Shown here in pieces: positions 1-46,275 of a stretch of DNA of 46,275 nucleotides (its first letter is position 1; each line of letters begins with the position of its first letter). Origin of the DNA: Pseudomonadota bacterium (GTDB lineage: Bacteria; Desulfobacterota; Syntrophorhabdia; Syntrophorhabdales; Syntrophorhabdaceae); contig JAPLKC010000103.1 in NCBI GenBank assembly GCA_026388255.1, forward strand, positions 1 through 46,275, written 5' to 3'. A program made the position numbers and the translations under genes. Below the pieces are notes generated by a model. The model did no database searches. It saw only the letters and a list, made by a program, of their open reading frames with translations, and had not been told where the DNA came from.

Positions 1-159
1 TACCATCTACCCCATATTTCTGAAAAGGGGGTAGGTCTTCACTACAGCGGTTTTAGGGGGTAACTGGCTTGTAACCCATTGAAACTACATGACCAGAAAA
101 ATGAAATTAACGATTTTTAGGGTCGAATCCGCTAAGTCGGGTTAGGTCGATCATCCATA

Positions 160-3100
160 TTACTCATTGTGCACCGTCATCCTTCGATCAATCCTGAATG
201 CCTTTGCCCTCTCCGTTGTCGTAACCGCATACATATGCCCTACATCATTCACCAAAGCAGTGGCAGTCATCCAAACCTCCACGACAGTGCCATCTTTGGT
301 AATCCGTTGCGTGTTATACGGCTCCAGAATTTCAGCCAAGCTAAGCTGATGTACCTTAGCCAATGCGTCCTCCCGGAGCCCCTTTGGGATCAGGTCACGG
401 ATATTCATGGAGAGCGCCTCGCTTTCGCTCCAGCCGTACATCTTCTCCGCCGCCGGATTCCAGCCCAGGATACGGCCATCCAGGTCCTGCACGGTGATTG
501 CATCGTACGCGTCGCGCACTACCACGGCCAGCCGGTGCTGCTCATTGGCTTTCCGCAACGCTTCCTGCGTCCTTTTCATCTCAGTGATGTCAAAAAAGGT
601 GATCACCGCACCTTCGATCACGTTGTCCATCGTGCGGTAGGGCAGAATGCGCATTTCGTACCACTCGCCCGCCTGGGTCCGGACTTCACACTCTTTGGGG
701 ATCAGGGTGCTGAGTACTGCCTGAGTGTCCGCCACAAGACGGTCGTAGCCCGCCAGGTTGGAGACAATGTGGCCCACGGGCCGCCCTATGTCGCTCAGGA
801 TCAGGTTGACAATCCGCGAAACAGCGGGGGTGAAGCGCAGAATGTGCAGCTTGTGATCTACAAAGATGGTGCCGATGCCCGTGCCGGCCAGGAGATTGTT
901 CATGTCATTGTTGGCACGGGACAGGTCTGCCATCTTGGTGTTCAGCTCAGCGTTGACTGTTGCCAGTTCCTCGTTGAGCGACTGCAATTCCTCCTTGGAG
1001 GTCTCAAGTTCTTCGTTGGTGGATTGCAATTCTTCGTTGACCGACTGCATCTCCTCATTGGAGGATTTGAGTTCTTCGTTGGAGGTCTCCAGCTCTTCGT
1101 TGGCAGCCTTTAGATATTCTTCCTTGGCCCACAGTTCCTTTTTGAGCACAATGACCCGTGCGTCAACATCAATGCCATGGCCGTCCGCCATTGCACCGGC
1201 TTGCAGGGCGGCTGCCTGCTGCATCTCCTCGGGGTCAAAGGGCGGGGCTTGCTCCAGGATAACCAGATAGAGGGGCGCTTCAGGCGTTGCGGCAGGGCCT
1301 GTTGTTACCGGGCAGACCGTCAGATTGACTATGGTGAAGTCGCCGTTGGTTCTAACGCGCAGGCCCGGACAGCGCACGATTTCATGTATCCCCACTGCTT
1401 TGTGCAAGGCTGTGGTCAGGTCGCGTCGCAGTCCTTCCCGGGCCATCTTGAGGATGTTGTTGATGCCCGCCTCGCCCGGGCTCAGTTCCAGGTACAGGCC
1501 GGTGCGGCCATGGAGGTAGAGGATGTCGCCATAACCGTTGACGAGCGCGCCCGTCGGGGCGACCTGCTGCAAGAGCGCCTGTTCGGTCAGCTCCCGTAGC
1601 GGCGCCTTCTTGAGACCGGCTGTCTTTCCTGCGGTCCGGGGGAGCACCACATCTATCGCAGTCAAGGGCGGCAGAAACCGGCCCATAGCCGCACGTTGCG
1701 TACCGTGGATGTCTTCCCTGCGCTGATAGAGCTTCAATTTGTGGTCCATTGTCGCAAAGAGGTCCATAAATTCGCCCACGGTCTCGGAAGTGCCCAGGAA
1801 GAGAAAACCGCCCGGGGACAGGGCATAATAAAACATGGGGATGAGCTTGTTCTGCAATGCCCCGTTCAGATAGATCAGGAGGTTGCGGCAACTGATGAGG
1901 TCGATCCTGGAAAAGGGCGGGTTTTTGATCACATTCTGGTCGGAAAAGACCAGCATGTCGCGGATGCCTTTATGGATGCGGTAGGCGCCGCCGCCGGGCT
2001 CGGCAATGAAAAAACGCGTCAGGCGCTCTTGTGAGATGTCAGCGGCGATGCCGGCCGGATAGATGCCGGCCCGGGCCGTGGCAATTGCATGGCTGTCAAT
2101 GTCGGTGGCAAAGACCTGCACCTTGTAACTCTGCTTCATCGCCTCCTGACGTTCAGCGAGGAGGATGGCGAGGGAATAGGCTTCCTCGCCGGTGGAGCAG
2201 CCCGGTACCCAGACGCGTATTACCGCGTCCGCAGGTTTGCCTGCAAAGAGCTTCGGGATGATCTGCTCCTCGAGGGCACGGAAGGCCTCGGGGTCGCGGA
2301 AAAAGCTGGTGACCCCTATCAGAAAATCGCGAAAGAGCGCTTCTACTTCTGCCGGTGTCTGCTGCAGATACCTGATATACCCGTCCATGGTTTCAATCTG
2401 GTGGACGGCCATGCGCCGTTCGATGCGGCGGTTAACTGTACTCTGCTTGTACTGGGAAAAGTCGTGGCCGGTCTGGGCACGGAGCAGGATGAAGACCTTT
2501 TTCAGTGTGTTCTCGGGCGCCGGGCCGGTGGCGGGCCGGGGGGGCTTGCCGAAGGCATGGGCTACATAAGCGATGAGCTGGGCGGGCATCTCCGCCGGCG
2601 GCAGCTCGTAGTCCACCAGGCCGGTAGCAATGGCGCTCCGCGGCATGCCGTTGTACTCCGTGGATGCGGGGTTCTGGACCATGACCATGCCGCCCGCGCC
2701 TTTAATAGCCCGCAATCCTGCAGTGCCGTCGCTGCCCGTGCCGGAGAGGACGATGCAGATGGCCCGCTCATGCTGGTCCTGGGCAAGGGAACGGAAGAAG
2801 AAGTCAATGGGCAGGCGCTGCCCGCGGGGCGCGCCGGGCTCCAGCAATTGGAGGGCGTTGTTGAGAAACGCCATGTCGTGGTTTGGGGGGATGATATAGG
2901 CGCAGTTGGGCTTAACCTTCATCCCGTCTTCGACCTCAAAGACCTCCATGTGTGTGTAGCGCCTGAGGCGCCAGATGCTGCACCAGGACAAAGGCCATCC
3001 CGGGATCAATGTCAGCGGGCATACCGGAGAAGAAGGCCTCGAAGGCCGCCAGCCCCCCGGCGGATGCGCCTATGCCCACGATGGGAAAAGCGCCTTCAGA

Positions 3101-3208
3101 AATGGTATGCTCATCTGCCTCCGTCGGAGTCTCAACCGCCTCGCTTACCCTGGAATCAAGCGTTACTATTGATTCTTTTGGCTTGCTTCTTTTTCTTGCT
3201 TTTATCAT
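160..3208 (-). pseudogene. CheB-CheR-PAS hybrid chemotaxis methylation protein, reading frame broken
   Basis: Two overlapping reading frames together encode one CheB/CheR hybrid. The upstream piece (start ATG at 3206-3208, ribosome site GGGAGGG at 3214-3222) has the CheB esterase motifs GASAGG and VLVQHLAP (catalytic Ser and His). The downstream frame (160 to about 2975) resumes at [14 protein letters not shown] and holds the catalytic Asp (SGTGSDG), CheR N-terminal and SAM-binding domains (VPGCSTGEEAYS; SCRNLLIYL), a heptad coiled coil built of NEELxxS units and two PAS domains; there is no histidine kinase domain. About ten residues expected between HLAP and RRYT are missing, which fits a deletion of about 29 nt near 2965-2975 and shifts the frame. 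Such proteins methylate and demethylate chemoreceptors or sense signals. GC is clearly higher than in neighbouring genes, suggesting transfer. It is a pseudogene unless the junction is an assembly error. Confidence 0.85.
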
Positions 3209-3733
3209 AATTGTTCCCTCCCTTCGGATTGCTGATTTCTGATAGTGACCAGTTAAAGACATCTTATCAAGCTCATTTAAAATAACCAGGGGTGTAGAAG
3301 GAATTGCTATCTTGCAGCGTAGGCTTATAAGTCTCGGATGACGGATTCGGGATTCTGTTTCCGCTTTGTCAACATTATTTATCTCTGTCATATCCTGACT
3401 CCTCTCAATTCTCGCACCTCGCAAAAGGCGAAAAAGATTCGGGGGGGGGGGGGGGGGATGAAGAAAAACACATTATTTTATCTCCATCAATATATCTATA
3501 TTTGATTATAGCAGAGAAACATCGAAAAAACACAAGAGATATTTATTGCCATGCGAAAGTGAGTATAATTCCTATTTCGTCAAAACTGTTGCTTCAGGAA
3601 GAACACCCAGACTGTGCAGAATCAGAAAACGAGCTATCAGGCACTTGCTCATTTCATCGCGGTATTCAATTAGCTATCTCGAATGCGCATGGTATAGAAA
3701 AGATATTTGCAACGGTTGATATCTTCTTTCTTC
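3209..3733. other. Intergenic region with G17 tract
   Basis: 525 bases without a convincing gene. It holds the ribosome site of the CheB-CheR gene (3214-3222) and an uninterrupted run of 17 G (3441-3457). The open frame at 3502-3762 has no ribosome site and no recognisable motif. Nothing else is apparent. Confidence 0.6.
3441..3457. repeat. Homopolymer tract G17 (C17 on the minus strand)
   Basis: Seventeen consecutive G on the plus strand, about 233 bases upstream of the chosen CheB start and 17 bases upstream of an alternative longer frame start at 3424. Such tracts change length by slipped-strand mispairing and can act as phase-variation switches. It may equally be a sequencing or assembly artefact. 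Confidence 0.8.
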
Positions 3734-3919
3734 TCATTCCCCAAACAACATCTCATCAGTGATTGCAGACAATAAACACTTATTCTCAAAATCATCCTCT
3801 TCTACAAGTTCATAAGGATCACCTTTTGCTATACCAGATCTTTCCAAGGCATCAACAAGGTCAAAGGCATCAACTGTCCGGCTTTCCAGATTGTTTATTT
3901 TAAAGGTATATTGTGGCAT
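3734..3919 (-). CDS. Small acidic hypothetical protein, 61 aa
   Basis: A short gene of unknown function. The start is well supported: AAAGGAGG (3926-3933) lies 6 bases before the ATG at 3917-3919. The product is acidic, starts MPQYTFKINN and ends DEMLFGE, and has no signal peptide, membrane segment or cysteine cluster (one Cys). An extended -10 promoter and a GTGACA-N6-TGTCAC palindrome lie directly upstream, so expression is probably controlled by a repressor. It diverges from the MntA/HepT pair. The size and acidity would fit an antitoxin or a regulator partner, but no family is recognised and no function is claimed. Confidence 0.65.
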   Translation of the reverse strand: MPQYTFKINNLESRTVDAFDLVDALERSGIAKGDPYELVEEDDFENKCLLSAITDEMLFGE

Positions 3920-3940
3920 GATAACCCTCCTTTATAAATA

Positions 3941-3974
3941 AGTATAGCAGATAAGAGTGACAACAGTATGTCAC
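3941..3974 (-). promoter_or_regulatory. Extended -10 promoter with overlapping palindromic operator
   Basis: On the minus strand TGC-TATACT forms an extended -10 element (TATACT at 3941-3946). The palindrome GTGACA-N6-TGTCAC (3957-3974) covers the place where a -35 box would lie. It serves the 61-aa gene ending at 3734. Repression by a dimeric DNA-binding protein is inferred from position. Confidence 0.5.
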
Positions 3975-4105
3975 CGATACAAAATTATTTTTATGTAACA
4001 TTGCTGATTGATTTCCATTCATAACATTTTGTATTTGTGGTAAATTATGGCTCATAGATGTTTTTCGATTTGACAGTGGTGTAATTATAACCAGGAGGAG
4101 CAATC

Positions 4106-4393
4106 ATGATCCCCAAGGAAGAGCTTGAAAAGGCAGTCGAGATAGCACGGAAATATAGAGTTAGAAAACTCTATTTAATAGGTTCATCGCTAAGTAAAGC
4201 TCCCGTAGATGTAAATGATTATGATTTTGCGGTCAGCGGTGTTCCAAAAGGTAATTTCTTTAAATTCTATGGAGAACTATTCAGATCAATGTCAAAAAAC
4301 GTGGATTTGATAGACCTTTCCGGCAGCATGACTAAATTCAAGAAGATTATCATGAACGAAGGGAAGATCATCTATGACAAAACAGCAGCTTAG
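4106..4393 (+). CDS. mntA: MntA-type minimal nucleotidyltransferase antitoxin, 95 aa
   Basis: Minimal nucleotidyltransferase of the MNT family, the antitoxin partner of HEPN toxins. The signature GS-x10-DxD is exact: G26 S27, then D38 and D40. A further acidic residue lies in VDLIDL (D67/D70). In studied MntA/HepT pairs the enzyme transfers AMP to a tyrosine of the toxin and so inactivates it. The ribosome site AGGAGG lies just before the ATG. The gene overlaps the downstream toxin gene by 20 nt, so the two are translated together, antitoxin first. Length is normal for the family. The pair sits in an accessory region next to recombinase genes, as many toxin-antitoxin modules do. Confidence 0.88.
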   Translation: MIPKEELEKAVEIARKYRVRKLYLIGSSLSKAPVDVNDYDFAVSGVPKGNFFKFYGELFRSMSKNVDLIDLSGSMTKFKKIIMNEGKIIYDKTAA

Positions 4394-4814
4394 AAAATAT
4401 TGCGAAGCTGAGTTTGACAATATTGATGTTGTCATCTCTGAAATTTTTATTGTGGTAGTCCCTGACAAAACAGAATATTCAACGGCAGAACTTGCAGCAA
4501 TCGCTACTTTTATCCACAACTTTTACAATGGCATTGAAAACATACTGAAAAGAATACTTATTTATGAAAAAAACGAAATCAAGGAAACCTCAACCTGGCA
4601 CAAACATCTATTAAAATCCTCGGCTGAAAAAGGCATTTTGTCTGATGAACTATATAATGATTTGTCGAACTATCTTTCCTTCAGGCATTTTTTTATTCAT
4701 TCTTACGGTTTTCCCTTACGTTGGGATGAATTAAAACCGCTTGTTGATGGGATACATAGTGAGCTGGACTTGTTCAAGAATTCAGTAAAGGGATATATCG
4801 ACAGCCTTTTGTAG
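4374..4814 (+). CDS. hepT: HepT-type HEPN ribonuclease toxin, 146 aa
   Basis: All-helical HEPN-domain protein. The diagnostic motif R-x4-H-x-Y is present as RHFFIHSY (R104, H109, Y111). R and H form the ribonuclease site in the HEPN family, and the Tyr is the residue AMPylated by MntA in characterised systems. The start lies inside the 3' end of the MntA-like gene (20-nt overlap), as expected for a two-gene toxin-antitoxin operon. Length is typical. It is followed by a GC-rich hairpin (4842-4870) that may end the transcript. Likely roles are plasmid or element maintenance, or phage defence by RNA cleavage. The identification rests on paired motifs in both genes. Confidence 0.88.
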   Translation: MTKQQLRKYCEAEFDNIDVVISEIFIVVVPDKTEYSTAELAAIATFIHNFYNGIENILKRILIYEKNEIKETSTWHKHLLKSSAEKGILSDELYNDLSNYLSFRHFFIHSYGFPLRWDELKPLVDGIHSELDLFKNSVKGYIDSLL

Positions 4815-4841
4815 CCATATAGAATGCTTATTAAATTGAAA

Positions 4842-4870
4842 GGGCAAAGAGTCTTCTTCACCCTTTGCCC
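4842..4870 (+). terminator. Possible terminator after hepT
   Basis: Inverted repeat GGGCAAAG (4842-4849) / CTTTGCCC (4863-4870) with a 13-nt loop, 28 bases after the hepT stop. The following sequence is only moderately T-rich, so efficiency is uncertain. Confidence 0.45.
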
Positions 4871-4903
4871 CATCTTGTTTTCCCTTTAATACTACCTTCA
4901 CTC

Positions 4904-5407
4904 TCAGGCTGAACTCTGTTGCATCTCACCAGTATTCAGTAACCTTCTCTCCAGGTCTTTTTCAGTGCATCTACCGTAGAATCTTTCTCCATTCCTTCTT
5001 CTTTTTTTATTGATTGGTTTTTGAGCAAGATAATCGCCAATAAGATACATATTGTTAATCTTGCGTCCTTCCTCAATTTTATTTGACAGATGCCTGTATT
5101 GTTTCTCTGTGAATAATCCGTCCTGATAAACAGTGTTGGTGAACTCCTTAACCGTGTCGAAGGACGATTCCCCGTAACCCCATTTCCAGACTTTTTCTTT
5201 GTAAATAATGCTCCCGAACTTCTCATTGGAACCAAGATACCAGAGGTTATAGTCACCCTTCATAGGCAGGCAGCATTCAGCGTCTTTTAATAGGAAATTA
5301 TAAATTTCCTTTCCGGTGGCGTATCTGTCGATCATCTCATGGCTAAAATTCTCTGTGTAGATTTTGCAGTAAATGCTGATATAGACTTTTTTGTTGTATC
5401 TGTTCAT
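4904..5407 (-). CDS. Hypothetical protein, 167 aa
   Basis: Unrecognised gene in the accessory region. The preferred start is the ATG at 5405-5407, preceded by an AGGATGGGG ribosome-site region; a longer frame to 5488 is open but would run into the upstream gene. The product starts MNRYNKKVYISIYCKIY, is rich in Tyr, Lys and Glu, ends in a basic stretch (KKRRR) and a short polar tail, and has no predicted membrane segment. The basic C-terminal half could bind nucleic acid, but no domain is recognised. It points the same way as the small gene at 5466-5687, separated by a hairpin. Confidence 0.5.
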   Translation of the reverse strand: MNRYNKKVYISIYCKIYTENFSHEMIDRYATGKEIYNFLLKDAECCLPMKGDYNLWYLGSNEKFGSIIYKEKVWKWGYGESSFDTVKEFTNTVYQDGLFTEKQYRHLSNKIEEGRKINNMYLIGDYLAQKPINKKRRRNGERFYGRCTEKDLERRLLNTGEMQQSSA

Positions 5408-5432
5408 TGGTTCCCCATCCTTGAATAAGTCA

Positions 5433-5456
5433 GGGAAGGTCTTTATGCACCTTCCC
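5433..5456. other. Intergenic hairpin
   Basis: Inverted repeat GGGAAGGT (5433-5440) / ACCTTCCC (5449-5456) with an 8-nt loop. On the plus strand it is followed by CTTTTGTT, resembling an intrinsic terminator in that direction. On the minus strand it lies in the gap between two hypothetical genes, where it may attenuate or protect the transcript. Confidence 0.45.
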
Positions 5457-5465
5457 CTTTTGTTA

Positions 5466-5687
5466 TTATTGAGTTTGACTCTGTTCACATGATTTCGTAA
5501 GCTGTGCTATTTGTTGCCTCCTCATAAAGTAAGTTATTTTGAGCACTGCCAATTCTTTTGTTATTTCAATTGCCGCCTTTTTTATCAGCCTGTTCTTTTT
5601 GAAGATGCTCACCACATGTTTCAGAGGTTTTCTGTTTTCCACAGGTACGGTTAGATAAGGTATGATCCTTGCTTCATCAATATCCAT
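5466..5687 (-). CDS. Hypothetical protein, 73 aa (possibly a gene remnant)
   Basis: Short basic protein with no recognised domain. The reading frame is open upstream of the only ATG (5685-5687) for about 20 codons without another start, and the AAAGGGA before the ATG is too close to be a normal ribosome site. It may therefore be the 3' remnant of a longer gene. It points the same way as the 167-aa gene downstream and lies next to a 600-base gene desert. Coding status is uncertain. Confidence 0.3.
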   Translation of the reverse strand: MDIDEARIIPYLTVPVENRKPLKHVVSIFKKNRLIKKAAIEITKELAVLKITYFMRRQQIAQLTKSCEQSQTQ

Positions 5688-6294
5688 TCCCTTTAAAGGC
5701 CTAACACCACAGATGATGAATGATGCATTTCGCCAGGTTATTAGGATATTTGATCAATACGGAACAAAAACAGTAGCTTGCGAAAGGATATCTTTCTGGA
5801 GGAACAGTTTATCTACAATGTGGATACTAGGACAAAAAACTTAAAGAAAAGAAGAGGTGATATTACTGAATATTTTTTGGCTCAGGTATGGAGTTTTCTC
5901 TGCCGAAAGGTATGGAATTTTTGTTGACTTTAAAGGGAGATAAAATTTCTTGACATTTCTCCCCACTATAGAATAAACTTTTCAAGTTACAGTATCTTCA
6001 GTAGAATTTCGAAATATATTTTTCAATTCCTCTCAAGCAGAGGAGTACGATTAGACAAATTTTCAATTACATCATTTATAATATGGTCAAGGTTTATCTA
6101 ATAATGGACACCTTGTTCCGCAAAGTATGCCGCCGCATTCGTGGGCAACTAAAATACTCAACATTTAGCAAGTTCTCAATATAATTTTCACCTTTAATTA
6201 ATCAGGGAGCATAAGACAATATGTAGGGTACGCCCTTCTTCATCAACAAAAACATACCCTTTGACGGCACACAACATGCTGTCAAAAGAACTCA
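5688..6294. other. Gene-free AT-rich stretch
   Basis: About 600 bases with no supported gene. The sequence is AT-rich and has scattered stop codons in all frames. A sub-stretch (about 5880-5975) contains repeated GGTATGGA-like words and could be decayed mobile-element DNA, but no transposase fragment can be read. No attachment-site copy matching the tRNA-fMet end was seen. Confidence 0.4.
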
Positions 6295-6801
6295 TCATTC
6301 TTCTCCACGCATTTTGTGTTCAAGCGTTATCTGTTCGTAACATTGGCGCAAATAGGAGAAGGTAATCTTTGATTTATGATATTTTTCAAGGTACTTGGCT
6401 ATTTCCCTCCACCCCAGCTCCTTCTCCCTGAGCTGCGTTATGAGGGCATAGTACCGTAATTCAATGAGATCTTTGATCCTGCTTGTCTTTTTCTTCTTCG
6501 CAGCCATGATTCTGCCCGCCCTCATGTCCCTGATCTTCTCCATGCCGGCTCCGACATACTCTCCTGTCTCGATACGCTTCATCTTTCTCAAAGCCAGGAC
6601 AAGCATGGCATAGGTAAACTCTGCCTGTTTTTCTTTGATTCTTTGTCCTGTTTTCATCTGTCGCATAAGGTCTGTCTGGATCTTGTGGGCCTCTATTCTG
6701 ACAGGTTCGGGCAGCCTGGCATAGTAGTTGATCAAGGACCGGCGTTCTGTATCTGAGAGGCCGGTGATCTCATAGATATAATTCAGATCATAGTCGTACA
6801 T
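6295..6801 (-). CDS. Putative autoregulated DNA-binding protein, 168 aa
   Basis: Unrecognised soluble protein with a very basic middle (residues about 90-110, AAKKKKTSR) and a C-terminal region that reads like a helix-turn-helix (GWREIAKYLEKYHKSKI, then FSYLRQCYEQI). The start is firm: AAGGAGG lies 7 bases before ATG 6799-6801, behind a consensus promoter. The promoter carries one palindrome between its boxes and sits inside a larger 16-bp perfect inverted repeat that includes the start codon, so control of its own expression is likely. The gene diverges from the first recombinase, so it may regulate element transfer or excision. Some plasmid TraK-like proteins have a similar C-terminal layout; that similarity is a guess. 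Confidence 0.6.
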   Translation of the reverse strand: MYDYDLNYIYEITGLSDTERRSLINYYARLPEPVRIEAHKIQTDLMRQMKTGQRIKEKQAEFTYAMLVLALRKMKRIETGEYVGAGMEKIRDMRAGRIMAAKKKKTSRIKDLIELRYYALITQLREKELGWREIAKYLEKYHKSKITFSYLRQCYEQITLEHKMRGEE

Positions 6802-6873
6802 GTTTATACCTCCTTGACGTGTAGTTTATGTGTGTATTACACACTTGTCAAGATATTAGGTATAAACATGTAC
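6796..6873 (-). promoter_or_regulatory. Consensus promoter inside nested palindromes
   Basis: Minus-strand promoter TTGACA (6846-6851), 17-base spacer, TAAACT (6823-6828). The spacer holds an odd palindrome, GTGTGTA-T-TACACAC on the plus strand (6830-6844). A perfect 16-bp inverted repeat flanks everything: GTACATGTTTATACCT (6796-6811) and its reverse complement (6858-6873). The inner arm covers the ribosome-site-to-start-codon region of the 168-aa gene. The architecture suits a repressor that blocks both polymerase and ribosome access, or a DNA loop. Confidence 0.75.
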
Positions 6874-7148
6874 AGAAGGCACATTGCCAACAATCAAAAT
6901 ACATAACCTAAACTGTCCTTCTCCGAAGAACAGCGAAAATTAATTACACACCTGAAATACTCGGTGCGATTAAAACATATAGCCATATGCTTGTTTCTTC
7001 ACGGTCTTCAACAGTGGCTATTCCAATGAAAAAAGACCATCAAGTGTTACGCGAACACACCAAAAAAAGTTCGGATGTATTTAACCAGAGTTTGTCCTGT
7101 AGACCGAGGGGTAAAGAAATATCGGTTAAAAAACTTAAGGAGGCAACC

Positions 7149-8108
7149 ATGCGTGGAAGTATACATTATCAAATCTTAGCAGTATTCAACGAGTCAGGTA
7201 TTTTTGTTCCGGGTCAAAGTAAGCACTGTGCGAAGCAGTTAGCCAGATCAAAAGGAAACAGAGGCTCACATGACGTATCAAAACAAATAGGGATATTCAG
7301 CTATGCAACAGCCGGAGCTTATCTGGATATATGGCACCAATGTGCATCATATATACGGCATTCCCACGGCGTAAAAAAAATCGAGAATATAACCCCAGAC
7401 CATATCAAGGACTACCTGTGCCAAAAAATTGAACGGCAGGTGGCATATAGTACATTCCAGTTAGAATCTTCCGCCCTGCAAAAATTCGAACGGGCATTGA
7501 ATCTCTTTTCTTTCAAGCATGGCCTGGGTGTTATGTATTGTTTTGATTCTGCCATCAATGAGGCATCAGAGATTGCCCGGAAGACACTGATTAAAAAGGA
7601 ACATGCACGTGCCTACCGGAACCCCTATGCCATTATTAATGCACTGGACGGTATGCAAAAGCTATGTGGTCTCATCCAGGTTCAAGGAGGAGCGCGTATC
7701 CACGAGGTCTCGCTGCTAAAAGAAAGCCAGATGAGAGGAATGGATATTGATACCATAACACAGGAGCCGAGAGGTGTTATCCATTTGATGAACACGAAGG
7801 GAGGGCTTCCAAGGGATATCCGGATACTGCCGGAAACATATGATGAACTGCGGGGCTCCATATCAGATCGAGGTTTATTCTCGATCGATGTGAATTCTTA
7901 CCGGCGTGCACTTATGACGGCTGCCTCCCAAACCGGCCAAACCTATCAGAGCACCCACGGCTTCAGGTGGAACTATGCCCATACGAGATTCAAGAAGTGC
8001 ATGGACAAAGGCTTCACTTATGAGGAAGCTCTCACAATTGTAAGCAAGGAAATGGGGCACAGAAGGAGTTTTATTACCCTGCACTATCTTGTGCCTACGG
8101 TGGAGTAA
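7149..8108 (+). CDS. Tyrosine recombinase/integrase, 319 aa
   Basis: Site-specific recombinase of the tyrosine family, less standard than the integrase at 8558-9622. The catalytic set is complete: R183 (GGARIHEVS), K217 (NTKGG), H270 and R273 (STHGFRWNYA), H304 (EMGHRR) and nucleophile Y313 (TLHYL). The start at ATG 7149 follows AAGGAGG (7137-7143); the open frame extends further upstream but without a ribosome site. The N-terminal part (residues 1-150) would be the core-binding domain. It lies upstream of an excisionase-like gene and a second, unrelated-looking integrase. Probable role: excision, resolution or integration of the mobile element. Confidence 0.8.
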   Translation: MRGSIHYQILAVFNESGIFVPGQSKHCAKQLARSKGNRGSHDVSKQIGIFSYATAGAYLDIWHQCASYIRHSHGVKKIENITPDHIKDYLCQKIERQVAYSTFQLESSALQKFERALNLFSFKHGLGVMYCFDSAINEASEIARKTLIKKEHARAYRNPYAIINALDGMQKLCGLIQVQGGARIHEVSLLKESQMRGMDIDTITQEPRGVIHLMNTKGGLPRDIRILPETYDELRGSISDRGLFSIDVNSYRRALMTAASQTGQTYQSTHGFRWNYAHTRFKKCMDKGFTYEEALTIVSKEMGHRRSFITLHYLVPTVE

Positions 8109-8213
8109 AATGAGATGCGGAATGTTCCACGGGTGTATCGTGGCATTGATGACAGAACTGTTGGCCGGCAAATATATAACACATTCCACTGAAACCTCAT
8201 CAGGGTGAAACAC

Positions 8214-8558
8214 ATGGAAAAAGGATTTCTCACAATTGAAGAGGTATCTCAGTACCTCAGTGTCAAGATCAGTACTCTTTATGCAAGGGTATCTGAGATA
8301 CCTCATTACAAGGTGGGAAGCTTACTGAGGTTTAAGAAAGAGGACATAGATGCATGGATGGAATCAAAGAGACAGCCATCAGTAAAGACAATCGCAAGAA
8401 CCAATAGAAAAGAGACGAATCACAGAAAACTTAATGAGCAGGAAAAAGGGGGTATTACCTCGATCGTTAGAAAGGCAATTGACGAGGCGCATGGCAAAGG
8501 TTATAATTTTGCCGGGAAATCAGACCATGTTAAGGGCCTTCGGAAAGGAGGCAAATAA
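8214..8558 (+). CDS. Excisionase-like helix-turn-helix protein, 114 aa
   Basis: The N-terminal half (residues 1-50: FLTIEEVSQYLSVKISTLY ... LLRFKKEDIDAWM) is a classic MerR/AlpA-like winged helix-turn-helix of the excisionase (HTH_17) family. The C-terminal half is basic and unrecognised. ATG 8214 is favoured because AGGGTG lies 7 bases upstream; an in-frame GTG lies at 8205. The stop overlaps the start of the integrase gene by one base (TAATG), so both are co-translated. In such pairs the small protein bends DNA and controls the direction of integrase action, or represses the operon. Confidence 0.8.
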   Translation: MEKGFLTIEEVSQYLSVKISTLYARVSEIPHYKVGSLLRFKKEDIDAWMESKRQPSVKTIARTNRKETNHRKLNEQEKGGITSIVRKAIDEAHGKGYNFAGKSDHVKGLRKGGK

Positions 8559-9622
8559 TGGGATTATTTAAAAGAGGCCAAACATGGTGGATCAGTTTTT
8601 CACACAATGGGAAACAGGTAAGACATTCAACTGAAACAAATGATAAAAAATTGGCAGAGAAGATTTATCACAAGATTATGACAGAGGTTAATGAAGGGAA
8701 GTGGTTTGAGAAGTTGCCCGGAACAACAATGGTGTTTGAGGACTTGATGACAAAATATATGAGGGAACATTCCTCGAAAAACAAGACTCCAAAATCACAT
8801 GTAAGAGACAGAAGTTTGTCTAACCATCTTATAGAACACTTTGGCGGTCTTACGCTGACACAAATTGTCCCCAGTATCATATCTGAATATAAAAACAAAA
8901 GATTAGAGGAAGGGGCAGCTCCCAAAACCGTGGTCAACGAACTCGTGCTTCTCGGCCATGCCTTCAAAATGGCGGTTAATGAGTGGGAATTAATTCACGA
9001 TAACCCTGTAAAGAAGGTATCAAGACCAGAGGTTAATAACACTATGGATCGATGGCTAACCCATGAAGAAGAAGCAAAACTGCTTGCAGAATCACCGGTA
9101 TGGCTAAAGGAAATCATTGTGTTAGCGGTAAACACAGGCCTTCGGCAGGGAGAGATATTAAGCCTCAAATGGTCTCAGATAGATATATTCAGGAAAACGC
9201 TGTATATATCTGAGCAAAAAAATAAGGAAAAAGATACTTTACCCTTAAACAGAAATGCAATGGAAATTCTCAAGACTCGGATGCGAATAAGGCAACTCGA
9301 TAACAATTATGTATTCTTCAACGGGCAAGGCAATAAGATTGACGCACGTAACCTTTTGCGCACTTTTTACAGAGTTTGTAAAAATGCCAAAATTGAAAAT
9401 TTACGATTTCATGATTTGCGTCATACATTTGCCACGAGACTTGTTCAAACGGGTGTTGATCTGTACACCGTTCAAAAGTTAGGAAGATGGAAAGACATCT
9501 CGATGATTAAGCGATATGCCCACCATTGCTCTGAAAGTTTGAGACCTGGTGTTGAAAAATTGGATGAATTTATCACAATTTTATCACAATCAAATAAAAA
9601 AGGGGTTAGCCAAAATGGCTAA
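8558..9622 (+). CDS. int: Phage-type tyrosine integrase, 354 aa
   Basis: Integrase that inserts an element into a chromosomal site. The N-terminal Arm-like region (residues 1-50) is followed by a SAM-like core-binding domain (about 58-150) and a catalytic domain with R196 (TGLRQGEIL), a Lys in KNKEKD (K223/K225), HDLRH (H285, R288), W311 replacing the second His (GRWKD) and nucleophile Y320 (IKRYAHH). The start overlaps the excisionase stop by one base. The last codons (encoding GVSQNG) and the stop lie inside the hairpin that terminates the tRNA-fMet transcript, and the gene end is 14 bases from the tRNA 3' end. The attachment site is therefore expected in the tRNA 3' half. Confidence 0.93.
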   Translation: MGLFKRGQTWWISFSHNGKQVRHSTETNDKKLAEKIYHKIMTEVNEGKWFEKLPGTTMVFEDLMTKYMREHSSKNKTPKSHVRDRSLSNHLIEHFGGLTLTQIVPSIISEYKNKRLEEGAAPKTVVNELVLLGHAFKMAVNEWELIHDNPVKKVSRPEVNNTMDRWLTHEEEAKLLAESPVWLKEIIVLAVNTGLRQGEILSLKWSQIDIFRKTLYISEQKNKEKDTLPLNRNAMEILKTRMRIRQLDNNYVFFNGQGNKIDARNLLRTFYRVCKNAKIENLRFHDLRHTFATRLVQTGVDLYTVQKLGRWKDISMIKRYAHHCSESLRPGVEKLDEFITILSQSNKKGVSQNG

Positions 9623-9626
9623 CCCC
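9596..9626 (-). terminator. Intrinsic terminator of tRNA-fMet overlapping the integrase 3' end
   Basis: Perfect arms GGGGTTAGCC (9602-9611) and GGCTAACCCC (9617-9626). On the minus strand the stem is followed by TTTTTT, an ideal intrinsic terminator immediately downstream of the tRNA. The plus strand lacks a comparable T run. The integrase stop codon is part of the stem. Confidence 0.85.
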
Positions 9627-9636
9627 TGGATTTGTT

Positions 9637-9713
<77 letters not shown>

Positions 9714-9727
9714 GTTCAATGGTATAT

Positions 9728-9756
9728 AAGATAATGGAAATAGTTCCAAAAGTCAA
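9728..9756 (-). promoter_or_regulatory. Promoter of tRNA-fMet
   Basis: Minus-strand TTGACT (9751-9756), 17-base spacer and TATCTT (9728-9733), placing the transcription start about 8 bases before the tRNA. The -35 box lies in the nearer copy of a 24-bp tandem repeat. Confidence 0.55.
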
Positions 9757-9794
9757 TCATATTATATACTCAAAAGTCAATCATATTATATACT
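9747..9794. repeat. Perfect tandem repeat, 2 x 24 bp
   Basis: Two identical 24-bp units (9747-9770 and 9771-9794), each starting CAAAAGTCAATC and ending TATATACT. Each unit contains minus-strand TTGACT and TATAAT words, so the duplication doubles promoter-like boxes upstream of tRNA-fMet. Confidence 0.9.
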
Positions 9795-9921
9795 TTTTCG
9801 TTATACAGGACTGCAAGCTTTTAGTCTCAAAGGATAATTTTGCAAAAAAATAATTTAAAGGCCAATATCCATGGGTCATCCGGCATACAATATGCTATTC
9901 CCGGGGCTTACCACTGTGAAT

Positions 9922-11667
9922 CTATTTTACAAAAAGAGAGACTAACCGCTTGCTTTTCATATCAGCAAGCCCTTTATCCGTTATTCTGAAGAAGGGCAGA
10001 CCTGTAAAGGGTATTGTCTGAACAGTCAGAAAGGGACGTTTTATCAATGACCCTATTGCCTTCATGGCTTCATCGAGGGACTTTATTTTATCCCTAAGCA
10101 TTTCCATTGGGTCAAGCGGTATAAGCCCGTAAACAGGCATAGGAAATTCGTAGATAACCTTGCCTGCTCTCGATATAACCACCCCACCCTGCACATCTAT
10201 GAGCCTGTTGACCGCTTCCTTCATATCCAGTTCGCTGCTCCCGATAACAAGGATATTGCATGTATCCCAGATAAGCGTTGTTGCAATCGCACCGTCTTTA
10301 ATGCCTGTTCCCTTTACAAAACCCTTTCCCATCCGTTTCTTATCATTGCGATGTATCACGGCAGCATATGCAATGTCGTTTTGGAGATCATTTTGTAAAA
10401 ACCCGTCCTTCACAGTAGCTTCCCACAGTAGTTCTTTTGTGATGGTCTCATTCACAAGCTCTTCCACCCTTACAATATTTTTCGACGGTTTTGCCTTTAT
10501 TCTGAAATCATCCTCGCTCACCTTCTGGAGGGCAAGGGTATGTTTCATACCTTCAGGGTAATAGCTTGGCTCTATCTTTTCCGTAAAACGGCCATCGGAG
10601 AAAACAAGCTTGCCGTTACACATAACCTTTTTAACAGATACCCCCTCTATGCTTTCCAGAAAAAGTATGTCTGCATGCCTTAATGGCGCTATAGCTCCGA
10701 CAAACCTGAGACCGTAATAGTCTGCCGGATTGATTGTTGTCATCTTAATCGCATCCAGCGGAGAAAAACCGTATGCTATCGCCCGTCTGACAATAGAATC
10801 AAGATAACCTTCCTCGATGAGCATAACCGGGTCAAAGACGTCTGAAACAAGGATTACCCTCCTTTTATCGATATTTAAGTCCTTCAGTTTTGAAAGTTCC
10901 TTCAACTCCTTCCTTACAAAACCTTCCCTGATCATGACATACACACCAAATCTGAGCTTCTCCAGGGCTTCGTCAAGGGTAACGGATTCGTGGCAGGATG
11001 TAATCCCTGTAAGAAGGTATTGGATTAGCTTATCCCTGCGTGCACCCGAGGAATGACCGTCAAGTTTTTTGTTAAGAGACATGGCAAGGGACGCCTGTTT
11101 CAGCACCCTATCATCTCCGTCTATAATCCTTGTCCAATAGCCTTCGCCGATACCGACGAAATCATCCCTCTTGAGAAGGGTGTTAAACTCTTTCAGGGTT
11201 AAACCGAGACCGCTTTCCATCTTAGGGAAAGGAGGGGTAAGCGGCGGTGCGAGAAAATAACACCTTAACGGATATCCCTTTGTGCTTTCAATGAATGAAA
11301 GTACACCATTGATCCCGCAAGCTGTTGCAGCCATTGTCGTTTCTGAAATAACCGTTGTGGTGCCTCCCCTGATTGCGTAAGGAACGAGTTCGCTGAAAGT
11401 CAGCATGCTGTCGAGGTGAGTATGCGCGTCAATAAAACCCGGGCAAAGATACAGTCCCTTCGCATCTATTTCCACTGTGCCTTTTGTGACAGGGATTTTT
11501 TCATCACTTTCGATAGAGACAATCCAACCGTCTTTAATTGATATGGCAAGACCTTCCTCTATCTCATTGGTAAAAACGTTTATGATTTTCCCGTTCCGGA
11601 TAACAGTATCAGGAGGCTCAATGCCTTTTGCAACTTCCAGCAATTGCTTCATTAATTCTTTTGTCAT
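9922..11667 (-). CDS. ade: Adenine deaminase, 581 aa
   Basis: Amidohydrolase that converts adenine to hypoxanthine and ammonia in purine salvage. Family features: metal-binding DAHTHLDS (about residue 80), the GEGYW segment, DGHSSG, CHES, and VSDVFDP with the catalytic Asp, followed by the C-terminal adenine-deaminase domain that covers the active site. Length and order agree with bacterial Ade. The start ATG follows AGAGGT. It is the first chromosomal gene beyond the tRNA-fMet and appears to be transcribed alone. The cytoplasmic enzyme needs a divalent metal pair (iron or manganese in known members). Confidence 0.93.
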   Translation of the reverse strand: MTKELMKQLLEVAKGIEPPDTVIRNGKIINVFTNEIEEGLAISIKDGWIVSIESDEKIPVTKGTVEIDAKGLYLCPGFIDAHTHLDSMLTFSELVPYAIRGGTTTVISETTMAATACGINGVLSFIESTKGYPLRCYFLAPPLTPPFPKMESGLGLTLKEFNTLLKRDDFVGIGEGYWTRIIDGDDRVLKQASLAMSLNKKLDGHSSGARRDKLIQYLLTGITSCHESVTLDEALEKLRFGVYVMIREGFVRKELKELSKLKDLNIDKRRVILVSDVFDPVMLIEEGYLDSIVRRAIAYGFSPLDAIKMTTINPADYYGLRFVGAIAPLRHADILFLESIEGVSVKKVMCNGKLVFSDGRFTEKIEPSYYPEGMKHTLALQKVSEDDFRIKAKPSKNIVRVEELVNETITKELLWEATVKDGFLQNDLQNDIAYAAVIHRNDKKRMGKGFVKGTGIKDGAIATTLIWDTCNILVIGSSELDMKEAVNRLIDVQGGVVISRAGKVIYEFPMPVYGLIPLDPMEMLRDKIKSLDEAMKAIGSLIKRPFLTVQTIPFTGLPFFRITDKGLADMKSKRLVSLFVK

Positions 11668-11713
11668 GAACTTACCTCTGTTTTTTATTCTGTTTAATCT
11701 ATGCGGGTAAATT

Positions 11714-11729
11714 CCCCGCAGCTTGTTGC
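11714..11729. repeat. Short dispersed intergenic repeat, copy 1
   Basis: Word CCCCGCAGCTTGTTGC between ade and msrB. Closely related words occur at 14341-14354, 36156-36175 and 36219-36238, always between genes. It looks like the core of a small palindromic repeat family. Confidence 0.45.
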
Positions 11730-11877
11730 TAAAACTTCATTTATTTTTTGTTTTGGATATCCTGTTCGCTTGGGGCAGGGCAGTTTACCCTCGGGTTTGT
11801 TTATGGGTACTTCCCGCACGTCAAAAACAATTGCCAGCAAACGTCGCATTGTCAAAATATTGTATTCTATCCTGTTT

Positions 11878-12495
11878 TCACTTTTTTTCGAAGAGTTTTT
11901 TGTATTCCCCGTAGCCTTCCTTCTCCAGATCTTCTTTGGAGATAAATCGCAGTGCAACGGAATTCATGCAGTACCTGAGCCCTGTGGGGTTAGGCCCGTC
12001 AGGAAACACATGGCCGATATGGGAATCGCCCCGTTTACTTCTCACCTCTGTCCGCACATTGAGCAATCTCCTGTCCTGCCGGGTTGCAATATTGTCCAGT
12101 TCGACAGGTTTCGAAAAGCTCGGCCAGCCTGTTCCCGAATCATACTTATCTATGGAACTGAACAATGGTTCTCCAGAAACTATATCGACATATATACCTT
12201 CCATTTTGTTTTTGTTATATTCATTCCGGAAAGGCGGTTCAGTTCCTTCATGCTGGGTTACCTCATACTGGAGCGGGGTCAAGATTTTCTTTAAAGTTGC
12301 ATCGTCAGGCTTTGTAAAATTCTTCCAGTTTGGGGGCTGTCCCTTTTCGGGTTTGGCATCCACCGGATTCTTGCTTAAAGTTTTGACATCCTTTTTTACT
12401 TTCATTGTACCTTTATCCTCCTGTTGAGCTGTGCTGCAACCATGGAAACCAAGAATCTGAAGTAGGATTACAATGACTACAACCGGTACTTTCAT
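11878..12495 (-). CDS. msrB: Lipoprotein methionine-R-sulfoxide reductase B, 205 aa
   Basis: Reduces methionine-R-sulfoxide in proteins. The chosen ATG 12495 follows GGAGG (12500-12504) and begins a lipoprotein signal peptide: hydrophobic [15 protein letters not shown] then HGC with lipidated Cys20, so it acts outside the cytoplasmic membrane. The MsrB core covers residues 65-190: [35 protein letters not shown] and catalytic Cys176 in RYCMNS. The two zinc CxxC pairs of many MsrB enzymes are absent, and Cys176 is the only cysteine of the mature chain besides Cys20, so no internal resolving Cys exists. Reduction must come from an external thiol partner. Confidence 0.93.
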
Positions 12496-12528
12496 GCTGC
12501 CTCCAATGAAAAGTTGAGCACTTCTCAA

Positions 12529-12557
12529 ATAGTAATCGTAATATAATCACTTGTTAA
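12529..12557 (-). promoter_or_regulatory. Promoter candidate for msrB
   Basis: Minus-strand TTAACA (12552-12557), 17-base spacer, TACTAT (12529-12534), about 35 bases before the MsrB start codon. Confidence 0.45.
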
Positions 12558-12864
12558 CAAACTGCAAGTAAGCGGAGAATTTCTTTCTGCCCTCTTTTGC
12601 AGTAACAGGTTTATCCTGAAAGGGGTCAATTATATGACGGATATCTGTCACATATCAGTAATATACATAATGTAAGTAAACCGCATTTTTTATTTGTTTC
12701 ACTATACAATGTCATGTAAGCAACAGAGTTCCTACGCTGCTGAAGAGTGCAAATAAGAATTAGAGACATGAAACCGGTTAAATTATATTGGTGTGACAAG
12801 GGCACAATTATTGCAAAACATATTTAATAGACATACTTGAAATCCTGCATATAGAGGAGGCGAC
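12558..12864. other. Intergenic region with palindrome and sigma-54-type promoter
   Basis: About 300 bases between msrB and the cysteine-rich gene. It contains a 16-bp near-perfect palindrome TGACGGATATCTGTCA (12635-12650, one mismatch) and the -24/-12 element at 12800-12815. The palindrome lies about 150 bases upstream of that promoter, the usual distance of an enhancer-binding site for a sigma-54 activator; this reading is inference. Confidence 0.5.
12800..12815 (+). promoter_or_regulatory. Sigma-54-type (-24/-12) promoter
   Basis: GGGCACAATTATTGCA matches the -24/-12 pattern, with GG (12801-12802) and GC (12813-12814) exactly ten bases apart and flanking CAC and TTGCA. A start near 12826 would give a 39-base leader with an AGGAGG site before the cysteine-rich gene. 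Confidence 0.6.
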
Positions 12865-13164
12865 ATGGGACAGAAGGTTTTCAAAAACAATTCTATGATG
12901 ACTTTTGAAGGGTTTTATCCGACTCGCGAGGCATACGAAAGTTGTCTTTCAGGGCCTTCTCTTAAAGAATCGACCAATGTGCATCAACATACATTTAACA
13001 CCTTTTGTGCTGGATCTCCAGAATGCCGCCGCCAGGATAAAATCGGACAATCTGTGTGTGAGTTTCAGGATTACTGCAACCACCTTTACTATATCGATGA
13101 CAGGTGCGACTGTGCGTCCGTTTGGAAGAAAACAGCAGGACTTGTTATACCGATATCCACATAA
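12865..13164 (+). CDS. Small cysteine-rich hypothetical protein, 99 aa
   Basis: Unrecognised gene with a strong ribosome site (AGAGGAGG, 5-6 bases before ATG). Seven cysteines are spread over the C-terminal three quarters: C27, C48, C54, C65, C71, C80 and C82, with His residues near them (HQH, CNHLY). The spacing does not match rubredoxin, ferredoxin or a standard zinc ribbon. There is no signal peptide, so a cytoplasmic metal-binding or redox role is conceivable. A sigma-54-type promoter upstream suggests expression under a specific stress or nutrient signal. It is a single-gene unit between msrB and tatD. Confidence 0.7.
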   Translation: MGQKVFKNNSMMTFEGFYPTREAYESCLSGPSLKESTNVHQHTFNTFCAGSPECRRQDKIGQSVCEFQDYCNHLYYIDDRCDCASVWKKTAGLVIPIST

Positions 13165-13241
13165 TTAAAAGGTACGGCCTTTATAATCTTCAGCGGTTAT
13201 TAATTGCTCTCCTTGCCCCACATAACCCCCCTTCAATATAA

Positions 13242-13274
13242 GCAGTAGAGACGCAAACATTGCGTCTCTACTGC
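13242..13274. repeat. Perfect 15-bp inverted repeat, probably dispersed palindromic element
   Basis: GCAGTAGAGACGCAA (13242-13256), 3-base loop, exact reverse complement (13260-13274). Neither strand has a T run after the stem, so it is not a canonical terminator. GTAGAGACGC-type palindromes recur in intergenic regions of several bacterial groups, from memory. It may still act as a 3' stabiliser for the cysteine-rich gene. Confidence 0.75.
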
Positions 13275-13389
13275 AAAAGCCCTCCATATCCTCAAACAGG
13301 CGCCCGGCTAATCATACTTATTAACACCAACAAGTGCGCGCCTGTGGAAATCTATAGATTGTCTTTCGTTGAATATGCTATAAAAAAAC

Positions 13390-14163
13390 ATGTTTGTTGA
13401 CTCCCATTGCCATCTTGAAATGGAAACATTTGAACAAGACAGAGATAAGGTTATAGAAAAAAGCATAGAAGAAGGGCTCGATTATATCCTCACCGTTGGC
13501 ACTGAGGAACGTTATTTTGAGAGGGTAGTCGAGATCATTGAGAAATACGATAATATATACGGCGCCATCAGCATTCACCCTCATAACAGCAGTGATTACA
13601 CCGTACTAACGGCAAAGACCATATGTCAATATTTAACGCATAAAAAAATTGTAGCCTATGGAGAAATAGGGCTCGATTTTTTCAGGAATTATTCACCGAG
13701 GGATACACAGATTCAGGCTTTCAGAGATCAGTTGATAATGGCAAAAAGTTTGAATATCCCTGTTATAATCCATTCAAGGCATGCCAAAGATGAAACCTTG
13801 AGCATATTGCAAGGAGAATATCATGGCAACGCATCAGGGGTCATCCATTGCTATTCCTATGATCTGGATACTGCAAAAAAACTGCTTGATATGGGGTTTT
13901 ATATTTCCATACCGGGGACAATCACCTATACCAACACGCAAAAAGCAATAGAAGTTGTAAAGAATATCCCTATGGACAGACTCCTTGCTGAAACGGACGC
14001 CCCTTTTCTGACACCGGTTCCACAGAGGGGCAAAAGAAATGAGCCTCATTTTGTAAAATATACAATTGCAAGATTGGCACAGATTAAGAATAAGGACATT
14101 GAAGATGTTGCATCAAACATACGTGACAATTTTGTGAGACTTTTTTTAGGGCAAAAAAGATAG
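13390..14163 (+). CDS. tatD: TatD-family metal-dependent deoxyribonuclease, 257 aa
   Basis: TIM-barrel metallohydrolase of the TatD DNase family. Metal ligands are all in place: H6 and H8 (VDSHCHLE), E92 (GEIGLDF), H128 (IIHSRHA), H153 (GVIHCYS) and D203 (ETDAPFL). Length is typical. Family members act as 3'-5' exonucleases on DNA and have been linked to repair and DNA degradation. The start has no good ribosome site (a run of A precedes ATG), so initiation may be weak. A structured non-coding stretch separates it from the downstream hydrolase gene. Confidence 0.92.
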   Translation: MFVDSHCHLEMETFEQDRDKVIEKSIEEGLDYILTVGTEERYFERVVEIIEKYDNIYGAISIHPHNSSDYTVLTAKTICQYLTHKKIVAYGEIGLDFFRNYSPRDTQIQAFRDQLIMAKSLNIPVIIHSRHAKDETLSILQGEYHGNASGVIHCYSYDLDTAKKLLDMGFYISIPGTITYTNTQKAIEVVKNIPMDRLLAETDAPFLTPVPQRGKRNEPHFVKYTIARLAQIKNKDIEDVASNIRDNFVRLFLGQKR

Positions 14164-14398
14164 ATTCCAACTGGGTTAAGCTTGTGGAGGGGACAGCATA
14201 GGCCAGACTTGTAAGGCAGTTGTTTAGCATGCACAGTATGCGAAGAGTGGGGCCGGGGCACCACACCCGCTTGCGAGTGTCCGAGTTTATATAGCTTCAG
14301 TGTACTAAATAGCTCACACAGCGAGCGAGAAGGGTAGGCTCCGGCAGCTTGCTGACGGAGGGGGCGACGCAAGCCCCACTAACAGAAGGAGATAAACA
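14164..14398. other. Structured GC-rich intergenic stretch with serial hairpins
   Basis: 235 bases without a gene. Five successive inverted repeats can be drawn: 14227-14241 (GCAT/ATGC), 14263-14280, 14312-14326 (GCTC/GAGC), 14339-14360 (CTCCG-GCAGC arms, one mismatch) and 14361-14377 (GGGGC/GCCCC). Base composition is much richer in GC than the flanking genes. It could be a dispersed repeat element or a structured RNA; the core of hairpin four matches the GCAGCTTGCT repeat family. Confidence 0.45.
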
Positions 14399-14992
14399 TT
14401 GAACCCTGCGATTATTATCATTGACATGCTTGAAGGCAATTACGGCAGCGTAAGAACAGGTGAAAAAGAGGAAGAAAAGATCATCCCTCATGTAAAGACC
14501 TTTCTCAAGGAATGCAGGGGTATTTCTATACCCGTTATTTTCGCCTGTGACAGTTTTTTGAAGGACGATTTTATTTTTAAAGGGCGGATGAAACCCCATG
14601 CCATCAGAGGGACAAAGGGTACTCAGCCGCTATCTGATCTCGATCCGCAGGACACAGATATAGTACTCGAAAAAAGGAGATTCAGTGCCTTTTTTAAGAC
14701 CGATCTTGACCAGACATTACGTACAATTGGCGTTGATACTGTTGCCATCGGCGGCATTAATACCCATTTTTGTGTGCTTGCAACAGCTTTTGATGCTGTC
14801 TGTCATGATTTCCACACAATAATACTTGAAGATATGAGTGCTGCACATAAAAGAGAGATTCACAATAATTTCCTTAATGCCTATAGAAACTCTGCCATAT
14901 ACCCACTTTTCAGGGTAATGACCTCCGGAGAATTTTTAAATGAATTCAGCAACAGCCTCAGCAATGGTAAAAACGTGCTCCCTCCAATATAG
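14399..14992 (+). CDS. Isochorismatase-fold cysteine hydrolase, 197 aa
   Basis: Member of the isochorismatase/nicotinamidase superfamily. The catalytic triad reads D9 (IIIIDM), K92 (LEKRRFSAF) and C125 (NTHFCVLAT), with the usual cis-peptide region before the Cys (GGINTH). The start is TTG 14399, preceded by AGGAGA with normal spacing; no ATG lies nearby. Members hydrolyse amides such as nicotinamide or N-carbamoyl compounds, or isochorismate; the substrate cannot be read from the sequence. The gene is followed closely by the GerMN-domain gene and serS and may be in one transcript with them. Confidence 0.85.
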   Translation: MNPAIIIIDMLEGNYGSVRTGEKEEEKIIPHVKTFLKECRGISIPVIFACDSFLKDDFIFKGRMKPHAIRGTKGTQPLSDLDPQDTDIVLEKRRFSAFFKTDLDQTLRTIGVDTVAIGGINTHFCVLATAFDAVCHDFHTIILEDMSAAHKREIHNNFLNAYRNSAIYPLFRVMTSGEFLNEFSNSLSNGKNVLPPI

Positions 14993-15040
14993 ACAAAAAA
15001 CCGGCAGTTGTATATAATTTGGACAAAGAAGAATAAAAGC

Positions 15041-15601
15041 ATGAAGCACAAATTCGATATTTATGATACTCCCAAAAGCTTTATAAACAAGAGGCTGGCT
15101 ATTGTTATTTTTATTGTTGCAATTGCCCTTACAGTTCTTCTGACGGTTTACAGTTATTTGAAACACCCTGAGCCGATGAAAAACGCATCTTCCGTTGCCA
15201 CTGATAGCTTGAATATTTTTGCCCCGAAGGAGGGGGTTAAACTTGTACAGAATACATTAGAGGTTAAATTGGGTATATCGGAAAAACAAAAGACTGATGA
15301 AATAATGAATGAGCTGAAGAGGCAGAAGTGCGTTCCCGAAAAATTGACTCTTTACGATTTCGCAACAGATGAGGATGGTGTCATGTATTTAAACTTCTCA
15401 AAAGAAATCCTGAATGATAAAACTGCAGGGCCGGACCGGGAGATAACCATGGCCTATGCTATCGTAAACACATTCATATCTAACTTTAAAAATATTAATA
15501 AAGTTCAGTTGCTTGTTGAAGGACATCCAACAGAAACCATAAACGGTGTAATATATATTTATAAGCCGATTGAGTTTAAAAAAGATTTAATGGAGGACTA
15601 A
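15041..15601 (+). CDS. Membrane-anchored GerMN-domain protein, 186 aa
   Basis: One N-terminal membrane helix (RLAIVIFIVAIALTVLLTVY, about residues 18-37) precedes an extracytoplasmic GerMN domain (about 55-180, with LTLYDFATDEDGVMYLNFS and VQLLVEGHPTETINGVI). The domain was first described in the spore-germination protein GerM but is common in non-sporulating bacteria, where it is usually attached to the cell envelope. ATG 15041 is preferred to the TTG at 15008, although neither has a strong ribosome site. The stop codon is directly followed by the serS ATG, so the two are probably co-transcribed. Confidence 0.78.
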   Translation: MKHKFDIYDTPKSFINKRLAIVIFIVAIALTVLLTVYSYLKHPEPMKNASSVATDSLNIFAPKEGVKLVQNTLEVKLGISEKQKTDEIMNELKRQKCVPEKLTLYDFATDEDGVMYLNFSKEILNDKTAGPDREITMAYAIVNTFISNFKNINKVQLLVEGHPTETINGVIYIYKPIEFKKDLMED

Positions 15602-16870
15602 ATGATTGACCCGAAGATTATCAGGGAAAAAGTCGGGCTTGTTAAAGAAAGTCTTGAGAAAAGAGGCGCTTCTTTTGATATGGAAAGGCTTCTCGTAACG
15701 GATGAAAAGCGCAGAGTACTCATACGGGAATCCGAAAAAATGAAAAATGAAAAAAATGAGCTTTCCAATGAGATAGCAAGATTGAAAAAGTCGGGTTCTA
15801 TACCCCCGGATAAGATAGACCACCTGAAAGCACTGGGAAAGAATATTGAAAGCATTGAGCAGGATCTGAGAGAAACTGAAAAGGCATGGGATGATATGAT
15901 ACTGGTAATCCCCAATATCCCGCACAACACGGTACCTGTCGGTTCAAGCGAAGAAGATAATAAAGTGGTGAAGGTCTGGGGAGAAAAGCCTGTCTTCACC
16001 TTTGAGCCACAGCCCCACTGGGAGATAGGCGAGAAGCTTGACATATTGGATTTTAAAAGGGCGGCGAAGATTACCGGCTCAAGATTTACCCTGTATAAAT
16101 CCTTTGGTGCGCTTCTTGAGCGCTCTCTCATTAATTTTATGCTTGATCTACACACACGTGAGCACGGGTACACAGAGGTGCTGCCGCCGTTTATGGTAAA
16201 CCGGGAGGCCATGACCGGAACCGGCCAACTTCCCAAGTTCGAAGAAGAACTTTTTAAACTGGAAGGGCTTGATTATTTCCTTATCCCGACCGCCGAAGTA
16301 CCTGTGACAAATATATTCAGCAACGAAATCCTGAAGGAAGATACGTTGCCCATCAAATATGTTGCTTACACGCCATGTTTCAGGAAAGAAGCCGGGGCTC
16401 ACGGCAAGGATACGAGAGGGCTTACCCGCCAGCATCAGTTCAATAAGGTTGAACTTGTCAAGTTTTCTTCGCCTGAAACATCCTATGATGAACTCGAAGG
16501 TCTTCTGCTTGATGCAGAAGACGTGTTGAAAAAACTAAACATACACTACAGGGTTTCCGTACTCTGCACAAGCGACCTCGGGTTTTCCTCTGCAAAAACC
16601 TATGATATCGAAGTCTGGCTGCCTGGGCAAAATGTTTATAGAGAAATATCATCATGCAGCAATTTTGAAACATTCCAGGCAAGAAGGGCAAAAATCAGAT
16701 ACCGGAAAGATAATGGAAAAACAGAGTTTGTCCATACACTGAACGGCTCCGGCCTTGCCATCGGCAGGACAGTAATGGCGGTAATGGAAAATTACCAGAC
16801 AGAAGACGGCGCTATTGTAGTCCCTGAAGCGCTAAAGCTGTATGTGAATGGGATACTCAGGTTTCCTTGA
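15602..16870 (+). CDS. serS: Seryl-tRNA synthetase, 422 aa
   Basis: Class IIa aminoacyl-tRNA synthetase that charges tRNA-Ser (and tRNA-Sec where present). The N-terminal long coiled-coil arm (about residues 25-100) binds the tRNA. The catalytic core shows motif 2 ([20 protein letters not shown]) and motif 3 ([19 protein letters not shown]). Length is normal. A GGAGG site overlaps the end of the GerMN gene, and ATG follows its TAA directly. The 3' end overlaps the convergent 771-aa gene by 14 bases. Confidence 0.97.
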
Positions 16871-19172
16871 TCGTTGACAAAAGATCGTCAATCTTCATTA
16901 ATATGACAGGATCTTCCTCGATTTCCCTGAATTCGGAGAGTATGCTCTTAACATTACCGTTAAGAAGCGAATAAAAAAACTCTATGGCCCGCAATTTCAA
17001 ATGTCTGTCGCCTATGTCCTTCAAGGTATCCATTATTGCAAAAATTGTCCTCTTTTTCCCGGCAAGCCCCATCCCCCGTATCATAAGGTCTTTTATCTCA
17101 AATACATTCTCCCTTTTCAAATGTTCCAGCAAGGGATTTATCATGTCCTTGTCCTGTATTTCAACCAACAGACTTATAGCCTTACTTCTTTTATCCGGGT
17201 CCTTAATGTAGAGCAATTTAAGGATAGGCTGAATATCTATCCCCTTACCATCCCTTTTTGCCTTTTCGAAAAATGGTACATAATCCTTTGCCTGAAGGAT
17301 AATACTTGATAGAATCAGTCCCATCTCTTCTTTTGAAAAGACCAGCTCATCCTTCCATTTTTCAAGAATCTTTAACGCCTCAACATCAAGAAATGCTTCG
17401 TTTGCAGTTAAATTTTGGAGTATATTACGTATTTTTCTCTTCTCCTCAAAGGCGTCGAGTCTTAAAACCCTGTTAAGTGGCTCTTTCAGATATCTGCTTG
17501 ATAAGGCATAGCATGCCTGTCCTGTTGACTCATATTCTATTAATATATCTTTTTCCTTTAAAAGTCCCATATAGCCAAGGATTCTTTTATGAGGTATAGC
17601 TGTTTCAGCAAAAACATTTTCAAGGGTATATCTCCTGATGTGCCTGTCATTTTTGTCTGCAAAAATTGCGATTATTCTTCTCAGATCGTCTTCATCTTTC
17701 AATTCCTCCAGAATATCTTCCAGCACACTCCATATATTCAAATTCGCCTGGATAAGTTCGCACTCTATAGGTTTGAACCGCTCACCTTCATTCCGGAAAA
17801 TCTTATTTTCTCCGAACGCATCAATAGCCTTTGCACCTTCTATCGGTTTAATTTCACATATTGCAGACACGTTCGCGTTGCTGAAAAGCGTATTCCATTC
17901 GAAGAAGCTTTCTTTGTCACCTGAAATAATCAGGTAAACATTGTCCTGTTCGAAACAAAAATTTATAAATCTGTCGAGTTTCTCCTTTTCGGTTCTATCG
18001 AGATATGTATACCTCTCACAATTATCGAGAATGAAAAAGCAGGGGGGACCATCTTTTAAAAATTTATTGCACAGTGAGACAATATCAAGACTGGGATCAT
18101 TAAGTTGCCCGCGTCGCTTGCACATAATATTCTTGATCTCGCTCACGGGTTTTTCCCACAGTTCACAGTAAAACACATTCGGGCTGATCAAAAGCATTTG
18201 AGGAACGATAAAAGACCGCATCACCGTGGTCTTGCCTGTAGTTGTTCCACCGACAGCGACAGCATAGCCAAAATTAAACATCTTGTCTAATATCAGAGAA
18301 GCCTTCTCCCACCTCTCAAAGGGCGGGCCCTCAAACTCATTGTAGGGAGAGAATTTCGGCATATCGAAAACTTCTCTTTCAAAATTAAAATCGGTTGTTA
18401 TATCCCAGACAATATCCTTATAATTAAGACCAATTTTACCATTAACATTGCGCTTAAATGTACTGAAGATGGTATCCGTATATTTTTTTGCATTTTCAAT
18501 AAGGTGTAAATCATATGGACATTTTGCTTTATATTTTATGTAAATAATCCCTTTTCTGCTGTCTATATCCACCTTCGTATCACTATGTCTTAATATGAAA
18601 TGGGGCTCGTTAAAACGTCTGAATTTCCTGTGTTTCAAATCCGAGCAAAATATGTCAAGTATGAGATGCGAAAAGTTAAACACATGAGCTATAACCTTTG
18701 CGTTTCTGATGATAGCCTTCCCGCCGTCCTCGGTGATCTCCCATTCTACAGGTATTTTTCTTATTTCATTAGAAAAGATCAAATAATTTATAATATCAAT
18801 TGCCATTTCAGGGATGTCTAACTTCTCGCATATCCCATAACTCAATAGCATCCTCTTATCGGCCCCTTCGAGGCTGCTTAATATATTTCTCGTCGAACTC
18901 AATCCAAAATTATTTACCAGACCTATATCGTGTAGATATATTGTGCCAAGAAGTGTGAATATCTCTCCGGAAAACATCTCTTCTGTTCTGTCTTTCGGAT
19001 CAGGTATGATCTTTTCTATTAAAGCCTTCAGGTCTTCAATGTGTTGTTTTAAGGGCAGGTTGACTGACAAGAAAATCGTCTTTTCAAAAAACTGTTTTAA
19101 ATCAAAAAATCTTTGATGGAGTTTTAACTCTCTTTCTTTACTCTTTAAGACATCCTCAAGTTTCAACTGCAT
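16857..19172 (-). CDS. HD-domain / P-loop NTPase / helical-repeat protein of unknown function, 771 aa
   Basis: Large soluble multidomain protein. The N-terminal part (about 1-260) contains TIYLHDIG with H81-D82 and a D in the LILDIF region (D173), suggesting an HD-type phosphohydrolase-like domain of the HD-CE kind. The middle (about 285-480) is a P-loop NTPase: Walker [10 protein letters not shown] (308-316), Walker B CFFILDN (D383) and a sensor-like [11 protein letters not shown] strand; the layout resembles STAND-type ATPases. The last 250 residues are helical and look like HEAT-type repeats. No membrane segment. It follows secD and secF on the same strand with a 46-base gap, so it may be co-transcribed; the ribosome site is weak. 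STAND proteins act as regulators or as phage sensors. No precise function is claimed. Confidence 0.7.
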
Positions 19173-19218
19173 TCAAATACCCGCATCTGTGTTTTGAATT
19201 TGACGGCATTACAAAGGA

Positions 19219-20127
19219 CTAACGGAGCTTTTTTTTCCACACATATATTATAGGACTGGCAACAAAAATCGATGAATATGTGCCGATAAGCACGCCAATA
19301 AAAAGGGCAAAGGAAAAATCAAAAAGCACCTGTCCACCTAGAAATAAAATTGCGCCTATTGCAAGGAGTGTAGTAAGAGATGTAATGAGCGTCCGGCTTA
19401 ATACCTCATTGATACTACGATTTATCGTATCGCCGAAATCTGTTTTCGATTTCATCTTGGGCATATTTTCCCTGATTCTGTCAAACACGACGACTGTATC
19501 GGTGAGGGAATAACCGGCAATGGTGAGAAGGGCTGTGATAAAAAGTATATTCATCTCCATGTTCAGTATATAAAAAACACCGAGGAGAGCAAGTACATCG
19601 TGAAAAGTCGCTATAGTTGCAGCCACACCGAAAATAAAGGTAAACCGCCAGGCAATGTATACGATAATGCACAACATTGATACAATAACGGCGATGGCAG
19701 CATTTCTTTTCAATGTTTTGCCAACTGTTGAGCCCACCATGTTGCTGCCGAGAATCTGGAATTTCTTTCCCTGGAATTCCTTGGACAAGAGTGCGCTCAG
19801 TTTATCTTGAATCTTTTCTTTCTCTGTATCGGAAAGCTTTGTCTTGATAAAAAACTCTTTTGTTCCACTCACCTGCTGTATCTGGACGTCACCTATGCCA
19901 CCGTCTGTCAATACCTTCCTCAGATCGCCGATAGCAACCTGATCCTCAAACTTTACTTGCAACTGGGTTCCACCCGTAAAATCAACACTTTCATTTGCCT
20001 TACCAACAACTATCATGATAAAGGAAAACAAGCCGAGAAGTACAAGTGCTAATGACAGGACAAAGGCTTTATTCCTCAACCCTATGAAATCTATATTAGT
20101 CTTTTTTGTTATTTCAATAAATTTCAT
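19219..20127 (-). CDS. secF: Protein translocase subunit SecF, 302 aa
   Basis: Membrane partner of SecD that uses proton flow to pull exported proteins out of the SecYEG channel. The sequence starts with a membrane helix (about 22-44), has the periplasmic VDFTGGTQLQVKF region and the C-terminal bundle of five helices with the SecF signature (GYSLTDTVVVFDRIREN). The ATG overlaps the last base of the secD stop codon (TAATG type), so the two are coupled. Length is standard. Confidence 0.96.
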   Translation of the reverse strand: MKFIEITKKTNIDFIGLRNKAFVLSLALVLLGLFSFIMIVVGKANESVDFTGGTQLQVKFEDQVAIGDLRKVLTDGGIGDVQIQQVSGTKEFFIKTKLSDTEKEKIQDKLSALLSKEFQGKKFQILGSNMVGSTVGKTLKRNAAIAVIVSMLCIIVYIAWRFTFIFGVAATIATFHDVLALLGVFYILNMEMNILFITALLTIAGYSLTDTVVVFDRIRENMPKMKSKTDFGDTINRSINEVLSRTLITSLTTLLAIGAILFLGGQVLFDFSFALFIGVLIGTYSSIFVASPIIYVWKKKLR

Positions 20128-21719
20128 TAAATACTTAAGCTCCTCGGTTTATATTTCCCCAGAATCCAGTCAAAAATAGTCTTTGAACCAAGCACAGCAG
20201 TAAAAAGGTTTACGATAACACCAATGCTTAAGGTAACGGCGAAACCTTTTATCGGCCCTGTGCCGAATATGAAAAGGATAAATGTGGTTATCAGCGTTGT
20301 TATATGAGAGTCAAAGATTGTCACCCATGCCTTTTCGTAACCACCTTCCACTGCAGCTCTAACTGTTTTTCCGAGCCTGAGTTCTTCCCTTATTCTCTCA
20401 AAAATCAGAACATTGGAGTCCACCCCCATGCCCATTGTAAGGATTATGCCTGCAATGCCCGGGAGTGTCATCGTCGCCTTCAAAGCGGTAAATGCGCCAA
20501 GGAGGTATAAAAGATTTAGAAATAGCGCAATATTTGCAACAATACCCGAATACCGGTAATAAAAAAACATAAAAGCTACAACGAGGATTGCACCGAGAAT
20601 TGCTGCCTGCACGCCCTTCCTTATAGAATCCTGGCCCAGGCTGGGACCGATAGTGATATTCTGGACAACCTTTACCGGCGCAGGAAGAGCACCTGCGCGT
20701 AGTACAATCGCCAGATCCTTTGCCTCATCCATTGTAAAACTACCGGAAATGGACGCTTTGCCACCGGATATTCTTTCTTTCACAACAGGGGCAGAATAGA
20801 CTGTGTTGTCAAGAATAATGGCTATTCTTTTGCCCACATTTTCAGCAGTTACCTTATCGAATAATCTTGCGCCTTCACTATTAAATTCTATAGCAACATA
20901 GGACTCACCGCCGAATTCCCCGCCAATCTTTACCCTTGCATCTGTCAGCAACTCGCCTGTCAAAAGAGACTGTTTTTTTAACAGTATCTGTGTAGTGGTA
21001 GAAATGCCTGTTTCCTTGTTTTTTGTTTTCATTGTAAGGACTTCGTCGCCCTCCGGGGGTATGCCTCCCGTATACCTTACTGCATTTTCTTCATCTACAA
21101 GTTTAAACTCAAGTTGGGCTGTCCTGCCTATCAACTCCAGGGCCCTTTGTGGGTCTTTAATACCGGGGAGTTGAACAAGTATCTGGTTTTCGCCCTGACG
21201 GACGATAACAGGTTCAGAGACTCCAAACTGATCTATCCTGTTCCGTATGGTTTCGAGGGCCTGATGGACGGCATTCTCTTTTATGTTGGACAATTCTTTT
21301 TCCGACAGAAGAAATTCAATAGTCAGGTTCTCGCCGTCAACCTTTGTTGTCCCGGCTTTCATGTCAGAAAATTCTTTCCCTATAAGGTTGTAGAGTTTAT
21401 CCTTTTGCTCCGCCCGTATTATTATAAAGAGTGAATTCTCTTTTTTATCAAGTCCCAGAAAACGTATTCCATCACGTATCATACTGTCTTTTAACGCATC
21501 AAATTTCCTGTTTACCATGTTTTCAAGCATCTTGGTAGTATCGAGTTCAAGGAGCAGATGCATCCCCCCTTTTAAATCAAGCCCCAGATGTATCTTGTCC
21601 GATGGGAGGTATTTCTTCCATGCACCTGTTGGTTCAATGATATTCGGCAGGCAGTAAATAACAGATATTACAAGAAATAAAACGATAAAAAAAGCCCTTA
21701 GCTTTATTGATTTAAGCAC
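20127..21719 (-). CDS. secD: Protein translocase subunit SecD, 530 aa
   Basis: Larger component of the SecDF motor in the inner membrane. N-terminal membrane helix (about 8-26), the LGLDLKGGMHLLLE motif, a large periplasmic P1 domain with VRQGENQILVQLPG, the DARV...GGES segment and a C-terminal helix bundle ending in the conserved GVDSNVLIFERIREE. The start is GTG 21717-21719. No yajC lies upstream in the window. It heads the secD-secF-(771-aa protein) gene row on the minus strand. Confidence 0.96.
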   Translation of the reverse strand: MLKSIKLRAFFIVLFLVISVIYCLPNIIEPTGAWKKYLPSDKIHLGLDLKGGMHLLLELDTTKMLENMVNRKFDALKDSMIRDGIRFLGLDKKENSLFIIIRAEQKDKLYNLIGKEFSDMKAGTTKVDGENLTIEFLLSEKELSNIKENAVHQALETIRNRIDQFGVSEPVIVRQGENQILVQLPGIKDPQRALELIGRTAQLEFKLVDEENAVRYTGGIPPEGDEVLTMKTKNKETGISTTTQILLKKQSLLTGELLTDARVKIGGEFGGESYVAIEFNSEGARLFDKVTAENVGKRIAIILDNTVYSAPVVKERISGGKASISGSFTMDEAKDLAIVLRAGALPAPVKVVQNITIGPSLGQDSIRKGVQAAILGAILVVAFMFFYYRYSGIVANIALFLNLLYLLGAFTALKATMTLPGIAGIILTMGMGVDSNVLIFERIREELRLGKTVRAAVEGGYEKAWVTIFDSHITTLITTFILFIFGTGPIKGFAVTLSIGVIVNLFTAVLGSKTIFDWILGKYKPRSLSI

Positions 21720-21947
21720 CTACAGCCCCGTTTCAATATATTTTTTTGGGTGACAAGCATACAGAAATTATCTTTATCCGTCCTGTTTGTCAAGAGATTT
21801 TTATCACAAGACGTTTCCCTGTAAGCCCGGGGGCAACAAGCACCTGCATAACAGCGTCTTATGAAATGACAATATTTAAAAAGTATGTTACAAAATGCTG
21901 TTGCTTTTCATTGATTTTTTTTTTTAAACCCATTATAGTTATGAAAG

Positions 21948-22130
21948 GTGAGGCCATACATTGAGAAACAGTTGTGCAACAACTGCAGAGAGTGTATTGA
22001 TACCTGTCCCTATGAAGTCTTCTCAATAAATGATAATGGAGATCTGATGGTGTTGACACCTGAAGACTGTATCGAATGTACATCCTGCATTGACCAATGT
22101 CCTAAAAAAGCAATATACATGGATGACTGA
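21948..22130 (+). CDS. Small 2[4Fe-4S] ferredoxin, 60 aa
   Basis: Two complete cluster motifs: C10-x2-C13-x2-C16-x3-C20-P and C41-x2-C44-x2-C47-x3-C51-P. This is a low-potential electron carrier of the bacterial type. The start is uncertain: GTG 21948 has AAAGG directly adjacent, whereas GGTGAGG would be well placed for an ATT codon at 21963, a rare start. Its TGA overlaps the pyrR ATG (TGATG), so it is translated with the pyrimidine genes. A link to dihydroorotate oxidation is possible, but no pyrD or pyrK lies in the window. Confidence 0.88.
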   Translation: MRPYIEKQLCNNCRECIDTCPYEVFSINDNGDLMVLTPEDCIECTSCIDQCPKKAIYMDD

Positions 22131-22666
22131 TGAGCGAAAAACCTCTGCAACTTCTTGACCGGAAGGCATTAGAAAGAACTATCACAAGAATTGCCCATGA
22201 AATCCTGGAGAGAAACAAAGGCAGCGAAAACCTTTGCCTTATAGGCATCAGGACAAGAGGGGTCCATCTTGCAAACAGGATCAGAAATAAGATAAAAGAT
22301 ATTGAAAACATAGAGCTTCCTCTCGGTATCCTCGACATCACGATGTATAGAGACGACATCTTTAAGCTGAAATTGCCTGCGATAAAAAAGACCGACATAC
22401 CCTTTGATGTGAACAATATGACCATCGTTCTCATAGATGATGTGATGCATACCGGCAGGACGACAAGGGCAGCGATTGATGCCCTTATGGACATGGGAAG
22501 GCCAAGGAAAATCCAGCTTGCCGTACTTGTTGACAGGGGAAGCAGGGAGCTTCCGATACACCCGGATTATGCAGGCATCAAGTATACTGCAACCCCTGAA
22601 GAAGATATACTTGTGAGGCTCAAGGAAGTTGACAGCAAGGACGAAGTCGTAGTTGTGAGAACTTAA
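22130..22666 (+). CDS. pyrR: PyrR bifunctional regulator / uracil phosphoribosyltransferase, 178 aa
   Basis: Type I phosphoribosyltransferase fold with the PRPP-binding loop VLIDDVMHTGRT (100-111) and the PyrR-typical IGIRTRGVHLANRI and VDRGSRELPI segments. In Gram-positive bacteria PyrR binds UMP and a conserved loop in pyr mRNA to stop transcription; it also makes UMP from uracil. No matching RNA loop with anti-terminator/terminator pair was found upstream, so the protein may act mainly as enzyme or by a different control mode. Overlaps the ferredoxin stop; pyrB ATG follows its TAA directly. Confidence 0.94.
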   Translation: MSEKPLQLLDRKALERTITRIAHEILERNKGSENLCLIGIRTRGVHLANRIRNKIKDIENIELPLGILDITMYRDDIFKLKLPAIKKTDIPFDVNNMTIVLIDDVMHTGRTTRAAIDALMDMGRPRKIQLAVLVDRGSRELPIHPDYAGIKYTATPEEDILVRLKEVDSKDEVVVVRT

Positions 22667-23590
22667 ATGAATTGGATAAAAAAAGATCTTCTTGGCATTA
22701 GTGAACTTTCGAAAGAGGAGATCCTCCTTATTCTTGATACTGCCGAGTCTTTTAAAGACATATCAAAAAGAGAAGTTAAAAAGGTTCCCACGCTGCGTGG
22801 TAAAACAGTAATTACCCTGTTTTATGAGCCGAGTACGCGGACAAGGGTTTCCTTCGAGATAGCAGCAAAGCGCCTGAGTGCGGATACGATCAACGTCTCT
22901 TCCAGTACAAGCAGTTCCGTGAAAGGCGAAACCCTGAAAGATACCGCTAAAAATCTTGAATCCATGCAGCCTGATGTTATCGTTATCAGACACAGCATGC
23001 CCGGCGCACCCCATATGTTATCGAAGATAGTCAATTCTTCCGTCATCAACGCCGGCGACGGTGCTCACGAGCACCCTACTCAGGCATTGCTCGACCTCTT
23101 TACCATGAGAGAGAAAAAGGGCAAAATAGATGGCCTGAAATTTGTCATAATAGGCGATATCGCCCACAGCAGGGTAGCCCGTTCAAACATTTTTGCCTTG
23201 AAACACTTCGACACGGAAATAGTCTGCTGTGGCCCTCCGACCATGATACCGCCATATCTTGAAGACCTCGGGGTAAAAGTAGAATACGACATCAACAAGG
23301 CAGTAAGGAATGCCGATGTGATTATGATGTTACGGATTCAAAAAGAAAGGGGCGGCGTTTCCTACATACCTTCCATCAATGAATATTCGACCATCTATGG
23401 CCTGAAGCAGGACCACGTGAAAAAAGCAAAAAAGGATGTGATTATCATGCACCCCGGGCCTATGAACAGAGGGGTGGAAATCTCCGGCGAAGTGGCTGAC
23501 GGGCCCTATTCCGTGATACTTGATCAGGTGGAAAATGGCGTTGCAGTGAGGATGGCAGTCCTTTTTCTCCTCACAGGGAGCGAAGCGTGA
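22667..23590 (+). CDS. pyrB: Aspartate carbamoyltransferase catalytic chain, 307 aa
   Basis: Catalyses the first committed pyrimidine step: carbamoyl phosphate plus aspartate to carbamoyl aspartate. The carbamoyl-phosphate loop [13 protein letters not shown] (STRTR at 56-60), [11 protein letters not shown] and [10 protein letters not shown] identify the enzyme and distinguish it from ornithine carbamoyltransferase. No pyrI regulatory chain follows; the next gene is pyrC, as in many bacteria with unregulated or PyrC-associated ATCase. The last codon region overlaps the GTG start of pyrC. Confidence 0.97.
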
Positions 23591-24870
23591 AAATCCTTAT
23601 AAAAAAAGGCAGGGTTATTGATCCCAGGAACGGCATGGATGACGTGTTGGATGTTTTTATAAATGGCGGGTTTATTGAAAAGATTGATAAGCATATTCGT
23701 GAAAAAGAGCATGATGTAGAGGTTATAGACGCTGCCGGCCTGATCGTTGCCCCGGGCCTGATAGATGTTCATGTACATCTGCGTGAGCCGGGCTACGAAT
23801 ACAAGGAATCAATCAAAACAGGTACAATGGCTGCTGTAAAAGGTGGATTTACCACAGTAGTATGTATGGCAAACACGAACCCGGTAAACGACAATAAAAG
23901 CGTTACAGAATATATTGTGAATCAGTCTAAAAACGAAGGTGTCTGCCATGTTTTCCCCTGCGGCGCAATAACAAAAAAACTGAAAGGGGAAGAACTTGCC
24001 GAGATAGGCGAGATGTATCAGGCAGGCATTGTTGCCGTCTCTGATGACGGCAGATCGGTAAAAAACTCCGAGTTGTTGAGGAAAGCCCTTGAATATACAA
24101 AGCTATTTGGTATCCCTGTAATATCCCACTGTGAAGACGAAGACCTGTCAAATGGCTTTGTCCATGAAGGGAGGGCCTCTATTATATCCGGTCTCGATGC
24201 GGTTCCCTCCATTGCAGAAGAGATCATAGTAAAAAGGGATATGGCTTTAGCAGAATATGTTGGTTCCCCAATCCACCTGACACATCTTTCGGCAAAAGGA
24301 AGTGTGGATTCTGTCAGGGAGGTCAAAAAAAGGTTCAAAAAGGTAACATGCGATACCTGTCCGCACTACTTCACGCTAACCGACGAAGCGACCCTCGGTT
24401 TTGACACAAATACAAAGGTCAACCCGCCCTTACGGTCAAAAGAGGATGTGGAAGCAATCAAGGAAGGGCTTAAAAATGGATCAATCGATATCATTGCAAC
24501 AGACCATGCCCCCCATGATTTTACATCAAAAGACGTGGAGTTCAATATCGCCACTTCAGGGATTTCAGGCCTGGAAACTGCATTTTCACTCTCCCTTGCC
24601 CTCGTCCATGAAGGCGTGCTTGACTTATCGGGGCTTTTGAGGAAATTTACGGAAAACCCGGCAAGGGTATTTAAACTCCCGTATGGCGAACTCACACCCG
24701 GCAGTGCAGCAGACATTATCATTTTTGACCCTGTCGCCCAATGGACAGTCGATAGAAATACCTTCCTTTCGAAAGGCAAGAACACACCCTTTCACGGCTG
24801 GAAATTACGTGGCAAAAACCTCCTTACCATTGTTGGCGGAAAGGTTGTTTATAGAGATAAGACACTCTGA
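23587..24870 (+). CDS. pyrC: Dihydroorotase, 427 aa
   Basis: Zinc amidohydrolase that closes carbamoyl aspartate to dihydroorotate. Metal ligands H62 and H64 in [10 protein letters not shown], then ISHCED, THLSAK and the catalytic TDHAPHD segment show an intact active site (class I type, not a pseudo-DHOase). It starts with GTG overlapping the pyrB TGA (GTGA). Length is typical of the 425-residue bacterial class. Its stop overlaps the ATG of the cyclophilin-like gene by one base. Confidence 0.96.
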
Positions 24871-25244
24871 TGTCTACAAAAATATCCATTAATATTAAAG
24901 GTATCACGCTTTCCGGGGAACTGGGAGATACGCTTTGCGCAAAAGCAATAGCAGATGTCCTGCCCATAGAGACAATGCCCAATGAATGGGGAGATGAATT
25001 CTATTTTACGATTCCGGTCAGCATGCCCCTTGATGAAACGGCAACAACAAAAGTGAAGGCCGGCGATATCGGCTACTGGCCTCCTGGAAATGCCCTGGCC
25101 ATATTCTTCGGACCAACGCCCTTGAGTAACGGTTTGGACCCGGTGCCTGCAAGCGAAGTAAACCTTGTGGGAAGAATCACTGATAATCCGGCTATATTAA
25201 AGACGGTGAAGGGCACAGCCAAAATCAAGATTGAAAAAGCTTAA
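24870..25244 (+). CDS. Cyclophilin-like fold protein (DUF369 type), 124 aa
   Basis: Single-domain beta-barrel protein of the Cyclophil_like family: KISINIKGITLSGEL, WGDEFYFTIPV, the GDIGYWPPGNALAIFFGPTP core and the NLVGRI strand. Homologues with known structure have a cyclophilin fold but lack the usual proline-isomerase residues; their biochemical role is not established. It is the last gene of the ferredoxin-pyrRBC row and starts on the last base of pyrC. The stable linkage to pyr genes is all that hints at a role. Confidence 0.8.
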   Translation: MSTKISINIKGITLSGELGDTLCAKAIADVLPIETMPNEWGDEFYFTIPVSMPLDETATTKVKAGDIGYWPPGNALAIFFGPTPLSNGLDPVPASEVNLVGRITDNPAILKTVKGTAKIKIEKA

Positions 25245-25289
25245 CGGACCTTACCCGGATAGACAACCATCTTTTTTGAATGATTTTAA

Positions 25290-25374
25290 TGCCCGGGACG
25301 AGAATCGAACTCGTACAGCCGCGAGGACCGAGGGATTTTAAGTCCCTTGCGTCTACCTATTCCGCCACCCAGGC
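25290..25374 (-). tRNA. tRNA-Leu (anticodon TAA)
   Basis: 85-nt type II tRNA on the minus strand: acceptor GCCTGGG/CCCGGGC (one T-G pair), discriminator A, anticodon loop CTTAAAA closed by GGGA/TCCC, and a long variable arm as required for leucine tRNA. CCA is not encoded. T arm GAGTTCGATTCTC is standard. It lies tail-to-tail with the pyr operon. Confidence 0.95.
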
Positions 25375-25383
25375 ATCTTTCTT

Positions 25384-25412
25384 TTTATAATAGGAAATGC
25401 TTTTATTGTCAA
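25384..25412 (-). promoter_or_regulatory. Promoter of tRNA-Leu
   Basis: Minus-strand TTGACA (25407-25412), 17-base spacer and TATAAA (25384-25389); the start point falls a few bases before the tRNA 5' end at 25374. Confidence 0.75.
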
Positions 25413-25627
25413 CAACAATAACACCATTCGTTTTCGAAAGTGTCGAGTGCCAAGTTTATTTTGTCATCTTTAAGGATGATTCTACCGGCTTTCTGTGTGT
25501 ACATATCAATTTTGCCGCAATAGAACGGTATCGTAACGCTCAAGTTATCTGAGGATATCTTGTCAAGATTACACAATATCATGTGACTTTATTCATGAAC
25601 AAAAATTGTGAGAAGCTTGAATCGTTA
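25413..25627. other. Spacer between tRNA-Leu and the UPF0178 gene
   Basis: The gene-free interval from 25375 to 25742 is about 370 bases. Apart from the two divergent promoters (25384-25412 and 25628-25656) nothing is apparent in it. Confidence 0.5.
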
Positions 25628-25656
25628 TTGACAAAAAACACGTAAAAGAATAGGAT
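25628..25656 (+). promoter_or_regulatory. Promoter candidate for the UPF0178 gene
   Basis: TTGACA (25628-25633), 17-base spacer, TAGGAT (25651-25656). The predicted start near 25663 gives a leader of about 80 bases. Confidence 0.5.
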
Positions 25657-25742
25657 TTTGGCAATTTATTTTGCAGCGTAATTTTTGTCAGGTGGTTCAC
25701 CTTAAAATCACCGAAGATCTTTATGAACCGAAAGGATATCTC

Positions 25743-26195
25743 TTGATTACAATATATGTTGATGCTGATGCCTGTCCTGTGAAGAATGAGTCAATTAAAG
25801 TGGCCAAACGTTACGGGCTGAAAATTTACCTTGTCTCCAACTTTAAAATGCGGATTCCGAAAGATGAATTGGTTGAGACAATATTTGTGAATGACCACCT
25901 TGATGCTGCAGATGATTGGATCGTAGAACACATCGGCAACAAAGACATTGCAGTATCAGCTGATGTGCCTCTTGCTTCGCGGTGCCTGAAAAAAGGCGCG
26001 CGAGTGCTGGATCCCAATGGACGTGTTTTCACCGAAGAATCCATTGGTGAGGCTCTTGCGCACAGAGATCTGATGACGTATCTTCGCGACCTGGGGAACA
26101 TAACGGGTGGTCCAACTCCCCGTAAAAAACGAGATAGTTCTCGATTCCTGCAGCGCCTCGATGACCTGATTCAGGCAATTCTCAGAGGAAAATAG
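25743..26195 (+). CDS. UPF0178 (YaiI/YqxD family) protein, 150 aa
   Basis: PIN-like DUF188 family protein, recognised from the N-terminal YVDADACPVK, the VNDHLDAADDWIVEHI segment, ADVPLASRCLKKGA and the C-terminal GGPTPRKKRD motif. The conserved acidic residues suggest a metal-dependent nuclease-like fold; function is unknown. The chosen start is TTG 25743 with AAAGG upstream, giving the usual 150-residue length; a longer frame to 25671 adds residues not typical of the family. It is a single-gene unit convergent with yhaN. Confidence 0.9.
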   Translation: MITIYVDADACPVKNESIKVAKRYGLKIYLVSNFKMRIPKDELVETIFVNDHLDAADDWIVEHIGNKDIAVSADVPLASRCLKKGARVLDPNGRVFTEESIGEALAHRDLMTYLRDLGNITGGPTPRKKRDSSRFLQRLDDLIQAILRGK

Positions 26196-26264
26196 TAAGC
26201 GATAAAGGGCATAGTATCAAGTGGCTGCCCGGAGTAAAGGTATACGGATGAAGGCAATCTGGTA

Positions 26265-29200
26265 TCATACACCCTTTATCGTTCCATCCTGTAGTTTGTA
26301 AACGGGTATATTTCCGTTGTTTTCTCTGAAAATGCCCGCTGTTTCCGGGTGGCAGGTAAAGAACAACACCTGATGTGTTTCAGAGAGCCTAAGTATGGTC
26401 TTCGCGGTTTGACGCGCCCGTCCGGGATCAAAATTCACCAGTATGTCGTCTATAATCACGGGAAGCTTCTCTCCGTTGACTGTGAAGTTCGAGATATAAC
26501 CAAACCGTATGGCAAGATATAATTGTTCGGCAGTACCCCGGCTTAGTTCTTCAGGCTGTTTACGCTGACCGTCCCGTGTGATAACATCTATAGTGCCTTC
26601 CCCGATAGGGGCGATGATTTTTTCATATTGCCCCCCGGTAATGGTTTGGAAAAACGTACCAGCATCATGAATTACCCTGGGCTGCTGCTCCTGCTCAAAT
26701 TGTTTCCTCGCCTCACCGAGGAGAAATCTGGCAATGGCATAGCATGCCCAGTCTCTGGAAAGAAGCCGTATCTCTTCCAACAGGCCCTCTTCTTCCGTTC
26801 TCAGACGTGATATATCGTCTGCTGAGGCCAGACGGGATATTTCCTGGGACAGGTCGGCCCTCTCCCGGTGGAAATGATTGAGTTTTATTTCCATAGACTC
26901 GATTTGTTCGGAAAGCGCGGCATGGGCAGTATTAAGATATGCATTGTCCAAGGTTTTCAGCTTTTCCTTAAGCGCTGCAATATCTTCTTCCCCTGAAAAG
27001 AACTTCAAAGCCCGTTCTTCCTCGCTGATCCTGTTTAACAAATCTGCCCTCTTTGCGAAAAATCTGCCCCTTGTTCTGAACGTCTCCTGATCCTCGCTGC
27101 CACCGGCCTTTATAAGCGTGTCGATCTCCTTTTCAAGGCCTGCAATCTTTTCATTGGACAGGGTAATCTTTGCCTCAATGCCGGGCATCTTCCGGGAAAG
27201 CTCTTCTTTCCTTGCCCGATTTGCCTTTGTTTCATCAAGGTCTTCCCCGAGCCTGTCAATTGCTGTTAACAAAGACTGTGTTTCAGGCATAGCTTCACCG
27301 AGTCTTTCAAAGACTGTCCTTGCCAGAAGCAGGTATGTCTCTATAGAGTCCTTCTTATCAATGATCTGCGCAGTCAGTTCGGCCTTTTCATGCATTAACC
27401 GTATGCATTCATCTATTTTCTGGAATGCCTCAAGGGCAATAGCAGGGGATAACTCGTAGTCAAAATCATGCTCCTCAAGCCAATCCTGCCAGGATGCACG
27501 GGCTCTTTCTTTATTGTTTTCAACCTCTCTGAGGTGATCTGCTGCCTCCTGAAATGAATCTTCTATCTCTCTTGTTCTGACTTTCTTTCCTGCCAGCATC
27601 TCCTCGGCTAATATCCTTTCATGGCGTCTTTTTTCCATTTCACGGTTTTCTTGCAGGAAAAGATCCACACCTGAAAGCAATTCCATCAGTCCCTTTCCCA
27701 TCAAGACTGCAAGAGAAGGGATATCTTTCGCAAAGGTCAGGTATGTGTCCTTAGTCTCTTCCATCAGCGCAATTCTGTCTTTTATCTCATCTATATGTTT
27801 GATCCTGGTCTTGACGGTTTCGATCTTTGTGAAGATCAGGTAGACCGTTCCGGGTAATAAACCCTGCTGGAGTCCAAGTTCCCCCAGGTATTTTTCCCAG
27901 TCATCTTTGGCTTCTAGCAGGATCGATTCAATGTTATCAACGGCCTTTGCCTGGATTTCCACTGATTGTTCCATTTGCAGGACGTGGTGTTTGAGGGACT
28001 GTACCTCATCGATAAGACGTTTTTTGTTGTCGGATATGCGGATGCCCTCATCTATGCCGGTTTCAAGGCTGTCCATATCGCCGGGCCTGATCGGAATATT
28101 TATGCCAAGTTCGTCAGCCAGTCCGGTAATTTTTTCAGAAAGCCCGGCATGTTGCTCCTTCATCTCAAGAAGTTGCGTATCCATGGCAGATACCTGCTGT
28201 TCAATTTCTGAAAGATGGGCCTGCTTTTGGGCAATCTGTAACGCTTCTTTGCGGAGGGTATTGCGATACACAAAGAAGATCATGGCACCTATTACAACCA
28301 ACATACCACCTGTAACCATACCTATTGTCCAGGCCTTGAAGACGGCCAGAATACCAAAAACTGCCGGACCCAGTATAACTGCAATAAAGGCCGTGAGTTT
28401 AAGCGCATTGAGTGAATATCCGTTCTCAACCGGGCCTTGACGTGTCATCTCCTGGCGCTTATCCGACAGGCGTTCCTCAAGATGCCTTATCTCCGCGGTA
28501 AGGTGATCATGTTCAAGGACGTAGCTTTTCAATATCAGCAGCGCTGATTTCTTTTTTGTCAGTTCATCCCTGGATACCGTAGAAGTATGTTCCATGTTTT
28601 CAAGCTCCCTGGCCTTTGCATCATATTTTTCCCGGGCGCTTTTCAGTTCAGTATGAACTGATTCGAGCCTCATCCGTGCATGGGTAGATTCCTGATCTGC
28701 CTTTGCCAGGGCAGATTCATGTGATTGGACCTTCTGTTGCGCAGATATAGAGCAGTCGAAATCAATTATGTTTGTTTCAGTCCATTCAGGCGATATCTCC
28801 TTTATAGTTTCAACAAGCTCATCTTTTGCTTTTTCCAGTTCTCTAACCCTTTGAGGCAGGTCTCTTGCTATTGAAGCAAATTGATCTCTGCCTTTTTGCA
28901 GGGCAATAATGATCTTTTCATCAGCTTCGGCAGGCATATCAAGATAACGCTCAACATCTTTTTGCGCCTGTACCTGTTCAGCCAGGGCTGTTTCGTACTC
29001 CTCCTGTTTTGACTTGACAAAACGTTGGGCTTCTTCCCCCTTTAAGCTCATGGTTTCCAGGAGTCTCTGCTGTTTCAGGATTGCCTCCCGTGTAAACAAT
29101 GATCTGTCCACCTTTGAAATCCGTTCTTCAGTCCAGTCTTTTCCAAGAATGTTGAGGATGTCGAAAATTTCTCTTTTTCTGAGTTCGAGCTTATCGCTCA

Positions 29201-30224
29201 TAATCGGCATGTTTTCCCTTGCAAAAATATAACCTTCCTTTTTATCAAGAAGGGTTCTAATCGGTGCCGCTTCACTGAGCATTTTTTCGGCAACATTTAT
29301 AGACTTGATCTCCATTGCAAGGTTGTTCCAATCCGAGACAAGCTCGATGCGTATATCTTTCTCTCTGGCAAGTTTTTCAAAGTCACGGTCAAGCCTTTCA
29401 ACACCGTTTTCAGGGAAGCTATCCACTACCAATGGGAGTTCAGACAATTCTTTTTGGTGATCCTCCAGGGAAATCCAGTTATTCCAGAGCTTCAGGTATG
29501 TCTCTGTCAGGTTTTTTTCCTTATTGACAGACTTCTGCTCTTCTTGTAATGCGTCAATTTCATGCATCTTTTTTTCGAGTGCTTCTGAGGCTGCATCATA
29601 TAATTCAATGCCTGTGCGTGCTTGACGCAGACTTGCCCTCACCGCTTCAAGGGCGACGAGTTTCTGGTTTATCAGGGGGTTTCTGCCTCCAGGTTTAAAC
29701 ATCTCTCCCATTTTTGTCTCGATGCCTGTGATCGCCTTCGGCAATGAGAGCATAGCCGTACCAATTCCCGCGCTGTAGAGAACATTTTTTACTGATTCAT
29801 TATCCAGGGTGTCTATGGTCTGAAGCTCGTTTAAGCTGAAGGCGTAAATATTTTTGAAGAGTTCACGGGTTGTATTGCCGAGAATTTGATGTAATTCTTC
29901 CTCAGTCCCTTTTCGCCCGTCAGCGTATGTAACGGTGACCGATCCCCCTTTTTTGCCGGACCTGCGTTCAACAACGGCCTCTCCGAAGAAGTTTCCGGCA
30001 ACGGTAATGCTTCCTCCCTGGCGTCCTCCGGCAAGAGGCGGATAAATATTATCCTTTTTGACTTTGTTGGAAAATCCGAAAAGGATATCCCTGAGGAAGG
30101 AAAGGCAGGTTGATTTGCCTGCTTCATTGTCTCCGATAAAGAGCGTAAATCCCGGCTGGAGGTCTTTTACGGTAACATTATGAAAAATACCGAAACCGTC
30201 TATAAAGAAACGGACAATCTTCAC
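26265..30224 (-). CDS. yhaN: YhaN/SbcC-like AAA ATPase with internal membrane segments, 1319 aa
   Basis: Long coiled-coil ATPase of the SbcC/Rad50-like YhaN group. The N-terminal half-site has Walker A GDNEAGKST (31-39); the C-terminal half-site has the signature ELSRGTAEQLYLA and Walker B LPVIIDDILVNFD. Between them lie long helical arms. A hydrophobic double segment at about residues 606-655 (FIAVILGPAVFGILAVF and MVTGGMLVVIGAMIFFVY) reads as two membrane helices, as in YhaN proteins but not SbcC. It starts with GTG overlapping the yhaO stop (GTGA), after GGAGGG. Expected role: ATP-driven partner of the YhaO nuclease in DNA-end processing, possibly at the membrane. Confidence 0.88.
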   Translation of the reverse strand: MKIVRFFIDGFGIFHNVTVKDLQPGFTLFIGDNEAGKSTCLSFLRDILFGFSNKVKKDNIYPPLAGGRQGGSITVAGNFFGEAVVERRSGKKGGSVTVTYADGRKGTEEELHQILGNTTRELFKNIYAFSLNELQTIDTLDNESVKNVLYSAGIGTAMLSLPKAITGIETKMGEMFKPGGRNPLINQKLVALEAVRASLRQARTGIELYDAASEALEKKMHEIDALQEEQKSVNKEKNLTETYLKLWNNWISLEDHQKELSELPLVVDSFPENGVERLDRDFEKLAREKDIRIELVSDWNNLAMEIKSINVAEKMLSEAAPIRTLLDKKEGYIFARENMPIMSDKLELRKREIFDILNILGKDWTEERISKVDRSLFTREAILKQQRLLETMSLKGEEAQRFVKSKQEEYETALAEQVQAQKDVERYLDMPAEADEKIIIALQKGRDQFASIARDLPQRVRELEKAKDELVETIKEISPEWTETNIIDFDCSISAQQKVQSHESALAKADQESTHARMRLESVHTELKSAREKYDAKARELENMEHTSTVSRDELTKKKSALLILKSYVLEHDHLTAEIRHLEERLSDKRQEMTRQGPVENGYSLNALKLTAFIAVILGPAVFGILAVFKAWTIGMVTGGMLVVIGAMIFFVYRNTLRKEALQIAQKQAHLSEIEQQVSAMDTQLLEMKEQHAGLSEKITGLADELGINIPIRPGDMDSLETGIDEGIRISDNKKRLIDEVQSLKHHVLQMEQSVEIQAKAVDNIESILLEAKDDWEKYLGELGLQQGLLPGTVYLIFTKIETVKTRIKHIDEIKDRIALMEETKDTYLTFAKDIPSLAVLMGKGLMELLSGVDLFLQENREMEKRRHERILAEEMLAGKKVRTREIEDSFQEAADHLREVENNKERARASWQDWLEEHDFDYELSPAIALEAFQKIDECIRLMHEKAELTAQIIDKKDSIETYLLLARTVFERLGEAMPETQSLLTAIDRLGEDLDETKANRARKEELSRKMPGIEAKITLSNEKIAGLEKEIDTLIKAGGSEDQETFRTRGRFFAKRADLLNRISEEERALKFFSGEEDIAALKEKLKTLDNAYLNTAHAALSEQIESMEIKLNHFHRERADLSQEISRLASADDISRLRTEEEGLLEEIRLLSRDWACYAIARFLLGEARKQFEQEQQPRVIHDAGTFFQTITGGQYEKIIAPIGEGTIDVITRDGQRKQPEELSRGTAEQLYLAIRFGYISNFTVNGEKLPVIIDDILVNFDPGRARQTAKTILRLSETHQVLFFTCHPETAGIFRENNGNIPVYKLQDGTIKGV

Positions 30225-31507
30225 TCGTTGCCCTCCAGCATATTCACGCAAAGAAGGGTGGCCCTCTCGATTATTCTGCTCATTTCATCCTGAGAAAGTT
30301 CCTCCAGAGCCTTTTGAATATGACGGTTTTCGAAGAGGTCAGAAAGGACAGGTTTAAGCAATTCGGGGATGTTGCCCTTAGGATCATTGATTGTCTCTGC
30401 GATTTTTACCACCTGACCGAGAAAATCCCCGCGTTGTTTTAATTTCTCCAGGTCTATCTCAGGACGGCAGTTTGCTTCTATTTCCTGTACCCATACGAAA
30501 GGGTCTTCAGAGGCAAAGGCCTCCCTGGTGCGATCAAGCAGGTCAAGTATGGCGTTTTCCTTTTGAAGTTCGTTGTATAACGGGCCATTTCCTACAATAT
30601 TTACCCTTAAAACAATTGCAGGGGCTTGGTGCTGAGAACCCATAAGTTCCTGAAGTTCCTGTATGTTTTTCCCTATGGCCCTTTCCAACTGATCAATAGT
30701 GTTCATGCCGTCTATACTCACATTCGCGCGAATCCACCTTACTGGACCAAGGGGGCAGAATCGTATATCTGCCACAAAACGGTCTTCTACAGTAACAAGA
30801 TAACAACCCCTCTCTCCTTGCTCGCGAATGTTGCTTCCCTGCGTGTTGCCTGAATATACAACATAAGGATTGGTGCTGAGGATTACCTTTTCATGGACAT
30901 GCCCTAATGCCCAATAATCCATACCGAGATTCGTCAGGTCGGGCAGTTCACATGGCGCGTAAGGGTCGTGTCCTGTGTTTGAACCTACATTACAATGGAG
31001 AAGTCCGATGTGAAAAACGCCCGGGTCCTCCTTGCTGAATTTTCTTGTCAGATTTTGCGTTTCGTTGCCTTTTGCATGGCTGATGCCTGAGATGATGGCC
31101 ATGGGAACGTCATTGTGCCCTGTTACTGTCTTTGATTCGACTTTGTTGCCATCAAAAATATGGACGTTTACCGGCCACTCAATGGCAACAGATTGGCTGG
31201 GAGCTGGATCATGGTTGCCATGGACTACAAAGGTATGGATATTGTGTTCCGACAGTCTGGCAAGGCCATCGCGGAATTTAAGCTGGGCCCGCAGACTCTT
31301 GTCTGCGCCGTCATACACATCACCTGCAACCAGTAAAAATCGAACCTGTTCTGCTATGCACAGGTCTATCAGAGTATTAAATGCATCAAACGTTGCCGAG
31401 CGCAAAGTATTGCCGATTGATTTGCTGTCAGTTGTAATTCCTTTGAATGGGCTGTCAAGATGCAAGTCTGCTGCATGGATAAAGCTGAAGGAATTATGTT
31501 TTTTCAT
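30221..31507 (-). CDS. yhaO: YhaO-like DNA exonuclease (SbcD/Mre11-type metallophosphoesterase), 428 aa
   Basis: Calcineurin-like phosphoesterase with every metal motif: HAADLHLDSP (D14, H16), AGDVYDG, VHGNHDP, LLHCNVG and LGHVHE. The C-terminal third is helical and would contact the ATPase partner. Length is normal for YhaO. It starts 33 bases after the DUF4197 gene on the same strand and overlaps yhaN by four bases, so nuclease and ATPase form a coupled pair equivalent to SbcD-SbcC / Mre11-Rad50. Predicted activity is nuclease processing of DNA ends or hairpins. Confidence 0.93.
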   Translation of the reverse strand: MKKHNSFSFIHAADLHLDSPFKGITTDSKSIGNTLRSATFDAFNTLIDLCIAEQVRFLLVAGDVYDGADKSLRAQLKFRDGLARLSEHNIHTFVVHGNHDPAPSQSVAIEWPVNVHIFDGNKVESKTVTGHNDVPMAIISGISHAKGNETQNLTRKFSKEDPGVFHIGLLHCNVGSNTGHDPYAPCELPDLTNLGMDYWALGHVHEKVILSTNPYVVYSGNTQGSNIREQGERGCYLVTVEDRFVADIRFCPLGPVRWIRANVSIDGMNTIDQLERAIGKNIQELQELMGSQHQAPAIVLRVNIVGNGPLYNELQKENAILDLLDRTREAFASEDPFVWVQEIEANCRPEIDLEKLKQRGDFLGQVVKIAETINDPKGNIPELLKPVLSDLFENRHIQKALEELSQDEMSRIIERATLLCVNMLEGNE

Positions 31508-31540
31508 ACGGCTAAACCTTGAAGCACCCGTGAGATCCTT

Positions 31541-32272
31541 TTATTTTCCAAATACCTTTTTAAGCAGGTCCGTCACCTGCGCGACAGGATCGGTTCTGAT
31601 CTTTTTTTCTTCCTGGCCAACCATATAGAAGAGCCCATCAAGGGACTTATTTGTAACATACTGGTCAAGGTCAAGGGATTCCATTTTGCCGAAGGGAACA
31701 GCGGAAGTATATTTCCCGGTCATTTCTTTATATGAACGTGTAGCCCCTACTTCATTCATACTTTTTGCTACAATGGGTTTGAAGGCATCATAGAGCTTAT
31801 TGAAAGTTTTTGACTTAAAATAATCGGTTGCAGCAGTATCGCCACTGCTAAGTATATTTTTCGCATCCTCAAAAGTCATTGCCTTGATTGCATCAACAAA
31901 GAATGACTTTGCTTTGGGAGCAGCTGTTTCCGCTGCACGGTTCATGCTCAAAACAAAGTTGTCCACCTGCTTTTGATAACCCACCTTTCCCAGTATATTT
32001 GCGGCATCTTGAATCTTGTCGGGGAGCAATATCTTGATTATCTGATTCTTGAAATACCCGTCGATTTTAGAGGTAGAGGCTACCGCATTGCCCGTGCCGA
32101 TGGAAAGCGCTTCCTTAAGACCTGATACAATGGTTTTGTCATCCTTATCGCTGCCAATGGCACCGGTAGGGAGTTTAACTCCCTTCATAAGATCATCAAG
32201 GGGACCTGCATAGGAAATAAATGTCATAGCTGTTAAAAGAATAACGGACAGTAAAAATATCCTTGTTTTCAT
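31541..32272 (-). CDS. Exported DUF4197 family protein, 243 aa
   Basis: A Sec signal peptide ([20 protein letters not shown], cleavage likely after SYA) leads into a helical DUF4197 domain: [48 protein letters not shown] and [16 protein letters not shown] are the family landmarks. The protein is expected in the periplasm; its function is unknown. AAGGAGGAG lies just before ATG 32272. It is the first gene of a minus-strand row with yhaO and yhaN and is divergent from ffh. Confidence 0.88.
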
Positions 32273-32431
32273 GTGCTCCTCCTTTTTTCCTATGGAGACT
32301 ATGTTGATTGTGTTATCTTGATATCGCTTTTATATGAATATGCCACTATGTAACACAAATAACAACTTTTTTTCACAGTAATTCCCGGTAAATCGTTTTC
32401 AGCGAGAATTGCTGCTAAATATTAATTAACA

Positions 32432-32460
32432 TTGACTATTCAATGAGTTATTTGTTATCT
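32432..32460 (+). promoter_or_regulatory. Promoter of the ffh cluster
   Basis: TTGACT (32432-32437), 17-base spacer, TTATCT (32455-32460). The predicted transcription start (about 32467) lies only about 5 bases before the ffh ATG, and no ribosome site is present, so the message may be leaderless. Confidence 0.6.
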
Positions 32461-32471
32461 TATTACCTATC

Positions 32472-33803
32472 ATGTTTGAAAAGTTACAGGAAAGATTAGA
32501 GGTAACCTTCAAAAAAATGAGGGGTTACGGGAAACTTACTGAAGAGAATATCAAGGATTCTCTCAGGGAAGTAAGGGTTGCACTTCTCGAAGCCGACGTC
32601 AATTACAAGGTTGCAAAGGATTTTCTCGAAAGGGTTAAAGAAAAGGCCTTAGGCGGTGAGGTATTAACGAGCATAACACCGGGACAGCTTTTTATACGGA
32701 TTGTCCATGAAGAGTTATGCGAACTGCTCGGCAAAGTAAATAAACCCCTCGATGTGTCAGGCTCTCCACCTGTGGCGATCATGCTTGCAGGGCTTCAGGG
32801 GTCCGGTAAGACAACAACAGCAGGCAAGCTTGCAATATTTTTAAAGAAAAAAGGCAGGAAGCCGCTCCTTGTCCCTTCGGACGTTTACAGGCCAGCTGCT
32901 ATCGACCAGTTAATGAAAATTGGCAGCCAGATAGGGGTAACCACATTTCCATCGAAGGGCATGACAGACCCGGTTCAGATATGTGTTGATGCCAAGGGTT
33001 ACGCCATGAAGAATGGCTTCGATACGATGATTGTAGACACCGCAGGCCGTCTCCACATAGATGAAGGAATGCTTGAAGAGTTAATAAAACAGAAAAAATT
33101 TCTCAATCCACGGGAGACCATTCTTGTTCTTGATGCCATGACAGGCCAGGATGCGGTAAATATCGCAAAGACATTTAACGAGAAATTGGATATAGACGGC
33201 GTTGTCCTGACAAAGCTCGATGGAGACACAAGGGGCGGGGCAGCCATTTCTATTAAAGCTGTTATAGGCAAACCGATAAGATTTATCGGCACAGGTGAAA
33301 AGCTCGATGCACTGGAACCATTTCATCCCGAAAGGATGGCATCACGAATCCTCGGCATGGGGGATGTCGTATCGCTTGTAGAAAAGGCCCAGGAAGTCTT
33401 CGACGAAAAAAAGGCAAAGGAATTTGAAAAAAAGCTCAGGAAGGACGAATTTACCCTCGAAGATTTCAGGGATCAGATAAAGCAGATGAAAAAGCTTGGT
33501 TCTTTGGAATCCATTATGGGCATGTTCCCGGGTTTCAGTAAATTCAAGGGGGCAATTGACTTTTCTGAAGCTGAAAAGGACATTAAGAAAGTAGAAGCCA
33601 TTATTAGTTCAATGACGCCAAAGGAAAGATTATATCCGAATGTTATCGACGGCAGCAGAAGGGTGAGAATATCAAAGGGAAGCGGGACAAAGGTTCAGGA
33701 TGTTAATGAACTTTTAAAAAAATATACAGAAACGAAAAAGATGATAAAGAAGCTCACAAAGGGAGGCATGAAAGGCTTCCCGAAACAACTACTTATGAGA
33801 TAG
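32472..33803 (+). CDS. ffh: Signal recognition particle protein Ffh, 443 aa
   Basis: GTPase that binds signal peptides on ribosomes together with 4.5S RNA and delivers them to FtsY. The N domain (about 1-85) precedes the G domain with P-loop GLQGSGKT (107-114), DTAGR and TKLDGD; the methionine-rich M domain (about 300-443) has MGMFPGFSK and the RNA-binding RVRISKGSG segment. Length is normal. It opens the translation cluster ffh-rpsP-khpA-rimM. Confidence 0.97.
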
Positions 33804-33814
33804 GAGGTGGCAGT

Positions 33815-34072
33815 TTGTCTGTAAAATTCAGATTATCGCGGTATGGTAAAAAGAAGAAACCTTTTTACAGAATTGTTGTGGCTGACAGCCGGTATGCAAG
33901 TGATGGCAGATTCATAGAAAATGTGGGGACCTATAACCCGTTGACTGACCCTGCCAGTGTAACCATTGATAAAGAAAAGATCAAGGCATGGTATGAGAAA
34001 GGGGCAAAACCCACGAAGACTGTTCATAGCATATTCAAAAAAGAAGGGATCCTGAAGGAAGTAACTCAATAA
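33815..34072 (+). CDS. rpsP: 30S ribosomal protein S16, 85 aa
   Basis: Small-subunit protein needed for 30S assembly. Recognised by the N-terminal [20 protein letters not shown] and the [10 protein letters not shown] segment. The start is TTG 33815, with AGGAGGTGG immediately upstream and no nearby ATG that keeps the conserved N-terminus. It follows ffh by 11 bases. Confidence 0.97.
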
Positions 34073-34088
34073 TCGATGGAGGGGAGCC

Positions 34089-34322
34089 GTGTTGAAAGAA
34101 TTGATCGAATTTATCGCAAAAGCTTTGGTAGACAATCCTGATCAGGTAAGGGTTTCGGAGATTGAAGGCGAAAAAACATCCGTTATCGAGCTTAGTGTTG
34201 CCAAGGACGATCTCGGTAAGGTGATAGGCAAGCAGGGAAGGACCGCACGGGCCATGAGAACCATATTAAGCGCAGCTTCCACTAAGGTAAGAAAACGGGC
34301 GGTACTCGAAATAATTGAGTAA
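34089..34322 (+). CDS. khpA: KH-domain RNA-binding protein KhpA, 77 aa
   Basis: Single KH domain of the UPF0109 family with the [14 protein letters not shown] loop that grips RNA. Partner of KhpB in bacteria that have it; affects RNA stability and cell-size control in Gram-positives. GTG 34089 (or TTG 34092) follows GGAGGGGAG. The position between rpsP and rimM is the standard one. Confidence 0.94.
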
Positions 34323-34830
34323 TGAAGTGTATATCCCGGTCGGGAGAATAGTATCCACTCACAGCATTAAAGGGGAAGCTAAATTCCGGTATTATAATGA
34401 AGACAAAGAGGTGTTCTACAGGTACACCTCTTTTTTCATTAAAGATGGCGACGGATGGGGAAAACTTGAACTGACTGGCATAAGCTTTCGCAAAGGCTTC
34501 TTCCACATAAATTTTAAAGGGTTAGAAAAACCTGAAGACCTTTCCTATCTGATAAACAGGGAACTATTCGTAAAAGAGGAAGACCTCCCGCAGTTGAGCG
34601 AAAATGAATATTACGAATATCAACTTCTGGGGCTTGATGTATTCAGCGAAAATGGCGAAGAACTTGGTAAAGTGGCGCAGATCATTCGTACAGGCGCAAA
34701 TGATGTAATGCTCGTAAGAGGTGAAAAAGAAATTCTTATCCCCATGATAGAAGACTATATTAGTGAAATAAACGTTAAGAAGGTCTTTATAAAATTAACA
34801 AACCTATTTACAGAGTTTCCGGGCAACTGA
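34315..34830 (+). CDS. rimM: Ribosome maturation factor RimM, 171 aa
   Basis: Binds ribosomal protein S19 and helps mature the 3' domain of 16S rRNA. The N-terminal beta-barrel ([19 protein letters not shown]) and the C-terminal PRC-barrel ([20 protein letters not shown] ... [10 protein letters not shown]) are intact. The start is probably TTG 34315, eight bases inside khpA; GTG 34327 is an alternative. In most genomes trmD follows directly; here about 2 kb of other DNA intervenes. Confidence 0.95.
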
Positions 34831-34909
34831 TAACAGTTCGTTAAAATTCCGTCATTAATCATCTTTCCGGCAGCAAAAGGAAACTTCTATCGGCAACTGC
34901 AATTCGGCA

Positions 34910-35926
34910 TCAACCTTCCCTTACCCTCTCCCTCTCAACCGTTATGCGTTGCGATGAGGCGCCTTCTATTGCCTTTATTGCAATGCTCTGCACCTGAAGC
35001 CCTGCTTCGTTTGCTTTCTGAGTCAATTGTTTTATCAGATCGTCCTGTTCGCTTATTTTAGACTCCAGCGCTGCAATCTTTTGCTGGTACAGTTTTCTGT
35101 CGCCTTCTATTTCTTTTGATGCAAGTTCGGCTTCGTGGCTATAGGTAAAGTTCAACCGCTCTGTTACAGATTTTTCCGCATCTTTTATCGCCTCTTCAAG
35201 CTCTTTCGGGAATGACTCAACCCTGATCTTCAGGTCTGCAAGCTCTTTCTCTCTGGCGGACAGATTTGCCTCACGTTCTGAAAACTCCTTCTCAAAGGCA
35301 GCTTTCTTTTCTGTAAGCCCTTTTTCGAGATTGGCCGTGTTTCCCTCGTAGGCATCAGCCTCTTTTTTGCGTTTAAGCTGCAAATTGTACAGATAGTCTT
35401 CTTCTTCCCTCTGCCGTTCCTTCTTGGATTGTGCTTCCCGTTCCTTTTTTACAAACTCGAAATCGTCCTGCTCTTTTTTCCAAAGGAATCTTTTCTGTGT
35501 TATGTCATTGTCGAAATCCGCCTTCTTTTGCTCCATCTCTGCTTCAAAGGCAACCCGCTTATCCCTCTGTGCTGCAATAAGCGCAGTCAAGGATTCGGCT
35601 TCAACCTTAATGTTATAAATGTCCTCAATCGTTTTTGTTTCAACATCTATTGCCTGCTGAAGTTCTGTCAGCTTTTTATATTCTGTGATCAGTCGTTCAC
35701 CAAGGCCGTCCATGGACTTGATAATCTCCAGTTTTAGATCTGCCATGTTTTGTACTATCCCCTCAACAGAATGCTGTGAAGCCTTCTTTACCGTTTCTTT
35801 TTCCTCAACCTCTTTTTTTATCGCCTTGACGTCCATTGCCTTCTGCTCTTTCATCTTTTCAAGCAGATCGTTATAGGCCTCAAGGATTTCCGTTTTTGTG
35901 TTCTTATCGGACAATGTCTTTGTCAT
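34910..35926 (-). CDS. Coiled-coil protein of unknown function, 338 aa
   Basis: Highly charged protein made almost entirely of long helices with heptad character, rich in Lys, Glu, Gln and Ala (for example AEMEQKKADFDNDI, EKAFEKEFSEREANLSAREK-like runs). No signal peptide, membrane segment or catalytic motif. The start is firm: AGAGGAGGT before ATG 35926, with a promoter at 35991-36019. It lies on the strand opposite to the translation cluster and separates rimM from trmD, so it was probably inserted there. A structural or filament-forming role is conceivable; no family is recognised. Confidence 0.75.
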   Translation of the reverse strand: MTKTLSDKNTKTEILEAYNDLLEKMKEQKAMDVKAIKKEVEEKETVKKASQHSVEGIVQNMADLKLEIIKSMDGLGERLITEYKKLTELQQAIDVETKTIEDIYNIKVEAESLTALIAAQRDKRVAFEAEMEQKKADFDNDITQKRFLWKKEQDDFEFVKKEREAQSKKERQREEEDYLYNLQLKRKKEADAYEGNTANLEKGLTEKKAAFEKEFSEREANLSAREKELADLKIRVESFPKELEEAIKDAEKSVTERLNFTYSHEAELASKEIEGDRKLYQQKIAALESKISEQDDLIKQLTQKANEAGLQVQSIAIKAIEGASSQRITVERERVREG

Positions 35927-35990
35927 AAAAACCTCCTCTTTGGAATATATGAGTGATTACGGTTTGGTTTTTGTTTATTGTATTTTTGAT

Positions 35991-36019
35991 ATAATAATAG
36001 CTTAAAACCGAAATTGCAA
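35991..36019 (-). promoter_or_regulatory. Promoter of the coiled-coil gene
   Basis: Minus-strand TTGCAA (36014-36019), 17-base spacer, TATTAT (35991-35996). Transcription would start near 35984, about 58 bases before the start codon. Confidence 0.5.
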
Positions 36020-36155
36020 AAGGTTTATAAAAAACTTTTCTGGTTCAATTTCTTCACCGGCTGCTTGCAAGGCATTCCCGCCTTCCCTTCAGACATATAT
36101 TTCCATATGCTATGGTCAAAAACTGTCCTGTTTAAAACTCTTAAACTTGATTATT

Positions 36156-36175
36156 CCCGGCAGCTTGCTACATGG
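36156..36175. repeat. Short dispersed repeat, copy A
   Basis: CCCGGCAGCTTGCTACATGG. Shares GCAGCTTGCTACATGG exactly with the copy at 36219-36238, 63 bases away, and GCAGCTTG(C/T)T with copies at 11714 and 14344. Confidence 0.6.
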
Positions 36176-36218
36176 TAAAGCAAGAAGTTTTTTGTAACAG
36201 AGTTTCTTTCCTCTGATA

Positions 36219-36238
36219 CCCCGCAGCTTGCTACATGG
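36219..36238. repeat. Short dispersed repeat, copy B
   Basis: CCCCGCAGCTTGCTACATGG, direct repeat of copy A over 16 identical bases. Confidence 0.6.
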
Positions 36239-36298
36239 AGGTTCATTAATCGACGTTTTTGTTGCCTATTCCTTTTATACACTCCAGTTTTTGAATAT

Positions 36299-36799
36299 TT
36301 ATATCAAGTTGCCTTCATTCGCATGCCTGCGTCGGCTCCTTGTCGACTCCTCGGTCTGCTTTTGAATGCAACTCGGTATTACAGGGTGTCCGAGCCATGT
36401 TTTTAGGTCAACTTCAGTCACAACACCTTCTCTCATGAACAATTCAGTCAGTCCCATAATACGGCTCGTTTTTTCAGAATTCTTCCAGCCTATGAGGATT
36501 TTGATCCCGATTTCTTCCAGGGCTGTATTTACATCGGGATGATGGATTTTATAATGGATGTCAGTAAAAATATTAGGCTTAACAACGGGAAAATCCGGGG
36601 AAGTTAAGTCTACTTCAGAAATAAGAGCCCTATCCTTAGTGACAAATTGATGCGGTCTTATGTGTAATATTCTGGCTGGCACCTCACCGTTCAATGCAAG
36701 CAGCAACCAGCAGGCATGCATCTGTGGCGTACCGGATGTAAAAACACATGCAGGTACCATATATTCTGTGTAAATTCTTGCAAAGTAAAGTGATATCAA
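36299..36799 (-). pseudogene. Fragment of a CARF/RtcR-like regulator
   Basis: The readable 166 residues contain VFTSGTPQMHACWLLLALNG, EVPARILHIRP and VDLTSPDFPVVKP, which resemble the ligand-binding half of RtcR-type CARF regulators (compare the TTGTHVAQICWFLL region of RtcR, from memory). The expected N-terminal part and the entire sigma-54 AAA+ and DNA-binding domains are absent; the last 25 residues are basic low-complexity sequence that looks like read-through. CARF domains bind cyclic oligonucleotides or RNA-end signals. The fragment sits between rimM and trmD, on the opposite strand, immediately before the trmD promoter. It is most likely a decayed remnant. Confidence 0.5.
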
Positions 36800-36809
36800 A
36801 AAAGAAATA

Positions 36810-36818
36810 TGCTATAGT
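36810..36818 (+). promoter_or_regulatory. Extended -10 promoter for trmD
   Basis: TGC-TATAGT (36810-36818) with no clear -35 box; the start would be about 45 bases upstream of the trmD ATG. It would restore transcription of the downstream half of the translation cluster after the insertion. Confidence 0.45.
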
Positions 36819-36869
36819 ATCCTGTTTTTCGAAAGACATAAAACTGGAACTAAATAAATAATTAATAAA

Positions 36870-37604
36870 ATGATAATTACCATTCTGACATTGTTTCCGA
36901 ACATATTTGCATCGCCCCTACAGGAAAGCATCATAAAAAAAGCAACGGACAAGGGCCTTGTTGCCTTTAATATTGTAAATATCAGGGACTTTGCAGAAGA
37001 CATACACAGGACATGCGATGACGCCCCTTACGGCGGAGGCCCGGGCATGGTTATGAAGATAGACCCAATATATAAGGCTATGCAGCACGTTGAGGCACAA
37101 ATGGGAAAGCCGAAGCATATCCTTCTAACACCGCAGGGCCGGGTCTTCGAAGAAGCAACGGCAGTCAGACTGTCAAAGTTGTCCCACATCTCCCTTATCT
37201 GCGGAAGATACGAAGGCATAGATGAAAGGGTACTTCAATTTGTTGACGAAGAGATATCCATCGGCGATTATGTGCTTTCAGGAGGAGAGATGCCTGCACT
37301 TGTTCTGATAGACGCCATTGTCAGGCACATCCCTGGGGCGCTGGGCAACGAGCAGTCAACATTGGACGAGAGCCATACGGACAAGCTTCTCGAATACCCA
37401 CAGTATACAAGGCCGCCTTTATTTATGGACATGGAAGTACCTCCGGTACTCTTATCAGGCGACCACGAAGAGATACGAAAATGGAGGCGAAAAGAGGCGA
37501 TAAAAAAAACGTTTTTTAAAAGACCCGATCTTATGGATGCCTTTGAGCCAAACGATGAAGACAGGAAATTGTTAAGGCAGATAATGGAGGATATCCCTGA
37601 ATAA
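36870..37604 (+). CDS. trmD: tRNA (guanine37-N1)-methyltransferase TrmD, 244 aa
   Basis: SPOUT-fold enzyme that methylates G37 next to the anticodon and prevents frameshifting. Landmarks: ILTLFPNIF at the N-terminus, DDAPYGGGPGMVMK, LICGRYEGIDERV, the knot loop EISIGDYVLSGGE and the C-terminal RRKEAIKKTFFKRPDL. Length is normal. The ribosome site is weak (AT-rich leader). Its last codons overlap the start of the next methyltransferase gene by 8 bases. Confidence 0.97.
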   Translation: MIITILTLFPNIFASPLQESIIKKATDKGLVAFNIVNIRDFAEDIHRTCDDAPYGGGPGMVMKIDPIYKAMQHVEAQMGKPKHILLTPQGRVFEEATAVRLSKLSHISLICGRYEGIDERVLQFVDEEISIGDYVLSGGEMPALVLIDAIVRHIPGALGNEQSTLDESHTDKLLEYPQYTRPPLFMDMEVPPVLLSGDHEEIRKWRRKEAIKKTFFKRPDLMDAFEPNDEDRKLLRQIMEDIPE

Positions 37605-38178
37605 AGTCTATTTAGCCATTATCCATTATCCTGTGTATGACAAGAACAGAGATATAATCGCAACAAGCGTAACCAACCTGGAATTACATGACATTGCAAG
37701 AAGTTGCATGACATTTGGTATTGAGTTATGCTATATTGTTACGCCACTTACCAGACAGAGGGAAATATCGGAGAAGCTTATCCACCACTGGGAACATGGG
37801 TACGGGGCAACATACAACCCCAAAAGGAGTGCGGCACTAAAGAGGGTAAGGATAATAAGCGATTTCAACGAAATGTTGGAAGAAGTTAAAATAAACGGCG
37901 CTCCTATAATCATAGGGACATCCTCCCATGAGAGGGCGCATAAAGCGATAGGCTATCGAGAGCTTCGCGCATGGACTGAAAGAGAAGAAAGACCTTTTCT
38001 TATGTTGTTCGGGACAGGCTGGGGTCTGACCGATGAAACAACAGATTTATGCGAGAAGATGCTCATACCGATAAAAGGTGCAGGCGAATATAACCATCTA
38101 TCCTTAAGGGTAGCGCTCGGCATCATTCTTGACAGAATTTTTGGTGAAAGAGGAGACAAACATGAACGAGATGATTGA
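37597..38178 (+). CDS. SPOUT-type RNA methyltransferase (tRNA_m1G_MT_9 type), apparent CTG start, 193 aa
   Basis: Protein that follows trmD in many deltaproteobacteria: [41 protein letters not shown] and the knot segment [15 protein letters not shown] show a SPOUT methyltransferase fold; the RNA substrate is unknown. The conserved N-terminus reads [16 protein letters not shown] and extends upstream of the first possible GTG (37633). The only initiation codon that keeps it is CTG 37597, placed 6 bases after GGAGG (37586-37590); an in-frame stop at 37582 excludes anything longer. The gene overlaps trmD by 8 bases and rplS by 17 bases. Confidence 0.85.
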
Positions 38179-38509
38179 TTTAATTGAAAAAGAACATATG
38201 AGGCTCGATTTACCGGAGATAAACATCGGCGACAACGTAAAGGTCTATACGAAAATCCTGGAAGGAGACAAGGAGCGCATACAGGTTTTCGAGGGCGTTG
38301 TCATAAGAAGAAGGGGCGGCAATACCAGGGCAACCTTTACTGTGAGAAAGGTATCTTACAGCGTCGGGATAGAAAAGACATTCCCCGTGCATTCACCCCT
38401 TATAGACACTATCGAGGTAATAAGCAAGAGCAAGATCAGGAGAGCAAGGCTTTTCTACTTGAGGAACCTGAGAGGAAAAGCAGCAAAACTCAAAGAAAAA
38501 AGGTATTAA
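38162..38509 (+). CDS. rplS: 50S ribosomal protein L19, 115 aa
   Basis: Large-subunit protein at the 30S-50S interface. Recognised by [45 protein letters not shown] and the [16 protein letters not shown] tail. ATG 38162 follows AGAGGAG and gives the usual length; the frame is open to 38129 but this adds residues outside the family. It overlaps the preceding methyltransferase gene by 17 bases, and its stop overlaps rnhB by one. Confidence 0.97.
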
Positions 38510-39093
38510 TGGCTTGTTCTCTCACAGGGCTCATTGGCGGGATTGATGAGGCCGGCAGGGGACCGCTTGCGGGACCTGTGGTATCATCGTGCGTTATCTG
38601 GAAAGAATTGCCCGGTGAAAGAGCAGCGATCAATGACTCAAAACTCCTTACTGAAAAAAAAAGGGTGGAATTTTTCAGATGGATCTTTGCCAATGCATAT
38701 AAAATAGGCATAGGAACCGCAACCCATGAGGAGATAGAAAAGATAAACATCCTGAGAGCCAGTCTCCTGTCAATGGAAAGGGCTCTTAAGGATACAGATA
38801 TTCAGCCGGACCTCCTGCTCATTGACGGGAATTACGGTATAAAGACATTTCCGCGCAGCAAACCGATAGTAAAGGGGGACAGGAAGTGTTTCTTCGTTGC
38901 CTGCGCCTCCATCATTGCAAAGGTTGTAAGGGACAGCATCATGGAAGAATATGATGCGCTTTACCCTCAATACAATTTCAGGAAAAATAAAGGCTATCCC
39001 ACAAAAGATCACAGAAAGGCAATAGAAGAATATGGGGCTTCTCCCATTCACAGAAAAACATTCAAGGGTGTAAAAGAATATCTTGTCGGGTAA
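38509..39093 (+). CDS. rnhB: Ribonuclease HII, 194 aa
   Basis: Removes RNA from RNA-DNA hybrids and single ribonucleotides from DNA. The DEDD-type active site is visible: D13-E14 in GGIDEAGRGPLAGPVV, D106 in LLLIDGN and D142 in AKVVRDSIM, with the C-terminal KGYPTKDHRKAI element. The ATG shares one base with the rplS stop (TAATG). Length is typical. Confidence 0.97.
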   Translation: MACSLTGLIGGIDEAGRGPLAGPVVSSCVIWKELPGERAAINDSKLLTEKKRVEFFRWIFANAYKIGIGTATHEEIEKINILRASLLSMERALKDTDIQPDLLLIDGNYGIKTFPRSKPIVKGDRKCFFVACASIIAKVVRDSIMEEYDALYPQYNFRKNKGYPTKDHRKAIEEYGASPIHRKTFKGVKEYLVG

Positions 39094-39433
39094 AAGAGAA
39101 GAAGGTATACAAGGCGAAGAGGAGGCAACAAAAACCTTGAAGAGCAAAGGCTACAAAATAATTGAGAAAAATTACAGGAGCCCCTTCGGAGAACTTGACA
39201 TTATAGCTGAAGAAGGTGGTTATCTTGTGTTTGTTGAGGTAAAAAAAAGGAATACCCGAACCTTTGGCAATTCCCTTGAAGCTATCAATGCCGTAAAAAA
39301 GAAACGTATAGTCAAAACCGCTATGTTTTATATGAAAACCCATAAATGCCTTGATAGAAAAGTGAGGTTTGATGTAGTAGGTATTGACAGGGAAAATGTG
39401 AAGATAGTAAAACATGCATTCATACTGGAATAA
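39083..39433 (+). CDS. yraN: YraN/UPF0102 family protein, 116 aa
   Basis: Endonuclease-fold (Holliday-junction-resolvase-like) family of unclear function. Signature: GEEEATKTLKSKGYKIIEKN, FGELDIIAE and VFVEVKKR carry the conserved E, D and ExK residues of this fold. It starts at TTG 39083 inside the rnhB 3' end, and its stop overlaps the larB ATG by one base. The position after rnhB is standard. Confidence 0.93.
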   Translation: MSGKREEGIQGEEEATKTLKSKGYKIIEKNYRSPFGELDIIAEEGGYLVFVEVKKRNTRTFGNSLEAINAVKKKRIVKTAMFYMKTHKCLDRKVRFDVVGIDRENVKIVKHAFILE

Positions 39434-40173
39434 TGGAAAAAAAACTCATAGATCTGCTTAATGCCGTGAAAGATGGGGTAACATCCGTTGAAAAGGCCTA
39501 TGAATCCTTAAAGGATATGCCTTTTGAGGATTTGAACCATACAAAGATTGACCATCACAGGGTATTACGGAAAGGTATGGAAGAGGTCATATTCGGAGAA
39601 GGCAAAACTCTTGCGCAGATTACGGATATTGTCAGTGCTATGAGAGCAAAAAACCTGGATGTGCTTGCCACGCGAGTCGATAAGAAGACAGGCAGACAGA
39701 TTCTGAAGCAATTTCCTGAAGGAATCTACAATGAAGATGCCCGATGTTTCTATATAAAAGAAGATAATACAACCAAAGGGAAAGGTACAATTCTCATCGT
39801 ATCTGCTGGCACCAGCGACAACAGGGTAGCGGAAGAGGCATATGTTACATCTCATTTTTTTGGGAATCAGACAGAAAAGCTCCATGATGTCGGTGTTGCA
39901 GGCATACACAGGCTTTTTCAAAACCTTGATATGCTGAAAAAGGCACGGGTAATTATAGTAACTGCAGGCATGGAAGGTGCGCTACCGTCTATTGTGGCCG
40001 GCGTTGTCGGGGTGCCGGTAATTGGTGTGCCAACAAGCATAGGCTATGGTGCCAGTTTCGGCGGTCTTACAGCACTCCTCGCAATGCTCAATTCATGTTC
40101 CACTGTTTCGGTGTTCAATATTGACAATGGTTTCGGTGCAGCATACTTCGCAACCCTGATAAACCGGTTATGA
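39433..40173 (+). CDS. larB: LarB-type nicotinate-dinucleotide carboxylase, 246 aa
   Basis: First enzyme of nickel-pincer nucleotide synthesis: carboxylates and hydrolyses nicotinic acid adenine dinucleotide. The C-terminal half is PurE-like, with VSAGTSDNRVAEEA, DVGVAGIHRL, VTAGMEGALPS and VIGVPTSIGYGASFGG. The N-terminal DHHRVLRKGMEEVIFGEGKT element is typical of LarB and not of PurE. It overlaps larC by four bases (ATGA). LarE, the sulfur-donating enzyme, is not in the window. Confidence 0.94.
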   Translation: MEKKLIDLLNAVKDGVTSVEKAYESLKDMPFEDLNHTKIDHHRVLRKGMEEVIFGEGKTLAQITDIVSAMRAKNLDVLATRVDKKTGRQILKQFPEGIYNEDARCFYIKEDNTTKGKGTILIVSAGTSDNRVAEEAYVTSHFFGNQTEKLHDVGVAGIHRLFQNLDMLKKARVIIVTAGMEGALPSIVAGVVGVPVIGVPTSIGYGASFGGLTALLAMLNSCSTVSVFNIDNGFGAAYFATLINRL

Positions 40174-41339
40174 ATATACTCTATATAGACCCCATTTTTG
40201 GTATAAGCGGCGATATGGCAATCAGCTCATTTATCGATGCAGGACTGCCTTTTGAAGAATTTGAGGGGTTACTGAAAAAAATGCCCCTGCCTGTGCCTTC
40301 AATAATACCGGAAAAGAGGATGCACGGCATTATTGAAGGTATACACCTGAACATTGAACATTCCCATATCCACCTTACAATCAGGGAGATGGAAGATATC
40401 ATAGAAAAGGTAGAGACACAGACAAAGATCAAGGAAGACGTAAGGGCCATGCTGGCCATTATACTCAATGCCGAGGCAAAGGTGCACGGGGTGTCAAGAG
40501 ACGAACTGCACCTGCATGAACTGTCTAATATTGATACGCTCATCGATCTTTTCGGCGTTGCAAAGGGAATGGATTATTTCGGGATAGATAAGGTCTTTTG
40601 CGGGCCCATTCCCCACGGCCGGGGTACGATAAAAACATCCCACGGAATTATACCCAATCCGCCTCCGGTTACCCTCGAAATCCTTTCAGGGTTCAGGACG
40701 GTTTTTCTTGAAGAACCCCTGGAACTTACCACCCCTACAGGCGCAACTATAGTAAGTCATTATGTAAGGGATAGGAATATCCAGCCACCACCATTCAAAA
40801 TTGAAAATATCGGGCATGGAGTAGGCACATACAAAACGAATAAGCCCGATGTCCTTAGAATATTCATCGGAAAATCTGAAGAACCAGCCTTTGAGGAAGA
40901 AGATATATGGGTCATAGAAACGGATATAGACGATATGGAAATGGAATATATCGGCGCAGTTGCCGACAGGATAAGGAGTGCCGGCGCCCTTGATGTCCTC
41001 TATTTCCCCGTATATATGAAAAAAGGCAGAATCGGTATGCGGCTCTCAATCACTTCAAGAACAGAAATGCTGCAACGCATGACAAAAATACTTTTTGCTG
41101 AAACAACTACATTCGGACTGCGGGTACGGACAGAACACAGAAATGTGTTAAAAAGAGAGGAAATTCTCGTTGAGACATCCTATGGGAGCATCAGGGTAAA
41201 ATATGGTTATGACATCAATGGCAGTCTCATAAAAACACATATCGAGTTTGAAGACGTCAAAAAAATTGCCGAAGAAACGGGTTTGCCCTACCGATCGGTA
41301 TTAGAGATGCTCGAATCTGAAATAAGGGGTAAGAAATAA
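40170..41339 (+). CDS. larC: LarC nickel-pincer cofactor insertion protein, 389 aa
   Basis: Cyclometallase that inserts nickel into the pincer cofactor of lactate racemase and related enzymes. N-terminal YIDPIFGISGDM, His-rich HSHIHL, the DELHLHELSNIDTL motif, CGPIPHGRGT, TTPTGATIV and the C-terminal ETDIDDMEMEYIG segment mark an intact single protein; no programmed frameshift (as in lactobacilli) is needed. Last gene of the trmD-larC row. The cofactor user, a LarA-type racemase, is not visible here. Confidence 0.95.
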   Translation: MNILYIDPIFGISGDMAISSFIDAGLPFEEFEGLLKKMPLPVPSIIPEKRMHGIIEGIHLNIEHSHIHLTIREMEDIIEKVETQTKIKEDVRAMLAIILNAEAKVHGVSRDELHLHELSNIDTLIDLFGVAKGMDYFGIDKVFCGPIPHGRGTIKTSHGIIPNPPPVTLEILSGFRTVFLEEPLELTTPTGATIVSHYVRDRNIQPPPFKIENIGHGVGTYKTNKPDVLRIFIGKSEEPAFEEEDIWVIETDIDDMEMEYIGAVADRIRSAGALDVLYFPVYMKKGRIGMRLSITSRTEMLQRMTKILFAETTTFGLRVRTEHRNVLKREEILVETSYGSIRVKYGYDINGSLIKTHIEFEDVKKIAEETGLPYRSVLEMLESEIRGKK

Positions 41340-41396
41340 TTCTAATTTTAAATCTATCTGCCGCAATAAACTCAGGAAACTCCGGTTATTTTCCTC

Positions 41397-41425
41397 TTGA
41401 CACATATTTCCCTTTTTGTTATAAA
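41397..41425 (+). promoter_or_regulatory. Sigma-70 promoter of the formyltransferase-like gene
   Basis: TTGACA (41397-41402), 17-base spacer, TATAAA (41420-41425), close to consensus. It would start transcription about 45 bases before ATG 41478. Confidence 0.75.
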
Positions 41426-41477
41426 CGACCCAGTTAAGACGCTTTCTTGTAAATATTATAAAATAGAAATGTGAGAA

Positions 41478-42344
41478 ATGACAGCAAGATTGGTTTATGA
41501 TCCCTCTTATGCACCAATGAATTATGCCTGCGGCGTTTCAGGCTCCGGAAGTAATTACGACAAAATTTACGCATACGATCCCGATAAACATCACGTCGTT
41601 TTCAGCAACGCGCCGGGCTGTGAAGGTATAGTAAAAGCAAAAAAACATCTTACCCCGGCAGTTTCGATAGATTCTGATAGATATTTCCATGATATGTGCA
41701 GACTTGAAAAAGTTCCCAGATATGGCGTTGAAAGGGACAGTTATGATATGGCAATTATGACGCTTGTAGAGCAAGCATTGAACGGTCAACCGGATCTCAT
41801 ATGCCTGGCTGGCTATGACCTGTGGATAGGGAACTGGATGGTTGATAGATACTATCCAAAAATTCTTAACGTTCATCCGGGTGATGCGAGGAAATACATT
41901 GGACTCGGATGGATACCTACTGCCAAAGCAATATTGGCAGAAGAAAGCAGTGTAAAAGCAACTGTATTTTTTGTTGATCAAAGCGATGATGGCGGTCCCA
42001 TCCTGATCCAGTCGGCATCCTTGCCGATCTCACGCTGGGATAATGAGTTGCGTGACATAAGAAAATTCGCTGAAAAAACAGAAACAAGGGCTCTCAAGGC
42101 ATTCAGGGAAGCTGCGCAAAGAGAAGGAAACAATCTTTACAAATCACTTCAGGAGGTTTCTGCCAGTGTTCAGGAAGTTCTGAAAGTCGAAGGAGATTGG
42201 CAGATATACCCTTTTGCCGTGCATGAACTCATTGCAAAAGGCAGGGCAACCCTTGATGGCAGAACACTCTATATCGACGGCGTGAAAATGCCGGAGGAAG
42301 GGTGGCAGGTTGATAAATATGGTTTTGCTGCCAGCATAAGTTAA
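41478..42344 (+). CDS. PurN-like formyltransferase-fold protein, 288 aa
   Basis: N-terminal region resembles glycinamide ribonucleotide formyltransferase: GVSGSGSNYDKI in place of the nucleotide-binding GRGSN loop, LICLAGYDLWIG, and the catalytic N131 and H133 (ILNVHPGD) plus the Asp of QSDDGGPILIQS (D170/171). Residues about 190-288 form an extra C-terminal domain not found in PurN (ordinary PurN is about 190-210 aa). All three catalytic residues are present, so formyl or related one-carbon transfer is likely, but the substrate is uncertain. It is transcribed alone from a strong promoter, not within a pur operon. Confidence 0.75.
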   Translation: MTARLVYDPSYAPMNYACGVSGSGSNYDKIYAYDPDKHHVVFSNAPGCEGIVKAKKHLTPAVSIDSDRYFHDMCRLEKVPRYGVERDSYDMAIMTLVEQALNGQPDLICLAGYDLWIGNWMVDRYYPKILNVHPGDARKYIGLGWIPTAKAILAEESSVKATVFFVDQSDDGGPILIQSASLPISRWDNELRDIRKFAEKTETRALKAFREAAQREGNNLYKSLQEVSASVQEVLKVEGDWQIYPFAVHELIAKGRATLDGRTLYIDGVKMPEEGWQVDKYGFAASIS

Positions 42345-42364
42345 AATTAATCCTAAGACGTTAG

Positions 42365-42390
42365 AAGGGGGCGCTTTTTAGCGCCCCCTT
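42365..42390. terminator. Bidirectional terminator between convergent genes
   Basis: AAGGGGGCGCT (42365-42375), loop TTTT, AGCGCCCCCTT (42380-42390): an 11-bp perfect GC-rich stem. It lies 20 bases after the formyltransferase-like gene and about 50 bases before the end of the convergent chemoreceptor gene. T runs are short, so it may work partly as a blocker. Confidence 0.75.
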
Positions 42391-42442
42391 AGTTAAATAA
42401 AAACCCTCTCGCCTTTCAAGGTTTTTGCGTACCCATAATCAA

Positions 42443-44068
42443 CTACAGTTTAAACTCACTTACCGCTATTTCCATAGTCTCAGATAAATCTGACAGCTTT
42501 ATCGATGACGATGCAACATTCTCAGCCGAGGCGCATGTATTTTTTGATATCGATGCTATCTGCTCTATATCCTTGCTGATTTCCTCGGATGTGGCAGACA
42601 TCTCTTCTGTCGCAGAGGCAATCTCCTGAACCATGACCTGAAGCTCGTTGGCGCTTACCACTATATCCTGGAGCGCAGAACCGGCCCGTGTCACAAGGTC
42701 CACACCAAGATTGACATTGCTCGTGGCATTTTCCATTGAATTGACTGCCATAGAGACTTCGTCCTGAATCGCCTTTATCATTTGACCTATTTCTGAAGTT
42801 GAGTGGGCGGTTCTCTCTGCAAGCTTTCTCACCTCGTCTGCAACAACAGCGAATCCCCTGCCCTGATCCCCTGCCCGGGCTGCTTCTATTGCAGCATTGA
42901 GGGCAAGAAGATTTGTCTGATCTGCTATTTCATTAATGACATTTACGATATCTCCTATCTGTTTTGATCGTTCACCAAGAGATTTTACAAATCTTCCCGA
43001 ATCATCAACAATCCTGGCAATCTCCTTTACCTTCTGTACCGATTTCGTCACTATTTGATCTCCTTCCTTTGCTACCACTACTGTATTGGAAGCAGATTTT
43101 GCAATGTTATTCACGTTTTGAGCAATATCCAGTATGGTCTGGGACATTTCTTCCGAGGCTGTAGCCACCTGCGAGGACCTGTTTGCCTGCTCGCTTGACC
43201 CAGTTGACATATGTTTGGCGCTGGAGTTCATCTCCTGGGCTGCCGACGATATCTGATTCGCAGCCGACTTCATGTCTGTTACAACAGTTCGCCACTGCTT
43301 TTTGAGGCTTATCAGGGCATCTTTTACCACATTGAATTCATCCTTTGTTGCACCTCCCAGATCTACCGCAAGGTCTCCGTTGGCAAATTTTGAAGTCAAA
43401 TAAGCGATACGGCCAATAGGTCGAAGTATGGACCTCGTTATCAAAAAGGCTGCCACAGTGCCTATCGCCATTGATATAAAACCACATACGAGAAGAAATA
43501 ATTTTGCCCCGCTGGCGCTGTCCATGATCCCCTCAAGGCTTGCCTTCAAACCCTGATCCTGGTGCTGGACCATCTCATCCATGGCGCCGATAAGCTCCTT
43601 CGATGCAGGCACTGCCTCGTTCAAATATTTTTGTGAAGCCTCTGTACTGTTCCCGCCTGCTACAAGATCAATGATCTGATTGTTTATTGCCTGAGCTTTT
43701 TCAAGCAGCCCCTTGTACTTCCCGATTATTGCTTTTCCTTTATCAATTGTCTCCAGTTTTTCAAGCTTATCAAGCTCTTCCTTGTACATCTTCGTTTTTG
43801 CTGTTACATTCTCTTTTTCCCTGTTTAATGCACCGCTGTCCTTTTCTGATGCAATAATTGCTAATGAGTTGTATACACTGTGAACGGCGTTGATTATTTT
43901 CTGTGATAATATTGTTTTCTCGTAGACAACCTTCATGATTTCATTTGTCCTGCTGCTGACGTTTCCCAGGCCAGCGAAGGAGATAACACAAATGAGAACA
44001 ACAAAAAATATACACATCCCGAAGGAGACATATAGGCGTTTTTTAATGCTGACGCTTCGAAGATCCAT
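42443..44068 (-). CDS. Methyl-accepting chemotaxis protein with four-helix-bundle sensor, 541 aa
   Basis: Transmembrane chemoreceptor. Order: membrane helix 1 ([20 protein letters not shown], about 12-31), periplasmic 4HB sensor (about 35-185), helix 2 ([20 protein letters not shown]), HAMP linker, then a long cytoplasmic signalling domain whose conserved tip reads [20 protein letters not shown]. No CheR-tethering pentapeptide is at the C-terminus (ends VSEFKL). It signals to CheA/CheW; no other che genes are in the core region. It is divergent from pcnB. Confidence 0.94.
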
Positions 44069-44204
44069 CTTCTTTACCCCCTATAAAAAACAACTTCATT
44101 TCACAATAGTGCCCAAAAGTGCTACACATTTATTATATTATCGTTTTTCGCCAATTTTTCTTAAGTTGGCCTGTCGGCAGTTTGCTTTTTCGATTGAGTG
44201 TGTT

Positions 44205-45551
44205 ATGGTAAAGATCATGGAACCACGAATTATTCCCCGAAAGGAACACCGTATATCACGCAAGCAGATAAGCCCCAATGCCTTGCGCACGCTCTACAGA
44301 CTTCATGGATACGGTTTTATCGCCTATCTGGTAGGGGGATGCGTCCGCGACCTGCTTCTGGAGCGGATACCCAAGGACTTCGACATAGCCACAAATGCCG
44401 CACCCAGGCAGATCAGGCGGATTTTTCGCAACTGCTTTCTCATAGGTCGCCGTTTCAGGTTGGCCCATCTTCATTTTCAGGATGAAATCCTGGAAGTAGC
44501 CACGTTCCGCCGTGCTGCCCTTCCTTCCGACAATGCTGACACTGAAGAGACAGTGCACCATAACCGCCCTCCCCGCCACATCAAGGACGAGGATGGAATG
44601 GTGCTGCGGGACAACATCTTTGGGACACCGGAAGAGGATGCTCTCTGCCGTGACTTCACTATCAACGCCCTTGCCTACAATATTGCAGATTTTTCAATTA
44701 TTGACTACAGCACCGGACTAAGCGACCTCCAGCAGCGGCTTATTCGTCCCATCGGCAATCCTTATGTCCGATTTACGGAAGACCCTGTACGAATGTTGCG
44801 TGCTGTTCGTTTTTCCGCATCCCATAACCTCGTCATAGAACCTGCTACCTGGGAGATCCTCTGCGAGCTGTCCTCCGCCATCTCCCGCGTTGCACCGTCA
44901 AGGCTCTACGAAGAGATACAGAAGCTCTTTCTGCTTGGGTCTGCTCGACCTGGTTTCAGCCTCCTGGACAAGAGCGGACTCCTTGCCGCCCTTTTCCCCG
45001 GTCTCAGTCGGTGGATCTATGCAAACAACCATCGCCTGACATTGCTGCAGGCAAACCTTGAATGCTTTGACCAACTATGTCGAAATGGAACGCCCCCATC
45101 GCCGGCGCTCTTCCTAACGACACTCTTCGGCCCCAGCCTGGAGGAGGCGGTACTGGCACGCCACCGCGACGGCATCCCCTACCAGCAGGCACTGGATAAC
45201 ATATGTGCTATTTTCATGGAAGAAGTCTGCAAGCCCGCGAGTATTCCTGGACGGGTCGGTAATCAACTGCGCGCTATTCTCGCCCTCCAGCCCTCCCTGC
45301 ATAGAATGCCCCCACGACGTCCACTTTCCATAGTCAGCAGGCCTGAATTTGCAGACGCCATGTCATATCTCCGTCTTACAGCGGAGACGAGAAGGGAAAA
45401 CAGAACCTCCCTGGAATGGTGGGACACCTTCCTTCTGGAGGCTCCATTCGTAACGTGTTCAGAAACACCAACCAATGAAGCCCCTGTAAAACGACCAAGA
45501 AAGAGACGGCGTAAACATCGCCATACTCCGACCGGACTGCCGTCTGACTAA
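44205..45551 (+). CDS. pcnB: Poly(A) polymerase I, 448 aa
   Basis: Adds poly(A) to RNA 3' ends to promote decay. Nucleotidyltransferase core: LVGGCVRDLLL, DFDIATNA with catalytic D58 and D60, GRRFRLAHL, RDFTINALAYNI and the RMLRAVRFSA helix. The basic C-terminal tail (KRPRKRRRKHRH) is typical of PcnB rather than CCA-adding enzyme. ATG 44205 or 44217 fits family length; the open frame to 43935 runs into the divergent chemoreceptor gene. GC content is visibly higher than in flanking genes. Confidence 0.9.
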   Translation: MVKIMEPRIIPRKEHRISRKQISPNALRTLYRLHGYGFIAYLVGGCVRDLLLERIPKDFDIATNAAPRQIRRIFRNCFLIGRRFRLAHLHFQDEILEVATFRRAALPSDNADTEETVHHNRPPRHIKDEDGMVLRDNIFGTPEEDALCRDFTINALAYNIADFSIIDYSTGLSDLQQRLIRPIGNPYVRFTEDPVRMLRAVRFSASHNLVIEPATWEILCELSSAISRVAPSRLYEEIQKLFLLGSARPGFSLLDKSGLLAALFPGLSRWIYANNHRLTLLQANLECFDQLCRNGTPPSPALFLTTLFGPSLEEAVLARHRDGIPYQQALDNICAIFMEEVCKPASIPGRVGNQLRAILALQPSLHRMPPRRPLSIVSRPEFADAMSYLRLTAETRRENRTSLEWWDTFLLEAPFVTCSETPTNEAPVKRPRKRRRKHRHTPTGLPSD

Positions 45552-46117
45552 AGAAAGAGCTTGTACGTGCTCATTCTTGTCCCTGGTTCATCTGTTATCT
45601 TCAATTACAACTGGCAATATTTCATGAACGTCCTGCCGATGGCCCGTTATGCACCGTCATTATTGACTCTCCGAAGATTTCCCAAATCGTTAAAACATTT
45701 TTAACAACTTCCTCCGGGAGGGCAGTAATTGCTTTAATGAGAAAATTGCTTCTTATTGCTCATGTGGTTCATAAGAGTGTTGAACCATACCGTGTGATGC
45801 TTTATATAGGATTGATCCCCCCTTTTTTTTTACGGACACGCGGTAGGCTACCATACGTCCCGGAAAAATTCTCTGACACTGTGTCAGAAACCGCTCAAGC
45901 CTTCGTAAAGTCAATACTGACACCATCTCGTACGCTCAAGCTCTCAAAACTAAAGAGCTGAGGGTCAAATCTTTACGGCCTGTTGCCCAAATCCCCTTAA
46001 CCTTTGCGAGGGTAGTCCAACTATTTTGCTACAATGTCCACAATAGTATACAATAAACTGGCATTTTATGCCTTCATATGATACAAGAACTCATCTCAAC
46101 TACAAGGAGATACATCT
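45552..46117. other. Intergenic region upstream of an insertion sequence
   Basis: About 570 bases with no supported gene. It holds a 17-bp palindrome (45872-45888) and the leader of the transposase gene; the left end of the insertion sequence must lie here, but its terminal repeat cannot be fixed without the right end. The frame at 45737-45961 has no ribosome site at a usable distance. Confidence 0.5.
45872..45888. repeat. 17-bp palindrome
   Basis: TCTGACAC, one central base, GTGTCAGA. No T run follows. It may be an operator or belong to the end of the insertion sequence. Confidence 0.55.
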
Positions 46118-46275
46118 ATGATGGGTTATCAGCCGCCTTCACAGGAAAATATATTTATGTATAATATTTATCTTGAAAACAGGGTACGGAAGGATCATCC
46201 CTTACGGAGGATAAAAGAACTCATCGACTTTGATTTTATATACAAAGAGGTAGAGGATACATATGGCAAAAACGG
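46118..46275 (+). mobile_element. Insertion sequence, IS1182-like transposase, 5' part only
   Basis: The first 52 codons are visible before the window ends. The N-terminus (MMGYQPPSQENIF, then NRVRKDHPLRRIKELIDFDF) matches the DUF772-type start of IS1182-family transposases. AAGGAGA (46104-46110) lies 7 bases before ATG 46118. DDE residues are beyond the window, so integrity cannot be judged. Confidence 0.82.

Follow-up and report, generated by a model that had tools for sequence, protein, structure and literature searches.

A small cysteine protein gene with its own candidate sigma-54 promoter and enhancer in one family of syntrophic bacteria

What does a small cysteine-rich protein do, and what switches it on, when it stands alone in its genome behind a promoter of the sigma-54 type? 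The question is raised by a locus in a 46,275-nucleotide stretch of DNA (hereafter the window), which is a single contig (C103) of a 3.83-Mb, 98% complete genome of the Syntrophorhabdaceae. The original prediction, made from the letters of the window, described a 99-residue protein with seven cysteines, encoded by a single-gene unit behind a sigma-54-type promoter, and guessed at a stress- or metal-responsive function. The reading frame lies at 12865–13164 on the + strand; the ribosome-binding site AGAGGAGG (12853–12860, +) was read from the sequence, and similar purine-rich sites precede the ATG in the homologues. Family searches place an MsrB-type gene (methionine-sulfoxide reductase) upstream on the opposite strand (11878–12498) and a TatD-type gene downstream (13390–14163). 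Such neighbours are common to close relatives only and vary among genera. The stand-alone character claimed for the gene is borne out. At 13242–13274, 78 bp beyond the stop codon, there is a 15-bp hairpin with arms GTAGAGACGCAA, present in one copy in the window; its T-run is weak and found on the - strand only, and the hairpin is possibly a transcript end or a short repeat. A tyrosine-recombinase-like frame (8558–9622, +; identified by eye) lies some 3.2 kb from the gene and possibly marks the edge of a mobile element.

The distribution of the gene is narrow. A profile search of the 46 genomes of the order detected homologues in 11, all of them in one family, and in 10 of these the frame is intact. 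A protein search matched 10 of 60 relatives, the window's own genome counted in, and a scan of genome contigs returned five loci (G019, G030, G060, G036 and G010), all among the 11 carriers. In a sample of the phylum, with at most 12 candidates per genome scored by profile, homologues occurred in at least 4 of 395 genomes, again of the same family. The window's genome has no paralogue, its second match having an E value of 0.51 and five stops. The eleventh locus, in G010 (L007, G010:C22, about 1402–1671), has an internal TAA and no -24 GG, and appears to be a decayed copy in which frame and promoter were lost together. Among titles and abstracts on sigma-54 in Syntrophorhabdus, no work related to the gene was found. 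Judged by its sequence, this is an undescribed orphan protein family, limited to one family of syntrophic bacteria and under what looks like a familiar kind of switch. A second orphan frame, of 91 residues (L059:10113-10388 and four counterparts), follows the gene at a distance of about 70 bp in five of six carriers belonging to genus g4, the exception being G015. It occurs in 6 of the 46 genomes, in five of them at this position, and the window's genome has no copy; a remote homologue is found elsewhere in G018, and two members searched had no Pfam match. In the g4 carriers this frame may share a transcript with the cysteine-protein gene.

That the frame is translated is indicated by the manner in which it has diverged. 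Its short length, the absence of a family match and the conservation of the upstream region could also be expected if the frame were spurious and the conserved promoter made a non-coding RNA; however, no Rfam match was found, the length changes seen in the alignment of homologues preserve the reading frame, and dN/dS over the whole frame is 0.19–0.35 (8 pairs computed of 45 possible), with the lowest values in the C-terminal part, so that we consider this explanation extremely improbable. When the two parts of the protein were compared in six pairs, the ratio was 0.08–0.15 in the C-terminal part versus 0.22–0.49 in the N-terminal part, and the variable N-terminal half thus differs from a conserved C-terminal segment, residues 62–99 (13048–13161, +), which has the form C-x5-C-x9-C-x-C followed by W87, G92, L93 and P96. 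The seven cysteines of the window protein are at residues 27, 48, 54, 65, 71, 81 and 83. The check on their conservation that had been suggested divides them: C65, C71, C81 and C83, all within 19 residues, are invariant in 10 of 10 intact homologues, as are W87, G92 and P96, whereas C27, C48 and C54 are not conserved.

The promoter, GGGCACAATTATTGCA (12800–12815, +), has its GG at 12801–12802 and its GC at 12813–12814, and the exact GG-N10-GC spacing and the CAC and TTGCA flanks for which it had been singled out were confirmed. It has two mismatches to TGGCACG-N4-TTGCW, and transcription would start at about 12826. Considered in the window alone, this match is not beyond chance, six sites with at most two mismatches being present versus 5.73 expected in shuffles. 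What raises the promoter above chance is that the exact core GGCAY-N5-TTGC recurs 31–61 bp upstream of the ATG in 10 of 10 intact loci, and that genome-wide there are 135 exact sites of this form versus 35 for a reversed control. With its conserved core and an upstream activator site, the element has the marks of a sigma-54-dependent promoter.

The upstream site is larger than was first supposed. The 16-bp near-palindrome TGACGGATATCTGTCA (12635–12650) does lie where it was described, 150 bases from the GG, and is nearly symmetrical (2 mismatches to its own reverse complement), but it is only part of a 26-bp, three-half-site enhancer (UAS), GTCAATTATATGACGGATATCTGTCA (12625–12650, +), which is matched by a similar element at all 10 intact loci. 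The general form is GTCA, GCCA or GGCA, then N7-8, GAC, N7-8 and GTC. Counted from the -24 GG, its position is -98 to -101 at eight loci, which span three genera; the two loci of the window's genus have it at -176 and -185. An element of three half-sites was found in 26 of 10,000 shuffled regions, the shuffles keeping base composition only and the pattern itself being derived from the same loci. An alternative motif, the NifA-type TGT-N10-ACA, had been considered for the g4 element TGTCAGATATCGGACA; it was dropped by eye, not being kept in other genera.

Enhancer and promoter are tightly paired. A strict pattern that combines them, unfit for the spacing in the window's genus and for the G018 locus, gave eight matches in the 46 genomes, seven of them at the cysteine-protein gene, and none in the control. 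The strict enhancer pattern alone matched 21 times in nine carriers, versus twice for the control; seven of the 21 matches are at the cysteine-protein gene, each with a sigma-54 site 73–159 bp downstream, and none of the other 14 has such a site within 220 bp on either side. Its match in the window's 3.8-Mb genome is the only one there. G019 and G018 have no strict match at the gene, their elements starting with GCCA and GGCA. Our strongest result, given the patterns used, is that enhancer and promoter together appear to mark one gene. Promoter, enhancer and frame are conserved together while the flanking genes change between genera, and since the two regulatory elements stay with the gene through such changes, it probably matters when the gene is expressed.

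Which activator would bind this enhancer? If the site belonged to a ZraR-like stress regulator, the gene would take part in an envelope or metal stress response. The window's genome does have a ZraR-like regulator, together with a kinase, beside a Spy/ZraP-like gene (by eye) with a sigma-54 promoter (L247:6102-10530, G000:C42), and variants of the enhancer CGACATAATTGTCG precede the Spy/ZraP-like gene in six genomes of four genera. The half-sites CGACA/TGTCG found there resemble GACA/TGTC, and the regulator scores 431 bits on the ZraR model (cut-off 760), the AtoC model scoring higher (470 of 714). But most genera have the ZraR-like palindrome with a spacer of four bases (GACA-N4-TGTC) rather than six (GACA-N6-TGTC), and the 345–375 bp upstream of the promoter at all 10 loci contain no CGACA-N4-TGTCG and no GACA-N4-TGTC; by the CGACA-N4-TGTCG enhancer, none of the ten fits a ZraR-type regulon, and we hold a role for such a regulator to be quite improbable. 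The analysis revealed no sign of the stress or metal response guessed at in the original prediction.

Within the window's genus, a flagellar regulator of the FleQ/FlrA type would be the most probable activator. A FleQ-type box, GTCAATTATATGAC, is contained in the enhancer at 12625–12638. It has two mismatches to published FleQ consensuses, which make a fairer test than our own FleQ matrix; 2-base-block shuffles reach this closeness with p 0.022 in the window's genome (G000) and 0.016 in its sister species G001. At the eight intact loci outside this genus, the 14-bp box tested, GTCaNTAAAtTGAC, had 4–5 mismatches in all eight (p 0.33–0.92). The consensuses are those given in PMC6120874 and PMC10723142, the former stating for Pseudomonas aeruginosa that the consensus occurs hundreds of times per genome and is unreliable there. 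Our FleQ matrix gave p 0.001–0.002 in the window's genus and, elsewhere, 0.019 in G018, 0.05–0.08 in four g4 loci and 0.28–0.40 in three loci; all these values are partly circular, because the training boxes were picked with a pattern suggested by the gene's own enhancer.

Boxes of this type are found at flagellar genes of the family. One with 1–2 mismatches lies ahead of the flagellar kinase operon and its sigma-54 promoter in every one of the five genomes tested; these were five of seven, the promoter not being located in G018 and no GTCA-N6-TGAC being visible by eye at the operon of G034. In flagellar-cluster stretches of five genomes, 6 of 22 sigma-54-like promoters have a box, namely those of four kinase operons and, in two genomes, that of a fliL-like gene. 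In G030 the flagellar kinase operon has a good box, but the cysteine-protein gene has none. The window's genome has no FleQ-type box and promoter at a spacing of 40–70 bp, a range that also misses the known kinase-operon box. The gene flhA is present in 11 of 11 carriers (in G060 as a fragment) versus 35 of the 46 genomes overall (p 0.031) and 29 of 39 genomes within the family (p 0.021), kinship being ignored in both comparisons; G021 and G028 have flhA and a FleQ-like gene and lack the cysteine-protein gene.

The activators themselves were surveyed directly. There are 12 sigma-54 activators in the window's genome at E 1e-30, and when the activator groups of nine genomes (seven carriers and two non-carriers) were compared, four groups were present in all seven carriers; three of these occur in both non-carriers and one, the L133 group, in one of the two. 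No group is singled out by this comparison, since none is found in every carrier and absent from both non-carriers. The FleQ-like group is present in 7 of 7 carriers and in both non-carriers examined, and its gene has as neighbours a kinase, another activator and an operon of flagellar genes (flg/fli, identified by eye). The PDB matches of its product include FleQ and FlrA, the best being an NtrC-family protein; it has a receiver domain, and none of 25 NCBIfam models reaches its cut-off among the matches listed. In view of this NtrC-type best match and the lack of a model at cut-off, the label “FleQ-like” is one of gene order and box rather than of family. In the window's genome this regulator is split into two frames (L246:10866-12321, G000:C89), whereas in the six other carriers examined it is a single, longer frame (that of G034 reaching the edge of its stretch); the split may be an assembly error or a real loss. 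A motif search revealed no activator gene in the window, nor up to about 10 kb on either side of the gene in 10 relatives; of 138 known activators of these genomes, 4 escape the motif, and hence the search is not exhaustive. G018 has an activator gene about 15 kb from the cysteine-protein gene, on one contig with it. The L133-group activator of the window's genome adjoins a TRAP-type transporter operon (by eye) with a different palindrome; at L212 (G000:C10:16055-19913) a sigma-54 promoter and the inverted repeat ATTGTACCAAT/ATTGGTACAAT precede a TRAP-type transporter operon beside its own activator. We rate a link of the cysteine-protein gene to the flagellar programme as moderate in the window's genus and as unproven elsewhere.

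The nature of the protein is a separate question. The statement that its cysteines follow no known pattern agrees with the searches: the window protein has no match in Pfam, NCBIfam, PHROGs or PADLOC, and no credible match was found in PDB sequences, Rfam, viral contigs, plasmids or phages. The family profile found nothing better than E 0.18 among PDB sequences. Structure models were poor (pLDDT 40 for the whole protein and 63 for the C-terminal 39 residues), and the C-terminal model, of low confidence, gave one Foldseek match (E 9) and no usable fold; a short beta-hairpin is predicted in it, likewise with low confidence. When the relatives were searched in Pfam, 4 of 10 had weak matches to the EB module (best E 0.00056), to which the window protein has none.

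These weak matches are to a disulfide-rich module, and together with the MsrB-type neighbour in the window, which by eye is evidently matched by a gene of the sister species G001, they could be taken to mean that the four cysteines are a redox switch or hold a mini-domain together by disulfides, sensing or buffering redox change instead of binding metal. The EB module and others like it are extracellular domains of animals. The window protein has no signal peptide evident by eye and therefore looks cytoplasmic, its carriers are of a lineage that we take to be anaerobic, the MsrB neighbour was not seen (by eye) in other genera, and the window protein itself is without an EB-module match. A redox role appears to us doubtful. 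That the gene encodes a natural-product precursor, small toxin or bacteriocin with a cysteine-rich core is very unlikely, even if it is a small, cysteine-rich orphan with its own promoter and one of the 10 members gave a very weak match (E 0.18) to a bacteriocin family. Here it is the cysteine-rich end that is conserved and the N-terminal end that varies, a pattern opposite to that of most natural-product precursors; moreover, no gene for modification, export or immunity was present among the nine neighbours searched, other neighbours having been looked over by eye, and searches of PADLOC, plasmids, phages and viral contigs gave no match.

For a short protein that appears to be cytoplasmic and has four invariant cysteines close together, in an anaerobic lineage, metal holding is the simplest role, and the four cysteines probably do hold metal. 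Zinc ribbons and zinc knuckles are familiar examples of small C4 metal-binding modules. The window protein resembles them in its four invariant cysteines within 19 residues and in its predicted short beta-hairpin (of low confidence) and differs from them in having no Pfam, NCBIfam or PHROGs model and in that its family profile has no PDB sequence match better than E 0.18.

We therefore prefer, with a probability of about one half, to view the locus as a lineage-restricted, single-gene sigma-54 regulon that encodes a small C4, probably metal-holding protein and is governed in the window's genus most likely by a FleQ-type activator. An NtrC-type activator would bind the three phased half-sites of the enhancer, which are about 11 bp or one turn of the DNA apart, and would loop to the sigma-54 RNA polymerase, switching on one small cytoplasmic protein. 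Less certainly, the N-terminal part of this protein would be flexible and fast-changing and its C-terminal end would form a small module in which C65, C71, C81 and C83 hold one metal ion (most likely zinc, possibly an iron-sulfur cluster) and, again less certainly, the protein would act as a small adaptor or regulator and not as an enzyme, a role suggested by its small size, its lack of a catalytic pattern and its strict control.

Such an arrangement has partial parallels. The FleQ/FlrA-activated sigma-54 genes of Pseudomonas and Vibrio have GG-N10-GC and an upstream GTCA-N6-TGAC box, as does the gene in the window's genus, and like boxes are found in the carriers' family ahead of a fliL-like gene and of the operon with the flagellar kinase. 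The window gene differs from those targets, however, in not being a known flagellar gene and in that the eight intact carriers elsewhere lack a good box; the candidate activator differs too, aligning along its receiver domain to NtrC-family regulators. For the sigma-54 regulome of Desulfovibrio, activator sites are described ahead of the promoter, most often within 100 nt (PMC4641369). Genes with a dedicated activator there resemble the window gene in this arrangement. The window gene differs in having no activator gene nearby by motif, the one in G018 being about 15 kb away.

The regulation of an undescribed family can here be read unusually cleanly, in that the patterns searched pair enhancer and promoter at one gene. 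A further reading, which we consider unlikely, is that the protein is itself a new small metal-sensing switch, whose gene is wired to the flagellar FleQ-type circuit in one genus, has come under a different activator elsewhere and has kept its sigma-54 core throughout; if true, this would be a visible rewiring of an enhancer around a conserved promoter. If the activator did change between genera, the locus would offer a tractable case of regulatory rewiring, and should the link to flagella prove right, the protein would be a further component of the programme by which syntrophic bacteria become motile.
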